Assembly (NCBI GenBank): GCA_021158465.1
Contig: JAGGUN010000005.1
Coordinates: 1-64,000 of the forward strand
From: a bacterium
GTDB taxonomy: Bacteria > UBP14 > UBA6098 > 4484-93
Length of the DNA stretch: 64,000 nucleotides
Reading direction: 5' to 3'
The translations under genes were made by a program, and so were the position numbers. The notes beneath the pieces were generated by a model. It made no database searches. It was not told the DNA's origin and saw only the letters and a list, made by a program, of their open reading frames with translations. Shown piece after piece: positions 1 to 64,000 of the stretch. Each line of letters begins with the position of its first letter. Within the stretch, counting starts at the first letter, position 1.

Positions 1-879
1 GAGCCAGAGATTCTATACGCTTGCTCTGGTGCAATCGGTGTTTTCCGCTCGACCGATGCAGGAGAGAGCTGGAGCGAGTTCAACGATAGCCTGACAGAGA
101 CGGAGATTGTCGATATCGCTATCCAGAAACCAACAGGAAAACTGTTTGCACTATCCTCACACGGTAATATATTTGTCTGGCAGGAGGAGACGGAGGAACT
201 TTCCCTTACATTCTCCCTCGATTCCACAAGTTATTACTTCGGAGACAGCATCTTCTCGACAACAAAACTCACCTCCCTCGTCGATTCGCTACTGTATATA
301 GATGAGCCGACCATCATCTTTGCCAACCTGTATTTTATCATTATCTCTCCACTGGGGGATACGGTCCTGCCGACCTATCCCGTGGCGCCGGGGATACCAG
401 AAACCGTTCCCATATCGACAGGGGAAACGATAACCGCTGACTTTGAACTGTTCAACAATTTCGATTTCGATACAGTTTACGGAGAGTATAATGCAAAGGC
501 TTGCTACATATCGGGATATAATATCGCCGGGGAAACACCGTTCTGGGAGGGAACACTCGAGAGCGAATGGGTGAGGTTCTCTCTCCTGCCACCGACAGGG
601 ATAACCGAACCAGAAGAGAAATCGAGCTTCTCTTTGAGCATCTCGCCAAACCCATTCAATTCATCCTGCCAAATAAGCGTTTCCTCACCAGAGGAAACTA
701 AAGCAGGTCTCGAGATATTCAACATTAACGGGGAAAAGGTCGATGAGAAGGCTGTTCGCATCTCCTCCGGAGGGAATATAATAATCTGGGAACCAAACGC
801 CCTCCCAACCGGGGTCTATGTCATACGGATGCACGCAGGAAAAGAGCTGCTTACCAGAAAACTGCTGCTACTGAGATAA
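1..879 (+). CDS. Secreted protein with BNR-like repeat and T9SS-type C-terminal domain (5' partial)
   Basis: The frame is open from the first base of the window, so this is the C-terminal 292 residues of a longer protein whose start lies outside. Near the window edge it reads VFRSTDAGESW, the Asp-box-like S-x-D-x-G-x-x-W signature of BNR/sialidase-type beta-propeller repeats. The last ~85 residues form a FlgD-like/T9SS type A sorting domain: SPNPFNSSCQI, then GLEIFNINGEKV, then PTGVYVIRMHAGK and a tail ending RKLLLLR. In Bacteroidota such domains direct proteins through the type IX system to the cell surface; no T9SS machinery gene is present in this window, so export by that route is inferred. 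The 3' end overlaps the convergent comEC gene by 12 bases. Function of the missing N-terminal part is unknown. Confidence 0.85.
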   Translation, partial: EPEILYACSGAIGVFRSTDAGESWSEFNDSLTETEIVDIAIQKPTGKLFALSSHGNIFVWQEETEELSLTFSLDSTSYYFGDSIFSTTKLTSLVDSLLYIDEPTIIFANLYFIIISPLGDTVLPTYPVAPGIPETVPISTGETITADFELFNNFDFDTVYGEYNAKACYISGYNIAGETPFWEGTLESEWVRFSLLPPTGITEPEEKSSFSLSISPNPFNSSCQISVSSPEETKAGLEIFNINGEKVDEKAVRISSGGNIIIWEPNALPTGVYVIRMHAGKELLTRKLLLLR

Positions 880-3297
880 ACTCTTTACAGCCCCATTCTG
901 CAACCTGTATATCTTCCCTCGCTTAAACGACTTCACATCGATAACTCTCCCATCCGTTTTCATAATAATTGTCCCTTCTCTGTCGGTGCGAAGATAGATA
1001 ATTCCGAGTGAATCGAGACGAGCTATAACCTCCCTGTGCGGATGACCATAGCGGTTGCTTCTACCGCAGGAGATAATAGCAAAAGCAGGTGAAACGGCAG
1101 TCAGAAACTCCCTCGACGATGATGTCCTCGAGCCGTGATGACCCAGCTTCAACACGGTTGAGTGTAGATTGTCCGGCATCTCGTCGACAAGATGATGCTC
1201 AACACAAACGGAAGCATCTCCAGTTAATAGAAACGATACATCTTTGTATAAAATCTTAATCACAACCGATGCATCGTTGTTATTGCCTGTTATCACCCTG
1301 CCATCTCTCGATACGAAGAAACTGTCGGGTGAGAGGACTATCCCTCTCGCAGGTGAAATAGGAAGCGTATCCCCTCTCGATAGCTTGACATAGTCGATAT
1401 CCTTCTCTTCTATGAGAGCCTTTATCTCTCTGTATGTTCTGCTTTCCCCATCGACTCCAGGATAGAATATAGTATCGGGTAGAGAAGTCCTCAGCATATA
1501 GAGAAAGCCTCCTATATGGTCGAAATCCGGGTGTGTCATAACGGCAAGTTCTACCCTGGGAGCACCCAGTTCATCAAGAAACGGCTTTATCACATAATCG
1601 AACATCCGGGGGATGCCGGCATCGACTATGAGCAGCCTCCCCGACGGTAGATGCAATATGGATGAGTCCCCCTGCCCGACATCGAGGAACGCAACAAAGA
1701 ACCCTCTGTTTATCCCGATGCAGGATAGGACAAGCAAGGTGGCAAGAAGGAGGATAACTGCTACTCTCACAAGACGCTTTTTTATAAGCTCGACAATGAG
1801 AACAAGCATAGCAAAGAACAGGAAAATCAGCCACCATCTCGGATGTGGGATATTTGTGTAGGAGAAACTGAGCGAGGAGAAGAATTTTGTTATTCTGAAT
1901 AGCAACCACTCACAGCCCCAGAGCGAGGCAGCAAATACGGAGCCTAACTCGTGGCAGAAGCTACCGAACAAAAGCATCGGAAAGGCAAGATAGAGGGCTA
2001 TCCCTGCCAGTGGTATAACCGCAAGGTTTGCCAGTGGTGCGACAATCTGCAGCCTGCGGAAATAGAATGCAACGATAGGCACCGTCGACACCGTGGCAGA
2101 GAGGCTAACAAAAAATGGAGAGATAACCCACTTATGGGCGAGAAGGATAATCCACTTGTAGAAAAACCCCTTGTTTCGGGCATTCGGTCTATCCGGTGCA
2201 ATCTTCGGATAGATGTATACTATCCCAAAGACGGCAGCAAAGGAAAGCAAGAACCCAGCGGTGAATAGCTCCCCTGGCCAGATAGCAAGGATAATTATCC
2301 CTGAGAAGCCCAGAAGGTTCAAGAGGTCTGCTTTTCTCTCTACAAGGTTGGAGAGGAGCAAGCAGCAGGCTATAATAGCCGCTCTTTTCACCGATGGGCG
2401 TGCACCGACAAGAACTGTATAGAACAAAAGGAACACCATCGCAAGCAGCGTGGAGATTTTCTTCGGAAGAGGTAGACGCATCGAGAATATATAGATTAGC
2501 AAGAAGACAACAAAACCGACATGCAATCCCGACACGGCAAGGATATGTATAACACCCGCATTAACGAAATGAGAGGTCATCTCCTTTGATAGAAAGGCAC
2601 GCTCACCCAGAAATATCCCGAGGATGAACTTCAGGTAGTCACCCGACAAGTACCTGGAAAAGACCTTCCTCACCCAATCTCTGGCAGAGGATGCGGCAAG
2701 CCACAGGTAACACAATGGACGAGGACCTACTCCCCTCCCTGCAAGCATTACATCGGCTGTATCCTTGATAGTTATAATAGAATGTATTCCCTGCATCGCG
2801 AGGTAACGCCGGTAATCGAACACACCGAAGCTCGTCGGCTCATACGGAGAATAAATGCGCCCTTTCAACCGAAGCAGGTCACCGTATCTAAATTTCTTCG
2901 GGAGCCTCGCAAGTATCTTTCCGCTGGCAGCGGATGAGCGGTTTCCACAGAAGACAGAGTCAACAACTATAGTATGTTTAAAATATCTTCCAGCTGGAAC
3001 CGGGAAGTCGGCAACCCTGCCCTCGACGATGAGTTCTGCATTTTTGTCGTTCAGATGCGAGATGTGGTTTTCTGGAAGGTAGCGAAACGATATGGAATAT
3101 CTTATATATCCTGCGAGGAAGATAACGGCAAGTGCAAGTATAGCAGACGTTCGAGCCTTTGCAAAGATTATTGTGAGGACTGCAAGCGCAGCGAATACCG
3201 GCAGAATATAGACAAGGTCGATGTCGAGCCTGTCAGCCGCTGCGATGCCGGCTGCAAGCGACAGGAAGGTAATTAGTGCAGGGAGCCTACGGCTCAT
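868..3297 (-). CDS. comEC: ComEC/Rec2-family DNA uptake channel
   Basis: An 809-residue polytopic membrane protein with the standard ComEC plan: a short N-terminal membrane segment, a DUF4131-like periplasmic OB region (about residues 30-190), the competence membrane core with HILAVSGLHVGFVVFL near residue 240, and a C-terminal metallo-beta-lactamase-like domain from about residue 545. That domain carries DVGQGDS and a THPDFDHIGG metal-binding motif (His589, Asp591, Asp593, His594), and a later GHHGS. ComEC carries single-stranded DNA across the inner membrane during natural transformation; its MBL domain is thought to degrade the other strand. Length is typical. It is the last gene of a four-gene minus-strand unit and overlaps its upstream neighbour by 11 bases. 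No other competence gene is seen here. Confidence 0.95.
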   Translation of the reverse strand: MSRRLPALITFLSLAAGIAAADRLDIDLVYILPVFAALAVLTIIFAKARTSAILALAVIFLAGYIRYSISFRYLPENHISHLNDKNAELIVEGRVADFPVPAGRYFKHTIVVDSVFCGNRSSAASGKILARLPKKFRYGDLLRLKGRIYSPYEPTSFGVFDYRRYLAMQGIHSIITIKDTADVMLAGRGVGPRPLCYLWLAASSARDWVRKVFSRYLSGDYLKFILGIFLGERAFLSKEMTSHFVNAGVIHILAVSGLHVGFVVFLLIYIFSMRLPLPKKISTLLAMVFLLFYTVLVGARPSVKRAAIIACCLLLSNLVERKADLLNLLGFSGIIILAIWPGELFTAGFLLSFAAVFGIVYIYPKIAPDRPNARNKGFFYKWIILLAHKWVISPFFVSLSATVSTVPIVAFYFRRLQIVAPLANLAVIPLAGIALYLAFPMLLFGSFCHELGSVFAASLWGCEWLLFRITKFFSSLSFSYTNIPHPRWWLIFLFFAMLVLIVELIKKRLVRVAVILLLATLLVLSCIGINRGFFVAFLDVGQGDSSILHLPSGRLLIVDAGIPRMFDYVIKPFLDELGAPRVELAVMTHPDFDHIGGFLYMLRTSLPDTIFYPGVDGESRTYREIKALIEEKDIDYVKLSRGDTLPISPARGIVLSPDSFFVSRDGRVITGNNNDASVVIKILYKDVSFLLTGDASVCVEHHLVDEMPDNLHSTVLKLGHHGSRTSSSREFLTAVSPAFAIISCGRSNRYGHPHREVIARLDSLGIIYLRTDREGTIIMKTDGRVIDVKSFKRGKIYRLQNGAVKSLSQ

Positions 3298-3544
3298 TCT
3301 CCTTCTCCAGAAGCTCCCTCACATACGGGACAATATAGACACTGGAGAGGTCTAATTTTGCAAGCTCCATCGAGAGTATCTTTATCTTTGTGGCAGGGTT
3401 TGCACGCTTGTCGATTATGATGACGGAATCTCCCTTGACAACGCAGTAGCCTCCGGGAGTCCCGACGAGCCGCTCGTATCTGACTCTGATACCGAGCTTT
3501 GCCGCCAGCTCCTCCAGCTCCCGCAGTAGAACATCCTTTCTCAC
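3287..3544 (-). CDS. Small hypothetical protein upstream of comEC
   Basis: An 85-residue soluble protein without signal peptide or membrane segment. It starts at a GTG that overlaps the stop of the preceding DUF3047 gene (GTGA) and its end overlaps the comEC start by 11 bases, so it is translationally coupled on both sides and is probably a real gene. The sequence has an N-terminal amphipathic helix rich in Leu, Glu and Arg (about residues 1-25), then a GGYCVVKGDSVIIIDKRA segment likely to form a beta-hairpin, then two further helices. I recall similar short conserved proteins of unknown function in delta-proteobacterial and FCB genomes, but I cannot name the family with certainty. A second frame over the same region is open but lacks protein-like composition. 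Confidence 0.7.
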   Translation of the reverse strand: MRKDVLLRELEELAAKLGIRVRYERLVGTPGGYCVVKGDSVIIIDKRANPATKIKILSMELAKLDLSSVYIVPYVRELLEKENEP

Positions 3545-4185
3545 TTCTGCTCACCGACGAACTTTATATACAGGTAATCCCCGACAGCACGGGAGCTTGT
3601 GTTGTCTGAATCTGTGAGTATCCCGACCCCTTTGACCGGCGGCACCTTCTTTTTGCCAAACAACCGCTTGTAATCCTTGAGGACATCTACCCGCTCGACT
3701 ATCCACTCACCTATCTTCTCCCTGCCCGATTCAACAACGACCATCTGGGTTCTCTTTGAATACGGTGAATGCGTCACCGTTCCAACAGGTAGCGTTGTGC
3801 TCCAGATATATTTCACAGAGCGCGGGATGATACCACCCTCGAATATCACATACACCCCGAGGACAGAATCGTTCGTTTTCTTTTCCCGCTCGTCTCCACC
3901 GGGAGGCAGAACCTTTGCCCTCCAGCAGAATTCGAGGTAAGGATAATCGGCAAGGTCAAGCGACAGCTCGTATCCGATGGTGTGTGAGTTCCCCTTTGAG
4001 TCGGCGTGCAGAAAGATACCAGTTGTATCCTTCTGAACTATGTATACCGAGCGTCCCTCATCCTCCTTTGCTTTCCAGCCTGATGGGAATTTGCCAACAT
4101 CCTTTTCATCAAAATCGATAACTATCCCATCGGCAAAGAGGAAAGCAGGCAAAAAGAAGAGAATAAGTATTGCAACCCCTCTCAT
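3541..4185 (-). CDS. DUF3047 family secreted protein
   Basis: A 214-residue protein with an N-terminal signal peptide (ILILFFLPAFLFADG). The mature part matches the DUF3047 pattern as I know it: YLEFCWRAKVLP, VYVIFEGG, KYIWSTTLPVGT, then VERVDVLKDYKRLFGKK and GILTDSDNTSSRAVGDYLYIKF, giving a beta-sandwich likely related to carbohydrate-binding folds. The molecular role of the family is not known; it acts in the periplasm or at the outer membrane. Its ATG overlaps the stop of the transglutaminase-like gene (ATGA) and its stop overlaps the GTG of the next gene, so it belongs to the same transcript. No catalytic residues can be pointed out. Confidence 0.85.
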   Translation of the reverse strand: MRGVAILILFFLPAFLFADGIVIDFDEKDVGKFPSGWKAKEDEGRSVYIVQKDTTGIFLHADSKGNSHTIGYELSLDLADYPYLEFCWRAKVLPPGGDEREKKTNDSVLGVYVIFEGGIIPRSVKYIWSTTLPVGTVTHSPYSKRTQMVVVESGREKIGEWIVERVDVLKDYKRLFGKKKVPPVKGVGILTDSDNTSSRAVGDYLYIKFVGEQK

Positions 4186-5324
4186 TTTTCCCCCTGTTCG
4201 TCGTATCTTAGCCAGAATTTCTCTGGAACTTTTGGAGATTTCTCTGGCACAAGTGTCAGTGAGACTGTGTCTCCCGGGGTAAGTGTTACCTTCGCGAAAT
4301 CCGCCATATCATCCTTACCTGCCGAAACGACAAATTCCCCTTTTCCCATAACAAATCTGACCGTGCTGTCCTGTCTCGCCACCCGGTAAAGTATCGGTCT
4401 TAAGGCTCCGAAGTTAAACACATACACATAGACAGATGCCGAATCCATTCCCTCGACATTAACCAGGAGATAGGACGGGTCGGTGTATGTTGGTGTGGAA
4501 TTTATTATCGTGTATTGGTCTTTGGTCTTGTAGATTACCTCATCTGATTCTTTTATCTTGCCGTAAGCGCTCGCCAGGACGACCGGCGCCCATTCGGCGG
4601 TCTTCGAGAACCAGGCATCATTGAGCCTCGGTCTCGGCTCACAGGCACCAGTGTAATACCATTTGCCATCTACCCATACCTCTGTCCAGGCGTGATTGTT
4701 GTCGCACCTCGACCAGTATGGTGTCCAAGCTTCCCTGGCGGGTATGCAGACAGAACGAAGGGCAGAGACATAAAATATCATCATCTCCTCGCATCTTCCA
4801 TATCCGCTTTTCAGTGTCTCAAAGACACCCTGGTCCCTGCGCTGCGTCTGCTTGAACCTAACATAACGAGCACATATCTCGTTCACCTTCAGAGCTGCAT
4901 CGGTCATACTCAACCCCTTAACCGAGTCATACAGCATATCATAGAAGAAACCTCGCCAGTCCTCGAGCGGCTCCTGCGAAACCCTCATCGGAAGAACATA
5001 ATGGTAGAATATATCGTCAGGGATCTCCTTCCCCCAGGGAAGCGTCTCGTAAGCCTGAAAGCTGTATTCGATATGGTGAACAAGGAGCTCAGATTTTACC
5101 TGTGCGAGGTCAGATTCCGACATATATTTCAGGAGGAAAATAAGTGCACGCTGCTTCTCCGGCTCGAGCATATCGAGAGCCTCTGTTATCTGGTCGATAT
5201 TATCACCGGCACACTCGACTAAACGGTCAAGCTCACCGGTAAAAACCCCTGTGGTAAGCGGCTGAGCCAAAAGCTCTCCCCAAAACAGCCAAACCATAAA
5301 CAGCATACTGCTAACTATTCTCAT
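4182..5324 (-). CDS. Secreted transglutaminase-like cysteine protease-fold protein
   Basis: A 380-residue protein with an N-terminal signal peptide ending near LLAQP. The central domain is a transglutaminase-like superfamily fold with a plausible catalytic triad: Cys in GYGRCEEMM, His in NNHAWTEVWV, and an acidic residue shortly after in the ACEPRPRLNDAWF segment. The region before it is alpha-helical (LEPEKQRALIFLLKYM). The C-terminal ~120 residues look like a beta-sandwich (VNVEGMDSASVYVYVFN), ending in TPGDTVSLTLVP. Such proteins are usually extracytoplasmic peptidases or peptide cross-linkers; the substrate is unknown. It is the first gene of the minus-strand unit ending in comEC and has its own promoter upstream (5352-5380). 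The start ATG is preceded by TAGGAG. Confidence 0.88.
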   Translation of the reverse strand: MRIVSSMLFMVWLFWGELLAQPLTTGVFTGELDRLVECAGDNIDQITEALDMLEPEKQRALIFLLKYMSESDLAQVKSELLVHHIEYSFQAYETLPWGKEIPDDIFYHYVLPMRVSQEPLEDWRGFFYDMLYDSVKGLSMTDAALKVNEICARYVRFKQTQRRDQGVFETLKSGYGRCEEMMIFYVSALRSVCIPAREAWTPYWSRCDNNHAWTEVWVDGKWYYTGACEPRPRLNDAWFSKTAEWAPVVLASAYGKIKESDEVIYKTKDQYTIINSTPTYTDPSYLLVNVEGMDSASVYVYVFNFGALRPILYRVARQDSTVRFVMGKGEFVVSAGKDDMADFAKVTLTPGDTVSLTLVPEKSPKVPEKFWLRYDEQGEK

Positions 5325-5351
5325 CTCCTAATACCTGCCTTCTTTAAGGTT

Positions 5352-5380
5352 AATCTAATATAAAATCACCTGATAGTCAA
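5352..5380 (-). promoter_or_regulatory. Sigma70-like promoter for the 5324-868 minus-strand unit
   Basis: On the minus strand TTGACT (5380-5375) is followed after 17 bases by TAGATT (5357-5352), 28 bases before the ATG at 5324. It lies back to back with a plus-strand promoter, which fits a divergent intergenic region. Confidence 0.55.
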
Positions 5381-5389
5381 GAATATGAA

Positions 5390-5418
5390 TTGACTTTTTA
5401 CCCCAAAATTAGTAAATT
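5390..5418 (+). promoter_or_regulatory. Sigma70-like promoter for the 5439-20079 plus-strand run
   Basis: TTGACT at 5390-5395, 17-base spacer, TAAATT at 5413-5418, and GAGGGG just before the ATG at 5439. The -35 element continues as TTGACTTTTT, the same extended form seen at 22066. Confidence 0.6.
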
Positions 5419-5438
5419 TAGGATAATAAGAGGGGTCT

Positions 5439-6191
5439 ATGTCAGAAGAGGCGATAACAAATTACAGGAGACTTAAGCAGTTTGTTCTTTCATTCACGGA
5501 TGGGGTGCTCTTTGGTGTTGCGTCACTCGATGGATTGGAGGAGAAGTTAGATACTGAGATAAGGGATGTTGCCCTGAAGATGAAGTACGGGATAAGCATA
5601 GCCAAGAGGCTTCCTGTAGCTGCTCTTGAGACAATCACCGACCGTCCGAACCGTATATACAAGCATATCTATCGTCAGACAAATATCCAGCTGGATAATC
5701 TGGCACTGCTTCTCGTCGATAAGATTCAAGGGATGGGCTATTCGGCTCTTCCGATTCCTGCATCCGTTGTTCTTGACTGGCGTAAGCAGAACAGCCATTT
5801 CTCGCACAGGCATCTTGCCGTTGCAGCAGGTATCGGCTGGTGGGGAAGGAACAATCTCGTGGTAACGCCACAGTATGGCTCACAGGTTAGGTTAGTCTCT
5901 GTCTTAACAGATATGCCGCTTAAGGTTGACACACCGCTCGACCGCGGATGTGGAGACTGCACAGACTGTATCTCTGCCTGCCCTGCAGGAGCACTCTCTC
6001 TCACTCCACCGTTCTACGACTTCCAGAAATGCTACAGTAAGCTCAGGGAGTTTGCAAAAAAAGGCGGTATCGGATACGACATATGTGGGGTTTGCATAAA
6101 GGTCTGTAAGGGAAAGGAGAGATCGCATGAGGGGAAGCTCACTGAGGTTTCTGGAGAGGATTGTGAACACTCCAAGCCCATCGGGTTTTGA
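5439..6191 (+). CDS. Epoxyqueuosine reductase (QueG)-like 4Fe-4S protein, short form
   Basis: A 250-residue cytoplasmic protein related to QueG. The middle region has GWWGRNNLVVTPQYGS, matching the QueG GW-x-GKN segment but with Arg for Lys. It is followed by one 4Fe-4S motif, CGDCTDCISACP (about residues 168-179), and a second cysteine set: FQKCY plus CGVCIKVCKGK. QueG converts epoxyqueuosine to queuosine in tRNA using cobalamin. This protein lacks the C-terminal HEAT-like region of full-length QueG (usually over 300 residues), and its second cluster motif is altered, so it may be a QueG-related reductase with another substrate. Its 3' end overlaps the M42 peptidase gene by 65 bases. It leads the long plus-strand run. 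Confidence 0.75.
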   Translation: MSEEAITNYRRLKQFVLSFTDGVLFGVASLDGLEEKLDTEIRDVALKMKYGISIAKRLPVAALETITDRPNRIYKHIYRQTNIQLDNLALLLVDKIQGMGYSALPIPASVVLDWRKQNSHFSHRHLAVAAGIGWWGRNNLVVTPQYGSQVRLVSVLTDMPLKVDTPLDRGCGDCTDCISACPAGALSLTPPFYDFQKCYSKLREFAKKGGIGYDICGVCIKVCKGKERSHEGKLTEVSGEDCEHSKPIGF

Positions 6192-7206
6192 GTATCCAGT
6201 CCTCGACCTTGTGGAAAAGGAACTCGAAGGTTATATCGACAAGGTCATCCCTGATGTAACTGGGAACAGAATATTTGTCGTGAACCCATCGGGCTCACCA
6301 AAAGTTATGCTTGCCGGACATTCGGACGAGGTGGGGCTCATGGTCACCTATGTGAACGAGAAGGGGTTCATATATTTCCGTTCCATCGGCGGGGTCGATC
6401 CAGATATACTGCCAGCAAGAAGGGTTATCATACATACGAAAGATGGTCCTGTCCGCGGGGTTATAGGTGAACTGCCGATACACCTGAAAAAACGGGATGA
6501 GCAGAAGAAAAAGCGTGAGGTGTCGGACTTCTTCATCGATATCGGATTAACGAAGAAAAAAGAGGCAGAGAAGAAGGTTGCGATCGGCGACCCGATAACA
6601 TTCGATGCGCAGTTTGTTAGACTGTCGAACGACATCGCAGTTGCCAGGGCTTTCGATGACAGGGTGGCAGTATTCGTTCTCGCAGAGGCGATAAAACTAC
6701 TGAAGGGGAAAAGGTTTGACCCAGCGGTCTACTTTGTTGGGACGGTCCAGGAGGAGATAGGTTCATTCGGTGCAAGGACAAGTGCCTTTGGGGTTGACCC
6801 TGATTGTGCTATTGCTATGGATGTCAACCATGCTACGGATTATCCTGGGATATCCAAGGAGAAATATGGCGATATCTCGCTTGGCAAGGGACCAGTAATC
6901 GCCAAAGGTGCTGCGATAAACCCTGTGATGTATAAACTCCTCCTCAGTGTGGCAAGGGAAAAGAAGATTCCGTACCAGTCGGAGGGGATACCATCCCGAA
7001 CAGGAACCGATGCAGACTCCATCAGAATAGCACGCTCAGGGGTAGCAACTGCTCTCGTGAGTATCCCCAACAGATATATGCACACGCCTGTCGAAGCAGT
7101 TTCCCTCTCCGACCTTGAGAACTCATCACGGCTCGTGGCAGAGTTTATCCTGTCACTGAAAAGAGGGACAAATTTCATACCGACTAAATATGGAGCAGAA
7201 GGTTAA
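6127..7206 (+). CDS. M42 family metallo-aminopeptidase (glutamyl aminopeptidase/endoglucanase-type)
   Basis: A 359-residue cytoplasmic enzyme of full family length. Expected dinuclear metal-site motifs are all visible: AGHSDEVG (His ligand), AFDDRVA (bridging Asp), VQEEIGSFGA (catalytic base Glu and Glu ligand), MDVNHATD (Asp ligand) and RYMHTPVEA (final His). The N-terminal NTPSPSGFE segment is also typical. M42 enzymes are self-compartmentalising tetrahedral aminopeptidases that finish peptide breakdown. The start ATG follows GGAGAG. The gene overlaps the QueG-like gene by 65 bases and the histidine kinase by 17 bases, so all three should share a transcript. Confidence 0.93.
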   Translation: MRGSSLRFLERIVNTPSPSGFEYPVLDLVEKELEGYIDKVIPDVTGNRIFVVNPSGSPKVMLAGHSDEVGLMVTYVNEKGFIYFRSIGGVDPDILPARRVIIHTKDGPVRGVIGELPIHLKKRDEQKKKREVSDFFIDIGLTKKKEAEKKVAIGDPITFDAQFVRLSNDIAVARAFDDRVAVFVLAEAIKLLKGKRFDPAVYFVGTVQEEIGSFGARTSAFGVDPDCAIAMDVNHATDYPGISKEKYGDISLGKGPVIAKGAAINPVMYKLLLSVAREKKIPYQSEGIPSRTGTDADSIRIARSGVATALVSIPNRYMHTPVEAVSLSDLENSSRLVAEFILSLKRGTNFIPTKYGAEG

Positions 7207-9778
7207 CATAGCAATCTATCATCCAGATATCCCTATACCGGGAGATATAACGGATGGGCTTAAGTCGATCGGAGAGATAGAGGAAATTCCCACCATTGAC
7301 TCTCTACCAGCAGGGTTCAAGGGTGTACTTCTTATATTCACAAGAGAGGACAACCTCCCCCTGAATGATGTCAAGCGCATTTCCAGCAACAACGATATAG
7401 AGGTCATCATTGTTTGCCCTGGCATCCCCGAGAAGCAAAAGCTGTATCAGCTTGGAGTCTTTGCCGTTATCGACTCGACGGTGCCGGAGGAGATAATCCA
7501 CACTGCTGCAAATGCAGGCAGGTTAGCAAGAAGCACAGAAGGTTCTATCATCTCAAAGGATCCTGGGCTTCAGGAACGCTGCGATGCGATAGAGAAGCTA
7601 CTGGAAGATGCTTCTCGTGAGCTGGTGGAAAAGAACAGGTTCCTGATGGGTATCGTGGACAATATCCCAGTCGGAATAGTTTCCCTTGACCCCAACGGAA
7701 GAATAACCTATGTGAGCTGTGCGTTTGAATCGCTCTTCTCTACCCCAAGGAACAAGCTCCTTGATAGGGAAATAGATACGCTTTCGGATGTTATGGAGCA
7801 GGATATTTCCACCGTATTTCAAGAAGTGCTGGAAACCCATCGATTAAAGGCAGAAACCATCGAAGACAGCCAGAGAAGAATCCTTAGCATCCGCTGGATA
7901 CCGATACTGGAAGGGGAGTTACTCCAGAACATCCTGCTCCTTGTTGAGGATACAACCGCCCAGATACGCTACAAGCAGTGGATAGAGACTATACTCGAAT
8001 CGCTCGGCGACGCTGTTTGCATACTTGATAGAGAGAAAAAGGTTGTCTGGGCAAACCAGAAGATGAAGGAACTATTCGGCTACCATAGCGAGATTATTGG
8101 CGCAGATTGCAAAGAAGTCTTCAAATGCGAGAAGGATTGTGAAAATTGTCCGCTCTTCGCACCGTTCATCGACCAGAAGACACACCATGGAACAAGGGAA
8201 TACACTACCACAGAAGGGGATAAGAAATTCCTTGACCTCACTGCCGCTGGTATGAAGCCTGTTGGAGATATGGCACAGCAAGTAGTGGCGGTTATCAAGG
8301 ATGTCACCGAGAGGGAGAACCTCTACAACGATGTTGCATCAGCCAAGGAGAATCTGGCGATTATCAACCGCTCACTCAACGAGAAGCTATCCCAGATGCG
8401 GATGATAATCGAGCTATCCGACACACTTCAGGTGACAAGCGACCTCGACGAAATTCTCCACATAATCCTAACCGCCGTCACAGCTCAGCAGGGGCTCGGG
8501 TTCAATAGGGCATTTCTGGTACTACACAACCCTGAAACAGGGAGGCTCGAAGGCAGATTTGCTGTAGGACCGTCCGACCCAGAAGAGGCTGGGAGGATAT
8601 GGCATCAGCTCAAGGATGACGGAGCTTCACTCAGGGAGATACTCAGCCTATACAAATATGAGGAAGAGAAACATAGACTGGGGATAAACAACACGGTCAA
8701 AAAGATAACCTGCCAGCTCTCACAGGACGACAATGTGCTTGTGCGGGCATTCAAGACACGAACACCGTATCTCGTTACGGACGCCGCAAATGACCCACTC
8801 GTTCCGAGGGAGATGTATGAACTACTCGGGGCTGATTCCTTCGCTGTCATCCCGCTCGGTTCAAAGGACACAACATACGGGCTCCTGCTCGCCGATAACA
8901 TTATAACGAAGGCACCCATAGAGCAGAAGCAACTCAACCTTCTGAAGGTCGCGGCAAACCACGCATCGCTTGCAATCGAGCGGTATTATCTCGGCGAAAA
9001 GCTTGCCGAGAAGATAAAGGAACTCAAGAAAGCAACCAAAGCCTTAATGGAGAACCAGGAGAAGCTGATAAACGCCGAGAGGCTTTCTGCCATTGGACAG
9101 ATGGCAGCACAGATCGCACATGAGATAAGACACCCACTATCAACCATAGGTGGAATGGCTCAAACATGTCTCAAACGCTTCGATCCATCCGATCCGCTAT
9201 ACGAGCGTATAAAGATAATCGTTGATGAATCCAAACGGCTGGAAAACATCGTCAACAATGTCCTCGATTTCTCCCGAGCAAGACACCCGAACATCCAGGA
9301 AACAGATGTCAACGAGGTGCTTCACTCCATTATCGGTGCCATTTCGATGGAGGCGATTAAGTCAAACATCATCATAAGGGAAAACCTCGACGAAACGCTC
9401 CCTTTAATTGAGGCGGATAAGGACCAACTTTTCCAGGTTTTCTTGAACCTTGTAAAGAACGCTATATCTGCTATGCCAAAGGGAGGAAAACTCGAGATAA
9501 CAACCCGTAAGGATGTATCCAATGTCTGGGTTGAGGTCTCAGATACAGGCATAGGAATTGCCCCGGAGAACGTGGACAAGATATTCAAGCCGTTCTTCAC
9601 AACCAAGTCCACAGGGATCGGGCTCGGGCTCCCGATAACATACCAGATAATCAATAACCATCACGGAAGTATATGGTTCACCACCCAGGAGGGGAAAAGA
9701 ACGACATTCTATGTAAAACTTCCGATAAAACAACCAAAAGGAGGTGATAATGGCGAGGCTACTTCTGGTGGAGGATGA
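7190..9778 (+). CDS. Multidomain PAS/GAF sensor histidine kinase
   Basis: An 862-residue soluble kinase without membrane segments. The N-terminal ~115 residues resemble a receiver fold (VNIAIYHPD start, VIIVCPG strand, VFAVIDSTVPEEI) but no phosphoacceptor Asp is placed as expected, so it looks like a pseudo-receiver. A coiled segment leads to two PAS domains (about 150-245 and 265-385); the second contains CKEVFKCEKDCENCP, a cysteine cluster that could bind metal or sense redox. A GAF domain (about 400-600), a coiled coil, then HisKA with AAQIAHEIRHPL (phospho-His644) and a HATPase with NLVKNAIS, DTGIGI and GIGLGLP complete it. It acts with the response regulator that overlaps its 3' end. 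The signal is unknown but must be cytoplasmic. Confidence 0.93.
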   Translation: MEQKVNIAIYHPDIPIPGDITDGLKSIGEIEEIPTIDSLPAGFKGVLLIFTREDNLPLNDVKRISSNNDIEVIIVCPGIPEKQKLYQLGVFAVIDSTVPEEIIHTAANAGRLARSTEGSIISKDPGLQERCDAIEKLLEDASRELVEKNRFLMGIVDNIPVGIVSLDPNGRITYVSCAFESLFSTPRNKLLDREIDTLSDVMEQDISTVFQEVLETHRLKAETIEDSQRRILSIRWIPILEGELLQNILLLVEDTTAQIRYKQWIETILESLGDAVCILDREKKVVWANQKMKELFGYHSEIIGADCKEVFKCEKDCENCPLFAPFIDQKTHHGTREYTTTEGDKKFLDLTAAGMKPVGDMAQQVVAVIKDVTERENLYNDVASAKENLAIINRSLNEKLSQMRMIIELSDTLQVTSDLDEILHIILTAVTAQQGLGFNRAFLVLHNPETGRLEGRFAVGPSDPEEAGRIWHQLKDDGASLREILSLYKYEEEKHRLGINNTVKKITCQLSQDDNVLVRAFKTRTPYLVTDAANDPLVPREMYELLGADSFAVIPLGSKDTTYGLLLADNIITKAPIEQKQLNLLKVAANHASLAIERYYLGEKLAEKIKELKKATKALMENQEKLINAERLSAIGQMAAQIAHEIRHPLSTIGGMAQTCLKRFDPSDPLYERIKIIVDESKRLENIVNNVLDFSRARHPNIQETDVNEVLHSIIGAISMEAIKSNIIIRENLDETLPLIEADKDQLFQVFLNLVKNAISAMPKGGKLEITTRKDVSNVWVEVSDTGIGIAPENVDKIFKPFFTTKSTGIGLGLPITYQIINNHHGSIWFTTQEGKRTTFYVKLPIKQPKGGDNGEATSGGG

Positions 9779-10130
9779 TATCAACTTCGCCAAGACCTGC
9801 AAGATCCAACTGGAGGAAGAAGGATACGAGGTAGAGGTCTGTCACTCTGGAGAAGAGGCTGTTGAGCTGATACCTAAGGAAAAGTTTGACCTCGTGATCC
9901 TTGATATCAGAATGCCAGGTATCTCTGGGATAGACGCCCTCGAGAAGATTATCAAAAAGGACCGCACCCTCCCTGCAATTATCTACACCGCATACCCCAT
10001 CTATAAAGAGAACTTCTTGACCTGGCTCGCAGACGAGTATGTAGTAAAATCCAGTGATTTCAGTGAACTCAAGGAGAAGATACATTCTATTCTGGAAAAG
10101 AAGCGCAAGAAAGAGGAGAGCAAGGAATAA
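9750..10130 (+). CDS. Single-domain response regulator
   Basis: A 126-residue CheY-like receiver with no output domain. Key residues are present: the acidic pair in LLVEDDINFA, the phosphoacceptor Asp in LVILDIRMPG, Thr in IIYTAYP, and Lys in EYVVKSSD. I choose the ATG at 9750 because it is preceded by AGGAGG with a 6-base gap; an in-frame GTG at 9744 lies inside that ribosome binding site. The gene starts inside the kinase gene (overlap 29 bases), so they are a coupled pair. With no DNA-binding domain it probably works by protein contact or as a phosphorelay intermediate. A Lys/Glu-rich tail ends the protein. Confidence 0.93.
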   Translation: MARLLLVEDDINFAKTCKIQLEEEGYEVEVCHSGEEAVELIPKEKFDLVILDIRMPGISGIDALEKIIKKDRTLPAIIYTAYPIYKENFLTWLADEYVVKSSDFSELKEKIHSILEKKRKKEESKE

Positions 10131-10144
10131 TTCACTTGTTGTCT

Positions 10145-13100
10145 ATGAAAAAGAGGCTCTCAAAAATCCTCACAATATGCGGTATAGTAATCCTTATCAT
10201 TATTACAGCGGTAATCATATTCCTGAAAACGCCTGCCCTCCAGAGAGTTGTACTCAGTCCATTCCTTGAAAAAAAGGGAATCTCTTTATCCTATCACTCC
10301 ATCTCTGGGAATATTATACATAGACTCGTCCTGACCGAATTAGAGCTCACCTATCAGCAAGATCAGCGTACAGCCAAGCTAACGGCAGACAGCCTTTACC
10401 TCGACTACCCTGGTCTAAACATAATCAAGAAGCGGTATATCTTTGAACGCATTCGTTTAGTAAATCCCAGCCTCTTCTTCCGCGACTACTCAAAGAAAGA
10501 GAAGGTTAAAACAACTGCAAAGCCATCTCTCCCAGAGATTTTCTCTGCTGAGTCCGTTCAGGTGATAAACGGAAGGCTGGACGCCTTTGGTGAGAAGGTC
10601 TCGGAGCTTGATCTTTTGTGTGGACTCACAGTTCGAGGGGACACCATCCGTGCACGCATCGACACAACAGCTTGCCTTATCGAGGAGAGGGGAAGACTCC
10701 AACATCTTGCTCTGAAAGCAACAATTGTAGACCTGAATAAACTGACATTCGGGTCGCAGGTCAGACTGGATACAACGCAGATCGCCCTCTGTGGGAATGG
10801 GAAGATAAAGCCTGTATCGTTTGACATAGAGCTTTCCGCCGAGAGGCTCAATATGGATGAGCTGGACAGATTCCTCTCGCTCGGTAAGGGGCTGAAAGGG
10901 TGCGGAAAACTAACGGGGAGAATTCATCTGGAGAAGGAAGAAATTGTTGCCCAGATAGACACAATCGACGGCAGGTTCTGGAATATAGATTTCAAGAATG
11001 CGAAAGGGGATCTTACATACAGCTTCAACCGCAACCTCCTTAAGATAACCGATTACACAGGAGAGCAGTTCGGCGTCCATGTGGAGCGGGTAAACCTCAC
11101 CTTCGATTTCTCACACAAACCCGTGCATTACTTCGGGGAGGCAAGATTCCGCCACTTTGACCTTGCTATATTTTCTAAGAATAATAAGAAAAGGGGTTCA
11201 TCCGACCTATCAGGGTTCCTCAGATTAGATGCGTTCGGATTTAAGTCGAAGGATCTGAAGCTCGACTTCCAGGTTAAACTCTCTCCTGGCGAGATTTTCA
11301 ACACATCTCTCGATACGGCGGAGGTCAGGTTCGATGTCACCGCTGAGGATATCTCCTTCGACAGCACATCCTGGCTCGAAATCGGCAAGAACAGGCTCTA
11401 TCTTACAGGAAGAATAGGGTTCAAGGACACTATCTCACTCGATTGCAAGGCATCCTTGAGGGAGTTTGAGGGGATACTATCCTATTTCAACATCAAGAGG
11501 GTATCGGGCAAAGGTAGCTTCTCAGGGAAAATCTCCGGCAAGACCAAGAACCCTGCCATCTCAGGCAGGCTCTTCATAGATGAGTTGCAATCGGGCTCAA
11601 TCTGCCTCACAAAAGGGGTAGCTAATCTTCAGCTTAAGGAACTGGCAACCGGAGCAATAGGTGGAATAAGCGTCAGCTCACACATTAACGGGCTGCCTAT
11701 GGGCATAGACTCAGTCTCCGCCGAGCTTTTGCTTCATCCTGGCAGGATAGAGATAAAACCTGTCGAGCTGCTCGGTAAAGATGTGTTCTCACAGGCTGTC
11801 GTGGATGTCGAACTTGCAAAGGGAACAGTAAAGCGGCTCCTTGTGCGAGGGCTCTCCATCGATATGTTCGGTGAGGAGATAACGATAGCGGACGATGTGC
11901 CTATCTATATCGAGAACGGCGGCATCCTCTTCGAGGATGCAAACTTCATCTCATCAGCGGGCAAGATGAACCTATCCTTCTCCTCGGACACAAGCGGCGT
12001 TGCAAGGATAATAGGCTCCATCGAGAACATACAGATACTCCCGTTGGTCTCTCTTATCTCACCCGAGCTAAACATAGGGGGAAACTGCTCCGGCAATTTT
12101 GATATCACAATGCGGAGGTTCGACCTGAAAACCCTCTCCGGGAATGCCCTGCTATCTGTCTCTCCCCTGTTTTTCAAGGAAACAGCCTGGGATAGCGCCC
12201 GGGTGAAACTTACAACATCGGGGGACAGTCTGATACTCGAGAGGAGCTATCTGTTCGGAAACAGTTCCCATATCGAGGCAAGCGGGGGAATCAAGCTCTC
12301 ACCTTCATATCCACTGGATATCCGACTCACTGCTGTTGGTTCCGATATGAGTTTTTTAGGAGAGTTTGTCCCAGAGATAAAAAGCCTATCTGGCGACTAT
12401 CTAACCGACATCCGTATCAGAGGACCAAAGGATTCTCTCACATTCTCTGGAGAGGCTTCCCTGTCCTATGGAAAACTGTACCTTCGCTCGCTCCCTGACC
12501 CACTGGAGAATGTCAGGCTATACTCGAGGTTCTTGGGCAATAAGATACTCATAGATACTATAAGAGCAGAACTAAAAACAAAACCCCCTGGAGGAGAAAC
12601 CCTCTGGCAGAGAGTAAAGCAACTGCTCACGGGCAAGAAACTCACAAAAGGGGAAATTGTCGGCAGTGGGGGGATCGACCTGGAAGAGATTTCGTCGCCA
12701 AGGTTTGATATTCAGCTATCCGCCAGAGGGCTACCCGTGAACCTACCCCAAAAGGGTATATACGTTAGAACCGATGCAGACCTCGAGATAAAAGGGGAAA
12801 AACAACTGGAGATAACAGGTAGTATAGGTGTTTTGGAAGCAAATATTGTGAAGCTGGAACTTGGAACATCAGAGGGGGAACCGCTGAAAAATATCTCTCT
12901 CCTTCTGGAGGTAACAGCTCCCGGGAATGTCTGGGTATTTGTTCAGAACCTTATTGACGCCGAGATATCCGGACAGATAACCGTCTCCACCGCCGACGGC
13001 AAGATAATCCTATCAGGCGAGGCAGAAACAATCAGTGGTAATGTCTTTGCGTATACCTCCACATTCAAGATAGACGAGGGCAGATTTATCTTCGACAACA

Positions 13101-13630
13101 CAAGCGAGGTAAACCCGAAGCTTGACATAAAAGCATCCACACAGGTGCAGGATGTTACCGTCTATGTGAATGTCACCGGGACACTCAAGGAGCCCGCTAT
13201 CGCGCTTTCCTCATCGGATGCCGCCTACTCTGAGGAGAAGGATATCATCGCACTTCTGGCATTGAACCGCCCAATAGGTGACGAAGCCGACACATCGAGC
13301 ACAAATAACCTTATCAGCGAAAGGACAAAAAGCATCGCATCGTCGTTTCTCGAGAGGCAGTTTGAGGATATTGCTCGCAAAACACTCGGAGTGGAAACAT
13401 TCGAGATTACTCCACCACCGGATAATATACTGGATATCGGCTCGGCAGAATTCACGGTCGGGAAATACATAACGAGCAGGCTGTATCTGCGCTACCAGAG
13501 CAAGCTGAACCTCGGCGAGGAACAGGAGTTCGACATAGTATATAGGCTTAGCAGAAGAATGACCTTCTCCGGCAAGAAAGACTCCAAGGGAAATTATCAT
13601 ATAAATTTGAACCTGTTATGGGAATTCTAA
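10145..13630 (+). CDS. tamB: TamB-type translocation/assembly module protein (AsmA/DUF490)
   Basis: A 1161-residue protein with an N-terminal membrane anchor (ICGIVILIIITAVIIFL), a very long beta-rich, repetitive middle, and a C-terminal TamB/DUF490 domain (about the last 330 residues: ISGQITVSTADGKI, FIFDNTSEVNPKLDI, LYLRYQSKLNLGEEQ), ending NLLWEF. TamB-like proteins span the periplasm from the inner membrane to an outer-membrane TamA/BamA partner and serve in outer-membrane protein insertion or phospholipid transport. The next gene, overlapping by 13 bases, is exactly such a barrel. I take the ATG at 10145; an in-frame TTG lies 9 bases upstream and no clear ribosome binding site separates the two. 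It follows a two-component pair by 14 bases. Confidence 0.9.
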   Translation: MKKRLSKILTICGIVILIIITAVIIFLKTPALQRVVLSPFLEKKGISLSYHSISGNIIHRLVLTELELTYQQDQRTAKLTADSLYLDYPGLNIIKKRYIFERIRLVNPSLFFRDYSKKEKVKTTAKPSLPEIFSAESVQVINGRLDAFGEKVSELDLLCGLTVRGDTIRARIDTTACLIEERGRLQHLALKATIVDLNKLTFGSQVRLDTTQIALCGNGKIKPVSFDIELSAERLNMDELDRFLSLGKGLKGCGKLTGRIHLEKEEIVAQIDTIDGRFWNIDFKNAKGDLTYSFNRNLLKITDYTGEQFGVHVERVNLTFDFSHKPVHYFGEARFRHFDLAIFSKNNKKRGSSDLSGFLRLDAFGFKSKDLKLDFQVKLSPGEIFNTSLDTAEVRFDVTAEDISFDSTSWLEIGKNRLYLTGRIGFKDTISLDCKASLREFEGILSYFNIKRVSGKGSFSGKISGKTKNPAISGRLFIDELQSGSICLTKGVANLQLKELATGAIGGISVSSHINGLPMGIDSVSAELLLHPGRIEIKPVELLGKDVFSQAVVDVELAKGTVKRLLVRGLSIDMFGEEITIADDVPIYIENGGILFEDANFISSAGKMNLSFSSDTSGVARIIGSIENIQILPLVSLISPELNIGGNCSGNFDITMRRFDLKTLSGNALLSVSPLFFKETAWDSARVKLTTSGDSLILERSYLFGNSSHIEASGGIKLSPSYPLDIRLTAVGSDMSFLGEFVPEIKSLSGDYLTDIRIRGPKDSLTFSGEASLSYGKLYLRSLPDPLENVRLYSRFLGNKILIDTIRAELKTKPPGGETLWQRVKQLLTGKKLTKGEIVGSGGIDLEEISSPRFDIQLSARGLPVNLPQKGIYVRTDADLEIKGEKQLEITGSIGVLEANIVKLELGTSEGEPLKNISLLLEVTAPGNVWVFVQNLIDAEISGQITVSTADGKIILSGEAETISGNVFAYTSTFKIDEGRFIFDNTSEVNPKLDIKASTQVQDVTVYVNVTGTLKEPAIALSSSDAAYSEEKDIIALLALNRPIGDEADTSSTNNLISERTKSIASSFLERQFEDIARKTLGVETFEITPPPDNILDIGSAEFTVGKYITSRLYLRYQSKLNLGEEQEFDIVYRLSRRMTFSGKKDSKGNYHINLNLLWEF

Positions 13631-15438
13631 AGAAAGCGGTAATAATTGTTCTCATTCTGCCTGTGCTTGCATCCGGAGAGACGGTGAAGTCTGTGCGCAT
13701 CGTCGGGAACAAGGCTATCTCCCTGTTTACAATAAAGTCTGTAATGGAGACAAAACCTGCTCTCATACCGTTCATCACGGGAGAGAACAAATTCTCCCAA
13801 AGCACTCTGAAGGAAGATCTCAAAAACATCCGCTCACTCTATCGAAGGAGGGGATATCTGTTCGCCGAGGCGACTGCGGAGGTCTCCGTTGATTCCCTCG
13901 GAGGGGCATACATCCTCGTGAAGATAACAGAGGGAAGCCAATACTTCTTTGACAGTTACACGACTGAAGGATGTGGTTATATCCCTTCCGGGAAGCTACA
14001 TTCTATCGTCGGGTTCAAGCGTGGTGAGGTATTCAACGCAGAGAGGTTATCCGAGATCGAACAGGGGATATGGGAGTTTTCCGCTGACATCGGCTACCCA
14101 TACGCAAAGACAACGATAACGATTGATACTCTTCCCGAGCATCGCGTCAGGATAAACATCAGTGTGGACAGGGGAAAGCTTGTGCATTTTGGGGAAACAA
14201 GGATAAGCGGCCTGCGCTTCTCCTCGAGCCTGATTGTGAAAAGGGAACTCACCTTTCATAAAGGAGAGCTTTTTTCGCAGAAAGAGATAAAAAAGAGTCG
14301 TCAGAACCTGTATGAGCTTGGCATATTCAACTCTGTGAGGATAACGGCTGTCGATATCGAGGATGAGCCGGACACAGTCGATATTCTCATCACCCTCTTT
14401 GAGAAGAAACCTAACTGGTTCGGGCTTCGTCTTGGTGCCGTCGCCGACACAAACTATTCCCTCTCTGTTGATGCATCTGTCGAGTGTGGCAACAGAAACC
14501 TATTCAAGATGGCGCGGAGTATCAGGTTCTCTATAGCAAATGAATTCTTGCTTTTTAGATCCTGGGAGAACCTGAGAAACCGCTTTACCATCTCCTATCG
14601 CGAGCCATGGGTTATGGAGACCAGAACACCCGGTGAACTCACATTCTACTTCGAGCCAGGCAACTATCGTGAGACCCGTCAATACAGAATACAGAAGCTT
14701 GGCGGAGAGTCAAGCATCTCGCACAGGTTCACCAGATATACGAGGCTCGGGTTCGGGTTCGGATATGAGCGGGCAGATATATTCGGCGTGAAGAGCCCAG
14801 AGCTTGCCGAGAGAATAAGACAGGAGGAGGGGATAATCATCCAGCGGAGGGTAACCTTCTTGGTTGAGCGGGATAGCAGAAACAGCTCGATATACCCGAC
14901 AGAAGGCTCTATATGTAGGGCAAAGCTTGAGTATGCCGGCGGAGTTCTTGGCGGTGATGACAACTTCGCGAAACTTGACCTACTTTGGACAAGGTATCAG
15001 GAGGTCGAGGCAAGTTCTGTTCTGGCATCGAGGATAAGGTTGGCAGATGTCGGTAACCTTGCACCCGGCGAGGATATACTTCCCCACAACCGCTTCCAGT
15101 TGGGCGGTGGCTCCTCGGTCAGAGGGTTTGAGGAGTTCTCCATGGGTCCCCGTGATGAGGGCGGTTTACCGACAGGGGGAAAGGTGCTATTTCTTGCAAA
15201 CTGCGAGCTCCGTTTCCCCTTATACTGGAAGTTGGGAGGAACGATATTTGTCGATGCTGGTAACCTGTGGGACAACTATCGCTCGGTCAAGCCAGAGAAC
15301 ATACGCATCTCGTCCGGGATAGGAATACAGTTTCTATCACCCGTGGGACCCGTCAGGCTCGACTATGCGGAAAGATTAACCAGACTCGACGCAGGAACAA
15401 ACGGGATGTGGCATTTTGGACTGCTATATGCATTCTAA
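13618..15438 (+). CDS. BamA/TamA family outer-membrane barrel protein with POTRA domains
   Basis: A 606-residue protein: signal peptide (ILPVLASGE), about three POTRA domains (to ~residue 265; for example VKSVRIVGNKAIS and VHFGETRISGLRF), then a 16-stranded-type beta-barrel with the Bac_surface_Ag signatures RFQLGGGSSVRGF and VGPVRLDYAERL, and a C-terminal aromatic residue (GLLYAF). These proteins insert other beta-barrels into the outer membrane. Having about three POTRA domains and a tamB-like gene directly upstream (13-base overlap) favours TamA over the essential BamA, which usually has five. It is the clearest evidence here for a diderm envelope. Confidence 0.92.
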   Translation: MGILKKAVIIVLILPVLASGETVKSVRIVGNKAISLFTIKSVMETKPALIPFITGENKFSQSTLKEDLKNIRSLYRRRGYLFAEATAEVSVDSLGGAYILVKITEGSQYFFDSYTTEGCGYIPSGKLHSIVGFKRGEVFNAERLSEIEQGIWEFSADIGYPYAKTTITIDTLPEHRVRINISVDRGKLVHFGETRISGLRFSSSLIVKRELTFHKGELFSQKEIKKSRQNLYELGIFNSVRITAVDIEDEPDTVDILITLFEKKPNWFGLRLGAVADTNYSLSVDASVECGNRNLFKMARSIRFSIANEFLLFRSWENLRNRFTISYREPWVMETRTPGELTFYFEPGNYRETRQYRIQKLGGESSISHRFTRYTRLGFGFGYERADIFGVKSPELAERIRQEEGIIIQRRVTFLVERDSRNSSIYPTEGSICRAKLEYAGGVLGGDDNFAKLDLLWTRYQEVEASSVLASRIRLADVGNLAPGEDILPHNRFQLGGGSSVRGFEEFSMGPRDEGGLPTGGKVLFLANCELRFPLYWKLGGTIFVDAGNLWDNYRSVKPENIRISSGIGIQFLSPVGPVRLDYAERLTRLDAGTNGMWHFGLLYAF

Positions 15439-15892
15439 GAAAGAGACACTGTGGTTCGCCACGGACGGAACACTCGCCAGACTGGCACGCTGGTTGAGGC
15501 TGTTCGGTTACAACACAATCGTCATACCGAACAACCTCCCGATGCTCCTTTACCTCTCCTCCCACCAGGGAAGACTGCTCCTGACACGCAGCCAAAGATG
15601 CGCTGAACTTGCAGGAAAAGACGCTATCCTTCTCTCCTCAGAGCAATTGCCCGAGCAGATAGCGTTCTTGAAAGAGAAAATAGGTATAGAAACAGAACCT
15701 ATTTACACTCGCTGCACCCGCTGCAACGCAACGGTCTTCCCGATAGAGAAAGAAAAGATCAAACAGCTTGTTCCACCGTACACATACAAAACGCACGAGG
15801 AGTTCTTCTTCTGCCCGATATGCAGAAAAATTTACTGGCGAGGAACACACGAAAAGCGAGTCCGTGAAACCCTAAGGAGGTTTCTAAGGTGA
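15428..15892 (+). CDS. Mut7-C RNase domain protein (DUF82)
   Basis: A 154-residue cytoplasmic protein. The N-terminus has the Mut7-C/PIN-like motif FATDGTLARLARWLRLFGYNT, split here as FATDGTLARL and ARWLRLFGY; this family keeps an acidic residue near the start as a likely metal ligand. The C-terminal part has a zinc ribbon: CTRCNATVFP and FFCPICRKIYWRGTH. Mut7-C domains are predicted RNases of the PIN superfamily; substrates are unknown. I choose the ATG at 15428, which overlaps the barrel gene by 11 bases; an in-frame TTG at 15416 is less likely. The 3' end overlaps the GTG of the endonuclease V gene by 4 bases. Confidence 0.88.
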   Translation: MHSKKETLWFATDGTLARLARWLRLFGYNTIVIPNNLPMLLYLSSHQGRLLLTRSQRCAELAGKDAILLSSEQLPEQIAFLKEKIGIETEPIYTRCTRCNATVFPIEKEKIKQLVPPYTYKTHEEFFFCPICRKIYWRGTHEKRVRETLRRFLR

Positions 15893-16566
15893 GATGGAAC
15901 AAAGAAAAGCTTACGATAAAGGAAGCAGTGTCCATCCAACGAGAGCTTGCCTCGAAGGTAAGGCTCACCCCGTATGAGGGGGTCCCGTCGCTCGTTGGCG
16001 GGGTCGACCTGTCGTATTCGAAGAAGACAGGAAATTTCTTCGCTGGACTCGTCATAATAGCAAAAGAAGGGGAAGAGTTTAAGGTCATCGAGAAGGTCAG
16101 ATTCACAGGAACCCCTGACTTTCCATATGTTCCTGGGTTGCTCTCATTCAGGGAAGGACCTGCTGTGCTTGAGCTTATGAGGCGTGTCAAAAACCGCCCA
16201 GATGTGCTTTTCTTGGATGGTCAAGGTATCGCTCATCCGAGATTTCTGGGAATAGCAGCCCACATCGGTGTCCTGCTCGAGATACCATCCATCGGTGTGG
16301 CAAAATCGAGGCTCGTGGGAGAATATGAAGAACCAGGAGACGAAAAGGGAAATTTTACTCCTCTTATGTATCATGGGAAACAGGTTGGAGCTGTATTGCG
16401 GACAAGGAGGAAGAAAAAACCTGTTTTTGTCTCCCCTGGGAACCTTATAACCGTTGCTGATGCAGTGCGCCTGACACTCGACTTCACAGGCAGGTACCGA
16501 ATTCCCGAGCCGACTCGGCTCGCCCATCTCTTCGTCAACAGGCTTCGAGTCGAACAAAACCCTTGA
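15889..16566 (+). CDS. nfi: Endonuclease V (deoxyinosine 3' endonuclease)
   Basis: A 225-residue enzyme of normal length. Catalytic motifs are present: GGVDLSY (Asp metal ligand), PYVPGLLSFREGP (Glu and the damaged-base wedge), LFLDGQGIAHPR (Asp), and the late TLDFTGRYRIPEPTRLAH segment. Endonuclease V cuts the second phosphodiester bond 3' of deoxyinosine to start alternative excision repair. Start codon is GTG at 15889, preceded by AAGGAGG. It overlaps the Mut7-C gene by 4 bases and lies directly before thiD, so this stretch is a mixed housekeeping run and not one pathway. Confidence 0.95.
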   Translation: MRWNKEKLTIKEAVSIQRELASKVRLTPYEGVPSLVGGVDLSYSKKTGNFFAGLVIIAKEGEEFKVIEKVRFTGTPDFPYVPGLLSFREGPAVLELMRRVKNRPDVLFLDGQGIAHPRFLGIAAHIGVLLEIPSIGVAKSRLVGEYEEPGDEKGNFTPLMYHGKQVGAVLRTRRKKKPVFVSPGNLITVADAVRLTLDFTGRYRIPEPTRLAHLFVNRLRVEQNP

Positions 16567-16598
16567 ATTTCTCCCGTTTTACCTTATCTTTTTATATT

Positions 16599-17366
16599 GT
16601 GAAACCAGTTGCCTTGATAATCGCAGGTTTTGACCCAACAGCTGGTGCAGGTATCCTCGCCGATAGAGCAGTATTCAACCGTTTCGGGATATTCTCTGTT
16701 TGCACGACAGCAGCACTCACCGCTCAAGGAAAAGATGGGGTAATAGAAATCTCCCCTGTTCCCTCCGAACATTTGAGCAAGCAACTGCAGGGGATAGAAT
16801 CGCTCTTCACCCCCAAGGTGGCGAAGATAGGAATGCTGTATTCCCCTGAGAATGTCGAGGTGGCGGCAGAATTCCTGCACAGGCGGAAGGTAACCTCTGT
16901 ACTCGACCCGATGATACTCTCCAAAAACGGCACCCCGCTTGTCAGAGAAGAAGCGATACCGCTTATAAAGGAGAGGCTATTCCCCGAGGTTTCACTCATT
17001 ACACCAAATATCCCGGAATTCAAGCGGATAGTGGGAATAATACCGTTCTCACCAGAATGGGTGGAGAAAACATTCGAGTTCCTGAAACAATACAAACAGC
17101 TTTCTCTCCTTCTCACCGGCGGACACAAAAAGGGTGTCCCGATAGACCTTCTGTTCCATCAGGGGAAGCTGCATACATTCACGGGTAGGAGGATAACCGG
17201 TATAACCCCTCACGGGACAGGATGCATCATCTCATCAGCGATAGCGGCAAATCTTGCACTCAACAGACCGCTTCCTGAGGCGGTCTCGGTTGCGAAGAGA
17301 TACCTCGAACAGATGCTCAAAAGAGTAATCGTTAGGGGAAAGATCGACTATCTGGAGATAGAATGA
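16599..17366 (+). CDS. thiD: Hydroxymethylpyrimidine/phosphomethylpyrimidine kinase
   Basis: A 255-residue ribokinase-fold enzyme of thiamin biosynthesis that phosphorylates HMP and HMP phosphate. The N-terminus KPVALIIAGFDPTAGAG is the family start, with Asp-Pro-Thr in place of the more common Asp-Ser/Pro-Ser. The C-terminal anion-hole motif GITPHGTGC carries the residue usually Asp in GTGC kinases; here the sequence is HGTGCI, as in ThiD. I place the start at GTG 16599, which aligns with other ThiD proteins; an upstream in-frame TTG at 16563 would add 12 residues. It overlaps the PAP2 gene by 4 bases (ATGA). No TPP riboswitch or other thiamin gene is visible. Confidence 0.92.
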   Translation: MKPVALIIAGFDPTAGAGILADRAVFNRFGIFSVCTTAALTAQGKDGVIEISPVPSEHLSKQLQGIESLFTPKVAKIGMLYSPENVEVAAEFLHRRKVTSVLDPMILSKNGTPLVREEAIPLIKERLFPEVSLITPNIPEFKRIVGIIPFSPEWVEKTFEFLKQYKQLSLLLTGGHKKGVPIDLLFHQGKLHTFTGRRITGITPHGTGCIISSAIAANLALNRPLPEAVSVAKRYLEQMLKRVIVRGKIDYLEIE

Positions 17367-17917
17367 TAGATTGGATCTTGGCGGTCGACCACAAACTGTT
17401 CTACTTCATCAACCGCTCACTCGAATGTGACTTGCTTGACACCATCTGCCCGATACTGACCCTCCCTTCATTCTGGCTCATACCTCTTGTACTTATGCTG
17501 TATCTGGTTGTCCGCAGTGAACCGAAGACGGGGCTGGCATGGGCACTGCTTTTGCTCTTACTCTTTGCTGTATCTGACTTTGTGTCGTCGGGCTTACTTA
17601 AACCTTTCTTCGCGAGGCTCCGCCCCTGCAGAGCGTTACCCGATGTCCATCTCCTTGCCTACTGCTCAAAGGGGTTCTCATTCCCATCAGGGCATGCTAC
17701 AAACTCCTCTGCAGTCGCCGCATTCTCATTCGCTCTAAGTAGGAAAACAGTTTCCCTCATACTGATATTTATAGCCCTACTCATCTCCTTTACGCGCGTG
17801 TATGTCGGCGTTCACTATCCAACCGATATATTCTCCGGCTGGATAATAGGAGCAGGCATCGCTTCTGGATTTATAAAGCTTTTCAAACTGATAGAAGGAA
17901 AGATGAGAGCAAAATGA
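17363..17917 (+). CDS. PAP2-superfamily membrane phosphatase
   Basis: A 184-residue integral membrane protein with about five or six helices. The three acid-phosphatase motifs are intact: KPFFARLRP, FSFPSGHATNS and RVYVGVHYPTD, giving the catalytic His of PSGH and the nucleophile His in VGVHYP. Members dephosphorylate undecaprenyl pyrophosphate, phosphatidic acid or lipid A at the periplasmic face; the sequence does not decide between these. An undecaprenyl pyrophosphate phosphatase role is common for proteins of this size. It overlaps both neighbours, thiD and the NUDIX gene, by ATGA. Confidence 0.92.
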   Translation: MIDWILAVDHKLFYFINRSLECDLLDTICPILTLPSFWLIPLVLMLYLVVRSEPKTGLAWALLLLLLFAVSDFVSSGLLKPFFARLRPCRALPDVHLLAYCSKGFSFPSGHATNSSAVAAFSFALSRKTVSLILIFIALLISFTRVYVGVHYPTDIFSGWIIGAGIASGFIKLFKLIEGKMRAK

Positions 17918-18426
17918 GAAGAAAGACATTCTGTCCATACTGTGGCGCAAAGCTCACTTCAAAGGTGGTAGGAGATAGAGGGAGGCTTGTCTGCTCATCA
18001 TGTGGGCAGATAGTATACGAGAACCCTATCCCTGCAACAGGCGTTGTCGTATTGGATGATATGAACAGGATTCTGCTTGTGAAACGAGGTGTAGAGCCGT
18101 GCAAGGGCGGATGGTCACTCCCGGGAGGGTTCGCAGAGATTGACGAAACTATCGAGGAAGCAGCACTACGGGAGCTCACAGAGGAAACGGGAATAATAGG
18201 TGAGATTGTGAGACTTATAGGTGTGTACTCACAGCCGAGTCCACAGTATAAAAATGTCCTCTTAGTCGGATACCTCGTGAAGGCTCTATCCAGCAACCTC
18301 CGCCCCTCCGACGATGTAGTAGAAATAAGATTCTTTGATAAAGGCTCTCTTCCTGAGGTGTGCTTCGAGGGACACAGACGGTTCATCGAGGCAACCCTCG
18401 GTGTAAAGCCGAGTGGCAAATACTGA
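17914..18426 (+). CDS. NUDIX hydrolase with N-terminal zinc ribbon
   Basis: A 170-residue enzyme. Residues 7-32 form a zinc ribbon (CPYCGAK and CSSCGQ), then ENPIPATG leads into the NUDIX domain. The Nudix box runs GGFAEIDETIEE, then AALRELTEETG, with the full metal-binding REx2EE core. The zinc-ribbon plus NUDIX arrangement resembles the C-terminal half of NADH pyrophosphatase (NudC) and the ADP-ribose pyrophosphatase-like family, but the NudC SQPWPFPxS signature is replaced by YSQPSPQYKN, so the substrate is uncertain. It overlaps the PAP2 gene by ATGA and ends 14 bases before fabD. Confidence 0.9.
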   Translation: MRRKTFCPYCGAKLTSKVVGDRGRLVCSSCGQIVYENPIPATGVVVLDDMNRILLVKRGVEPCKGGWSLPGGFAEIDETIEEAALRELTEETGIIGEIVRLIGVYSQPSPQYKNVLLVGYLVKALSSNLRPSDDVVEIRFFDKGSLPEVCFEGHRRFIEATLGVKPSGKY

Positions 18427-18440
18427 GAAAGGAGGATTCT

Positions 18441-19355
18441 ATGCAGGCTGCCGTATTCCCCGGTCAGGGGTCACAGAGACCCGGTATGGGGAAGGAAATC
18501 TACTCCCGCTTTCCAGCGGCAAGGAAGGTATTCGACACAGCGGAAGAGATAGCAAGTTTCCCACTGAAGAAGATATGCTTCGAAGACAGAGAGGGAGCTA
18601 TCAACCAGACACAGTATACCCAGCCGGCACTCTTTGTCTCAAGCCTTGCGACGCTTGCCGCAATAGGGGATGTGGTCAGGTTTGATGCCGTTGCTGGACA
18701 CTCACTCGGCGAATACACAGCACTCGTCGCAGCGGGAATAATTTCCTTCGAGGATGGAATGTATGCTGTTCTGAGGAGAGGTGAACTTATGAGCCGCTCA
18801 TCCGAGACACCAGGCGGCATGGTCGCTGTCATCGGTCTTAACGAGGAAGAGATAGAGGATACCATCTTCCCGCTAAAACTAAAAGGGATAATAAACATTG
18901 CTAACTACAATTCTCCCAGGCAGATTGTGATATCCGGGGAGCTCGAGCTGATAAAAGAAGCACAGGAACTCCTTTCTCCAAAAGCCAGAAAGCTGATCCC
19001 TCTTGCCGTCTCTGGGGCATTCCACACAAAACTTATGAGTAGAGCAGCCAAGGAGATGAGCAAAGTCCTAAAACCTATCCGATTCAAAAAACCAAAGGTA
19101 GCCTATTTTTCCAATGTCTCAGGGAAGAAGGAAGACGACCCAAAGAGGATAAAGGAACTTATGAGAAAACAGATAGAATCTCCTGTTCGCTGGGTCCAAC
19201 TCGTTGAAAGTATGGTAGGATACGGCATCAACCGGTTCATCGAGGTCGGGGAAGGTAGGGTTTTAACAGGGCTCATAAAGAGGATTACAAAGGATGCTGA
19301 ACTTGTTAACATAAACTCCGTCGGCTCGGTGGAAAGCTTCTGCAAGGAGGAATAA
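18441..19355 (+). CDS. fabD: Malonyl-CoA:ACP transacylase
   Basis: A 304-residue enzyme that loads malonate on acyl carrier protein for fatty acid synthesis. The N-terminus AVFPGQGSQRPGMG, the nucleophile elbow GHSLGEY (Ser), and the catalytic His in SGAFHTKLM are all present. The ATG at 18441 follows AAAGGAGG; an upstream in-frame extension into the NUDIX gene is not needed. fabG begins 1 base after its stop. The typical acpP and fabF do not follow, so this is only part of a fatty acid cluster. A holo-ACP synthase gene is found elsewhere in the window (58153-58497). Confidence 0.96.
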   Translation: MQAAVFPGQGSQRPGMGKEIYSRFPAARKVFDTAEEIASFPLKKICFEDREGAINQTQYTQPALFVSSLATLAAIGDVVRFDAVAGHSLGEYTALVAAGIISFEDGMYAVLRRGELMSRSSETPGGMVAVIGLNEEEIEDTIFPLKLKGIINIANYNSPRQIVISGELELIKEAQELLSPKARKLIPLAVSGAFHTKLMSRAAKEMSKVLKPIRFKKPKVAYFSNVSGKKEDDPKRIKELMRKQIESPVRWVQLVESMVGYGINRFIEVGEGRVLTGLIKRITKDAELVNINSVGSVESFCKEE

Positions 19356-19356
19356 A

Positions 19357-20079
19357 ATGCTTCTTGAAGGGAAAAGGGCAGTTGTGACAGGCGCAGCCTC
19401 CGGCATCGGACTCGCCATAGCAAAGAGGTTCTCGGAAGAGGGAGCGGAAACTGTTCTTGTAGATATAAACGCTGAAGCGCTCGAGAGGGCAAAGCGCAAC
19501 ATCCCAAACTCATCCGGAATTATCTGTGATGTATCAAGAGAGGAGGATGTTAAATCCCTGAAGGAGAAAGCAGGTGATGTTACAATCCTTGTCAACAACG
19601 CCGGAATATCCAGGGACTCAATTCTCATCCGTGCGAGGAGAGAAGACTGGGAAAGAACCATATCGGTCAATTTGACCTCCGTCTTTCTGCTCTCCCGTGC
19701 GTTCGCAAGAGGAATGATGCGAGCGAGGTACGGCAAGATAATTAATATATCGTCGGTCATAGGTCTTATGGGGAACATCGGGCAGGTAGCCTACAGTTCA
19801 TCGAAGGCAGGCATAATTGGGCTGACAAAAAGCCTTGCCAAAGAGCTTGCAACAAGGAACGTCTGTGTCAATGCGATCGCTCCAGGATTTATCGAGACAC
19901 CGATGACAGACACCCTCTCCAAGGATGTCATCGAGAACTACAGGAAACTTATCCCACTCGGTCGATTCGGCAAACCCGAGGATGTCGCAAATGCAGCACT
20001 ATTCCTGGCATCAAGCCTCTCCGACTACATAACAGGTGTTGTCCTCCGTGTTGACGGCGGAATGGTTACAGGATATTAA
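19357..20079 (+). CDS. fabG: 3-oxoacyl-ACP reductase
   Basis: A 240-residue short-chain dehydrogenase with the NADP-binding TGAASGIG, the NNAG motif in LVNNAGIS, the Ser-Tyr-Lys triad (NISSVIG, then AYSSSKAG), and the C-terminal PLGRFGKPEDVA and ITGVVLRVDGGM signatures of FabG. It reduces 3-oxoacyl-ACP in fatty acid elongation. The ATG follows AAGGAGG, partly inside the end of fabD. It is the last gene of the plus-strand run that begins at 5439; no strong hairpin terminator follows it. Confidence 0.95.
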   Translation: MLLEGKRAVVTGAASGIGLAIAKRFSEEGAETVLVDINAEALERAKRNIPNSSGIICDVSREEDVKSLKEKAGDVTILVNNAGISRDSILIRARREDWERTISVNLTSVFLLSRAFARGMMRARYGKIINISSVIGLMGNIGQVAYSSSKAGIIGLTKSLAKELATRNVCVNAIAPGFIETPMTDTLSKDVIENYRKLIPLGRFGKPEDVANAALFLASSLSDYITGVVLRVDGGMVTGY

Positions 20080-20096
20080 ACATAGGAAAAATTCCC

Positions 20097-20126
20097 TTGA
20101 CTTTTGACATAAGTTCGATTTATTGA
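20097..20126 (+). promoter_or_regulatory. Possible sigma70-like promoter upstream of the lipoprotein pair
   Basis: TTGACT at 20097-20102 is followed after 18 bases by TATTGA at 20121-20126; a second TTGACA lies at 20104-20109 but lacks a good partner. The -10 match is weak. The 92-base gap is otherwise AT-rich, and an AAGGGGG ribosome binding site precedes the ATG at 20172. Confidence 0.4.
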
Positions 20127-20171
20127 ATTTGTGTTAAAAGTGGAGTTTTTAACCTAACCAAGGGGGAAAAA

Positions 20172-20486
20172 ATGAGAGAGAAAATTGTTGTCATCAGCCT
20201 TCTGACAGTTGCCTTTGTGGCGTTCGCTGTTGGCTGTCAGCAGAGTCCCGAGGCAAACCGAGCCATTATGGAAAGATTGGACCAGCTGGAGAAGAGGGTT
20301 GCCGACCTCGAACTCCAGTTGAATGAGCTCAAAAGTGGTGTGGAAAAGCCTGAGGTCCAGCCAAAACCCGAAGAGAAACCAGCAGAGGAAGCTGTCAAGC
20401 CTGAAACCAAGCCCGAAGAGGAAACAGCAAAGCCCGCTGCTCCCGCTCCAAAACCGAAAAAGAAGGTGAAAAGAAGAATAAAATAG
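20172..20486 (+). CDS. Small coiled-coil lipoprotein with Pro/Glu/Lys tail
   Basis: A 104-residue protein. It has a signal peptide with a lipobox (VAFAVGC, Cys21 or nearby), so it should be lipid-anchored. Next comes a short heptad coiled coil (MERLDQLEKRVADLELQLNEL split as two heptad blocks, about residues 33-57), then a low-complexity tail of PKPEE/KPAEE units and a very basic end, PKKKVKRRIK. The plan (lipid anchor, trimerising coiled coil, extended tail, Lys/Arg end) recalls Braun-type lipoproteins, which tie the outer membrane to peptidoglycan, but homology cannot be shown. It is followed 13 bases later by another lipoprotein gene. Confidence 0.8.
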   Translation: MREKIVVISLLTVAFVAFAVGCQQSPEANRAIMERLDQLEKRVADLELQLNELKSGVEKPEVQPKPEEKPAEEAVKPETKPEEETAKPAAPAPKPKKKVKRRIK

Positions 20487-20499
20487 GAGGGAAAGCACA

Positions 20500-21258
20500 A
20501 TGAAGAAGCTACTACCTTTACTGCTTGTTTTGCCGCTTGTTTTCTTCGGGTTCGGATGTGAGGAGAACCCAGAGGAGCCAGAGACTGAGGCACCATCCGC
20601 ACCAAGAAACTTTACGATAACAGCCGGCGCAGATGAGGAGAGCCTTGAGCTTTCCTGGTCACCCCCATCGGAGGGAGAGGTAACAGGATACTATATCTAC
20701 TTCAATGATGAGATAATTGACTCCGTCGAGACCGGGCTCAGCTACACACACACACCAGACCAGCTGGGGAATTATCAGGTTGCAGCTTATAACGACGAGT
20801 ATATAGGAGAGAAAACCCCCGAGATTTCGACCGAGCTTGTGACAGGCGAAAGCCAAGAAATCTGGCGCATGGATGACCCAAGCCCTGAGCACCCGTCTGG
20901 GTACGGCTGGAACGAAGACGGAAGCGGTACAGCATATAGTATGTCAGGGACAGCAAACCAGCCATATGTTGACCTTTACTTCGATACGGATAACACTCTC
21001 AATTCCCCAGACAACCTCGGAGCAGGCTGGAGAACAACCGCTATTGCTCTCGTAGCTGAGACATACAACAATATCGAGCTTGCACCGGCAACTGGATACT
21101 ACAATATGGAGGATGTTGCTTTAAACGGGGTCTATATCCTCCAGATACAGGATGGCAACTACATCAAGCTCCAGATAACCGGCTGGGATACCGTTACCAA
21201 CAAGATAACATTCAAATACGGCTTCCAGACAATCCCCAACTTCCGCAGGATGAAATAG
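20500..21258 (+). CDS. Lipoprotein with fibronectin type III domain
   Basis: A 252-residue protein with a lipoprotein signal peptide (LPLVFFGFGC, Cys at about residue 20) and a short acidic linker EENPEEPETEAPS. Residues ~30-110 form a fibronectin type III-like domain (APSAPRNFTITA, LELSWSPPSEG, GYYIYFN). The C-terminal ~130 residues are a beta-rich domain of unknown family (YVDLYFDTDNT, GVYILQIQDGNYIKLQITGWD), ending NFRRMK. It probably sits on the outer membrane and binds something; no catalytic residues are evident. The start ATG follows GGAGGG. A strong terminator follows the stop by 7 bases, closing this two-gene unit. Confidence 0.85.
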   Translation: MKKLLPLLLVLPLVFFGFGCEENPEEPETEAPSAPRNFTITAGADEESLELSWSPPSEGEVTGYYIYFNDEIIDSVETGLSYTHTPDQLGNYQVAAYNDEYIGEKTPEISTELVTGESQEIWRMDDPSPEHPSGYGWNEDGSGTAYSMSGTANQPYVDLYFDTDNTLNSPDNLGAGWRTTAIALVAETYNNIELAPATGYYNMEDVALNGVYILQIQDGNYIKLQITGWDTVTNKITFKYGFQTIPNFRRMK

Positions 21259-21265
21259 AATGATT

Positions 21266-21311
21266 GCGGGTCCCTTTGATAAATTCTCAGGGACCCGCTT
21301 TCTCATTTCTT
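21266..21311 (+). terminator. Rho-independent terminator after the lipoprotein pair
   Basis: A perfect 10-bp stem, GCGGGTCCCT (21266-21275) with AGGGACCCGC (21289-21298), encloses a 13-base loop and is followed by TTTCTCATTTCTT. It is the clearest terminator in the window. Confidence 0.88.
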
Positions 21312-21314
21312 AAT

Positions 21315-22055
21315 ATGAACCTCGAAAACAAGGTATTCCTTATATCTGGGTCTATCGTTGCAGTCTCTGCTGTATCGCTGTTTCCAGCAGGCTCGATATT
21401 CGTCTCGGGGCAGTCGCTGGAGAAATTCATACCCTTAGGTGCAGGCGGGATACTTGTTTATATCATCTCATCACTTATTCTTCTTTACCTTGGGATAGAG
21501 CTTGCGGTTCATACCAGGTCATACGATTTCCCCTTCATCCGCAGGATACTGACAAAAGCTTCTTTGAGAGGTAATCTCTCAAATGCAATGAAACATTCCC
21601 TCTTCTCCGCAATAGTTGTTTGGCTTGCCCTCATCGGGATAAGAAACATCTTTTCCTCCTTCCTTAAGACGCTTCCCTTTTCATTTTGTTATAGCTACAA
21701 CAACATCTTCCACCTCCTCGCCGTGAACTGGTCATCATCGCTCTTCGAGGAGATAGCTTTCCACCTTTTCCTCTTCAACCTGTTCCTTCTTGTCTTCGGC
21801 TTTATAAAGCTGAAATATCTTCGGTCTTTCCTTGCATATTCCCTGACCGCCGTTGCATTTTCATTTTACTTCATTCCCGAGATGCTGGGGGTTCTGTCGG
21901 TACCACAGATAATAAAGGTGCCAAGTAGCCTGATTCTGAGCCTTCTCGTCTACAACGGAACGCTCGGCGCTGTGCTGAACATACTTTATCGCAAGGAAGG
22001 GTTGGAATCGGCGGTTATCGCCCACTTTATTCTGAACCTGCTCTTAAGGATGTAA
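21315..22055 (+). CDS. CPBP-like polytopic membrane protein (possible intramembrane metalloprotease)
   Basis: A 246-residue membrane protein with about seven hydrophobic helices. Two segments recall the CPBP/Abi intramembrane protease family: SSLFEEIAFH (paired Glu, though the usual Arg of EExxxR is His here) and the late EGLESAVIAHFILN (motif H-x-x-x-N). A middle FYFIPEML replaces the usual FxxxH motif, so one metal ligand may be missing and activity is doubtful. I use the ATG at 21315, because the longer frame from 21264 would start inside the terminator. There is no visible ribosome binding site or promoter in the few bases between the terminator and this start, so expression may depend on readthrough. 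Confidence 0.65.
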   Translation: MNLENKVFLISGSIVAVSAVSLFPAGSIFVSGQSLEKFIPLGAGGILVYIISSLILLYLGIELAVHTRSYDFPFIRRILTKASLRGNLSNAMKHSLFSAIVVWLALIGIRNIFSSFLKTLPFSFCYSYNNIFHLLAVNWSSSLFEEIAFHLFLFNLFLLVFGFIKLKYLRSFLAYSLTAVAFSFYFIPEMLGVLSVPQIIKVPSSLILSLLVYNGTLGAVLNILYRKEGLESAVIAHFILNLLLRM

Positions 22056-22065
22056 TATTTGTTAC

Positions 22066-22094
22066 TTGACTTTTTCTTTCAAGATGCGTAAAAT
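22066..22094 (+). promoter_or_regulatory. Strong sigma70-like promoter for the secreted metalloprotease
   Basis: TTGACT at 22066-22071, exactly 17 bases, then TAAAAT at 22089-22094 (5 of 6 to consensus). An AAGGGGG ribosome binding site precedes the ATG at 22125. The extended TTGACTTTTT form matches the promoter at 5390. Confidence 0.75.
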
Positions 22095-22124
22095 GTTGGA
22101 TCGAATAAAGAACAAAGGGGGAAG

Positions 22125-25100
22125 ATGAGGATTGCTTCACTGCTTGCAATGCTTTTTGCCTTACCTTCTTTTCTCTTCGGCTTCCTGCCGACGGAGGAGG
22201 ATTTCATTGGAGGAAAGGCTCCCGTTGAGCGCCTTACGACAGTTGCACCGGACAACCTTGCCTGGTCTGACTTCATATCAAAGTATCCCAGCTGGCTCGG
22301 CTTTTGGGACAGGGAAACACAACACCTAAGACGAGCTTACGGCAGGGGTATACGGCTTGTGGATGTCTCAACCGACGAACAGCTTGACCAAGCAATAAGA
22401 AGGTTCGTCCAGAATAACTCCCATGCTCTCGGTATAGCAAGTGAGTCCTTTGAACTCCTTTCTGTCAACCGTATTCTGGGAAAGGTATTCGCGATTTACA
22501 GGGAGGTATATCATGGTATCCCGGTCTGGCTTGGCAGGCTGGATTTCAGCCTAACAAGTGAAGGAAAGCTTCTTCTCATCTCGCTTCAGACCCATCCAAA
22601 CCTCTCGGTTGATATAAATCCAAGGATACCGGAGGATGAACTGGCGGACTATCTCCCCAAACGGGAAGGGATATTGTCTGCCGAGCTTATCATTTTCCCC
22701 GAAGGCAAAGGGCATCTTGCCTGGTGGATAAGAACCGAGTCAAAGAGAAGCTACATTCTGGACGCTCACACCGGCGAAATTCTTCTTACCTATCGTGAGA
22801 CACCAACCTGTTACGGCGAGGTAACGGGGAACATCCACCCGGAGTATATGACCGACACCCCGATGGTTCTGCCCCTGCCGTTCGTCTATATCAACCTCGA
22901 TTTGGAGCTTGATACTGCAGATGTAAACGGGCGATATTCAAACGAGCTTTCACCCGGCTGGGTATGGGTTCAGGCGAAGGGGCTTTTCTGCGATGTCCAG
23001 CCTTTTGAGGCTGAGCCGCTCGCTGTTATCGAGGAGGTAACAGGAGATGAGGTTAATCTCTTCTGGGAGGATGTATCCGATGAGAGCGGTGCATACTTCC
23101 ATATCAATCTGATGCATAATTATTACAAGATGCTCGATGCAGGTTTCTGCGCACTCGATTATGAGGTTCCTGTGGTTATTCGGGATGAGGAGCCACCCTG
23201 CCCTGACAATTCTTTCTGGGATGGCTACGGTGTGCATCTCGGAGCTGGCGGCGACATCTTCAATAACTTCGCATTCTTCTCCGATGTCATTTACCACGAA
23301 TATACACACGGAGTAACACATAACATCTATCCATCCTCGGAACTTCCATATACAGGTCAGCCAGGTGCGATTGACGAGGCGTTGTCCGACTACTTTGCCT
23401 GCACTGTAACGGACGACCCGCTCATCGGTGAAGGAGGGCTATACAGAATAGGCGACCCCGAAATGTATATGCGCTCACTCGAGAACGACCTTACCTTCCC
23501 TGACGACTGGGAGGGTGAGGTGCATGCGGACTCGAGGATAATATCCGGCGCCTTCTGGGAGATAAGAGAAGCACTCGGAGCAGGATACACCGACACGCTT
23601 GTTCATTTCGCAAGATACGGCTACCCAAACAGGTTCGATGATTATGCTTATACAATCCTTGTCCTCGATGATAACGATGCTGACCTATCCAACGGCTCGC
23701 CGCACTTCAGCCAGATATACTCTGCCTTTCAGAGGCATGGAATAGGACATTTTGATATTGTCATCGTGCATACAGGCTATCACGACACAGAGGACGAGAG
23801 CAACCCATACCCGATAACTGCCGAGATAACAAGCACATTCCCACTGGATATGGATACAACTGGCATCTATTTCTCCACAGGGGAGGAGTACAGCTTCATC
23901 CCAATAACCGAGGTCGAACCACATATATACAGGGGTTATATCCCGCCTCAGCCCTACGGAACAATCGTCTCCTACTATATCTTTGCAATGGACACGATGA
24001 ATGTTGAGGCAAGGCTACCGGAGGGGGCACCGGGAGAGCTGTTCTCGTTCCGCGTCGGCGAGGATACAATACCCCCCACCATACGCCATACCCAACTGGA
24101 CGGCGAAACACCGGAGACCTTCCCTGTCGAGATAAGAGCAACCATCAAGGACAACCTCGGACTGGAGAGAGTAACAGTTGAGTATCACAAAAACCACGAG
24201 GCGAACAGAACCGTCCCGATGACCGAAGAGGGAATAGATACATATTCTGTCCCGATTGATTTCGATGATATAGTAGTCGGGGATACCGTCTATTACCGGA
24301 TAACTGCAACGGATGCGTCATCGCGTCACAACGAAGCCTCATTTCCCGAGGAGGGATACGCGAATTTCCCTGTAGTCCGAGGGATATTCCTCGATTTCGA
24401 GGAGACAGACGGGATGTTTGTGTCTTCCGACGGCTGGGAATGGGGTGAACCACATGGCGCTGGTCCCGAAGAGGCACACTCCGGCAGAAACCTATGGGGA
24501 ACAGTGATTGACGGATATTATAGCAACGATGCCGACTACTCGCTTACAACACCCGACTTTGACATCTCAGATTTCTCGGTGGCAACAGTTGAAATGTATC
24601 AGTGGTTCTCTACAGAGGGGCGCTTCGACGGCGGTAATATCAAAATCTCAACGGATGGCGGAGAGACATGGAGCATCCTCACACCTGTTGGAGGCTATAA
24701 CACCCACGAGGTCTCAGCACTCTCCGAGCCAGGGTTCTCCGGCAATGCACCAGAGTGGAAGAAGGTAAAATACAACCTCTCCTCGTATCTTGGCGGAAAT
24801 GTTCGCTTTCGGTTTGACTTTAGAAGCGACCATGGGATAACCGATGCCGGCTGGTACTTCGACGATCTTGTGATAATGGAGAAACAGCTTCTTCTTCCAC
24901 CGGTCAATCTCTCAGCTGAATCCGGCTGGGATGGCGAAATCCCGCTTCACTGGAGCCCACCAGAGGCGGGAATGAGACCAGGAGGGAGCCTCATCGGATA
25001 CAATGTTTACAGGTCGGAAGAGCCAGATGCATTCCCACCTGACCCAATAAACTCGGTACCCACCACCGACAGCTTCTACACAGACTACTCGGTCATCCCA

Positions 25101-26309
25101 GAGAGAGAATACTTCTACTATGTCACGGCAGTTTATGTCACAGGAGAAAGCCCTCCATCCGAAATCGTGTCAGCAAGCTCATACTGGGTGGTTATGGAGG
25201 CGACGACCGATTCTGTTGCCGTGAGGCTACCAGTTCGTGGGACGGCAGAGGAAACATTCGACATAGTGAATTCTGGCACAGGACCGCTTCGCTACAGTAT
25301 AGCAGTTGCTCCATACAGTTCGAAATCGATACCTATAGAACCACCAGGTGAATGGGTACTCCTTGCCGAGGACCCTGTCGACACTGACCTCGACCTCGAT
25401 CTTGCGGCGATCTTTGCACAGCACACAGAGGCGATGCTCTACCTTATGATAACCGCTCACCGACCTATGGGTGACTATACATCCGATTACATCGTAGGAT
25501 ATGGGCTTGACACCGACTGCGACTCCACAACAGGATTTCCAATGGGTTCTGTGGGAGCAGATTACATCATCGGGCAGGGAGCTCTCGGATACGGGACATC
25601 GATAATACTCCGCTATAACCCCGATTCTCCCTACGGATTCGATATGGTAGGTCCTGCTGGGTGGGAGCATTACAGCGATCCAGGCGACACGGTGGCTGTC
25701 GGGGTAGCTATGACAGACATCGGCATGCCAACGGAGGTGAACCTCGTAGTCGTGACTATGCCAGAGATAGAATTTCCCCCTCCCATCGAGGACTTCATAC
25801 CTGATGAGGGATACCTCCACTATTCCGTCTTTTCCGTCAACTGGCTGTCATTCGAGCCGGTATTCGGCGAGATACCAACAGGCGGCAGGAGCACGATAAA
25901 CCTGTTGTTCAACGCCGGAAGTCATCCACCCGGAGATTACCTTGCCAACCTTGTTATCCGTTCAAACGACAGGGTCAACCCTGATATTACGATCCCTGTT
26001 TATATGGAGATTGTGGTCGGAATAGACAAGGAAGAAGCCCTTCCTACAGGGTTTGCCATCTCTCAGCCTTATCCAAACCCGTTCAACACCAAGACGGATA
26101 TCAGGGTCGATGTTCCACAGGGAACAACCGTAGATATCTGCCTGTTCAACATCAAAGGAGAGGTGGTGAAAACAGTCCTCTCTGACAAGCTCGCCCCAGG
26201 GAGATACAGAATAGGGATCGATATGAAGGAGCTCCCGAGCGGTCTCTACTTTATTAGAATGAAAGCAGGGAAATTCTGTGAGACGAAAAAACTGATGCTC
26301 CTGAAGTGA
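22125..26309 (+). CDS. Large secreted gluzincin metalloprotease (M4/M36-like) with T9SS-type C-terminal domain
   Basis: A 1394-residue secreted protease. Order: signal peptide; FTP propeptide-like region (about 60-230); catalytic domain with HEYTH (391-395) and a third ligand in GAIDEALSDYF, the M4-type GAxNEAxSD with Asp for Asn; beta-sandwich domains; an immune-inhibitor-A/MAM-like jelly roll with WEWGEPHGAGPEEAHSG (about 755-920); a fibronectin type III domain (PVNLSAESGWDGEIPLHWSPP region, about 925-1010); another beta region; and a T9SS type A-like C-terminal domain (SQPYPNPFNTKT to ETKKLMLLK). It probably degrades extracellular protein for nutrition. It has its own promoter and stands as a single gene, converging on ftsX. 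Substrate specificity cannot be read. Confidence 0.92.
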   Translation: MRIASLLAMLFALPSFLFGFLPTEEDFIGGKAPVERLTTVAPDNLAWSDFISKYPSWLGFWDRETQHLRRAYGRGIRLVDVSTDEQLDQAIRRFVQNNSHALGIASESFELLSVNRILGKVFAIYREVYHGIPVWLGRLDFSLTSEGKLLLISLQTHPNLSVDINPRIPEDELADYLPKREGILSAELIIFPEGKGHLAWWIRTESKRSYILDAHTGEILLTYRETPTCYGEVTGNIHPEYMTDTPMVLPLPFVYINLDLELDTADVNGRYSNELSPGWVWVQAKGLFCDVQPFEAEPLAVIEEVTGDEVNLFWEDVSDESGAYFHINLMHNYYKMLDAGFCALDYEVPVVIRDEEPPCPDNSFWDGYGVHLGAGGDIFNNFAFFSDVIYHEYTHGVTHNIYPSSELPYTGQPGAIDEALSDYFACTVTDDPLIGEGGLYRIGDPEMYMRSLENDLTFPDDWEGEVHADSRIISGAFWEIREALGAGYTDTLVHFARYGYPNRFDDYAYTILVLDDNDADLSNGSPHFSQIYSAFQRHGIGHFDIVIVHTGYHDTEDESNPYPITAEITSTFPLDMDTTGIYFSTGEEYSFIPITEVEPHIYRGYIPPQPYGTIVSYYIFAMDTMNVEARLPEGAPGELFSFRVGEDTIPPTIRHTQLDGETPETFPVEIRATIKDNLGLERVTVEYHKNHEANRTVPMTEEGIDTYSVPIDFDDIVVGDTVYYRITATDASSRHNEASFPEEGYANFPVVRGIFLDFEETDGMFVSSDGWEWGEPHGAGPEEAHSGRNLWGTVIDGYYSNDADYSLTTPDFDISDFSVATVEMYQWFSTEGRFDGGNIKISTDGGETWSILTPVGGYNTHEVSALSEPGFSGNAPEWKKVKYNLSSYLGGNVRFRFDFRSDHGITDAGWYFDDLVIMEKQLLLPPVNLSAESGWDGEIPLHWSPPEAGMRPGGSLIGYNVYRSEEPDAFPPDPINSVPTTDSFYTDYSVIPEREYFYYVTAVYVTGESPPSEIVSASSYWVVMEATTDSVAVRLPVRGTAEETFDIVNSGTGPLRYSIAVAPYSSKSIPIEPPGEWVLLAEDPVDTDLDLDLAAIFAQHTEAMLYLMITAHRPMGDYTSDYIVGYGLDTDCDSTTGFPMGSVGADYIIGQGALGYGTSIILRYNPDSPYGFDMVGPAGWEHYSDPGDTVAVGVAMTDIGMPTEVNLVVVTMPEIEFPPPIEDFIPDEGYLHYSVFSVNWLSFEPVFGEIPTGGRSTINLLFNAGSHPPGDYLANLVIRSNDRVNPDITIPVYMEIVVGIDKEEALPTGFAISQPYPNPFNTKTDIRVDVPQGTTVDICLFNIKGEVVKTVLSDKLAPGRYRIGIDMKELPSGLYFIRMKAGKFCETKKLMLLK

Positions 26310-26326
26310 GGCTTACTTCTTCAGGA
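26299..26326. terminator. Possible bidirectional hairpin between convergent genes
   Basis: TCCTGAAG (26299-26306) pairs with CTTCAGGA (26319-26326) around a 12-base loop, spanning the two stop codons of the protease and ftsX. T-runs are weak on the plus side and 8 bases away on the minus side. Confidence 0.4.
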
Positions 26327-27164
26327 ATTTCCTGACAGCGAACCCGCTTGCGACAGCGCCGGTTATTCCCCCAAGAACGACAAGGAAGATGACCACATAC
26401 CCTATCGGATAGAGCTTCGGGAAGAAACGCACAAGAGCAAGTTCGGCAAGACAGAGCAACCCCGAGGAGAAAAGTCCAGCAAATATCCCCTCAAATATCC
26501 CCTCGACTACAAACGGTAGCCTTATAAACGACGCCGTCGCACCAACGAAACGCATAATATATATGGACTCTGCCCGCTCAACGATATTGAGCTTTATCGT
26601 GTTTACGATAATAACAAGCATCCCGAGGAGTATAATAACTCCGGTTACAATATCGATGAGAGTAAATGTCTTTATCGCCTTATCAACCCTCTTGGCAACC
26701 GCCTGCTTGAACACGACCTCATCAACAATAGGAAGCTTACCTATCCTCTCAATCAGAGCATCAAGCTTTTTCCCACTCCGATACCCAGCAGAAAGCCTCA
26801 CGCGGAACGATGCAGGTAGTGGGTTGCCAGTGATGTCACCAGCTATATCCTCACCAAACTCCTGACAGAATATCCGATAAGCCTCCTCCTTAGAGATATA
26901 AACTACCGTATCTATCCCATCCATCCCCAGAAGGAGTGAGGAGGTTTTTTCCCTTTCATCCTTCGAGAGTTCTCTGGTAAGAAATATCTCCATCTGGAGC
27001 CTCTTTTCAGCATAGTCCGCGTAGCTTTTCAGGTTAAAGGTTATATGCAGAAAAAGCCCGAACAGGAAGAGAGCAATGGTCATAGTGATAACAGACAAAG
27101 CGGTGACAAATCTTCTTCTCCACATTGTGGAGAGAGCCTCACCGACTGCCCAGAAGAGCTTCAT
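26313..27164 (-). CDS. ftsX: Cell division ABC transporter permease FtsX
   Basis: A 283-residue membrane protein with the FtsX plan: cytoplasmic N-terminus (EALSTMWRRRFVT), helix 1 (about 22-45), a large extracytoplasmic domain (about 46-165) with KEEAYRIFCQEFGED, then three helices, of which the FtsX core holds IKLNIVERAESIYIMRFVGAT. With FtsE it controls peptidoglycan hydrolases at the septum. The ATG overlaps the ftsE stop (ATGA). It is the end of the minus-strand unit that starts with the VWA gene and converges with the protease gene 3 bases away. Confidence 0.95.
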   Translation of the reverse strand: MKLFWAVGEALSTMWRRRFVTALSVITMTIALFLFGLFLHITFNLKSYADYAEKRLQMEIFLTRELSKDEREKTSSLLLGMDGIDTVVYISKEEAYRIFCQEFGEDIAGDITGNPLPASFRVRLSAGYRSGKKLDALIERIGKLPIVDEVVFKQAVAKRVDKAIKTFTLIDIVTGVIILLGMLVIIVNTIKLNIVERAESIYIMRFVGATASFIRLPFVVEGIFEGIFAGLFSSGLLCLAELALVRFFPKLYPIGYVVIFLVVLGGITGAVASGFAVRKFLKK

Positions 27165-27820
27165 ACGAGCTTCCCCTCACGAAGTTCAAGCACCCTAAAG
27201 TCAAAATCCCGAAGCATGTCCATATTGTGGGTTGCAAGTATAACCGCTGTTCCCTGCCGGTGGATATTCAGTATAAGCTCCATTATTCCGCCTGCTGTCT
27301 CAGGGTCGAGGTCACCTGTCGGCTCATCAGCGAGAATGAGCGGCGGAGAGAGGGCAATCGCCCTGGCAATCGATATCCGCTGTTTCTCACCACCCGACAG
27401 CTGAGGAGGATAGAAATCCTTCTTGTGTGAAAGCCCGACGGACTGAAGCAGCTCATTCGTCCGTCTCCTTATCTCCTTCCTCGACTTCCCAACAGCCCTC
27501 AAGGCAAAGGCTATGTTCTCGTAAGCTGTCTTCTCCTGTAGGAGTTTGAAATCCTGAAAAATGACTCCAACCTTCCTACGCAGGAGTGGAATCTCATCCA
27601 TCGTGATGGTTTTTGTGCTCCAACTAAGATACCTTATCTCACCGTACGTCGGGAATTCTCCGAGGTATATCAGCTTCAAGAGCGTCGACTTACCAGCACC
27701 AGAAGGACCAACAAGAAACACAAACTCACCTGCATCGAGTGAAAACGAGACCCTATCCAGTGCAAGCCAACGGTTGGAATACAGTTTTACTACATTATCG
27801 AATATCAGAAAGTCGCTCAT
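27161..27820 (-). CDS. ftsE: Cell division ATP-binding protein FtsE
   Basis: A 219-residue ABC ATPase. Walker A GPSGAGKST, Q-loop VGVIFQDFKLL, signature LSGGEKQR, Walker B LILADEPTGDLD, and the H-loop in VILATHNMD are intact, and FQDFKLL is typical of FtsE. ATP hydrolysis drives FtsX conformational signalling to cell wall hydrolases. The ATG at 27820 lies 1 base after the TAG of the upstream VWA gene, so it depends on that gene's transcript and perhaps on its translation. No separate promoter is visible. Confidence 0.96.
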   Translation of the reverse strand: MSDFLIFDNVVKLYSNRWLALDRVSFSLDAGEFVFLVGPSGAGKSTLLKLIYLGEFPTYGEIRYLSWSTKTITMDEIPLLRRKVGVIFQDFKLLQEKTAYENIAFALRAVGKSRKEIRRRTNELLQSVGLSHKKDFYPPQLSGGEKQRISIARAIALSPPLILADEPTGDLDPETAGGIMELILNIHRQGTAVILATHNMDMLRDFDFRVLELREGKLV

Positions 27821-27821
27821 A

Positions 27822-30041
27822 CTATCTGGGAATGGTTAGGCAGCCGTCTTCGTTGTACAGCGAATCGAGGGTAATGGTAACGCTGTCGGCATCGGTGTAA
27901 GGCATAGAAACCGTGACTGTATACGATGTTCCCCCACCGGAGAATGAGATATAGGGCGATGGAGGATGAAGCTGAAATGTCGAATCCGCACCGGTAAAGG
28001 GATTAGTTACCCGCACCGTGAAATACACCCGGCTTGTATCTATATTTACACCGGCTGTATCCCGTATGGAGAATATCATCTCCTGCTCCTCACAGGATGA
28101 GTATTCACCACAGGGGTAAGGACAAACGATTTCAGCAACTGCTGGAACGCAACCACCCTCGAAGTAGTATGTGCAGCAAAAAACCGTATCGTTAGGTCCA
28201 CAATAGTCGGAGCTTACAAGGTCCTGGAAATGGAAACAGATTTCAAGGGACGCCGGGTCACCCACAAGAGCGCGGATAGCGCCAGCTTCCTCGGCAAAGT
28301 TCAGATACCAGTCGTGCTCAGGGCAGCCAGGACACAAGCCCAGAAGGTCAAGAGCGTCGTTGCAAGCTGTCCTGATGATGTAAAAGTTCTCAAACGGGAC
28401 ACCCGGGGTAGGCGGCATTACGACAGGCGTGTCGATTACGCATTCTATCGGCCAGCTGATAGAGTTGTGCATAAAAACATATTCTGCACCGAGCCCAGGA
28501 ACGCCTCCACCTGGAATTACCCCACCATTTATCGTCATATACATCGATGTGAATATCGCCATCAGCTCCTCTATAGTCGCAAGTGTATCGAGATTATCGA
28601 AGATGGTCATACCGGCTATCTCATCGTGAGCATAAGCATGAAATCTTATGGAATCGGTATCCTCGATGGTCGAGCCGCAGGCAGGGGAAAATCCCCAGTC
28701 CTCAACGACAGGCGGCTCCTGGTCGGTATGGAAAGAGCAATGCTGGGAATACCTCAGATTGCAACCTGTTACATCCCACGCCTGACTGACATAGAACTGA
28801 ACCTCGAAATCGTTGGGCCAGGGGGTTGGTGGGTCGTATCGAAGAAGCCTCGTCGCAGGGTCATAAGACATCCCCTCATCAGAAAGCGAATAGTCTGTCC
28901 CGTTTATGTTCAGCCGAATGGATGCAGGGTCAACAGGCAACCAGCTCTCAATCTTCACAATGATATGCTGGTATTCACAGGCGGTCAGAACACCACAGAC
29001 AGGATGGATAACCGTTGCAACAGGACCAGGACAGCCGCAGTTCTCGACAAAAAGGCAGCCCACAACAGAATCCCGCTCCGTTGCTGTCCACATCCGAATG
29101 AAGAAACATTCACCATAACCGGAGCAATCCTCGACCTCATTTATCCACCAGCGGAAATGATGGGTTGCTCCAGCAGGTATCGTAGCAGTTTGAATAGTAT
29201 CCGACGAATCGGCTACCTCGATACACTCCTCGGGGTCGACCTCCACGGTTATATCGAGTGGCGCACCCGTCGTGTTCTCAATCCATATATCGATTGTAAC
29301 AAACTCTGCAATAGCATCGACTATAATATCGAGAACATCGCTTATATCTGTGCTGAACTCGAAACCCTGCCCACCTGTCGTATCGCAATAAATGTTGTAA
29401 TTGAGGCTATCGTAATTGGGCTCCATCGAGGAATACACACAATCGAAATATCCGAATATCATCACACTATCTGCCAGGGCAGCATCGATGAGGTCGGTAT
29501 TCAGAACACCTGTCCCAGGGTAAGCGTCATCACATTCATCTGTCATAAAAACAATTACACTCTGAGCACCAGGCCGCCAGTGCATATTTTCTATCGCGTG
29601 CAGCATAGACTCGCTTGTCTCTTCATACCCACCCTCTGCTCCGGAGAGCCCATCGACGATACCCTCGAAGGTGGATGCATCGACAAGGTCATATCCGTGA
29701 GGGTAGTTCTCCGACTCACAATATGTAACCACACCGAACATCGCATCATACCCAATTGATGCAATGTTAAAAGCGAATTCCCCTATGTTCATATATAGCT
29801 CATCGATACAGTCGCTCATACTGCCGGATGTGTCTATCACAAAGACCACATCGACCATACCGACATCGGTGGAGCAATTAACCGTGTATTCGCCGAAGGT
29901 ATCATCGGGTATAAATATTCTGGACGCTCCCCCTCGCTGGTCCGCCGACGCCCGGATGACACGGAAACTGTTGGCTCCATATACGAACGAGGTAAAAAAC
30001 AGAATTATCAGCATTGCAATAACTGATTTCTCTCTGCTCAC
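27822..30041 (-). CDS. Secreted von Willebrand factor A domain protein, apparently C-terminally shortened
   Basis: A 739-residue secreted protein. I choose the GTG at 30041 because GGGGGGAG precedes it and the promoter -10 box lies at 30075-30080, which puts the longer frame's start (30071) at about the transcription start. Signal peptide ends near FVYGAN. A VWA domain follows with an intact MIDAS motif DTSGS (70-74). Then come Cys-rich Ig-like modules: CEYQHIIVKIESWLPV to FHTDQEPPVVEDWG is one repeat, and CEEQEMIFSIRD starts another that stops after DSLYNEDGCL, before the expected D-x-x-PP strand. No C-terminal sorting domain is seen. The end is 1 base before ftsE. Role likely adhesion or surface binding. 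Confidence 0.87.
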   Translation of the reverse strand: MSREKSVIAMLIILFFTSFVYGANSFRVIRASADQRGGASRIFIPDDTFGEYTVNCSTDVGMVDVVFVIDTSGSMSDCIDELYMNIGEFAFNIASIGYDAMFGVVTYCESENYPHGYDLVDASTFEGIVDGLSGAEGGYEETSESMLHAIENMHWRPGAQSVIVFMTDECDDAYPGTGVLNTDLIDAALADSVMIFGYFDCVYSSMEPNYDSLNYNIYCDTTGGQGFEFSTDISDVLDIIVDAIAEFVTIDIWIENTTGAPLDITVEVDPEECIEVADSSDTIQTATIPAGATHHFRWWINEVEDCSGYGECFFIRMWTATERDSVVGCLFVENCGCPGPVATVIHPVCGVLTACEYQHIIVKIESWLPVDPASIRLNINGTDYSLSDEGMSYDPATRLLRYDPPTPWPNDFEVQFYVSQAWDVTGCNLRYSQHCSFHTDQEPPVVEDWGFSPACGSTIEDTDSIRFHAYAHDEIAGMTIFDNLDTLATIEELMAIFTSMYMTINGGVIPGGGVPGLGAEYVFMHNSISWPIECVIDTPVVMPPTPGVPFENFYIIRTACNDALDLLGLCPGCPEHDWYLNFAEEAGAIRALVGDPASLEICFHFQDLVSSDYCGPNDTVFCCTYYFEGGCVPAVAEIVCPYPCGEYSSCEEQEMIFSIRDTAGVNIDTSRVYFTVRVTNPFTGADSTFQLHPPSPYISFSGGGTSYTVTVSMPYTDADSVTITLDSLYNEDGCLTIPR

Positions 30042-30074
30042 ACCACTCCCCCCTGTTGCGGAGTTTGTCAATAA

Positions 30075-30103
30075 ATTATAACCAATTCAACAATCATTTG
30101 CAA
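30075..30103 (-). promoter_or_regulatory. Sigma70-like promoter for the VWA-ftsE-ftsX unit
   Basis: On the minus strand TTGCAA (30103-30098), exactly 17 bases, then a perfect TATAAT (30080-30075). The start point would fall near 30068, giving a leader of about 27 bases to the GTG at 30041. Confidence 0.75.
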
Positions 30104-30116
30104 GGGAAAATCTTAT

Positions 30117-30146
30117 TTGCAACTTCGCGGATTTGGGATATATTAT
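30117..30146 (+). promoter_or_regulatory. Sigma70-like promoter for the deoC-xerD run
   Basis: TTGCAA at 30117-30122 with TATATT at 30139-30144 (16-base spacer) or TATTAT at 30141-30146 (18-base spacer). It uses the same -35 hexamer as the divergent minus-strand promoter 14 bases away. Confidence 0.65.
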
Positions 30147-30176
30147 GTTTAGTAAGAACTCAGACAAGGAGCAACA

Positions 30177-30917
30177 ATGGATTCCAAAGAACTTATCAGT
30201 CGAGCCAAGGGGATAATCCATACCTTTACCAAGGAGACTTCTCTCTTTCCTAAGCCAAGACTTGAGAAGCTCAACAGTTTCTTTGACCACACACTTCTTT
30301 CCCCCTCAGCAGGAGCATCGGAGATAAAGCGGCTCTGCGAGGAGGCAAAAAGGTATGGATTCTACTCCGTATGCGTCAACCCTTACTGGGTGAGTGTTGC
30401 AAGGGGAGAACTTCAGAAGACGGATGTTAGGGTAACCACAGTCGTCGGCTTCCCACTCGGGGCAAACAGCCCGAAGACAAAGTGCGAGGAGGCAAAAGTA
30501 GCCATCTGGGAAGGTGCAGACGAGATAGATATGGTCCAGAATATTGGGCTCATCAAGTCCTTGGAATTCGAGGCGGTATCGGACGAGATAAGGCTTATCA
30601 AGGAAACAATTGGAAGCAATACACTCAAACTAATAATTGAAACAGCATATCTAACGGACATCGAGAAGGTTATCTCTTGCCTTCTGGCGAAGGAGGCTGG
30701 CGCGGATTTCGTTAAGACATCGACAGGGTTCGCGAAAACCGGTGCCACCGTATATGATGTTGCCCTTATGAGGCACGCAGTCGGAGAAAGAGTTGGTGTG
30801 AAAGCCGCAGGCGGAATAAGAACGCTTGCCGACGCTATCGCTATGATACAAGCCGGCGCAACACGGCTCGGAGCAAGCAGCTCCGTCAAGATCATCGAGG
30901 AGACAAAAACCCTTTAA
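30177..30917 (+). CDS. deoC: Deoxyribose-phosphate aldolase
   Basis: A 246-residue class I aldolase that splits 2-deoxyribose 5-phosphate into acetaldehyde and glyceraldehyde 3-phosphate. The Schiff-base lysine is in DFVKTSTGF, the second lysine in VGVKAAGGIRT, and the substrate region in VVGFPLGANSPKTK and DHTLLSP. An ~25-residue N-terminal extension precedes the barrel. The ATG follows AAGGAG by 5 bases. It has its own promoter and is followed 4 bases later by xerD. No other nucleoside catabolism gene is in the window. Confidence 0.96.
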   Translation: MDSKELISRAKGIIHTFTKETSLFPKPRLEKLNSFFDHTLLSPSAGASEIKRLCEEAKRYGFYSVCVNPYWVSVARGELQKTDVRVTTVVGFPLGANSPKTKCEEAKVAIWEGADEIDMVQNIGLIKSLEFEAVSDEIRLIKETIGSNTLKLIIETAYLTDIEKVISCLLAKEAGADFVKTSTGFAKTGATVYDVALMRHAVGERVGVKAAGGIRTLADAIAMIQAGATRLGASSSVKIIEETKTL

Positions 30918-30921
30918 AGAA

Positions 30922-31842
30922 ATGAAAAATACCACAAGTAAATTCACCTGCATTCGATGGTCCAATTTCTCAGCGTACCTAGACCATATCCTAATCACAA
31001 AGGGACTTTCCCCGAACTCGCTCTCAGCTTATCAGCACGACCTCGAAAGGTTCTTCAGCTTCTGCGATGAACACAAAAAACAGATCAGCAAGGTAGACCA
31101 GTTTTTCATATCAAGCTACCTGAGACATCTTCTGGACCTCGGACTGTCCCCGAGAAGCGTCAGCAGGAATCTGTCATCCATCAAATCGTTCTACCGGTTC
31201 CTTGTCAGTGATGGAGTACTAACAAGCGAGCCGAGCCAGTTCGTCGAGGCGCCCCGGGTAAGGCAAAATTTCCCCGATGCCCTGACATACGAGGAAACAG
31301 AAAACCTGCTCGCCGCTGTTCCACTGTCGACCCTGCCAGGAATTAGAGATAGGGCAATCCTTGAGTTCCTGTATTCCACCGGTTGCCGTGTATCAGAAGC
31401 CTGCAGACTGAGGATAGGAGATATATACTTCGACGAGGGGTTCGTGAGGCTCTTTGGAAAGGGAAACAAGGAGCGAGTCGTCCCGCTCGGGAGAGAAGCT
31501 TCCTACTATCTTTCCAGATACATCCGAGATGTCAGGGACAGGTTCGTTAAACCTCACTCCAAGGATTATGTCTTCCTGGCGGAGAGAAAGGGAACTCCTC
31601 TCTCCCGTGTTGCTGTCTGGATGATAATCAAGAAGTATGCCAAAAGAGCAGGGCTCAAAAAGAATGTTCACCCACATACTCTTAGACACACATGCGCAAC
31701 ACATCTACTGGAAGGTGGGGCAGACCTGAGGGCTGTCCAGGAAATACTCGGACATGAGGACATCTCCACAACGCAGATATACCTTAATATCCAGAAACAA
31801 TGGCTGAAAGAGGAATACAGAAAATACCATCCACGAGCATAG
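30922..31842 (+). CDS. xerD: Tyrosine recombinase XerD-like
   Basis: A 306-residue site-specific recombinase with an N-terminal SAM-like domain (SAYLDHILITKGLSPNSL) and a C-terminal catalytic domain. All active residues are visible: Arg in STGCRVSEACRL, Lys in GKGNKERVVPL, His-x-x-Arg in PHTLRHTCATHLLEGG, His in LGHEDIST, and the nucleophile Tyr in TTQIYLN. With XerC it resolves chromosome dimers at dif. A second, XerC-like gene lies at 43798-44706 beside hslV; the xerC-hslVU linkage there makes this one the XerD by elimination. Its 3' end overlaps the first GWxTD gene by 43 bases. Confidence 0.9.
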   Translation: MKNTTSKFTCIRWSNFSAYLDHILITKGLSPNSLSAYQHDLERFFSFCDEHKKQISKVDQFFISSYLRHLLDLGLSPRSVSRNLSSIKSFYRFLVSDGVLTSEPSQFVEAPRVRQNFPDALTYEETENLLAAVPLSTLPGIRDRAILEFLYSTGCRVSEACRLRIGDIYFDEGFVRLFGKGNKERVVPLGREASYYLSRYIRDVRDRFVKPHSKDYVFLAERKGTPLSRVAVWMIIKKYAKRAGLKKNVHPHTLRHTCATHLLEGGADLRAVQEILGHEDISTTQIYLNIQKQWLKEEYRKYHPRA

Positions 31843-32984
31843 TAGCTCTCCTTTTTCTTCTCTTATCGGCAGCTTACTCTGAGCCCGTTTTCGAGGTGAC
31901 CAGATTTGCCCAAGACAGCCTGGTCCGTGTCGAGATAAACTACTCGGTAAGATACAATGATCTACAGTTCGTTAGGGGCAACTCTGCTTACCTGTCAATA
32001 TTCCGAGTAGGCGCTTTGCTTGAAAAAAAAGAACAGATAGTGACATCTATATCTATATACGATACGCTCATTGTTGCAGATTATTCTATCACAAATTCCA
32101 CCAATCAACACTTCGGAAATATCGATCTACTTGCCCCTCCTGGAGACTATAGCATCGAGATCTTTTTGGAGGATAAATATGCAAAAAAGCGTTACAGCAA
32201 GAAGAAAAAAATTCGACTACCAGATTACAAAAAAGGTGAGTCACAGCTATCGGATATCCTGTTTTTCAAATCTGTTGCAGGCACACTCTATCCGCTCCTT
32301 ACTCCTGACATAGATCCAACCGATACAGGCAACTACATCTACTTCGAGTGTTATCCGAAAGAAAAAACAGATTCTATATTGCTGGATATCTGTATTTCTC
32401 ACCGCGGGACAGGTAAAGACTGCGAAAAAAAGAGCTTCCCAACCAGTGAAGTTATTCGGGTATATCATCCGCTCGCCTTTTCCACTTTTTCATCAGGGAA
32501 ATACTCCATCTCAGTCAGAAAGGGAGGAGAAGAAGCGAGTAGGGAACTCTACATTTATCTTGACCCGGAGAAGGAGCTTTTGTTTGACACGAAGGCAGCG
32601 GTTTCAAAACTCTCACTCATTGCCTCTTCGACGGAGCTTGACTCCATACGGAATGCCAAAACGGATGAGGAGAAACTTTCCATCTGGGAGAACTTCTGGA
32701 AGAGGCGGGACCCGTCTCCTGGGACAGCCGAGAACGAGGCGAAGGATGAGTATTACCGTCGCATCCGCTGGGCGAATGAGCATCTTTCTGGGCTTCTCCC
32801 TGGTTGGACATCCGACAGAGGACAGATATATATCCTCTATGGTGAGCCAGACGAGATAGAGGTGCATCCGTTTGAGCTTAATTCAAAGCCGTACGAGATT
32901 TGGTACTACTACCAGCTGGACAAGGAGTTTATATTTGTGGACAAAACTGGGTTTGGGGATTATATTTTATATTATGAAAAATAG
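31800..32984 (+). CDS. GWxTD-domain secreted protein, copy 1
   Basis: A 394-residue protein with a signal peptide (VALLFLLLSAAYSEP), a beta-rich N-terminal half, and a C-terminal GWxTD domain. The domain begins near SIWENFWKRRDPSPGTAENE, broken here as IWENFWKRRDP and GTAENE, and its core is LLPGWTSDRGQIYILYGEPDEIE followed by KPYEIWYYY. The eponymous motif reads GWTSD, a Ser for Thr variant. The family occurs in several diderm phyla (FCB group, Acidobacteriota); its function is not known. Protein is probably periplasmic. It overlaps xerD by 43 bases and the second GWxTD gene by 11 bases. Confidence 0.87.
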   Translation: MAERGIQKIPSTSIVALLFLLLSAAYSEPVFEVTRFAQDSLVRVEINYSVRYNDLQFVRGNSAYLSIFRVGALLEKKEQIVTSISIYDTLIVADYSITNSTNQHFGNIDLLAPPGDYSIEIFLEDKYAKKRYSKKKKIRLPDYKKGESQLSDILFFKSVAGTLYPLLTPDIDPTDTGNYIYFECYPKEKTDSILLDICISHRGTGKDCEKKSFPTSEVIRVYHPLAFSTFSSGKYSISVRKGGEEASRELYIYLDPEKELLFDTKAAVSKLSLIASSTELDSIRNAKTDEEKLSIWENFWKRRDPSPGTAENEAKDEYYRRIRWANEHLSGLLPGWTSDRGQIYILYGEPDEIEVHPFELNSKPYEIWYYYQLDKEFIFVDKTGFGDYILYYEK

Positions 32985-34338
32985 GATTGCAAATCTTGTT
33001 GCCCTACTTCTGCTTTTGCCTGTCACAGGACACTGCGGTCTCAACCTTGCCTCCAGTTGGTATGCTTACCGTTATCGGAACGGAGATTCGCTGGCATACA
33101 CGGCTCTTTACTACTCGTTTTCCCGAGAGCTTCTGAGCTTCGAAGATGAAGATTCTCTCTGGGTTTCAAACCTCGCACTCTCGGTGGAGCTGTTCGACTC
33201 CACTGGAAGGATGATAGATACACTTTTCAAGCCGCTCAAAACATCCGTCCAAAAGGGAGAAATGGTGACCCGTTCCTATACAGTCTTCGACTACATTGAG
33301 CCCATATTATATCCGGGAAGATATAGTGCAAGGCTACTTTTGACCGACCTAAGCAGCGGGAACTCCGACACATCCGTTGCTCTGATAACTGTTCCTGATT
33401 TCTCCGGGGATACGCTTTCCTTATCCGATATAACCCTGCTCTCGGACATTGCAGAGCCAACAGGGGGCAGGTTTACCAGATATAACAGGGACTTACTCCC
33501 GAACCCATCTTGTCTCTACGGAGTGAGGCTTCCTATTATGTACTTCTATTGCGAGATATATAATCTTTCCCTCGATGGAGATTCCACCTACACGGTCAGA
33601 TATACCATATTAGACAAGGAAGGGAAACCTGTCAAAACCCTGCCGGAGGAGATTTACAGAAAAAGCTCTGATACGGGCGTTATCCTCCGCGGGATAAACA
33701 TCGTTGCTCTACCTGCTGGGGATTATACGCTCGCAATTTCTGTTAAGGATAATGCCCACGAAAGAAGGATAACCGGCGAGAAACGGTTCACTATCGAGGA
33801 AAGATATGCAGGTATTCCATCGGACACGACGCTTGAGATTATGATGTCCCAGGTCTATTATCTTCTCTCAGAGGATGAGAAGAGGGTTCTTGCAACTCTT
33901 CCGAAGAACAAGCAGCTGGAATATATAAGTTCGGTATGGGAGCGGCTGGATCCCGACCCGGAGACAGAGGAAAATGAACTACGGGACGAGATAATAAGAA
34001 GATGGCGGTATGCGATAGATAATTTCTCGACGGCGGAGAAAGGTAGGCTCATTCCCAATGGATGGAGAAGCGACAGGGGGCGTGTCATCATCAAGTACGG
34101 TTTTCCCGATGAGGTTGAGCGACACTATTTTGAGCCCGGAGAGTATCCTTGGGAGAAATGGACCTATTACTCTATCCAGGGTGGAGCGGAGTTTATCTTT
34201 GCCGACCTATCAAATGTGGGGAAAATGGAGCTTCTATCATCCACAGCGCCCGGCGAGGTCACAAACCCTTATTGGCGGGATCTCATCCGCAAAAGCGCCG
34301 TCACGGGACACAGAAACATTATTATAAGGGAGGAATGA
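32974..34338 (+). CDS. GWxTD-domain secreted protein, copy 2
   Basis: A 454-residue paralogue of the preceding protein. I use the ATG at 32974, which gives a clean signal peptide (MKNRIANLVALLLLLPVTG) and an 11-base overlap with copy 1; the longer frame reads through the upstream gene. The N-terminal part is beta-rich (DSTGRMIDTLFKPL, PGRYSARLLL). The C-terminal domain carries SVWERLDPDPETEENE, IPNGWRSDRGRVIIKYG, and PWEKWTYYS, matching copy 1 position by position, again with Ser in the motif (GWRSD). It is followed 1 base later by a TPR protein gene. Function unknown; both copies probably act together in the envelope. Confidence 0.87.
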   Translation: MKNRIANLVALLLLLPVTGHCGLNLASSWYAYRYRNGDSLAYTALYYSFSRELLSFEDEDSLWVSNLALSVELFDSTGRMIDTLFKPLKTSVQKGEMVTRSYTVFDYIEPILYPGRYSARLLLTDLSSGNSDTSVALITVPDFSGDTLSLSDITLLSDIAEPTGGRFTRYNRDLLPNPSCLYGVRLPIMYFYCEIYNLSLDGDSTYTVRYTILDKEGKPVKTLPEEIYRKSSDTGVILRGINIVALPAGDYTLAISVKDNAHERRITGEKRFTIEERYAGIPSDTTLEIMMSQVYYLLSEDEKRVLATLPKNKQLEYISSVWERLDPDPETEENELRDEIIRRWRYAIDNFSTAEKGRLIPNGWRSDRGRVIIKYGFPDEVERHYFEPGEYPWEKWTYYSIQGGAEFIFADLSNVGKMELLSSTAPGEVTNPYWRDLIRKSAVTGHRNIIIREE

Positions 34339-34339
34339 A

Positions 34340-35716
34340 ATGAATTACGAACAGATTGAGGAACTCCAGGAAAAGCATCCCGAGCTGCCCATCTTCGCCA
34401 GGGTCGCAGAAAACCTCTTAAATCAGGGAAAACTGCAGGAAGCAATCGGTGTGCTAACCGCGGGAATCGACAGGTTCCCTGATTATCTGACGGCAAAGAT
34501 ACTGCTCGGGAAACTCTACCTCAACAATAACGAGCCTGAGAAAGCACTCGATCTGCTTCTCCCCCTTTCACACAAGGAGATACAGAATCTTGGAATAATC
34601 CAAGCCATAGCACAGGCATATTTTATGCTGAAAGATTATAAGAAGGGGTTATCTTTCCTGCAGAGGTTATACTCCATCGATTTCACAAACAGCGAATTGC
34701 TGAAGGAGATATCAAATCGCAAGCGGGAGATCAAAGAGGGGGTTCCTGAGGAGAAACCAAAACCGCCCGAGGAGAAACCAGAAGAAAAACCTGCTCCGGA
34801 ACCTGTAGCAAAGGAGGAATTCCACGAGATAGAGGTAAAAGAGGAGACAATCCCCCAGCAACCAGAAGGGATAGAAGAGATAATACCGGAGGAAGCAATC
34901 GAAGAGATATCCGAGCCCGAGCCAGAGGAGAAACTTACCACCACAAGCGATAATATCGAGGGATTGCTTCCTACCGAGGAGCAAGGAGGTGAAATACCCG
35001 AGCCCCAACAGGAAGGAACATTTGAGCTCTCGCTCGAAGAGCCGTTCGAAGAGACCAATGGAAAAGAAACAAAACACGAGGAGGTTCCCGAACCCCCTCC
35101 AGAAGAGGTGGAAGGGGTTCATCATTTGGAATTCAATGGAGAGCCAGAGAAAGTGGAACAGATCGAAGGACTCATTATCAGGAAGTCTTTTACCCCTCCT
35201 GATGAGACAAAGACACCGCCACCAAAGGATATAGATGAAAAAGGGTTTCGCAAGATATCGTTGGAGGAGGAAAAAGAGGAAGAAAAACCAATCTTCGAGG
35301 AGGACGAGGGAATAATTCCCGGACTCCTAAAAGAGGAAGACCTCCAGGAGGAAGCGCCACCTTTAAGAACGGAACCCGAGAAGAAGGAGTTTTCACCGGA
35401 AGAACTTGAACTCACGGATGAGCTGACTGTTAAAGGAGCAGAACCGGAAAAGGATATCAAGGCAGGACCGGAAACATTCTCAAAGAAAGAGCTTGAAGAA
35501 AGGTTATCAGATACCGAAGAGGCGACTCCCTCAGGGCTACCACCGGACAACCTCCTTTCCCCCACTATGGCAGAGATATTTGCTGGTCAGGGGCACACGG
35601 AGAAGGCTATAGCTATATATGAGAAGATCATCGACCAGTTCACCGGTGAGGAGAGAGAAAGATATGTCAAGAGAATTGAGGCACTGAAAAAGAGGCTCGA
35701 GGAAGAGAATAAATGA
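34340..35716 (+). CDS. TPR protein with long Glu/Pro-rich linker
   Basis: A 458-residue protein without signal peptide. N-terminal ~130 residues hold about three tetratricopeptide repeats (AENLLNQGKLQEAIGVLTAG, split as NQGKLQEAI; LGKLYLNNNEPEKALDLLLP; AQAYFMLKDYKKGLSFLQR). A ~260-residue low-complexity region of Glu and Pro (EEKPKPPEEK-type units) follows. A last TPR-like hairpin is at the C-terminus: SPTMAEIFAGQGHTEKAIAIYEKI. The pattern of two TPR ends joined by an acidic spacer suggests a scaffold that spans a distance. The start follows GGGAGG. It overlaps dus by ATGA. Confidence 0.8.
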   Translation: MNYEQIEELQEKHPELPIFARVAENLLNQGKLQEAIGVLTAGIDRFPDYLTAKILLGKLYLNNNEPEKALDLLLPLSHKEIQNLGIIQAIAQAYFMLKDYKKGLSFLQRLYSIDFTNSELLKEISNRKREIKEGVPEEKPKPPEEKPEEKPAPEPVAKEEFHEIEVKEETIPQQPEGIEEIIPEEAIEEISEPEPEEKLTTTSDNIEGLLPTEEQGGEIPEPQQEGTFELSLEEPFEETNGKETKHEEVPEPPPEEVEGVHHLEFNGEPEKVEQIEGLIIRKSFTPPDETKTPPPKDIDEKGFRKISLEEEKEEEKPIFEEDEGIIPGLLKEEDLQEEAPPLRTEPEKKEFSPEELELTDELTVKGAEPEKDIKAGPETFSKKELEERLSDTEEATPSGLPPDNLLSPTMAEIFAGQGHTEKAIAIYEKIIDQFTGEERERYVKRIEALKKRLEEENK

Positions 35717-36687
35717 CAAACTTCTCCAATAAACTTCTCCTTGCCCCACTTTCCGGAATAACAGACGCAATCTTCAGGCGAATTGCGAGGCGCTTTGGAG
35801 CGGACATCACACTCTGCGAGATGGTAAACTGTGAGGCTGTCATCAGAGGGGTAAAGAAGACCGACAAGTTGCTTGCCTTCTCCCCCGACGAGCATCCGAT
35901 AGGAGCACAGCTATTCGGCAAGAATCCCGCATCCTTTAGAACAGCGGCAAAGATACTCGAGGAGGCGGGGTTCGATTTTATAGACATAAATGCAGGCTGC
36001 CCAGCAAGGAAAGTTATATCAGGTGGAGCAGGCGCAGCTCTCCTGAGATCTCCTAAACTGCTCGTAGAAATCTTATCTGAGATATGTTCTGCAACAAACC
36101 TCCCTGTTACGCTCAAAACACGGCTCGGATGGGATAAGCCAGATCTGCTCGAGTCTATCGAATTGCTCGAGAAAACAGGGATCGCCGCTCTAACAGTGCA
36201 TGCAAGAACAGCAAAACAAGGCTTCAGCGGAGAAGCAAGAAAGAATTATCATTATATCCGCCAGATAAAATCGACATTGAATATCCCTGTCATAGCAAAC
36301 GGGGATGTATTCTCCCTGGAAGATTACAATCTCATCCTCGCAGAAACCGGTGCAGACAGCGTCATGATAGCCCGAGGAGCGCTCGGCAACCCTTGGATAT
36401 TTAAGGAGATAAAGCAGGGAAAGAAGATATCCACATCACTTCAGGAAAGGTTATCTGTTCTGCTCGAGCATATCAACGGGTTGGTAAACCTCCACGGAGA
36501 AAGAAGAGGACTCCTCATCTCCAGGAAGTTTATCATCTGGTACACAAAAGGACTACCATCAGCGAAGCAGTTCAGGACAAAGCTTTTTGAGGAGACAAAA
36601 ACCCTCTCTGATGCCAAGAAGGCAATTATAGACTACTTCAACACGATAAGAGAGAATGAGAGAACAGAAAGACCTGCCGCTTGTTGA
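35713..36687 (+). CDS. dus: tRNA-dihydrouridine synthase
   Basis: A 324-residue FMN-dependent enzyme reducing uridines in the tRNA D-loop. Motifs: LAPLSGITDAIFRRIARRFGAD (split as APLSGITD and FRRIARRFG), the catalytic Cys in INAGCPARKV, KTRLGW, VHARTAKQGFSG, and IANGDVFS with MIARGALGNPWIF. Length and order are standard for DusB-type proteins. The ATG overlaps the stop of the TPR gene (ATGA), and its last 32 bases overlap pyrK. It is a bystander in a mixed housekeeping run. Confidence 0.95.
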   Translation: MTNFSNKLLLAPLSGITDAIFRRIARRFGADITLCEMVNCEAVIRGVKKTDKLLAFSPDEHPIGAQLFGKNPASFRTAAKILEEAGFDFIDINAGCPARKVISGGAGAALLRSPKLLVEILSEICSATNLPVTLKTRLGWDKPDLLESIELLEKTGIAALTVHARTAKQGFSGEARKNYHYIRQIKSTLNIPVIANGDVFSLEDYNLILAETGADSVMIARGALGNPWIFKEIKQGKKISTSLQERLSVLLEHINGLVNLHGERRGLLISRKFIIWYTKGLPSAKQFRTKLFEETKTLSDAKKAIIDYFNTIRENERTERPAAC

Positions 36688-37402
36688 AAAAACTCGTCTG
36701 GGTGATGATGTGTATCTTCTGGGTTTCAAGACGCCAGAAGCTATTCAGTTTAGACCAGGGCAGTTTGCAATGCTCAGGGCAACTCACCTGTTCGACCCGT
36801 TCCTCAGACGCCCGTTAGCGATATTTAGACAAGAGGATTGCATCATCTATTTTCTGATGCAGGTAAAGGGAAAGGGGACAAAACAGCTCTCTTCTATGCA
36901 GATAGGAGACACCGCAGACATACTCCTGCCACTCGGAAACGGCTTCCCCCCAGACATCGAAGGAGACTGCCTAATCCTGGCAGGAGGAATGGGAATTGCA
37001 CCCGTTTTCTCACTTCTTTCTTCCTATAGGAAGCCCATCCTTATCTACGGTGCAAGGACAGAATCGGAGCTCTTCGCACTCGAGATAATCAGGGAAACAG
37101 ACAGCGAGGTTATTGTCTCGACAGATGACGGTAGTAAAGGAGAAAAAGGCGATGTAGTTTCCGTCTTCTCACACCTATTCCCTGACTTCCACGGCGACAT
37201 TCTTGCCTGCGGACCGGACGGCATGATGGACTCGTTGAGAAGAGCAACTGAGGGGAAGGATATAAGGGTGTTCGCCTCGCTTGAAGCACGAATGGCATGC
37301 GGTGTAGGAGCCTGTCTGGGCTGTGCCATCAGAACGAAGAACGGCATGAAACGTGTCTGCAAGGATGGACCCGTATTTGATATCGCAGAACTTGTCACAT
37401 AA
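36656..37402 (+). CDS. pyrK: Dihydroorotate dehydrogenase B electron-transfer subunit (PyrK-like)
   Basis: A 248-residue iron-sulfur flavoprotein. It has a ferredoxin-reductase-like FAD domain with FDPFLRRPLAI, an NAD-binding segment starting LILAGGMGIAPVFSL, and at the C-terminus a 2Fe-2S cysteine set: CGVGACLGCAI and a last Cys in VCKDGPVFD. PyrK passes electrons from NADH to PyrD in pyrimidine synthesis. No pyrD lies next to it, which is less usual, so a role with another oxidoreductase is possible. It overlaps dus by 32 bases. Confidence 0.9.
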   Translation: MREQKDLPLVEKTRLGDDVYLLGFKTPEAIQFRPGQFAMLRATHLFDPFLRRPLAIFRQEDCIIYFLMQVKGKGTKQLSSMQIGDTADILLPLGNGFPPDIEGDCLILAGGMGIAPVFSLLSSYRKPILIYGARTESELFALEIIRETDSEVIVSTDDGSKGEKGDVVSVFSHLFPDFHGDILACGPDGMMDSLRRATEGKDIRVFASLEARMACGVGACLGCAIRTKNGMKRVCKDGPVFDIAELVT

Positions 37403-37411
37403 AGGAGTCCA

Positions 37412-38581
37412 ATGGAAATAATCGTATTTCCAGCAATACTTGCTATCCTACTTATACTGGGAGTAATCGAATATTCCTCACACAAGCGGAACCTGCATAA
37501 GATTCCTATTCGCATCCATGTAAACGGTATCAGGGGGAAATCATCGGTAACGAGGCTAATCGGTGGAGCACTGCGGGAGGCTGGTCATAGAACAGCCGTC
37601 AAGACCACCGGCACATCACCGAGGTACATCGATACCCGTGGGGTCGAGCATCCTATTCAACGGCAGGGAAGAGCAAACATAAAGGAGCAGTTGAAAATCT
37701 TCAAGCGAGCAAGAGAGGAGGGAGCAGAGGCGATATGTGTCGAGTGTATGGCAATTGACCCTGAGCTCCAGTGGGTAACCGAGCATAGGCTCGTCAAATC
37801 GACAATCAGCGTTATTACCAACGTCCGCTATGATCACACCGATGTTATGGGCGAAAGGATAGAGATGATAGCAGATGCTCTCTCAGGCACTATCCCGAAG
37901 GGCGGGCTCGTCTTCACTGCAGAGGATGAAAACTTCTCGCTTCTCAAAAGGAATGCGGATAAGCTCGGTGCAATGATAGTAAAAGTAGAGCCTTCATCGG
38001 TGTCGGACGAGGAGATGAGACATTTCTCCTACATCGAGCACAAGGAGAATGTTGCAGTTGCCCTTGCTGTGGCAGAGCATCTCGGGATAGACAGAAAAAC
38101 CGCCCTCGCTGGTATGTACAAGGCACACCCTGACCCCGGAGCACTTTTCCGCTACGAGATAAAACAGTTCAAGAAGAGGATAACATTCTACAGCATCTTC
38201 GCCGCAAACGACAGAGAATCTAACATCCGTATATGGAGAATGCTTAACCTAACCCCATCTAAATCTGCCCCCGTGATCCTCATCGTTAACAACCGCTCCG
38301 ACAGGCTAAGCAGAATAAAACAGTTCGCCGAAATCATCGGCGATGAAATTACCGCCAACTACTACATCCTTGTGGGAGGATTTGCGAGGGCGTTCGGCTC
38401 GATCCTCCTGTCCAAAGGGATACCAGCGGAGTGTATCTTCAATATGGCAGGAAGAGAACCCGAAGAGATATTCGAGCGAATCCTCGATTTGACGGCTCGA
38501 GAGTCCTTCGTCTGCGGAATCGGCAACATCGGCGGTGAAGGACACGCAATAGTGGAGTTCTTCAAACACAGAAGCGAATGA
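37412..38581 (+). CDS. pgsB: PgsB/CapB-like poly-gamma-glutamate synthase ligase
   Basis: A 389-residue Mur-ligase-type ATP-dependent amide ligase with an N-terminal membrane helix (VFPAILAILLILGVIEY). The P-loop is VNGIRGKSSVTRLIG, followed by TTGTSPRYI and, later, TNVRYDHTDVMG, both typical of PgsB/CapB. The family joins glutamates through gamma-linkages to form a capsule or released polymer. PgsB normally pairs with the membrane protein PgsC, and export with PgsA; neither is next to it here, so the partner must be elsewhere or the product differs. The start follows AAAGGAG. It overlaps the downstream histidine kinase by ATGA. Confidence 0.9.
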   Translation: MEIIVFPAILAILLILGVIEYSSHKRNLHKIPIRIHVNGIRGKSSVTRLIGGALREAGHRTAVKTTGTSPRYIDTRGVEHPIQRQGRANIKEQLKIFKRAREEGAEAICVECMAIDPELQWVTEHRLVKSTISVITNVRYDHTDVMGERIEMIADALSGTIPKGGLVFTAEDENFSLLKRNADKLGAMIVKVEPSSVSDEEMRHFSYIEHKENVAVALAVAEHLGIDRKTALAGMYKAHPDPGALFRYEIKQFKKRITFYSIFAANDRESNIRIWRMLNLTPSKSAPVILIVNNRSDRLSRIKQFAEIIGDEITANYYILVGGFARAFGSILLSKGIPAECIFNMAGREPEEIFERILDLTARESFVCGIGNIGGEGHAIVEFFKHRSE

Positions 38582-40179
38582 AAAAACAGTACACCTTTTT
38601 AGCCGTTCTTGCAACTGCACTGCTCATCTTCCTGGGATATCTCGGCATCCGCCAGGAAAGAAGAATCCTCTTAGAAATCCTGCGCTCAGACGCAGAAATT
38701 CTTTCGCAAAGCATAATACTCGCCTCACGAACAATCTTCAAGGCAGACTCCCTAACAGAATTGATGATAGAGGATAAGATTTCATCCGTACTACTCTTCC
38801 TCTCCGAGCAGGATGAGAAAAACCTCTCCAAGGAGGATATAGCGGAAATTGCTCTTATGCATAACCTCGGATACCTCGGCTTCTTCCAAGAAAACGGAAG
38901 CCACTCTATGGTGAACCCAGGAGAGATACCGAGAGAGCTTATCATCAAGCTCCTGAACTCATCCTCACAAGATAGCCTGTCATTCCTCGGTGTCGACCCG
39001 GCATTCCCGCAGAGTGGAAACGCAAAAGGCGGCTCAATCAAGAACGGAAATCTTACATGGATCGCCTTCCTCAAGCCAGAAGAGGTAAGAAAACTCCGCG
39101 AGAGTATGGGCTTCGGACAGTTCATAAGGAAACTTGGACAGTTCCCATCAGTAAGGTATATAGCGATACAGGACACATCAGCAATCCTCGTCGGAACAGG
39201 GTTTGTAACACGACTATCAAGGATAGAAACCGACCCGTTCCTCAAGCGGGTTATCAGACACCACAACGCAAAAGGCAGAATTACAAGCTTCAAAGGAGAA
39301 AAGATATTCGAGTTCGTTCAACCGTTCCCACAGATAGGAACATTCGGCGGCATCATCAGGATAGGGCTATCCCTGAACGAATACAACTCTCTCATCCATA
39401 ACTTTTACATCGCCTGGTTCATTCTCATCCTCATTCTTATCTCTGCTTCGCTCCTGACAATAAGACTGCTATACGCCAGAGAAAGGATCAGGCAACTGGA
39501 GACAAACCTCACCCGAACAGAGTATCTGCGATCACTCTCCCAGCTGACGGCGGAACTTGCCCACGAGATAAGGAACCCGCTCAACAGTATCTCTATATGG
39601 GTTCAGAGGGTATCTGGTGAAAGAGGAGAAGATGAATTCACGATGAAGATACAAAAGGAAATAAAGAGATTGAACGACATTGTAACCCAGTTCATCGCAC
39701 TGGCAAAGACAGCGTCAGTCAAGAAAGAAGAGCAGAATCTGAAGCCACTCCTACAGGAGATAATAGAGATACTCTCTCCCGTAGCCTCTGAGAAGAATGT
39801 CAAACTCCACCTTAGAGGAGAACCAGAAAAAACTGCCTACTTCGACTACGAGAAGCTGAAGATAGCGCTTCTCAACATCCTGAAGAACGGGATAGAGGCT
39901 TCATTCCCAGACAGGGCAGTAAGCATAGAAACAGAGAGAAGGGGGGAAGATACGGTTATTCAGATAACAAATGAAGGAAATCCAATCCCACATAAAAAGG
40001 GAGAGCGGTTGTTCGAGCCATACTTTTCAACAAAGGAAAAGGGTGGTGGATTAGGACTCTTCACAGCCAAAAGGATTATCGAGGAACACGGCGGAAGGGT
40101 GGAGCTCATCTCGAAAGGGAACCTAACAACATTCAGAATTATTCTGCCGGGCTCTCCCACGACCTCTTCCTCCCGCTAA
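38578..40179 (+). CDS. Membrane-bound sensor histidine kinase
   Basis: A 533-residue kinase. Transmembrane helix 1 (about 6-20) and helix 2 (about 279-297, AWFILILILISASLL) enclose an extracytoplasmic sensor of ~255 residues. After a coiled segment comes HisKA with LTAELAHEIRNPLNS (phospho-His329), then HATPase_c with LKNGIEASF and GGGLGLFTAK. The expected DTGxGI G1 box is changed to ITNEGNPIPHK, though G2 is intact. No response regulator is adjacent, so its partner is elsewhere. It overlaps pgsB by ATGA, which suggests linked expression with polymer synthesis. Its end overlaps the convergent methyltransferase gene by 41 bases. Confidence 0.92.
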   Translation: MKKQYTFLAVLATALLIFLGYLGIRQERRILLEILRSDAEILSQSIILASRTIFKADSLTELMIEDKISSVLLFLSEQDEKNLSKEDIAEIALMHNLGYLGFFQENGSHSMVNPGEIPRELIIKLLNSSSQDSLSFLGVDPAFPQSGNAKGGSIKNGNLTWIAFLKPEEVRKLRESMGFGQFIRKLGQFPSVRYIAIQDTSAILVGTGFVTRLSRIETDPFLKRVIRHHNAKGRITSFKGEKIFEFVQPFPQIGTFGGIIRIGLSLNEYNSLIHNFYIAWFILILILISASLLTIRLLYARERIRQLETNLTRTEYLRSLSQLTAELAHEIRNPLNSISIWVQRVSGERGEDEFTMKIQKEIKRLNDIVTQFIALAKTASVKKEEQNLKPLLQEIIEILSPVASEKNVKLHLRGEPEKTAYFDYEKLKIALLNILKNGIEASFPDRAVSIETERRGEDTVIQITNEGNPIPHKKGERLFEPYFSTKEKGGGLGLFTAKRIIEEHGGRVELISKGNLTTFRIILPGSPTTSSSR

Positions 40180-40867
40180 CAAGGAGTGAAACAGGATAAG
40201 AGAATCCATTTTCCATTATGAGCTCCTTCAGGCTTTCACCCGCCCAAGCGATGGCAGTATAATCTGGATGTCCTCGAACGCTCTCCAAACGCTGGTCAAT
40301 GCTTTTCACCACGAGCCCGATTGTCCCCCTGTCCCGTACTACCTTCTTTGGAGATATCCTCTCCACATACTCAATCTCAAAACGCCTGGAAAGAACCCCC
40401 AACAAAGCCTCCTTCGAATACAGCGGATAGTGCGGAATTCCCCGTCTTCTGTCAACTTCGACGCCAAAGTTATGCCAGTCCACATGGAGCTTCTGCTGGA
40501 GAGTATCAAATTCACCCAGCATCTCGTGAATAACCAGCACCCCATTGGACGAAAGGACCCTGCTTATCTCCTGAACAACCCTATCCGGGGCAACAAAATG
40601 ATGAAACGAATGCTGAAGCGCAACACAATCGAAGAAACCGTCAGAAAAAGCAAGAGAAACCGCATCCATACAGAGAAACTCCACCCGCTCTGAAGAAGAA
40701 CTCATCTTCGCCCTCTTTACCACCCCAAGGGAAGGAGCAATAGCATAAATCTTACCATCCTTTATAACGCTCTCTAAAACAGATGTAAAATAGCCCAAAC
40801 CTACCCCCAGATGAAGACAGTTTGCAACCTTTCTTTTCCTCAAAATCTTCTTGAGCTTACGCTTCAT
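40139..40867 (-). CDS. Class I SAM-dependent methyltransferase
   Basis: A 242-residue protein with a Methyltransf_11-type Rossmann domain. Motif I is HLGVGLGYFTSVL (Gly-rich but with Val-Gly-Leu-Gly, a slightly relaxed form), then an acidic-like position in IYAIAPS that is Ala-Pro here, and VEFLCMDAVSLAFSDGFFDCVALQHSFHHF, broken as FLCMDAVSLAF and DCVALQHSFHHF. Highly basic N-terminal ~15 residues (MKRKLKKILRKRK) suggest nucleic acid or membrane surface binding. Its substrate is unknown. It is a monocistronic minus-strand gene with its own promoter and overlaps the convergent kinase gene by 41 bases. Confidence 0.85.
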   Translation of the reverse strand: MKRKLKKILRKRKVANCLHLGVGLGYFTSVLESVIKDGKIYAIAPSLGVVKRAKMSSSSERVEFLCMDAVSLAFSDGFFDCVALQHSFHHFVAPDRVVQEISRVLSSNGVLVIHEMLGEFDTLQQKLHVDWHNFGVEVDRRRGIPHYPLYSKEALLGVLSRRFEIEYVERISPKKVVRDRGTIGLVVKSIDQRLESVRGHPDYTAIAWAGESLKELIMENGFSYPVSLLVSGRKRSWESPAE

Positions 40868-40908
40868 TCTCCACCAGGATTAAAATATTAAACAGTTGAG
40901 TGTAAAAT

Positions 40909-40937
40909 CATATAGTATAAAAAACAGAATTTGTCAA
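40909..40937 (-). promoter_or_regulatory. Sigma70-like promoter for the methyltransferase gene
   Basis: Minus-strand TTGACA (40937-40932), 17 bases, TATATG (40914-40909), 41 bases before the ATG at 40867. It lies directly downstream of argF. Confidence 0.6.
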
Positions 40938-40957
40938 GGAAAATATTGAGGAAGTGG

Positions 40958-41872
40958 CTACTTCATAAGGTGCATAATAATTGCCTTCTGGACATGGAGT
41001 CTGTTTTCTGCCTGATCAAAAACCACAGAGTGTGGTCCGTCCATAACCTCGTCGGTAATCTCTCGTCCCCTTTCAGCAGGAAGACAGTGCATAACAATGG
41101 CATCTGGGCTTGCCGATGCGAGGAGTGTTCTATTCACCTGGAAACTGGCGAGAAGCTTACTCCTCTCTTCCGATTTCTGCTTCTCGTGCATAGATGCCCA
41201 AACATCTGTATATATAACCTTCGCTCCCTTTACTGCCTCCTTGGGGTCGTGCAGAATACTAATCTTGCTTTTCTTCGCACCCGTTGCTCGTTTTAGTATC
41301 TCTTCATCGGGAGCAAGTCCCTCTGCTGTTGCAATCCTCAGGTTCATAGGGAGGAGTGAAGCAAGGTTCAACCAGGAGTTGGCGATGTTGTTTGGGGCGC
41401 CGATATAGGTTATTGGAACACCTTCGATATAGCCGAACTTCTCCATAATAGTAAGAGCGTCTCCCATAACCTGGCAAGGATGAGTCAGGTCTGTCAAGGC
41501 GTTTATCACAGGCACAGAGGAATACTTGCCAAGCTTTTCCACATCCTCCTGAGAGAATGTTCTTATTACGATAAAATCGACATATCTGGATAGTACCCGT
41601 GCTATGTCCTCGATACTTTCCCGCTTCCCGAATCCGATTTCTGCATCGGTTAAATAAACAGAGCTTCCGCCAAGTTGTGCTATTCCGACTTGGAAGCTCA
41701 CCCGAGTTCTCAGAGAAGGTTTGTGGAATATAAGAGCTCCTGCCTTACCGGCAAGCGGTTTCGGACCTTCTCCCCATGCGCTCATATGCTTGAGTATCAT
41801 ACCTCTGGCAATGACATCCTTCACCTCATCGGCGGTGAAGTCAGTTATCGTTATGAAATCTTTACCCTTCAT
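40958..41872 (-). CDS. argF: Ornithine carbamoyltransferase
   Basis: A 304-residue enzyme of arginine synthesis that makes citrulline from ornithine and carbamoyl phosphate. The carbamoyl phosphate loop is FHKPSLRTRVSF (SLRTR in place of the usual STRTR), followed by HPCQ in DLTHPCQVMGD and the ornithine-side HCLPAERG. These identify OTC and not aspartate carbamoyltransferase. Length is standard. It is the last gene of a minus-strand unit after hslU (gap 9 bases). No other arginine gene is seen in the window. Confidence 0.95.
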   Translation of the reverse strand: MKGKDFITITDFTADEVKDVIARGMILKHMSAWGEGPKPLAGKAGALIFHKPSLRTRVSFQVGIAQLGGSSVYLTDAEIGFGKRESIEDIARVLSRYVDFIVIRTFSQEDVEKLGKYSSVPVINALTDLTHPCQVMGDALTIMEKFGYIEGVPITYIGAPNNIANSWLNLASLLPMNLRIATAEGLAPDEEILKRATGAKKSKISILHDPKEAVKGAKVIYTDVWASMHEKQKSEERSKLLASFQVNRTLLASASPDAIVMHCLPAERGREITDEVMDGPHSVVFDQAENRLHVQKAIIMHLMK

Positions 41873-41881
41873 TTCTCTCCT

Positions 41882-43246
41882 TTACAGGATATAGTTACTC
41901 AGATCCTTGTTGGATATTATTGCCGACAGTTTCTTCTTCACCATAGATTTTCGGATGACAACCTCTTTATTTTTATACTTATCCAGAGAGAACATAACAT
42001 CCTCCAGCAGGGCAGAAAGTACTGTATGGAGGCGTCTCGCTCCTGTGTCTTCCATCTGTGAGTTTGCCAGTGCTGCGAAATGAGCTATCTCCTTTATTGC
42101 TGCTCGGGTAAAGCGGAGTTTAGCGCCTTCAGATGCCACGAGTGCCTGGTACTGTTTGACCAAAGCGTTTTCTGGCTCTGTTAGGATGCGTCTGAAATCC
42201 TCTTCTGTAAGGCTATCCAATTCCACTCGGATAGGTAAGCGTCCCTGCAGTTCTGGTACAAGGTCTGATGGCTTGCAGTTTGAGAATGCGCCTGCAGAGA
42301 TGAAAAGGATATGGTCGGTTCGGACGATGCCGTACTTAGTCATAACATTGCATCCTTCGATGAGTGGAAGCAGGTCTCTTTGGACACCCTCGCGGGAAAC
42401 ATCTGGTCCCGATGTTGTGCCTTTCCCAACGATTTTGTCTATCTCGTCGATAAAGATGATTCCGGAGTTTTCAACGCGCTCCTTTGCGGTAGCTATTATC
42501 TGGTCCATATCGAGCATACGGTTTATCTCTTCCTGCAGGAATATATTGCGTGCTTCTGCGACGGTAGTTTTTCTTCTTTTCTTCTTTGTTGGGAAAATCC
42601 CTGAGAACATTTCTTGCAGGTTAACTCCGATGGTGTCGCCGGCTATGGGAGCGATCACCTCCATCACGGGGAAGAGCTCTTCAGTTGCATCTATCTCGAT
42701 GACACGGTCCTCGAGCAATCCCGCTTCCAGCTGTCTTTTTATCTTGTTTCGGTTATTTCGCCAGCGTTCCTCCTGTTCAACCAACTCTGGCGAGTAGTAT
42801 TCACCACCCTGTTTCTTTCGTCTCGGCTTTGGAGGGAGAAGGCAATCAAGGAGCCTTGCATTTGCTATCTCCAAAGCCTTTGGCATCACCTCCTTGCTCT
42901 TTTCCTGCTTAACCATACTAACTGCCAGGTCCATAAGGTCCCGGACCATAGATTCCACATCTCTGCCGACATAGCCGACCTCTGTGAATTTGGAGGCTTC
43001 TACTTTGACAAATGGTGCACCTGCGAGGTTCGCCAGTCTTCTGGCGATTTCTGTTTTGCCGACTCCTGTGGGACCGATCATAAGGATGTTGTTTGGCATA
43101 ATCTCGTCCCTGAGGGGTCCTTTGACCCTTTGTCGGCGCCAGCGGTTACGCAGGGCAATAGCAACAGCACGCTTTGCCTTCTTTTGCCCGACTATATAGC
43201 GGTCAAGTTCCTTGACGATCTTCTCGGGCACCAATTCCTCATTCAT
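41882..43246 (-). CDS. hslU: HslU ATPase subunit of the HslUV protease
   Basis: A 454-residue AAA+ unfoldase. The N-terminal DRYIVGQKKAKRAVAIALRNRWRR (split as YIVGQKKAKRAV and IALRNRWRR), Walker A GPTGVGKTEIARRLA, the GYVGRDVE pore motif, Walker B IIFIDEIDKI, sensor regions, and the C-terminal LSNYIL are canonical. The I-domain lies between about 105 and 240. It hands unfolded substrates to HslV. I place the start at ATG 43246, where GAGGTG sits just upstream; a GTG 6 bases earlier falls inside that site. The hslV stop is 7 bases upstream. Confidence 0.96.
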   Translation of the reverse strand: MNEELVPEKIVKELDRYIVGQKKAKRAVAIALRNRWRRQRVKGPLRDEIMPNNILMIGPTGVGKTEIARRLANLAGAPFVKVEASKFTEVGYVGRDVESMVRDLMDLAVSMVKQEKSKEVMPKALEIANARLLDCLLPPKPRRKKQGGEYYSPELVEQEERWRNNRNKIKRQLEAGLLEDRVIEIDATEELFPVMEVIAPIAGDTIGVNLQEMFSGIFPTKKKRRKTTVAEARNIFLQEEINRMLDMDQIIATAKERVENSGIIFIDEIDKIVGKGTTSGPDVSREGVQRDLLPLIEGCNVMTKYGIVRTDHILFISAGAFSNCKPSDLVPELQGRLPIRVELDSLTEEDFRRILTEPENALVKQYQALVASEGAKLRFTRAAIKEIAHFAALANSQMEDTGARRLHTVLSALLEDVMFSLDKYKNKEVVIRKSMVKKKLSAIISNKDLSNYIL

Positions 43247-43253
43247 ACTCACC

Positions 43254-43787
43254 TCACAGTGTTAGGACCTTGATATTAGAGTTGGTATACACACATATCT
43301 TCGATGCTATCTCGAGTGCAAGCCTTGCGATCTCGGTTGCTTTCAAGGAGGTAGCTGTCTCGATGAGTGCGAGTGCTGCTGCTCTGGCGTATGCTCCGCC
43401 CGAGCCGATACCAACCACCGGCTCATCAGGTTCAACAACATCACCTGTGCCTGATATCACAAGCGACTTCTCCTTGTCCATAACGAGGAGCATTGCCTCG
43501 AGCCGTCTGAGATATTTATCCGTTCTCCACTCCTTGGCAAGTTCAATCGCTGATTTCTCCAGCTTTCCCTTGAAGGCTTCGAGCCTGGTCTCAAACCGCT
43601 CGAGCAGTGTAAAGGAATCGGCGGCAGAGCCTGCGAAACCGGCAAGTATCGTATCGTTATACAGTTTGCGAATCTTCAACCCGCTTGATTTCAGGACAGT
43701 ATCTCCAAGGGTTACCTGCCCATCTCCCGCAATAGCGACCTCTCCGCCATAACGGACGCCGAGTATTGTTGTCCCTTTAATATCCAT
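43254..43787 (-). CDS. hslV: HslV protease subunit
   Basis: A 177-residue Ntn-hydrolase beta-type proteasome subunit. The precursor starts [13 protein letters not shown], so cleavage before Thr6 (the first Thr of TTILGVR) frees the catalytic threonine. The [27 protein letters not shown] and [11 protein letters not shown] segments are standard. With HslU it forms the bacterial proteasome-like complex. I set the start at ATG 43787, which follows GGGAGAT; a longer frame back to 43886 would only add poorly conserved residues inside xerC. Gap to xerC is 10 bases. Confidence 0.96.
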
Positions 43788-43797
43788 CCATCTCCCT

Positions 43798-44706
43798 TCA
43801 AGAATGTGGATGAGCCTTTTTGTAGACCTCCTTGAGATGTGCGAGGTCAAGATGCGTGTAGATCTGTGTCGTCGAGAGGGAGGCATGCCCCAGAAGCTCT
43901 TTTATAGCAACAAGTGATGCGCCCTGCTCGAGCATATGGGTCGCGAATGTATGCCTGAGACTGTGTGGGGTAGCCTCTTTATCCGTTGCCAGGGAAAGAT
44001 ATTTCTCCACTATCCGACGGATACTTCTCACCTCCAAAGGATGCCCTCTCCTGCTCAGGAAGAGATGGTCTATATCCTCGCTGTGGGCAAGCTCCCCTCT
44101 GACGGAGAGATAGTTTTCCAGCGCGCTGCGCAGCTCTCGTCCTACCGGCACAAACCTCTGCTTTTTCCCCTTCCCTATAACCTTTATCTCACCTGCTGAG
44201 AGGTCTACATCCTTGAGCGTTAAGCCTGCCACCTCAGAGATGCGCATCCCTGTGTCGTAGAGCAGCTCAAGAATTGCCCTATCTCGCCTGCCAGCTGGGG
44301 TATCCTCGAACTCAATTGAAAGCAGGGAAAATATCTCAGGTAGTGAAAGGATGGTTGGCAGTCTTTTCTCACCCCTTGGAATGTCGATGTATGCTGCGTA
44401 GTTGACTTCAATCACACCGTTCTGGCACAGGAATTTCCCGAAGGATGAGAGCGCTGCCTTTTTCCTCACAAGCGTTGCTGCAGAATACCCAGTGCGGTAT
44501 AGGGAGAAGAAATAGTGCCTCAGAGCAACAATATCTACATCCGATGGATAGATAGTATCGGTCTCAAGCTCAGCCTTCATAAACTCAACGAACTGGCGGA
44601 GATCGGTCTCATACCCTCTAACTGTCTCGGCGGAATATCCCCTATTCTTCCTAATGTGAAGGAGGAACTCCACGAGATAATCCTCGATGTTCATCTCTTT
44701 ACACAT
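43798..44706 (-). CDS. xerC: Tyrosine recombinase XerC-like
   Basis: A recombinase of about 302 residues. The N-terminal SAM-like domain ([15 protein letters not shown]) precedes a catalytic domain with Arg in [12 protein letters not shown], Lys in [37 protein letters not shown], and the nucleophile Tyr in QIYTHLD. It sits between topA and hslV, the classic topA-xerC-hslVU order known in many bacteria, which supports the XerC name. The start may be ATG 44706 or ATG 44694 (MNIEDYL); a TTG at 44712 is also open. It works with the XerD at 30922 in chromosome dimer resolution. Confidence 0.9.
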
Positions 44707-44724
44707 AGGCAAAGGGGGAAAGGG

Positions 44725-46785
44725 TTATTCTTTCATCTCTTCCGTGTATGAGCAGACTGTACAATAGATTTCTTTCTTGCCCCTTCTGACAAACCTTGTT
44801 GGTGCGCCGCATTTCGGACAGGGAGAAGAGATTGGTGTATCCCAGGATGCGAAGCTACACTTAGGGTAGTTGGAGCATCCGTAAAATTTTCTACCTCTTT
44901 TCGTCATCCTCTCTACGAGGTATCCGTCGCAACCTTCATAAGGGCAGCGGATTTCCGTGGTTATAGGTTCAGAGTATTTACATCTTGGAAAGTTGGAACA
45001 AGCAAGGAACTTCCCGTATCTGCCCATCTTGATCACCATCGGGGCACCACACTTCGGGCATCTCTTTTCGGTGGTCTTGGTTAGCTTGCTCTTGAACTCG
45101 GCGATTGTCTTCTTAGCCTGGTCGATGAGTTCCTCCAGCTCCTCGTAAAAATCGGAGAGGACACCCACCCAGTTGGCTTTTCCTTCTTCAATCTTATCGA
45201 GCTTACTCTCCAGCTCGGCGGTGAACCCAACATCAAATATCTGCTCGAACCTACCGGACAAAAACTCATTCACAATCCGTCCTATCTCAGTAGGAACAAG
45301 GGTCTTATCCCTCTTGACAACATATTTTCTGGCAAAGAGAGTAGAGATAATCTGTGCGTATGTGCTTGGTCGTCCTATTCCATCGGCTTCGAGCTGTTTC
45401 ACGAGCGTTCCCTCGGAGAATCTGGGCGGAGGCTTGGTAAAGTTCTGCTTGGGGGAAATCTTCTTCGGAGAGATTAACATCCCCTCGGAAAGCTCTGGAA
45501 GGTGATAGCCCTTCTCCTTCTCCCCGTTGCGGTCTGGAAAGACGCGCAAGAACCCGTCGAACACAAGGGTTTGCTCATCGGAAACAAACAGATACCCATT
45601 GGATGCTATCTCTACCTTAGTTGTGTCGTAGACCGCGTCTGACATCTGGGAGGCGAGGAACCTACGATATATGAGGTCGTATAGCTTATACTGGTCAACG
45701 GTAAGATACTCTCTTATCTTCTCGGGTGTAAGAGAGAGGTCAGTTGGTCTTATCGCCTCATGGGCATCCTGCGAGAGGTTCTTGTTTTTGAACCTCCTGG
45801 GGGAGGAATAGTCCGAGCCAAAATTGTCTGTGATATACCTCTTAGCAGCGGCTATAGCAGATTCAGCAAGTCTCACTGAGTCGGTTCTCATATATGTAAT
45901 AAGTCCCACTGGACCAGCTTCACCCAGTTCAACCCCCTCGTAGAGGGATTGGGCGGTTCTCATCGTTCTCAAGGTAGAGAAACCGAGTCTTTTTGCTGCC
46001 TCGAGTTGCATCGTCGATGTAATAAACGGTGGAGACGGGGACCTCCTCTTTCTTTTCTTTACAACCTTCTGAACGGAGAACTGGCTCGAACGGAGCTTTT
46101 TTATGTGCTCATTGACCTCCTTCTCGTTGGGTATACGCTGTTTTTTCCCGTTTATCTTCTCAAGCTTTGCGGAGAACTCTATATTGTTTTTGACAAAAGT
46201 AGCAGTTATCGTCCAGTACTCTTCAGGCACAAAAGATTGGATTTGCTCCTCCCGCTCGCAGACAAGTCTCAGCGCAACGGACTGGACGCGTCCTGCTGAC
46301 AAGCCGCCGTAGATAGCCTTCCATAGAAGAGGGGATACCTCATATCCAACGAGCCTATCGAGTATTCGTCTTGCCTGCTGAGCATTGACTTTGTGTATGT
46401 CGAGTGTTGTTGGGTGGCTTATTCCAGCGAGAACAGCCCGCTTGGTTATCTCGTTGAAGAGGACACGATAGATATTTTTCCCTTTACTGTCGATGAACCT
46501 TGATATATGCCAGGCTATCGCTTCTCCTTCTCTATCGGGGTCTGATGCGAGGAAGATGTTGTCTGCATCACGAGCCAGCCGTTTTATCTCCTCGATAAAC
46601 TTTTCCTTACCAGGGATAATCTCGTACTTCGGCTTGAAGTTGTTTTTGACATCGACGGCAAGCTCCTTCTTGGGTAGGTCAACTATATGCCCGGCGGATG
46701 CCACAACGGTAAAATCCTCGGTTAGGTAGCGCCTGAGTGTCCGGCACTTAGTCGGCGATTCCACTATGACGAGGTTTTTTGCCAT
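44725..46785 (-). CDS. topA: DNA topoisomerase I
   Basis: A 686-residue type IA topoisomerase that relaxes negative supercoils. The TOPRIM domain starts LVIVESPTKCRTLRRYL and contains ASDPDREGEAIAWH. The catalytic tyrosine is in GLITYMRTDS. The C-terminus carries three zinc-ribbon units: CPKCGAPMVIKMGRYGKFLAC with CSNFPRC, CPYEGCDGYLVERM with CSNYPKC, and CPKCGAPTRFVRRGKKEIYC with TVC. One odd point is that ESPTKCRTL has Cys in place of the more common Ala in ESPTKAKTI. It lies between rpoZ and xerC; the gap to rpoZ is 6 bases. Confidence 0.97.
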   Translation of the reverse strand: MAKNLVIVESPTKCRTLRRYLTEDFTVVASAGHIVDLPKKELAVDVKNNFKPKYEIIPGKEKFIEEIKRLARDADNIFLASDPDREGEAIAWHISRFIDSKGKNIYRVLFNEITKRAVLAGISHPTTLDIHKVNAQQARRILDRLVGYEVSPLLWKAIYGGLSAGRVQSVALRLVCEREEQIQSFVPEEYWTITATFVKNNIEFSAKLEKINGKKQRIPNEKEVNEHIKKLRSSQFSVQKVVKKRKRRSPSPPFITSTMQLEAAKRLGFSTLRTMRTAQSLYEGVELGEAGPVGLITYMRTDSVRLAESAIAAAKRYITDNFGSDYSSPRRFKNKNLSQDAHEAIRPTDLSLTPEKIREYLTVDQYKLYDLIYRRFLASQMSDAVYDTTKVEIASNGYLFVSDEQTLVFDGFLRVFPDRNGEKEKGYHLPELSEGMLISPKKISPKQNFTKPPPRFSEGTLVKQLEADGIGRPSTYAQIISTLFARKYVVKRDKTLVPTEIGRIVNEFLSGRFEQIFDVGFTAELESKLDKIEEGKANWVGVLSDFYEELEELIDQAKKTIAEFKSKLTKTTEKRCPKCGAPMVIKMGRYGKFLACSNFPRCKYSEPITTEIRCPYEGCDGYLVERMTKRGRKFYGCSNYPKCSFASWDTPISSPCPKCGAPTRFVRRGKKEIYCTVCSYTEEMKE

Positions 46786-46791
46786 AATTTC

Positions 46792-47070
46792 TTAAAGCAC
46801 CGTCTTTCCAGCTTTCGGAGGAGTTTCTTCCAAGGAAGAGCTCGCTTTGTAGACTTCCTCTGTCCGCTCGTAGGTAATGCTCCCATCGATCAGTCCCTTG
46901 ATAGCCTTGATAGTATCCTTCTCTTTGGTTATTGCTTTGCGCTCCATCTGCTGTTCAAGCGCCACTCTCTTCTCCGTAATCTGTCTTGCCCGCCTCGCAA
47001 GAAGTATTACTATCTCGAAGCGGTTAAGATCCCCCCTTACCTCATCTATCTTTCTCTCTATCTCATACAT
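46792..47070 (-). CDS. rpoZ: RNA polymerase omega subunit
   Basis: A 92-residue protein. The core NRFEIVILLARRARQI matches the omega/RpoZ signature (N-x-x-E-x-V-x-x-A-x-R-A-R-Q), followed by VALEQQM, KAITKEKDTIKAIKG and a Ser/Glu/Pro tail. Omega stabilises the beta' subunit. Its start overlaps the gmk end by 8 bases, and the gmk-rpoZ order is common in bacteria and supports the call. The N-terminal ~10 residues are longer than in E. coli. Confidence 0.88.
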   Translation of the reverse strand: MYEIERKIDEVRGDLNRFEIVILLARRARQITEKRVALEQQMERKAITKEKDTIKAIKGLIDGSITYERTEEVYKASSSLEETPPKAGKTVL

Positions 47071-47716
47071 TGTCTCTACCCCCTTTGGGAAAGAACGCTT
47101 GGAATTTCTCTATACGAGAGGTTCTTGATTTCTCGGCGAATATTATCTTTTCGATATCCGAGACTGCCTGAGGAACGGTTTCATTGAAGACAAAATAATC
47201 ATAGCTGTGGAGAAATTGCAACTCCTTATCTGCGGATGCGAGACGGTTTCTTATCTCATCAGGAGAATCCTTCCCTCTCGATATTATCCTATTGCGGAGC
47301 GCCTCGTAGGAAGGTGGTAGAAGATACAACAGAACGGTATGATCAGGGAAAGCTTTCTTTATAGAGTGTCCACCGGCAAAATCGATATCGAATACCATCG
47401 TCTTCCCGGACCGGAGTGCTTCTTTAATCCCGTTCGCCGGTGTACCGTACAGGTTTCCATAAATTTCCGTGTGTTCGACAAAGTATCCTTGAGAAAGCTT
47501 CTGGAGAAACTCATCCTTGCTTATGAAATAATAATCCCTGCCGTCCTTCTCGCCAGGTCTGGGAGCTCTGGTGGTTGCAGAAATGGACAATATAAATTCT
47601 GGGTGTCTATCCGTGAGCGCCCTGCAGATAGTAGTCTTACCTGTTCCTGAGGGGGCTGAGATGACCAAAAGAAGCCCCTCTTCCTTAACACTTACCACCA
47701 CACCTCTATTATTCAT
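47063..47716 (-). CDS. gmk: Guanylate kinase
   Basis: A 217-residue GMP kinase. P-loop SAPSGTGKTTICRAL, the GMP-binding SATTRAPRPGEKDGRDYYF (split as SATTRAPRPGE and DGRDYYF), FVEHTEIYGNLYGTP, and VFDIDFAGG are canonical. It makes GDP from GMP. The upstream ATG at 47716 agrees with a promoter whose start point would be near 47744; a frame running further to 47791 would start within that promoter. Ribosome binding is weak. It is followed by rpoZ with an 8-base overlap and preceded by yicC with an 84-base gap. Confidence 0.95.
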   Translation of the reverse strand: MNNRGVVVSVKEEGLLLVISAPSGTGKTTICRALTDRHPEFILSISATTRAPRPGEKDGRDYYFISKDEFLQKLSQGYFVEHTEIYGNLYGTPANGIKEALRSGKTMVFDIDFAGGHSIKKAFPDHTVLLYLLPPSYEALRNRIISRGKDSPDEIRNRLASADKELQFLHSYDYFVFNETVPQAVSDIEKIIFAEKSRTSRIEKFQAFFPKGGRDNV

Positions 47717-47750
47717 AACGGGTTTCTCATCGAGGCGATTTCGACGAACA

Positions 47751-47778
47751 AATATATCCAAAAACGAGAAAATGTCAA
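47751..47778 (-). promoter_or_regulatory. Sigma70-like promoter for gmk-rpoZ-topA
   Basis: Minus-strand TTGACA (47778-47773), 16 bases, TATATT (47756-47751). It is internal to a longer minus-strand run and gives gmk and its followers an independent start. Confidence 0.7.
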
Positions 47779-47800
47779 AGTTTATTTTCACAGGTGAAAA

Positions 47801-48685
47801 TCATTCAACATTCTGGACCTGTTCACGGAGCTGCTCAAGCACAGCGCGCATCGAGATGGTCTCGTCTATTATCTCCTGCTGACTACTTTTCGCAGCAATA
47901 GTTGTTGCTTCTCTGTGCAATTCCTGTAGAAGGAAGTTTAGTCTTCGACCGACCGGCTCATCACATAGAAGAAGCTTCCGCATCTGAGATATATGGCTTT
48001 TAAACCGAACTATCTCCTCCTTTATATCCAACTTCTGGAGTAAAAGGAGCATCGCCGAACCTATCTTCTCCTCATAAGCAGATGTATCTGAGAACAATTC
48101 TTTTGCGTCCCTGCGAAGCTTTTTCAGAACAAGTTCCCTTACCACCCCTTCCGAGACCCTCTCTATCCGCTCGATGGATGATGAGAGCCTGTCTATACCC
48201 GCTTCAATCTGGGCTGAAAGGTTTTTCCCTTCTTCTTTTTTCATCCTGTCGAGCTCCTCAAAAGCCTCAACAAGCGAGCGATAGACAGGTTCCCATACCA
48301 CCTCATCGAGTGAGCTACTCCTATCGAGCCTGACAACATCTGGGAAAGCGGTCAAGATATTAACCTTCACATCATCGGGGAGGGGATCTTTCCCCAGAAC
48401 GCTTTTAAATACCTTTTCATACTCTCTAAAAAGAGGCATATCGAGTGTCGGTGAGACAAGTGCCCTCATACTGACAGGGGTAATCCTGATAACGACTGTT
48501 ATCCTCCCCCTTGATACCTTCTCGCGGATAAGCATATCTACCTTGTGCTCCATCTCTTGGAAGCGGGATGGGAGCTTCACGGAGATGCTCAAGAAACGGC
48601 TATTAAACGAGCTAACGGTCGTTTCAACAAATATCTCGTTCGCCTCAAAAGAGGCGCTACCAAACCCTGTAAGGCTTTTTATCAT
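47801..48685 (-). CDS. yicC: YicC-family endoribonuclease
   Basis: A 294-residue protein with the YicC N-terminal start MIKSLTGFGSA, then VSSFNSRFLSISVKLP and the RGRITVVIR strand, and the DUF1732 C-terminal end with EEIVRFKSHISQ, PVGRRLNFLLQELHREATTIAAKS (split as PVGRRLNFLLQEL and EATTIAAKS). YicC proteins are endoribonucleases that take part in sRNA turnover. It precedes gmk, the usual order. Its ATG overlaps the stop of the exosortase-linked membrane protein (ATGA), so this housekeeping gene is coupled to an envelope module. Confidence 0.93.
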   Translation of the reverse strand: MIKSLTGFGSASFEANEIFVETTVSSFNSRFLSISVKLPSRFQEMEHKVDMLIREKVSRGRITVVIRITPVSMRALVSPTLDMPLFREYEKVFKSVLGKDPLPDDVKVNILTAFPDVVRLDRSSSLDEVVWEPVYRSLVEAFEELDRMKKEEGKNLSAQIEAGIDRLSSSIERIERVSEGVVRELVLKKLRRDAKELFSDTSAYEEKIGSAMLLLLQKLDIKEEIVRFKSHISQMRKLLLCDEPVGRRLNFLLQELHREATTIAAKSSQQEIIDETISMRAVLEQLREQVQNVE

Positions 48686-49188
48686 TCAAACATCCTATCG
48701 AAGCTTATCTCTCTACCTGCAAAGAACATCCACAGGAAGAACGGCAGGAAAGCAAGGAGTAGTGCATCGATAAACACCTTTATCCCCTCGAGGGTGGACG
48801 AGCCGCTCTCGACGAAAAGGATAATAACCGATAGCGCAACTATATGGAAGATGATAAGTATTCCAAACCCGAGCAGGGCATCCCTTAACCTTTTGTTCCA
48901 GCGTATACTTTTTGATGCAACAAGCAACGCCCAGAACGGGATAATATTCGCCACAACCGGGTTTGCTGAAACGGAGAAATCCGCTCTCATACTGTATGAA
49001 CGAACGAAAAGTTCACCCGCGCGTGTGAAAAGATATTCAAGCCTCCCACGTGAGAAAACATCAGAGAACCAGACAGAAACCCTCCCTACAACAGATATAT
49101 AGGCATCCCTTACGAAAAACCAGAGAAGAAACAGGACAATAGCGGAGGCGAAAAATCTTACAAGGAACAGGAGTTTATCTTTTAGCAC
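48682..49188 (-). CDS. Polytopic membrane protein linked to the exosortase
   Basis: A 168-residue protein with about four transmembrane helices: residues ~7-27 (FLVRFFASAIVLFLLWFF), ~75-90 (NPVVANIIPFWALLVAS), ~103-125 (ALLGFGILIIFHIVALSVIIL) and ~138-156. A soluble loop of ~45 residues (SDVFSRGRLEYLFTRAGE) faces one side. I do not recognise a family from motifs. Exosortase loci often hold a small partner membrane protein (for example with XrtF and XrtH), and the position supports such a role. It starts at GTG, overlapping the exosortase end by 14 bases, and its stop overlaps the yicC ATG. Confidence 0.75.
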   Translation of the reverse strand: MLKDKLLFLVRFFASAIVLFLLWFFVRDAYISVVGRVSVWFSDVFSRGRLEYLFTRAGELFVRSYSMRADFSVSANPVVANIIPFWALLVASKSIRWNKRLRDALLGFGILIIFHIVALSVIILFVESGSSTLEGIKVFIDALLLAFLPFFLWMFFAGREISFDRMFE

Positions 49189-49708
49189 GCTCCACCACCC
49201 TGTCTATCCATAGCACCCAAAGTAGCAGAACGACCACGATAAATGTTATCTGCCAGAGGTATTCGTGAACAAAATCAAAGACCGGCCGGGAGAAGTACTC
49301 ACCAATCACCGCAAGGAGGACAAGCCTTACAATATTCAGGATAAATACAGCTGGGAGACCGACTATATGCCCCAAGAGCTTGTGCCACCCGCGAGAGGGG
49401 TAAGCAAGAATCGCTCCTGACAAGATAAAAAACGCGAACACCCCCGTGCATTCATACACAATCTCAAGGGAGATATGCTTTAGCTGAATCACTGCACCTG
49501 ATAGGGAAACAGAAAAGCCAAGAAGTTTGAGTACCCTAAAAAACAACCTTGCTGTGAAGCTAACTGGAGCAACCCTAAAAGATTCTGGAGGAAGGACATA
49601 GAGAAGAAGATACTCTGCAACGACAAAGAGTATCATAAAGATGAGGAAGCGTAGGACCAATGTTCGAGTCCCTCTCCCCCCCAGCTTTCTCCCTTTTTTA
49701 CTTGCCAT
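49175..49708 (-). CDS. Exosortase/archaeosortase family transpeptidase
   Basis: A 177-residue polytopic membrane protein (five to six helices) with the exosortase core: Cys87 in IVYECTGVFAF, Arg128 in FILNIVRLVLL, and His148 in FDFVHEYLWQ, in the correct order and spacing. Members cleave C-terminal sorting signals of secreted proteins and transfer them to an envelope acceptor. The short length fits stand-alone types such as XrtF/XrtH, not EpsH-type fusions. I start at ATG 49708; an in-frame TTG at 49753 lies within an upstream hairpin. No clear ribosome binding site is seen. Directly upstream is a 57-aa gene with a matching sorting signal; downstream is a small membrane protein. Confidence 0.87.
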   Translation of the reverse strand: MASKKGRKLGGRGTRTLVLRFLIFMILFVVAEYLLLYVLPPESFRVAPVSFTARLFFRVLKLLGFSVSLSGAVIQLKHISLEIVYECTGVFAFFILSGAILAYPSRGWHKLLGHIVGLPAVFILNIVRLVLLAVIGEYFSRPVFDFVHEYLWQITFIVVVLLLWVLWIDRVVERAKR

Positions 49709-49725
49709 ATGGGAGAGGTAGGAAA

Positions 49726-49749
49726 GGGGGAGCAAAAGAACACTCCCCC
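49726..49749 (-). terminator. Intercistronic hairpin between sorting substrate and exosortase
   Basis: Minus-strand GGGGGAG (49749-49743) pairs perfectly with CTCCCCC (49732-49726) around a 10-base loop, followed by TTTCCTACC. The short T-run makes it a partial terminator or an mRNA-stabilising hairpin that could keep substrate level above enzyme level. Confidence 0.55.
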
Positions 49750-49768
49750 ACAAGTCTACCGGATTTTC

Positions 49769-49942
49769 CTACTTTTTCCTCTTGATGAGTCGATAAACTC
49801 CGTAGCCAGCGGCACCGACAGCTATCAGGGGAATTGCCAACGGACCGATCGGAACACCGGACGGTCCGGAGGGTACGCCCTGAGCAAAGACTGCCGCCGA
49901 ACTCAGAAGAACCGCTCCAGCAGCTAAAACCGTCCTTAACAT
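49769..49942 (-). CDS. 57-aa putative exosortase substrate (signal peptide plus C-terminal sorting signal)
   Basis: A 57-residue protein with a strong ribosome binding site (AAGGAGG, 6-base gap). Residues 1-20 form a signal peptide (TVLAAGAVLLSSAAVFA), with likely cleavage before Gln21. Residues 21-31 are a Gly/Pro/Ser linker, QGVPSGPSGVP. Residues 30-57 form a sorting signal: VPIG motif, hydrophobic segment PLAIPLIAVGAAGYGVY, and a basic tail RLIKRKK. This is the tripartite design of exosortase substrates, and the VPI-G motif with a small mature part resembles, from memory, the PID-CTERM/VPIDGG class of Bacteroidota. The exosortase gene is the next one. The gene is 17 bases after the 439-aa secreted protein gene. 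It could otherwise be a plain single-pass small protein. Confidence 0.82.
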   Translation of the reverse strand: MLRTVLAAGAVLLSSAAVFAQGVPSGPSGVPIGPLAIPLIAVGAAGYGVYRLIKRKK

Positions 49943-49959
49943 TGCGAACCTCCTTGAAG

Positions 49960-51279
49960 TTACTTGATAAATAGAACCTTCTTCACCAAACTCACATCAG
50001 ACGAAACCAGCCGGACAAAGTATACTCCTGTCGGGTTGCCATCTGCATTCCAGACGGCATATCCAGAAGGTGAAGCACAATCGAGAACAGCAACCAGTTC
50101 TCCCGATATGTTCAAAACCTCGAGGGAGAAATCCTCCCTTTCAGGGACATTGTAGTATATCCTAACGGAGGAGTTAAACGGATTGGGAAACACTTCCAGA
50201 GAAAACCTATCAGGAGCCAGTTCTCCTTCTGCTCCGAGCATCCGTACGAGATGTATCTCGAATACATAGTCACAATCTCCCTTGGAGAAGCTATACTCCG
50301 TTGCATCCAGCGGGTTTATTATCACATTGCGGATCACATCGTGAACATCGACTCGATATCCTTCGGGGCAGACAATATCCCAACTGAGGATAGCAGGACC
50401 GCTCTCACCCGTAACAACAAGCCTCCAGGTGGGCTCCCCCGATGAGTTCTTCGCATCCACGCACAGAGGTCCTTCTCCGTCGAGGTAGGCAAAGAGAGGA
50501 ACAGAGGCATCGGGTAGCTCAAAAAGCGGTTTCTGACAGTCGAGCTCGTCGGCTCCATCGAGGGCAAGATATGAGGTCGCAATGATATTGGAAGCATCAG
50601 CGAAACCGGCACGACTAACAGTGAAACGCCCTACAAACTCCCAAGAGGGCTCGGGGATGGTGGCCTTCATTCGATCGAGCAGAGTAAAATTCAATGTTCC
50701 GTTCTCGGGACAGAGTACCCTCACCCAGAACGCTCTACAAACTGGAACCCAATCCTCGCCCGTGGATAACCACGGGAAAAGCGGGTCATAAAACTTCATC
50801 TGGTTTTCTTCCCAGTAGAAGTATACCCTCTGCATATTCAGGGAAGAGAGCCATATCGCCGTCCAGGAAAGCGGAACAGTATATGGATTCCCGACCAGAT
50901 TCCAGCCAGAACCATAGTAAGGGAGAACAAGGAACGTATCACCCTCAACAGAATACCCCGAGATAGCTACCTCCGTGCTATCGAATGTACTCCAGAGGAA
51001 ATATCCATCAAAGAGCCGGAAGTTTGCTGGCACACGGAACTCACTAATAGTTGGATCATATCTGTAGATAAAACTCCCCTCACCAGTTGGTCCAGAGCCC
51101 ATACTGAAAGACGGTATCTGCCCGCGGAGCTGGAGCGGGATAGAGACCGGGTCAGCAACAAGGGATGTGGAGAACATATTCCACCCCCTCGAAAGCACAG
51201 TCGTTACCGTGTCGGTACCTTGGGCAAGAAGGGTCCCAACGGAGAGTAAGATAATCAGAACCGCAACTAGATATTTCAA
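49960..51279 (-). CDS. Secreted protein with GWN module and T9SS-type C-terminal domain
   Basis: A 439-residue protein starting at TTG, placed by AAGGAGG 7 bases upstream and a signal peptide (VAVLIILLSVGTLLAQG). Residues ~30-160 form a module with SRGWNMFSTSL, FIYRYDP, FDGYFLWSTFD and SGWNLVGNPY. A beta-sandwich follows (FVGRFTVSRAGFADASNI), then SWDIVCPEGYRVDVHD, and the last ~85 residues are a T9SS type A-like domain (EVFPNPFNSSV to VKKVLFIK). It aligns in order with the last third of the 1806-residue protein just upstream and is probably its shortened duplicate. The sorting-substrate gene follows 17 bases later. Role: cell surface or secreted; no enzymatic motif. Confidence 0.87.
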   Translation of the reverse strand: MKYLVAVLIILLSVGTLLAQGTDTVTTVLSRGWNMFSTSLVADPVSIPLQLRGQIPSFSMGSGPTGEGSFIYRYDPTISEFRVPANFRLFDGYFLWSTFDSTEVAISGYSVEGDTFLVLPYYGSGWNLVGNPYTVPLSWTAIWLSSLNMQRVYFYWEENQMKFYDPLFPWLSTGEDWVPVCRAFWVRVLCPENGTLNFTLLDRMKATIPEPSWEFVGRFTVSRAGFADASNIIATSYLALDGADELDCQKPLFELPDASVPLFAYLDGEGPLCVDAKNSSGEPTWRLVVTGESGPAILSWDIVCPEGYRVDVHDVIRNVIINPLDATEYSFSKGDCDYVFEIHLVRMLGAEGELAPDRFSLEVFPNPFNSSVRIYYNVPEREDFSLEVLNISGELVAVLDCASPSGYAVWNADGNPTGVYFVRLVSSDVSLVKKVLFIK

Positions 51280-51303
51280 CCGATAACCTCCTTTATCTCT
51301 TCT

Positions 51304-51327
51304 GGGGGCGTCGATACTGGCGCCCCC
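51304..51327 (-). terminator. Perfect GC-rich hairpin between the two large secreted protein genes
   Basis: GGGGGCG (51304-51310) pairs with CGCCCCC (51321-51327) around a 10-base loop. No T-run follows on the minus strand, so it is more likely an RNA processing or stabilising element or an attenuator than a full terminator. Confidence 0.5.
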
Positions 51328-51347
51328 ACCAATATTATTTAGCTCTT

Positions 51348-54300
51348 CTATTTAAGTAATACCATCTTCTTCGTTTCGACAAAGTTACCAGCCCGAAGCT
51401 TATACAGATACACCCCTGTCGGCACAGGCACACCATCGTCATCCATCCCATCCCAGATGATAGAATAGTACCCTGCCTCCTGATTCTCGTCCACAAGGGT
51501 AACCACCTTTTGCCCAAGCAGGTTGTAAATCTCAAGCACAACATCCGTATTCTCAGGAAGTGCATAGTTCACAGCTGTTGCGGCATTGAACGGATTAGGA
51601 TAGTTCTGCGAGAGAGCATAGGTGGTGGGAATAGCCAGCTGTTCAACATCGGCTGCTATCCTGGTAACGACAATCTCAAAGTCCCGCGTGTCTCCTGACT
51701 CGTGGAAGGTGTAAGAGGGTTCCTCTACCATATTGACATCCGCTCCGGTGGAGAGGTCGTGCAGCACAACGGAGTATCCCTCTGTCGGCACGAAGAGCTC
51801 CCCATCAGCAGGCCAGCTGATTGTCATAGTGCCAAGGCTCGTTACATCACCATAAGCCTCGATATGGAAGCTCCATACCTTTGGCACAGATGTCTCAAGA
51901 GGTGCCTTGTTGTCGACCGCCAGCGCAGAATCAGAAGCGACAAAATAGGAGATGAAAGTCTGCCCTGATGGAATAAATCCAGCAGGTATGTGAAGCATAT
52001 CGGATGGGTCAAACCCGTCAGAAGCACCCGCCGATGTTGCCATAACACAGGGGTCTTCCATGCCGGCTCTACTCGCAACAATCTCTATACCGATGCTATC
52101 AACTACCACTGTTCTCTTGAACAGTCTTGTGCCTGTTGCCTTGGCAGGTGGTAGAGGTTCATAGCGGAACGGAAGCGTTCCACCTTCGTCAGTATCAAGC
52201 ACTTGCACCCAGAAACCGACCCAAGGGTCAAGCATCCTGTCGACCATACCAGCCGGAACACCAAACCCTATACCTGTTGCTGGATTATAGTAGTAGAACC
52301 CAAACTGGTCACCGAGCCAGACATAGTAGGATGTTCCTATACCGGAGAACTCCGGGTCACTGCAGACAGCGTGCCAGTCAACGAGCTTACTGTAAGGGTT
52401 CCCCATCATATACCAGCCAGTTGAGGCTTCGGTATAGGGCAGGACAAATGTTGTATCCCTTGTGAACGGCTCACCGGAAACATCGAAGTGGGAGTCGTCG
52501 AACCAGGACCAGAGGAAATACCCTGTGCCGATGTCGAACGATGTTGGAACAACAAACTCCCTGTCCTCGGAATCGTATTTGTAGATAAGGGAACGCCACG
52601 GGTCGGCATACCACGGCGATATATCGTCACGCAGTTGCATACTGACATTGTTCGGCTCAGCCTCAACAGGAACAGATATCAGATTCCAGTCCTTGTGGAG
52701 CGCCGGATTCACCTGGATAGTGGCTACAAATGGGTTGGGGCTCTCATCGTCATCGAGGAAGATGTAAATCGGGAACTCGTATGTCCCTGGTATCAGGTCG
52801 AGGCTGCCGTCATATATTATATAGAATGTATAGCATTCACCTGGCGGGATGACACCTGCTGGCGGATAAACCGACAATCCGTTCGGGAGGGTGGCATGCC
52901 CAGAATCGATGATGTAGACATAGTGGGTCACACGCGAGTGGAACCAGAACCTGCCCTCGCTGTCGATATCGAGTCCACCGGTCGAGAACAGCCCCGAAGC
53001 ATCACCGGGGAGCGTAAACGAGCTGATTATCCTCTTGTTCTCGAAGTCCATCTCGTAGCAGATATCCATACCCAGTTCTGCAACCCAGATTGTCCTCCTA
53101 CCGGGATGGAACGCCAGACCACCCGTGTAGAAGTAGTTGAGGCTATCGATTATGGTGCCTGGATTGGGCCAGCTCTTCCCCCTCACCTTATAGATAGGCG
53201 TACCAAGAAGGACACCACCATACATAAAGTAGTCAGACGAGCCGAGATAGAAAACATCCTCGACAGGGTCATACGCTATACCAAATTCGCCCATCTGATC
53301 CCAGATATGAGCAGGGTCGGTGAGGGAGTCAACCATCATATGTGACACAGGGTCCCAGGCAAAGAGCCCTGTTGCTGCAATGGATGTATTCCAGAGGTAA
53401 TCTCCCACTCTCTGATTGTTGAGGGCGATAGCGGTATCCGGGAGCCAATAGGCGTAAGCGACCTCACCTGTAAACGAGCCATCAGCGGTGGAGAACTTGA
53501 AGAACCTGTTCGTTGCCATATCGGTAATCCAGTAGTAGTTATCGTTCTGAATTCCGATGCCCCAATCGGTAACGATACCTGCAAGCGGGTCAACACGGAA
53601 GGAGTCGACAATATCGCCTGTAGCAAGCGTCCTCGAAAGACTCCTATCGGCGGATGCTCCGTCGAAGCTCGAAGGAACTATGCCTTTTTTCACATCCATA
53701 ATATCTATCGCACTCTCGGGAGCAACACGAGAAGCAGAGATACCGTCGTCGAATGAAAGCGATTTCGTGAAGGGCATTATCGCCTCAGGACTGACATATA
53801 TCTCAATAGGTTGGTCGGTCGGGTTGCATATCGTCACGGGAACAGAATCGACCGTCCCATAGGTCACCTCACCTGTTATATGATCGGATGGTGTAAGATG
53901 AAGCGGGGTCATCCGGATAATTACCTCTGTCGTATCGCCTTCATAAACATTTGCGCTGACAAATCCAGGGAAATATCCCATCTTTGTTCCGACTATCTGC
54001 TTTGCACCGGCAGGAATATTATCGAGGAAGAACTCACCGCCTGTATTCGAGTAGGTCACACCTGGACCGCACCTAACCCTCGCGTTGTAGATAGGCTCGT
54101 GTGTCTCGATGTCCACGACATATCCCTTGACAGCACCGGTGGGCCAGCTATATCCCTCGAAATCATCGAGATACCAGCCGGGATAATCATTTATGGACCC
54201 ATCGGAGGCGAACCAGAACATAATGTCGGTAGCGTCACCTTCATACGCCGAGAGGTCGAGCCAGACCTGCTCCCAGCCGCTGCTACTGCCTGAATAAGCA

Positions 54301-56768
54301 GGTAGACCACCAAGAACATTGCCGAAGGAAGTGGAAATCACTGTAGGATAGCCTCCTTCCGGGAAATGAAGCCACCAGTTATCACCGTTGTCGGTGGATA
54401 CCCAGATGTTTCCTCCGTCATACCCCGTCGTAAGATAATTCTCCATATCATACCAGTGCCAGAAGGAGATATAAGCATACGGTCTATCAAGATGGACAAA
54501 CAGTTGCCAGGAAGCATTGTTCATACCATAGTCTCCGCCGATGACCGTTCCCCAGCAGTATGGTGCAGAATGAGCCGCAGCGGGTCCCGTTCCAGAGGGC
54601 GTTCCCCACTCCCAGAAAGCATCCTCACCCACAACAAAACCGCCATCATCTGTATCAAAGTCCTCTGTCCAGTCGGGGGTCTGCGGATCGAGGATAATGT
54701 CGGCAACATAAGTCGTCTCATTGGAGACAACCTCCACATCATACACCACCTCTACGCCATACCCAGGATATGAGGCGACTATCGAGTATATTCCCGATTC
54801 GAGAGGTCCAGCGAGGTAGACTCCTCCCGTGGTGGTATAGAGGAGAGTATCGTGTGTGCCACCGATATCTATAGCGATCCAGGGGTCACCATAAGGACCG
54901 GTATCGGAGAGGTCGGCAAGACCTTGTATATATCCTATCGGCATCGGCTCGAGCACAAAATTCACAAATGCTGTATCGTCGAGAGCCACAGATACACCAT
55001 AAGCAGTATCTGGATAGAAACCGGGGCAGGATGCAACTACAGTATATGAGCCGGGCGGAACGGATATCGAGTAATCGCCCGATGGTGACGCAGAATGGGT
55101 AGTCCTCCCGAGCTCAACAACAAGCACCTCTGCTCCCCCGTTGTCCGTTCTACCGACAAGGTTTACATTGCCGGCAATCACCGCGTGATGCGGTTCGACA
55201 GGAACAAACTCAACGGCGCTTTGGTCCTCGAGTCCGTCTGCATCGGTGTCATAAGTTCCATTATAAACATACTGGGTGTATTCCGCATCATCTCTCCTTA
55301 CACCAACGGTAGAAGATGTCAGAACTCCGGAGGAAATGGTCTTATACTTGACTATGAGCTCGCCGTTATCCCCCGGAACGGGAGCGGAAGGATAAGCAGG
55401 GTCAATAAGTATCACCTCAAAGGTGGAGAGGTCCCCTGTTGCCCAATCCTCGGCATTATTCCATTCTATGACGAACCTATGATGAGAGATGTCGTTGTAG
55501 ACATACACAGAGCCCGCGGTAGGACACCAGAGGGGATCATAAAACGCAAAGTCATCCCACAGCGGAGCGAACATAAAGTCAGGAGCAGATGGGTCGGAGA
55601 GCTCATAGTTGGCGTAGAAATCGTCTCCCGGGTCCTCTCCGAAGCTTATCCACCCGTTCGTGGATACCCAGACAGTATCATAATCCCTTCCATAGAACCT
55701 GAACGGGAACGGCAGCTCAACAGGTGCATGGTTGTCATCCCAGCTACCCCAGCCATAGAGGTCCCAATCGATGAATGTGCCGACACCTGCTATCTCCACC
55801 CAGTCCGTATCGGGGACAAACTCTCCATCATCCTCATCATCGTAAGCAAAGTATGGACCGTATATCACGAAACAGAATGTATCAGAATAGGCGGTATTGG
55901 GCGGGGAGAACAAATCGGTGGCGGTAATATAATAGCAAACCTCCGTCCAGACAGGCTGAGGTGGTATCGTAACGAAGTAAGAGTCCGGCACAGCAGTCTC
56001 CGACATAGGAAGAGATGTCCAGCCACTGCCAGCGTTATAGTAGACATAAACGCTTGTCGGGTCGACACCGGAGAAGTCGGTTATCGTAGCGCCGACACCG
56101 TATCCCGACATACCATCCGGCTGGTCATCAAGCGGTGTATGAGAGATAACTGGAGGCGCAGGCTCACTTGCACCACCACCGTAGACATAAACAGAGTCCA
56201 CAATCCACCAAAAATCGTCGTAGGAACGGTAAAGAAAGGCAAACTTTACATGGCTCTCATGGGCAGCTTTATCACTGACATCCCGTGTACAGTATGCAGA
56301 ATCAACATCAGTAAAGGTGAAAAGCGTCTCGGACCAACTGACACCGTCGTCGGTACTCAAGAGAACATAGGCAAGATGCGTCCCTGCAGTGTAAGTATTG
56401 AAGAAATGCCAGAAACTAACAATCACCGTGTCATAGAAGCTGCAATCAAGGGTGGGAGTTATAAGCCAATCATTACAAGAATCAGCTGGTGGATACAAGA
56501 GAGGGTCAGAATAGAGTATCTCGGCAAAATTCCCGTGAGCAGCCGGAACGAACGGCGATGTTGTAGTGGTAGGTCCAAGATGCCAGTCATCGAGAGTGTC
56601 CGGGTCTCCACTTATATCTGTGTTCCCCAGAGCTAACTTCGTCCAACCGGGAGGAAGCCAGCTATCTTCAAAATTCTCCTCCAATAAATAATCAGCCAAC
56701 AGCGAACCGAACATTAAGACGAGTGTAGAAAACACCACTCCCAGAAACACACCCAGCCGACGGCTCAT
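51348..56768 (-). CDS. Giant multidomain secreted surface protein with T9SS-type C-terminal domain
   Basis: An 1806-residue protein. Order: signal peptide; choice-of-anchor-J-like jelly roll (about 28-195, ENFEDSWLPPGW); an Ig-like domain; an Asp-rich beta domain (YDDEDDGEFVPD, about 315-530); two carboxypeptidase-regulatory-like repeats (about 535-700); an immune-inhibitor-A-like jelly roll (DFDTDDGGFVVGED, WGTPSGTGPAAAHS, about 705-880); another regulatory-like repeat; a beta-propeller-like region (about 1040-1300); a GWN-type module from DWNLISVP (1360) to GWYMMGNPYSK; a beta-sandwich; and a T9SS type A-like domain (SQNYPNPFNAAT to TKKMVLLK). Probably a surface or released adhesin-like protein. 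It starts at ATG after AAGGAGG and heads the unit containing the exosortase. Confidence 0.9.
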   Translation of the reverse strand: MSRRLGVFLGVVFSTLVLMFGSLLADYLLEENFEDSWLPPGWTKLALGNTDISGDPDTLDDWHLGPTTTTSPFVPAAHGNFAEILYSDPLLYPPADSCNDWLITPTLDCSFYDTVIVSFWHFFNTYTAGTHLAYVLLSTDDGVSWSETLFTFTDVDSAYCTRDVSDKAAHESHVKFAFLYRSYDDFWWIVDSVYVYGGGASEPAPPVISHTPLDDQPDGMSGYGVGATITDFSGVDPTSVYVYYNAGSGWTSLPMSETAVPDSYFVTIPPQPVWTEVCYYITATDLFSPPNTAYSDTFCFVIYGPYFAYDDEDDGEFVPDTDWVEIAGVGTFIDWDLYGWGSWDDNHAPVELPFPFRFYGRDYDTVWVSTNGWISFGEDPGDDFYANYELSDPSAPDFMFAPLWDDFAFYDPLWCPTAGSVYVYNDISHHRFVIEWNNAEDWATGDLSTFEVILIDPAYPSAPVPGDNGELIVKYKTISSGVLTSSTVGVRRDDAEYTQYVYNGTYDTDADGLEDQSAVEFVPVEPHHAVIAGNVNLVGRTDNGGAEVLVVELGRTTHSASPSGDYSISVPPGSYTVVASCPGFYPDTAYGVSVALDDTAFVNFVLEPMPIGYIQGLADLSDTGPYGDPWIAIDIGGTHDTLLYTTTGGVYLAGPLESGIYSIVASYPGYGVEVVYDVEVVSNETTYVADIILDPQTPDWTEDFDTDDGGFVVGEDAFWEWGTPSGTGPAAAHSAPYCWGTVIGGDYGMNNASWQLFVHLDRPYAYISFWHWYDMENYLTTGYDGGNIWVSTDNGDNWWLHFPEGGYPTVISTSFGNVLGGLPAYSGSSSGWEQVWLDLSAYEGDATDIMFWFASDGSINDYPGWYLDDFEGYSWPTGAVKGYVVDIETHEPIYNARVRCGPGVTYSNTGGEFFLDNIPAGAKQIVGTKMGYFPGFVSANVYEGDTTEVIIRMTPLHLTPSDHITGEVTYGTVDSVPVTICNPTDQPIEIYVSPEAIMPFTKSLSFDDGISASRVAPESAIDIMDVKKGIVPSSFDGASADRSLSRTLATGDIVDSFRVDPLAGIVTDWGIGIQNDNYYWITDMATNRFFKFSTADGSFTGEVAYAYWLPDTAIALNNQRVGDYLWNTSIAATGLFAWDPVSHMMVDSLTDPAHIWDQMGEFGIAYDPVEDVFYLGSSDYFMYGGVLLGTPIYKVRGKSWPNPGTIIDSLNYFYTGGLAFHPGRRTIWVAELGMDICYEMDFENKRIISSFTLPGDASGLFSTGGLDIDSEGRFWFHSRVTHYVYIIDSGHATLPNGLSVYPPAGVIPPGECYTFYIIYDGSLDLIPGTYEFPIYIFLDDDESPNPFVATIQVNPALHKDWNLISVPVEAEPNNVSMQLRDDISPWYADPWRSLIYKYDSEDREFVVPTSFDIGTGYFLWSWFDDSHFDVSGEPFTRDTTFVLPYTEASTGWYMMGNPYSKLVDWHAVCSDPEFSGIGTSYYVWLGDQFGFYYYNPATGIGFGVPAGMVDRMLDPWVGFWVQVLDTDEGGTLPFRYEPLPPAKATGTRLFKRTVVVDSIGIEIVASRAGMEDPCVMATSAGASDGFDPSDMLHIPAGFIPSGQTFISYFVASDSALAVDNKAPLETSVPKVWSFHIEAYGDVTSLGTMTISWPADGELFVPTEGYSVVLHDLSTGADVNMVEEPSYTFHESGDTRDFEIVVTRIAADVEQLAIPTTYALSQNYPNPFNAATAVNYALPENTDVVLEIYNLLGQKVVTLVDENQEAGYYSIIWDGMDDDGVPVPTGVYLYKLRAGNFVETKKMVLLK

Positions 56769-56826
56769 AATTATTCCTCCTTTTCCTTCGCGTTATGGTC
56801 TATTCCTCGAATTTCAATTTATTTGA

Positions 56827-56854
56827 AAGATAAAAATATAATTCCGCTTGTCAA
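56827..56854 (-). promoter_or_regulatory. Sigma70-like promoter for the giant secreted protein and exosortase unit
   Basis: Minus-strand TTGACA (56854-56849), 16 bases, TATCTT (56832-56827). It leaves a leader of about 50 bases to the ATG at 56768, which is preceded by AAGGAGG. Confidence 0.6.
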
Positions 56855-56868
56855 GGCTTTTCGCATAT

Positions 56869-58080
56869 CTATCTTCCCTCGACTATCCTTTTTGTATCTT
56901 CTCCGATAATCCTTTCCTCATCTGTCGGGATAACAAGCACTCTCACAGGAGAGCCAGGAACAGAGATATCCGTTTCCTCACCTTGAACGGAGCTATTCTT
57001 CCCCTCATCTATCTGAATGCCTAAAAACTCCAATCCAGAAAGTATACTGCTGCGAACATAAGACGCATTTTCGCCAACTCCCGCCGTAAAGACGAGCACA
57101 TCGAGACCGCCCATTGCTGCAGCATAAGCGCCAATGTACTTCTTCACTCGGTAGCAATAGATATCGAAGGCGAGCTTGCAGCGCGGATTGCCCTCGTTCA
57201 TTCCCTTTATGATGTCTCGCATATCGGATGAGAGACCAGAGATACCCAAAAGCCCGCTCTTCTTGTTCATTATTCTGTCCAGCTCATCAAAAGAAAGTTT
57301 CTCCCTTCTACCCAGGAAGAAGGTTATTGCAGGGTCTATATCGCCGCATCTGGTGCCCATAACAACCCCCTCCAACGGCGTGAACCCCATTGAGGTATCA
57401 ACCGACACTCCACCCTTGACCGCTGTGATGCTTGCTCCGTTCCCCAGGTGAGCTGTTATTATCCTAAGTGATTCAATGTTCTTTCCGAGTATCTCTGCTG
57501 CTCGATGTGCAACATAAAAGTGGCTTGTCCCGTGGAAACCGTACCTGCGGACACGGTAGCGTTCATAGTACTCATAAGGTAGTGCGTATATGTAGGCATG
57601 GGGTGGGATGCTCTGGTGAAAGGCGGTATCGAACACGGCGACCTGTGGAACATTCGGAAGAAGAGCCTCCGCTGCCTCTATCCCCTTCAGATTAGGCGGA
57701 TTGTGGAGCGGTGCAAGCGGGATACACTCCCTTATCTTGTCCTTCACACCCTGCGTTATGAGGACAGAATCAGAAAACTCCTCTCCACCGTGGACAACAC
57801 GGTGTCCAACCGCCTCTATCTCTTCTACCCTCTTTATGACGCCATACTGCTCGTCGAGTAGAAGCTCGATTATCCGCTTTATAGCCTCTGAGTAGTTGAT
57901 AACCCTGTCAGGCTCTTCACGGAGGCTCTTTTCATCGGGGAAGAACCTTTTATGATTCACCACAGGAGAGGGTATCCCTATCCTCTCAACGAGCCCTTTG
58001 GCAAGAACTCCTGCTCCATCTGTATCCCGAAACTGGTACTTTACCGAGGAGCTCCCACAGTTCAATATAAGTATCTTCAC
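56869..58080 (-). CDS. ackA: Acetate kinase
   Basis: A 403-residue enzyme interconverting acetate plus ATP and acetyl phosphate plus ADP. The N-terminal ILNCGSSSVKYQ, GHRVVHGGEEFS, FDTAFHQSIP, YGFHGTSHFYV, ITAHLGNGASI, and GFTPLEGVVMGTRCGDIDP (split as FTPLEGVVMGTR and CGDIDP) are all canonical, as is the late VFTAGVGENASYVR. Length is standard. No phosphotransacetylase gene is adjacent. It sits 72 bases after acpS. It suggests fermentative or acetogenic energy conservation through substrate-level phosphorylation. Confidence 0.97.
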   Translation of the reverse strand: MKILILNCGSSSVKYQFRDTDGAGVLAKGLVERIGIPSPVVNHKRFFPDEKSLREEPDRVINYSEAIKRIIELLLDEQYGVIKRVEEIEAVGHRVVHGGEEFSDSVLITQGVKDKIRECIPLAPLHNPPNLKGIEAAEALLPNVPQVAVFDTAFHQSIPPHAYIYALPYEYYERYRVRRYGFHGTSHFYVAHRAAEILGKNIESLRIITAHLGNGASITAVKGGVSVDTSMGFTPLEGVVMGTRCGDIDPAITFFLGRREKLSFDELDRIMNKKSGLLGISGLSSDMRDIIKGMNEGNPRCKLAFDIYCYRVKKYIGAYAAAMGGLDVLVFTAGVGENASYVRSSILSGLEFLGIQIDEGKNSSVQGEETDISVPGSPVRVLVIPTDEERIIGEDTKRIVEGR

Positions 58081-58152
58081 CTGCCCACTCCGTTTGTTTT
58101 TAAAAAGTTACACAATTTAGTTTCCTTCATCCTCAAAAGCAAGAGCTTTTTA

Positions 58153-58497
58153 TCATTTGAGAATAATAACCGATGCTACCGCTACATCGCGGGTGTGGGA
58201 GAGGGCAAGGGACGAGCCTGGAACAGGTTCTCCACGGAACAGGAGGATCGGCTTGCCAGAGCTGTCAATCTTCACGGAGAATTCGGCAACGGATCTTACC
58301 TCTCCCGAAGGATAGGCTTTATATGCTGCCTCCTTGGCGGCGAATCGAACTGCTAACGAAGAAAGATAGTCTTTCCTTTTGAAGCAAAACTCTATCTCGT
58401 TATTTGTGAAGAAGCGTGAAAGGAATTTTCTTCCATATCTTTCCACAAGCTTTTCAATCCTTTCTATCTTCACAATATCAACGCCGTGCAGAAGCAT
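58153..58497 (-). CDS. acpS: Holo-[acyl-carrier-protein] synthase
   Basis: A 114-residue 4'-phosphopantetheinyl transferase that activates acyl carrier protein. The metal-binding Asp is in LHGVDIVKIERIE, and the Glu in RFAAKEAAYKAYPSG; the end LALSHTRDVAVASVIIL is typical. I place the start at ATG 58497, 4 bases after the stop of the upstream fusion gene; a longer frame overlapping that gene shows no conserved residues. It serves fatty acid synthesis together with the fabD-fabG genes far upstream in the window. Confidence 0.94.
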   Translation of the reverse strand: MLLHGVDIVKIERIEKLVERYGRKFLSRFFTNNEIEFCFKRKDYLSSLAVRFAAKEAAYKAYPSGEVRSVAEFSVKIDSSGKPILLFRGEPVPGSSLALSHTRDVAVASVIILK

Positions 58498-58501
58498 TTG
58501 G

Positions 58502-61000
58502 CTACTCTTTCTGCCATTTTTCCAACAGGTTTGAATACTCAGCGACGAGGCTTTCTGCTCTCTGTAGAGTGGTCGCCTCGGAGAACAGGTAAAAGAACGG
58601 TTTTTCTGAGTCGGGTATGACAAGAATCCATCCGTCGGGGAAAAGGATTCTAACACCGTCGAGCACTTCTCGGCTCTGTCCTGCGGTCTGCTCGATGAGG
58701 CGGCGCATCACATACCCCTTCTTCTCCCACGAGGAAAAAACCTTCCCTTCCGCTCGAAAGTATGTTCTTATCTGTGAGCGTATCTCACTCAAGGTGACTC
58801 CAGTTTTTGCCAGGAGTTCGAGTATCTTCATAATCGCATACATACCGTCACAGGCGAAGGAAAAATCGGTAAAGATAAATCCGCCTCTGGTTCCGCCGAC
58901 GAACTCCACCCCTGGGACCGAAACCGCCTCCATCATCGAGAGATGGTCGTTCTTCGTGTGGATAAGTTCAACTCCAAAGTCCCTGGCAAGTCTATCGAGC
59001 CCCATCGATGCTGATATGGGAGCAGCCATCTTCTTAGGAGGAGCAACATCCATAACCAGCTTTGCCACGGTGAGCAGCTCCTCATCCGGGGTAAGCACTC
59101 TACCCGTGTCGTCGACAATGGATATACTTTCACCGGATGGGTCTATCATAAATCCGGCAGAAGCTCCAAGCGAAACGACGATCGTTGACAGCTGAGAGAG
59201 TGTTTTCAAGAGCTCATCCCTTGTTCGGGCGACCCTGGTGGTATCGACATAGGCGTTGAGGGAGACAACATCCACATTTGTTGCCCCGATGATTGACGGG
59301 AATATATTTGCGGCACCACCAAAGCTATAATCTATTACCACCCGGAGGTCAGCGGAGACAAAAGCCTCCATATCGATATGCTCAAGAAGGGAATCTCTAT
59401 AGTTCTCCTGGGTTCTCGTCGGGTAGAATACCTTCCCTATTTCGTTGAATGAAGCCCTTGGAAACTCTTCACCGGCGAAGAGCCTCTCAATTGCGCGGCA
59501 GGTAGCAACGCTCATATCCCTGCCCGCCCCATCGAAGAAGATGATGTCCTGCAATCTAACATTTCTTGGGGATTTTCTTGTGTATATGCCCGCCACAGCT
59601 CTACCTGAACTGCTTAGGTGGAAGCGTGTGACAGGTATAGGCAAAAGTCCTATATCTTCTACATCTACTCCTGCGGACAGGAATCCCGACACAAGTGCTC
59701 TTTGAACCATTCTTGATGCTGGGTCGGCATCCCTTGAGACGACAACCGTCTTTCTCTTACCAAGCTTCGCACCGACGGCTGCGCCGAGCTTCGCTGCAAA
59801 CTCAGGCGATATCTCAAGATTCGCAAGCCCTGTAATCCTTGCATTGACAAATAGCTCACCTGATAATCGCTCACCCCACACAAGCGAGGTAGAGACGGTC
59901 GTTCCCTCCTCTATTATCTTCTGTGGCCATATCTTCACACCTGGCAATATGCTAACCCTATCCCCTATGTGGCACCCATCACTCACGACCGCATTCTCGT
60001 GTATAACCACGCCTGACCCTATACAAACAGAGTCGGCAATAATCGCCCCGGAGATGCTACAGTTCTCCCCAACCGTAGAGTTTTTCCAGATAACCGCTCG
60101 GGAAACGCTGCTGCCCGCACCAAGCACCGTGCCATCGCCTATCACGCATTCAGATAGGCTTGCGCCTCGACCAATCTTGACATCCTTTCCAAGAACAACT
60201 GTCCCTGCGAACCTCACCTCATCAGGAATAGGAGAATCAGAGAAGATGAGGGCGTCTTTCTGTTTATGAGCAGCGCCAGGAACCTCAATATCAACAAGGT
60301 CCCGGAGAGCATCAAGGTTAGCCATCCTGTAATGGATGAGATTCCCCACATCCCTCCAGTATCCCTTTGCTATGTATCCAAAAAGAGGAAGCTTTTCCTT
60401 GAGGAGGAGCGGATAAAGATCTTTGGAGAAGTCGAATTCCCTTCCTTCGGGGATATAGTCGAATATCTCGGGTTCAAGTATGTATATCCCAGTATTTATT
60501 GTATCGGAGAACACCTCCCCCCATCGTGGCTTTTCCAGGAAGCGAACAATCCTACCATCCTCATCAACTATCACTATCCCGAAAGCAAGCGGATTCTGGA
60601 CCCTCGTAAGAACAATCGTCGCAATGGCACACTTCTCCTCGTGGAACCTGATTACATCCTTAAGGTCAAAGTCGGTCAGCACATCCCCTGATATCACAAG
60701 CATTCTATCTGTTATCATATCCTTCGCATTCCGGACGCTTCCAGCGGTTCCGAGGTCGCTCTTCGCCATACAGTAGTCCATCTTGAAATCGAACTGGCTG
60801 CCATCACCGAAATAGTCTCTTATATAATCAGGTTGATAATAAAGGAGAGAAACCGCATTGCCGATACCTGCCTTCTTCAGCAGGTTTATGACATGATGCA
60901 TAATCGGTCGATTAACTATCGGCACCATAGGCTTTGGAAGTCGGCTGGTCAGTGGGCGAAGCCGCCTACCAAAACCACCTGCCATTATAACAGCCCTCAT
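58502..61000 (-). CDS. Nucleotidyltransferase fused to a catalytically degenerate phosphomannomutase-like domain
   Basis: An 832-residue fusion. Residues 1-~235 are a nucleotidyltransferase with MAGGFGRRLRPLT, LPKPMVPIVNRP, SGDVLTDFD and GYWRDVGN. Residues ~250-350 form a left-handed beta-helix hexapeptide domain (GKDVKIGRGASL, IGDGTVLGAGSS). Residues ~370-832 follow the phosphomannomutase/phosphoglucomutase fold, but its catalytic signatures are altered: the TASHNP serine loop reads YTRKSP, the metal loop DGDADR reads DPSGES, and the sugar loop GEESGH reads GGTRGG. The family is known as mannose-1-phosphate guanylyltransferase with a C-terminal mutase-like domain; the active half should make a nucleotide sugar. 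It has its own promoter and ends just before acpS. Confidence 0.9.
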   Translation of the reverse strand: MRAVIMAGGFGRRLRPLTSRLPKPMVPIVNRPIMHHVINLLKKAGIGNAVSLLYYQPDYIRDYFGDGSQFDFKMDYCMAKSDLGTAGSVRNAKDMITDRMLVISGDVLTDFDLKDVIRFHEEKCAIATIVLTRVQNPLAFGIVIVDEDGRIVRFLEKPRWGEVFSDTINTGIYILEPEIFDYIPEGREFDFSKDLYPLLLKEKLPLFGYIAKGYWRDVGNLIHYRMANLDALRDLVDIEVPGAAHKQKDALIFSDSPIPDEVRFAGTVVLGKDVKIGRGASLSECVIGDGTVLGAGSSVSRAVIWKNSTVGENCSISGAIIADSVCIGSGVVIHENAVVSDGCHIGDRVSILPGVKIWPQKIIEEGTTVSTSLVWGERLSGELFVNARITGLANLEISPEFAAKLGAAVGAKLGKRKTVVVSRDADPASRMVQRALVSGFLSAGVDVEDIGLLPIPVTRFHLSSSGRAVAGIYTRKSPRNVRLQDIIFFDGAGRDMSVATCRAIERLFAGEEFPRASFNEIGKVFYPTRTQENYRDSLLEHIDMEAFVSADLRVVIDYSFGGAANIFPSIIGATNVDVVSLNAYVDTTRVARTRDELLKTLSQLSTIVVSLGASAGFMIDPSGESISIVDDTGRVLTPDEELLTVAKLVMDVAPPKKMAAPISASMGLDRLARDFGVELIHTKNDHLSMMEAVSVPGVEFVGGTRGGFIFTDFSFACDGMYAIMKILELLAKTGVTLSEIRSQIRTYFRAEGKVFSSWEKKGYVMRRLIEQTAGQSREVLDGVRILFPDGWILVIPDSEKPFFYLFSEATTLQRAESLVAEYSNLLEKWQKE

Positions 61001-61026
61001 TCACCTCCTCCTTTGAGGCTCACTTA

Positions 61027-61054
61027 AATATAATTTCTACTGCTCTCAGCGCAA
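61027..61054 (-). promoter_or_regulatory. Sigma70-like promoter for the sugar nucleotidyltransferase fusion gene
   Basis: Minus-strand TTGCGC (61054-61049), 16 bases, TATATT (61032-61027), with GGAGGAGG ahead of the ATG at 61000. The rest of the 128-base gap back to tRNA-Leu shows no gene. Confidence 0.5.
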
Positions 61055-61128
61055 CTACAAATAAAATAAAAATATCCCCGCGCTTCACAAAACATAGGAG
61101 CTGTAGATTCTCGGAAATCTCCGCCCTT

Positions 61129-61214
61129 TGCCGGGAGCCGGAATCGAACCGGCACGCTCATAACTGAGCGAGGGATTTTAAGTCCCTTGCGTCTACCTGT
61201 TTCGCCATCCCGGC
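61129..61214 (-). tRNA. tRNA-Leu (anticodon TAA)
   Basis: An 86-base class II tRNA. Acceptor GCCGGGA pairs with TCCCGGC, and the discriminator is A. The anticodon stem-loop GGGACTTAAAATCCC reads TAA. The variable arm CTCGCTCAGTTATGAGCG-type stem and the T-arm CCGGTTCGATTCCGG are present. CCA is not encoded. Confidence 0.95.
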
Positions 61215-61261
61215 GGTCCTCCCAGTCACCAGAGAAATCTCCAGATCCTTAAACTTGATAA

Positions 61262-61289
61262 AATATAGCTACTTATTCTCGTTCGTCAA
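61262..61289 (-). promoter_or_regulatory. Sigma70-like promoter for tRNA-Leu
   Basis: Minus-strand TTGACG (61289-61284), 16 bases, TATATT (61267-61262), about 48 bases upstream of the mature tRNA 5' end. Confidence 0.65.
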
Positions 61290-61346
61290 GTTCGGTTTTA
61301 CTGGATGAGCAGACTCCCCAGAGACCATCCGATAGACAGAAAAAAC

Positions 61347-61419
61347 TGCCACCCCGCAGAATCGAACTGCGGACACAAGGCTTTTCAGGCCTCTGCTCTA
61401 CCAACTGAGCTAGGGTGGC
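61347..61419 (-). tRNA. tRNA-Phe (anticodon GAA)
   Basis: A 73-base tRNA. Acceptor GCCACCC pairs with GGGTGGC, discriminator A. The D-arm GCTCAGTTGGTAGAGC, the anticodon stem GAGGC/GCCTT with loop CTGAAAA (anticodon GAA), and the T-arm CGCAGTTCGATTCTGCG are all in place. CCA is not encoded. Confidence 0.96.
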
Positions 61420-61431
61420 AATCCAACTATA

Positions 61432-61459
61432 AAAATACCTCAACAGCAGATTTTGTCAA
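61432..61459 (-). promoter_or_regulatory. Sigma70-like promoter for tRNA-Phe
   Basis: Minus-strand TTGACA (61459-61454), 16 bases, TATTTT (61437-61432), starting about 13 bases before the tRNA. It lies just downstream of the transporter stop codon. Confidence 0.65.
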
Positions 61460-61473
61460 GGAATTTTCTGCTC

Positions 61474-62268
61474 TCACCCGCTACGGATAAACCGGTAAGC
61501 CAAAACACCGACAAGAACAAGGAGTACCACACCAAGAACCCTCTTCAGTATCTCCTTTTTCAGCTTGAGGGATACATAAGGTCCTGCAATTCCACCGAGG
61601 ATACCAGCTATCACAAACGGCAGAGCATAGTCTATCCTGACATCACCTGCGACTGCGTGCCCGACAAACGATGCAAACGATGTCCCGGCGGTCATGAGTG
61701 TCGATGTCCCGATTGCCACAGCAACCGGCACACCAAACAGTGCAACAAATGTCGGAACATAGATAATACCTCCACCGATACCCAGAAGGGCAGAGAATAC
61801 CCCTGCCAACATCTTCATAGGCAGAAGAACGGGTAATCCGATGAAGTATCTTTCCCCCTCCTTCTCCCTTTGCCAGATAAATCTACCCCTTCTTTTCTCG
61901 CTCCGGTTTCCTGCAACGGGTATATCGAATATCATAGAGAAAGCAGATAACAAGAGGACGGCAATAAGCAGTAACTTCAGTGGAAGAAGTGGTATCCGAT
62001 TGGCAAACATTCCGGCAACAAGCGCCGATGCAAACGATATCGAGCCTGCAACGGCAGCAAGTGGAATATCTGTTTTCTTCTCCTTTATGTACCTTGTGGA
62101 CGCCACAGTCGCCATAAACAGTATTATGAAAACACTTGTCGATGTCGCTGTGTGAAACGGCAGCCCCAGAAGGAGCAAGATTGGCACATAGAACGCTCCT
62201 CCTCCTATCCCAACCATAGACGAGATGGTGGCAGATACGAAGATACCGATAGCGGCTAAAAGTATCAA
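61474..62268 (-). CDS. TSUP/TauE-SafE family anion exporter
   Basis: A 264-residue membrane protein with about eight helices in two repeats. Each repeat holds the family's Gly-rich motif: SSMVGIGGGAFYVPILLLLGLP at residues ~17-38 (split as VGIGGGAFYVP) and SALLGIGGGIIYVPTFVALFGVP near 155-177 (split as LGIGGGIIYVPT). A Lys/Arg-rich loop (SEKRRGRFIWQREKEGE) lies between them. TSUP proteins move sulfite, sulfoacetate or similar organosulfur anions; the substrate is not fixed by sequence. It starts at TTG immediately after the TGA of the secreted cohesin-bearing protein, so translation may be coupled. No sulfur metabolism gene is adjacent. Confidence 0.9.
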   Translation of the reverse strand: MILLAAIGIFVSATISSMVGIGGGAFYVPILLLLGLPFHTATSTSVFIILFMATVASTRYIKEKKTDIPLAAVAGSISFASALVAGMFANRIPLLPLKLLLIAVLLLSAFSMIFDIPVAGNRSEKRRGRFIWQREKEGERYFIGLPVLLPMKMLAGVFSALLGIGGGIIYVPTFVALFGVPVAVAIGTSTLMTAGTSFASFVGHAVAGDVRIDYALPFVIAGILGGIAGPYVSLKLKKEILKRVLGVVLLVLVGVLAYRFIRSG

Positions 62269-64000
62269 TCAGTCCCCTGTTGAGATGGTTGCTGGTTCAG
62301 ATAGGTATATCCAGTACCCGTTGCCGGGGAGCAGGGTATCTGCCATCTCGTATCTTCTCTCCGGTGCGATGAAACGGTATAACGGCGAGTGCTCTGCCCC
62401 CTCGGATATGCAGAGGGAATCTGCAGGATACGGTGAGGATAGGGCTCCGAGTATGTTCCATCCACGGGAAAGATGCCTGTGGTATCCCTCAAGCCTCATC
62501 CCTGAGAGCGTTACTGTTGTGGCAGACGATGACAGAAACCAGAACCCTTCTCCCGGCTGCGGAGAGAGCACCGGTTCATATCTGCCCTCATCAGGCAGGA
62601 AGCGATAGGGATTCCCTATCATTGTCGGGAATATCTCTGCAAGCTCTGCCATTGGGACAACGGGCAGGGAGACGAGGTTCCAGCCTTCGTAGAGCGTTAT
62701 TGTGGCAAACCCAAGCGGTGGTCTGTCAAATCGGATATAGAGCGTCTCGTTGGCTGAGAAACTATATTCGGTCGTTACTGTCATATCCAGAGAATCGTTC
62801 AGTGTCAGGCGCCCTGCGGGAAGATACTCAACCTCCCAGAGAACCGTCCCTCCTCCACCACAGGTTATAAGTTCCCAGACGGATGGGATGCTGTGCGAAT
62901 TCCTGATATCGCGTGAGAGCCCGGTTATGTGTGGGTGTGCCGGGTCGTGGATACTGAAACATCCTCCAAGTTCCCCGGGGACAGGAGGCAGTGAGAGCAT
63001 GTCTATCCCTGGGTCATAGTTTTCAGTAGCTTCATCCGACATACCGAATGAGACACGGGATGTTATATCTCCACCTGTATCCATAAATGATAGTTCATAT
63101 AGCCAGAGAGCGCTTCTCCAATTGATAAGTAGCCGCCCGTTCTCCGTCGGAACAAAGTCGGAATTGACGACAACCTCATCGAGGATAACCTCTGTTTCCT
63201 CACCCTCTGGAGCATCATCGGGAACAACAAAGACAAGATAGGCAAGCACACCATCTGTCTCCACACTGGCTGCGCCGGACAGCTCCACGACCATATAGTC
63301 CAGAAGAGTAGTTATACCATCGATTGTCCAGGAGTCAAGGAATGTTCCAGCCGTTTCGACGCCAAGCGGCGTTAGGAAATCCGGGTTCACATTGACTGCT
63401 ATATGGACAAAGTATGCGTCCATTCCACCAGCGTTTCGGGTGTAGACGGGGATATAGATGGTATCCCCGGGGGTTGCGGTCGTGTCCGGCAGATAGCAGG
63501 ATAGATTGAGCAAGCGGAATTGCCAGGAATACGGCTCCATCCTGTTGACATCACAGACGGTTACCCTGTCCTCTGCCCCGCAGAATTCGCAGATTACCTC
63601 ATCTCCAGGGGAGAAGTGCAACCCACAGTCCTCGGTCGGGATGATGATCGTGTCCCCTGAAACCTCGACGCAGGCAGCAGACACCGCGAGTGTGTCGGAG
63701 TTTATAACGACATAAGCAGAATCGAGATTCACACCTGAAACATCATCTGCGATAATAATTCGAATAATCGGCGTCCGCTCGGATATTGTCGAACCATCGG
63801 CTGGCTCGACGGACACCACATAAGGTGGCTCTGTATCCACTATGTATGAGAAGCTCGAATGCACGAGGGCGTTCGGCAGGCACAGGTCTGGGGTGTCTAA
63901 GAGCGAATCTATCTCCACGGTGACAACCGTTCCCGACGCAAATGTGAGATACGAGATTGTAGCGGATGATTCCGTTACTGTCATCTCAGGGTCAAGCGGG
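62269..64000 (-). CDS. Secreted protein with Ig-like and cohesin-like domains and GWN modules (5' partial)
   Basis: The frame is open to the window edge, so this is the C-terminal 576 residues of a larger protein. It begins inside a beta-sandwich (TVVTVEIDSLLDTPDLC, then SYIVDTEPPYVVSVEPADG), of the same repeat class as the VWA protein at 27822. A second such domain follows (FSPGDEVICEFCGAEDRV). Then comes a cohesin-like domain (TPGDTIYIPVYTRNAGGMDA to LAYLVFVVPDDAPEG). The last ~135 residues hold two GWN-type units: LYEGWNLVSLPV and LSRGWNILGALSSPY, each followed by a Y-R-F segment and a final GxGYW. There is no T9SS-type tail. The stop abuts the TTG of the TSUP gene. A cell-surface attachment role is plausible. 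Confidence 0.83.
   Translation of the reverse strand, partial: PLDPEMTVTESSATISYLTFASGTVVTVEIDSLLDTPDLCLPNALVHSSFSYIVDTEPPYVVSVEPADGSTISERTPIIRIIIADDVSGVNLDSAYVVINSDTLAVSAACVEVSGDTIIIPTEDCGLHFSPGDEVICEFCGAEDRVTVCDVNRMEPYSWQFRLLNLSCYLPDTTATPGDTIYIPVYTRNAGGMDAYFVHIAVNVNPDFLTPLGVETAGTFLDSWTIDGITTLLDYMVVELSGAASVETDGVLAYLVFVVPDDAPEGEETEVILDEVVVNSDFVPTENGRLLINWRSALWLYELSFMDTGGDITSRVSFGMSDEATENYDPGIDMLSLPPVPGELGGCFSIHDPAHPHITGLSRDIRNSHSIPSVWELITCGGGGTVLWEVEYLPAGRLTLNDSLDMTVTTEYSFSANETLYIRFDRPPLGFATITLYEGWNLVSLPVVPMAELAEIFPTMIGNPYRFLPDEGRYEPVLSPQPGEGFWFLSSSATTVTLSGMRLEGYHRHLSRGWNILGALSSPYPADSLCISEGAEHSPLYRFIAPERRYEMADTLLPGNGYWIYLSEPATISTGD

Follow-up and report, generated by a model that had tools for sequence, protein, structure and literature searches.

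Tiny single-substrate exosortase systems are already known from Bacteroidota, where models describe the PID-CTERM protein (NF046080), exosortase X (XrtX; NF046081) and an XrtX-associated membrane protein (NF046082). In our sample of Bacteroidota class genomes, 131 of 295 encoded PID-CTERM proteins, mostly one copy each; such genomes held 1 to 5 of these proteins plus a few longer ones, and the 27 examples that we extracted were mostly 59 to 87 aa long. A profile search placed an exosortase within 1.5 kb of the PID-CTERM gene in 18 of 30 loci, directly downstream on the same strand in 15 of them. The exosortases tested were XrtX or XrtX-like, and several loci have the XrtX-associated protein, or a protein that matches it more weakly, as the next gene. 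In the literature searched, we found neither a mention of PID-CTERM nor an experimental study of a tiny-substrate exosortase.

Other described systems resemble the present locus in single respects. Archaeosortase A (ArtA) cleaves its substrate, to which a lipid is attached, and uses Cys173 and Arg214 (PMC9263693); for exosortase substrates, the attached group has been described as unidentified (PMC7468200). In the GlyGly-CTERM/rhombosortase system, the protease adjoins its target in single-target genomes (PMC3237569). We pair enzyme and substrate by the same adjacency argument, although rhombosortase is an unrelated rhomboid serine protease with targets of ordinary size. The PExPT-CTERM protein, the target of XrtJ (TIGR04200), has a model of 57 positions, to which the tiny protein studied here aligned weakly over nearly its full length (13 bits; cut-off, 40), with a different motif. 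The nearest models to our enzyme are exosortase H (XrtH; TIGR04177) at 71.8 bits (cut-off, 86) and archaeosortase B (ArtB; TIGR04144) at 96.8 bits (cut-off, 150). Most XrtH/ArtB-related loci likewise have a similar partner protein after the enzyme, but their neighboring CTERM proteins are 150 to 550 aa long, sometimes more than 1,000 aa, and often carry LTxWG-type motifs.

We also noted several other arrangements among the exosortase loci collected. In two Krumholzibacteriota-type loci (L044:510-1514 and L047:929-1939), the exosortase is immediately preceded by a 334- to 336-aa protein ending in VPLFT(V/T)PVVTILVLALILAAAVFMRRR; the two look like a further dedicated pair, with a tail of the VP..P type. 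A 1,273-aa protein with a CTERM-like tail immediately precedes an exosortase in a Caldisericia genome (L051:4096-7917), and two exosortases have long C-terminal extensions, possibly fusions, that bring them to 653 and 603 aa in total (L023:7872-9833 and L049:7854-9665).

The tiny protein, the exosortase and the partner

The first-pass annotation of the window (the whole 64,000-nucleotide stretch of DNA analyzed here) had described three minus-strand genes as a minimal exosortase module, and all three open reading frames were confirmed at the coordinates below. The features of the locus, including the two genes upstream of the module, are as follows.

51348..56768 (-), 1806-aa T9SS type A cargo with class-wide orthologues, the constant upstream neighbor of the cassette
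49960..51279 (-), 439-aa protein with a T9SS type A tail, a truncated relative of the C-terminal part of the cargo (residues 1353-1806)
49769..49942 (-), putative tiny exosortase substrate of 57 aa (sequence and five-member alignment)
49942-49883 (-), signal peptide of the tiny protein, aa 1-20 (subdivided by eye)
Minus strand, linker QGVPSGPSG of the tiny protein, aa 21-29 (subdivided by eye)
49855-49844 (-), motif VPIG of the tiny protein, aa 30-33 (subdivided by eye)
Conserved helix of the tiny protein, aa 34-50 (sequence and alignment)
Basic end of the tiny protein, RLIKRKK, aa 51-57
49717..49760 (-), stem-loop between the tiny gene and the exosortase gene, GGTAG..GGGGGAGTG / TGCTCCCCC..CTACC, then a T/C-rich stretch
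49175..49708 (-), exosortase of 177 aa with Cys87, Arg128 and His148 (profile matches and conserved residues)
48682..49188 (-), partner membrane protein of 168 aa, with a GTG start and a 14-nt overlap with the exosortase gene

A strong Shine-Dalgarno sequence (AAGGAGG) precedes the tiny gene, whose start lies 17 nt beyond the upstream stop codon and which encodes MLRTVLAAGAVLLSSAAVFA-QGVPSGPSG-VPIG-PLAIPLIAVGAAGYGVY-RLIKRKK. No NCBIfam model claims this protein or the exact exosortase subfamily. A chance open reading frame was ruled out by conservation in three families; between the window genome and its congener, candidate division Zixibacteria bacterium 4484_93, dN/dS of the tiny gene was about 0.18, a value resting on just 12 changes. 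Outside the genus, overall identity of the tiny proteins is 42 to 54%, and the A20-Q21 pair, the VPxG motif and the helix are kept. Three invariant residues (A20, Q21 and P24) precede the motif region, and 14 follow from V30 onward. Mean pairwise identity rose from 36% in the signal peptide and 49% in the linker to 77% in the helix, which holds invariant A, I, P, G and Y positions, and 83% in the motif (VP[IV]G in all five proteins). The tripartite tail of motif, helix and basic end described at first pass is present, and it is conserved in the relatives. The minute size of the presumed product also held, with an adjustment: the linker has 9 residues rather than the 11 first given, and the stretch from Gln at the presumed signal peptidase site to VP spans 7 to 10 residues across the tiny proteins.

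The 177-aa protein belongs to the exosortase/archaeosortase superfamily, with cleavage and conjugation of the sorting signal predicted from its sequence. It scored 58.5 bits against PF09721 (cut-off, 25.7) and 66.2 bits against TIGR04178 (cut-off, 23), and Glu86, Cys87, Asn125, Arg128 and His148 were invariant across 36 diverse exosortase homologues, which bears out the first identification from Cys87, Arg128 and His148 in the family order. The Cys-Arg spacing of 41 equals that between Cys173 and Arg214 of ArtA. The enzyme is the only PF09721 exosortase in the window genome.

The third gene had been described simply as a small polytopic membrane protein. This is correct, and a resemblance to a dead exosortase had been missed. 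In a profile-profile comparison, 36 exosortases matched 38 partners with 94.6% probability (P = 6.8e-8; 142 columns) and a score of 52.7. Reversed profiles gave P values of about 0.1 to 0.2, and the best of 60 block-shuffled profiles scored 40.3. The AlphaFold2 models of the exosortase and the partner were confident (pLDDT, 92 and 91 for the pair) and share the same order of elements, namely, an N-terminal helical part, three short strands, two short helices and two long helices; a fold search of both models against the PDB returned nothing significant. In the profile alignment, the partner does not retain the exosortase Cys and Arg, and the ECTG signature is absent from all 38 partners. Because the profile match and the shared element order come without Cys, Arg or ECTG, the partner is probably a catalytically dead relative of the exosortase fold. 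As a side observation, a partner bearing an N..P motif and one conserved His comes after the exosortase in most XrtH/ArtB-like loci, from Zixibacteria, Myxococcota and other groups (L014 to L066); judged by profile, it resembles a dead exosortase paralogue.

Distribution of the cassette and likeness to PID-CTERM/XrtX

A search of 60 relatives turned up the exosortase in five members of the window's class (the window genome, G001, G002, G005 and G013), which represent three families. All five have the identical order of tiny gene, exosortase and partner, and their exosortases form one clade (support, 99/96; 93 in a larger tree). The tiny-protein profile matched each of the five strongly and exactly once (E below 1e-24); the 12 class genomes without the exosortase yielded no match below 0.01, and at 1e-4 the 386 genomes searched added none beyond the five. 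Within the window genome, the single match had an E value of 9.6e-31 and the next best had 0.16. A multi-substrate exosortase was thereby set aside, as the profile picked up just the one tail of its kind in the genome; the one-substrate status rests on this search, whose profile was built from close relatives only and would let dissimilar tails escape. The cassette is thus known from five examples, in genomes that are mostly or all metagenome assemblies. Its retention in the same order in three families agrees with the dedicated single-substrate module with a partner that the first-pass annotation had proposed. On the three points chosen there beforehand as decisive, the gene is present in the relatives, its tail is retained and the Cys, Arg and His of the enzyme are conserved.

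In G002 and G005, the two genomes of one family, the exosortase probably starts at a TTG codon that is not in frame with the rest of the gene (L011:5975-6020 and L012:8005-8040). Both frame junctions contain a run of ten A, and one extra A would restore the frame. These genes are candidates for transcriptional slippage or for a common assembly artifact.

The anatomy of the tiny protein is that of PID-CTERM proteins, as first suspected: both are tiny and have a signal peptide, a Pro/Gly-rich linker, a VPI-type motif, a helix with AG.AYG and a basic end. PID-CTERM genes also often lie by XrtX and have an exosortase and a small polytopic protein directly after them and a T9SS-tailed gene before them. 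The profiles of the two protein groups matched with 82% probability (P = 1.1e-5). Membership in the family did not hold, however, with the tiny protein scoring 6.4 bits against NF046080 (E = 8; cut-off, 26); it lacks the Asp of PID and has an added IPxIAV core. Searches of the 386 relatives with NF046080 and TIGR04200 returned nothing over the cut-offs. The exosortase scored 69.7 bits against NF046081 (cut-off, 170) and stands opposite XrtX across a tree split with 99% support. The partner had no match to NF046082, and a profile comparison (0.2%) ruled out the XrtX-associated protein as its relative; against the XrtH-associated membrane protein (NF041730), it scored 16.2 bits (cut-off, 35). 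Since the enzyme stayed below the XrtX, XrtH and ArtB cut-offs and the other tested cut-offs were likewise not reached, we do not file the system under PID-CTERM/XrtX, XrtH or ArtB. The version in the window differs from the known tiny single-substrate systems in motif, exosortase clade, partner and phylum.

The T9SS cargo gene, the empty site and the hairpin

The constant fourth gene of the cassette, a T9SS cargo, had been overlooked at first pass, as had the hairpin after the tiny gene. Both genes upstream of the tiny gene have a TIGR04183 tail (45.7 and 30.5 bits; cut-off, 23), and the genome encodes the SprA translocon (670 bits summed) and the PorU sortase (609 bits). In G002, G005 and G013, a cargo of 1,786 to 1,847 aa lies directly upstream of the tiny gene and is colinear over its full length with the 1806-aa protein (32 to 50% identity). 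The 439-aa protein, which looks like a truncated duplicate of the last ~450 residues of the cargo, separates the cargo from the tiny gene in no genus but the window's (the window genome and its congener). Downstream of the cassette, the genes differ among the three families, and the upstream cargo remains constant.

Relatives of the cargo occur class-wide, including in genomes without the exosortase, and at least nine class genomes have the cargo without the cassette. Because this is the state of most class genomes, the cassette is not needed for cargo export. In the family of G013, four genomes without the exosortase (G004, G007, G009 and G011) have a gene for a 103- to 105-aa protein 86 to 260 nt after the cargo; by inspection, it looks like a member of the DUF59/MIP18 family. 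G013 has the same gene (57 to 74% identity) 1,316 nt after the cargo, with the tiny gene, exosortase and partner in between. The locus is a natural empty site: between the cargo and the shared downstream gene, the cassette is either wholly there or cleanly missing. The cargo tree requires two changes of cassette presence, and the history may have been either a single gain followed by losses or a single transfer.

The T9SS neighbor recurs in Bacteroidota. A T9SS type A-tailed gene over the cut-off lies just upstream of the PID-CTERM gene in 14 of 30 loci, which are the best-scoring PID-CTERM matches counted with no genome background rate alongside and with the kinship of the sampled genomes ignored; in the other 16, the upstream gene has no such tail over the cut-off. 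At least six loci (L104, L105, L116, L120, L125 and L131) have the complete order of T9SS gene, tiny gene and exosortase, so that the four-gene arrangement is seen in both phyla.

All five cassette loci have a strong hairpin after the tiny gene and before the exosortase (-20 to -32 kcal/mol), with unrelated sequences and a conserved position. The stem-loop in the window (-22.7 kcal/mol; z, -2.7; -3.1 to -6.3 at the other four loci) resembles a terminator or attenuator. It was not listed by a consensus terminator scan of the window, because its T run is too short. By inspection, genomes without the exosortase have a hairpin-like sequence and a T run directly after the cargo. Across the cassette loci, the gap between the preceding gene and the tiny gene is about 17 to 77 nt. 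The simplest reading is that one abundant transcript would carry the cargo and the tiny gene, with reduced read-through into the enzyme genes.

Proposed mechanism and alternative readings

The position of the cassette behind a T9SS cargo suggests that two export routes cooperate at the cell surface. We propose, at even chances of being right, a dedicated exosortase cassette that is attached to the cargo locus and works as follows. The cargo and the tiny gene would be strongly cotranscribed, and the hairpin would pass only part of the transcription on to the exosortase and partner, so that substrate would exceed enzyme. Signal peptidase would cut after AxA to leave a short Pro/Gly-rich peptide with an N-terminal Gln, in keeping with the Q-rule of Bacteroidota (PMC5837995, PMC10653852), and the VP[IV]G-helix-basic tail would retain this peptide in the inner membrane. 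Working as a complex with the Cys-less, exosortase-like partner, the exosortase would use Cys87 to cut at or near VP[IV]G and would attach a lipid or glycolipid at the new C terminus, in the manner of archaeosortase A with its own substrate. The resulting conjugate of roughly 9 to 14 residues, C-terminally conjugated and perhaps N-terminally blocked, would move to the envelope and there form part of, or anchor, a surface structure made up of the giant T9SS cargo. A counterpoint is that the helix (77% identity) is better conserved than the supposed product (49%), which would be odd if the product matters. Either the fit among enzyme, partner and tail is very specific for one substrate, or the tail has a role of its own.

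That conservation pattern is also the main attraction of reading the tiny protein as a stable small subunit or regulator of the exosortase-partner complex, a bound tail mimic whose enzyme has its true substrate elsewhere. Besides the motif, the helix with its invariant A, I, P, G and Y is the most conserved part, and the supposed product is variable and minute. Yet the signal peptide, linker, Pro-containing motif, helix and basic end are ordered as in known substrates, the 1 to 5 PID-CTERM proteins and few longer ones per Bacteroidota genome fit substrates better, and the profile search yielded just this one tail in the genome; we regard a subunit role as distinctly unlikely. The same pattern bears on a diffusible, pheromone-like signal, released as a peptide and capped as pyroglutamate. 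Its tiny product and the conserved Gln after AxA, which matches the Q-rule, would suit such a signal, but the Q-rule reportedly does not hold generally beyond Bacteroidota, the product is poorly conserved among relatives and the conserved cassette comes without a receptor, kinase or transporter. The first-pass annotation had listed a free signal among its options; because the conserved parts are the helix and motif rather than the short product, we consider this highly improbable.

The cassette could instead be a self-contained passenger that sits behind the cargo gene for expression and has no functional tie to it. Such a module would be at home with the clean cassette boundary, the cargos that lack a cassette and the Bacteroidota loci that lack a T9SS-tailed upstream gene. 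It fits less well with an upstream neighbor that is the same in three families despite different downstream genes and that recurs as a T9SS-tailed gene in another phylum beside a different exosortase clade and partner, and we judge it unlikely. Going beyond the dedicated cassette that we favor, a hybrid display route is a tentative idea that we hold to be rather doubtful: the lipid- or glycan-linked tiny peptide made by the exosortase may serve as anchor, acceptor or co-component for the neighboring T9SS giant, with the coupling present in two phyla that use different exosortase clades and unrelated partners, and the Zixibacteria-type partner may be a pseudo-exosortase that heterodimerizes with the enzyme.

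The point of interest is the linkage of T9SS and exosortase across two phyla. Previously, the two routes were tied only by a surface colonization phenotype common to XrtF and T9SS mutants of F. johnsoniae (PMC10936215). With a minute substrate, one enzyme and one partner, the system would be the simplest one in which to identify the conjugate by mass spectrometry; the PID-CTERM/XrtX loci of Bacteroidota provide a cultivable stand-in for it. The recurrent T9SS neighbor makes a testable link between two routes of surface display that have so far been treated apart.
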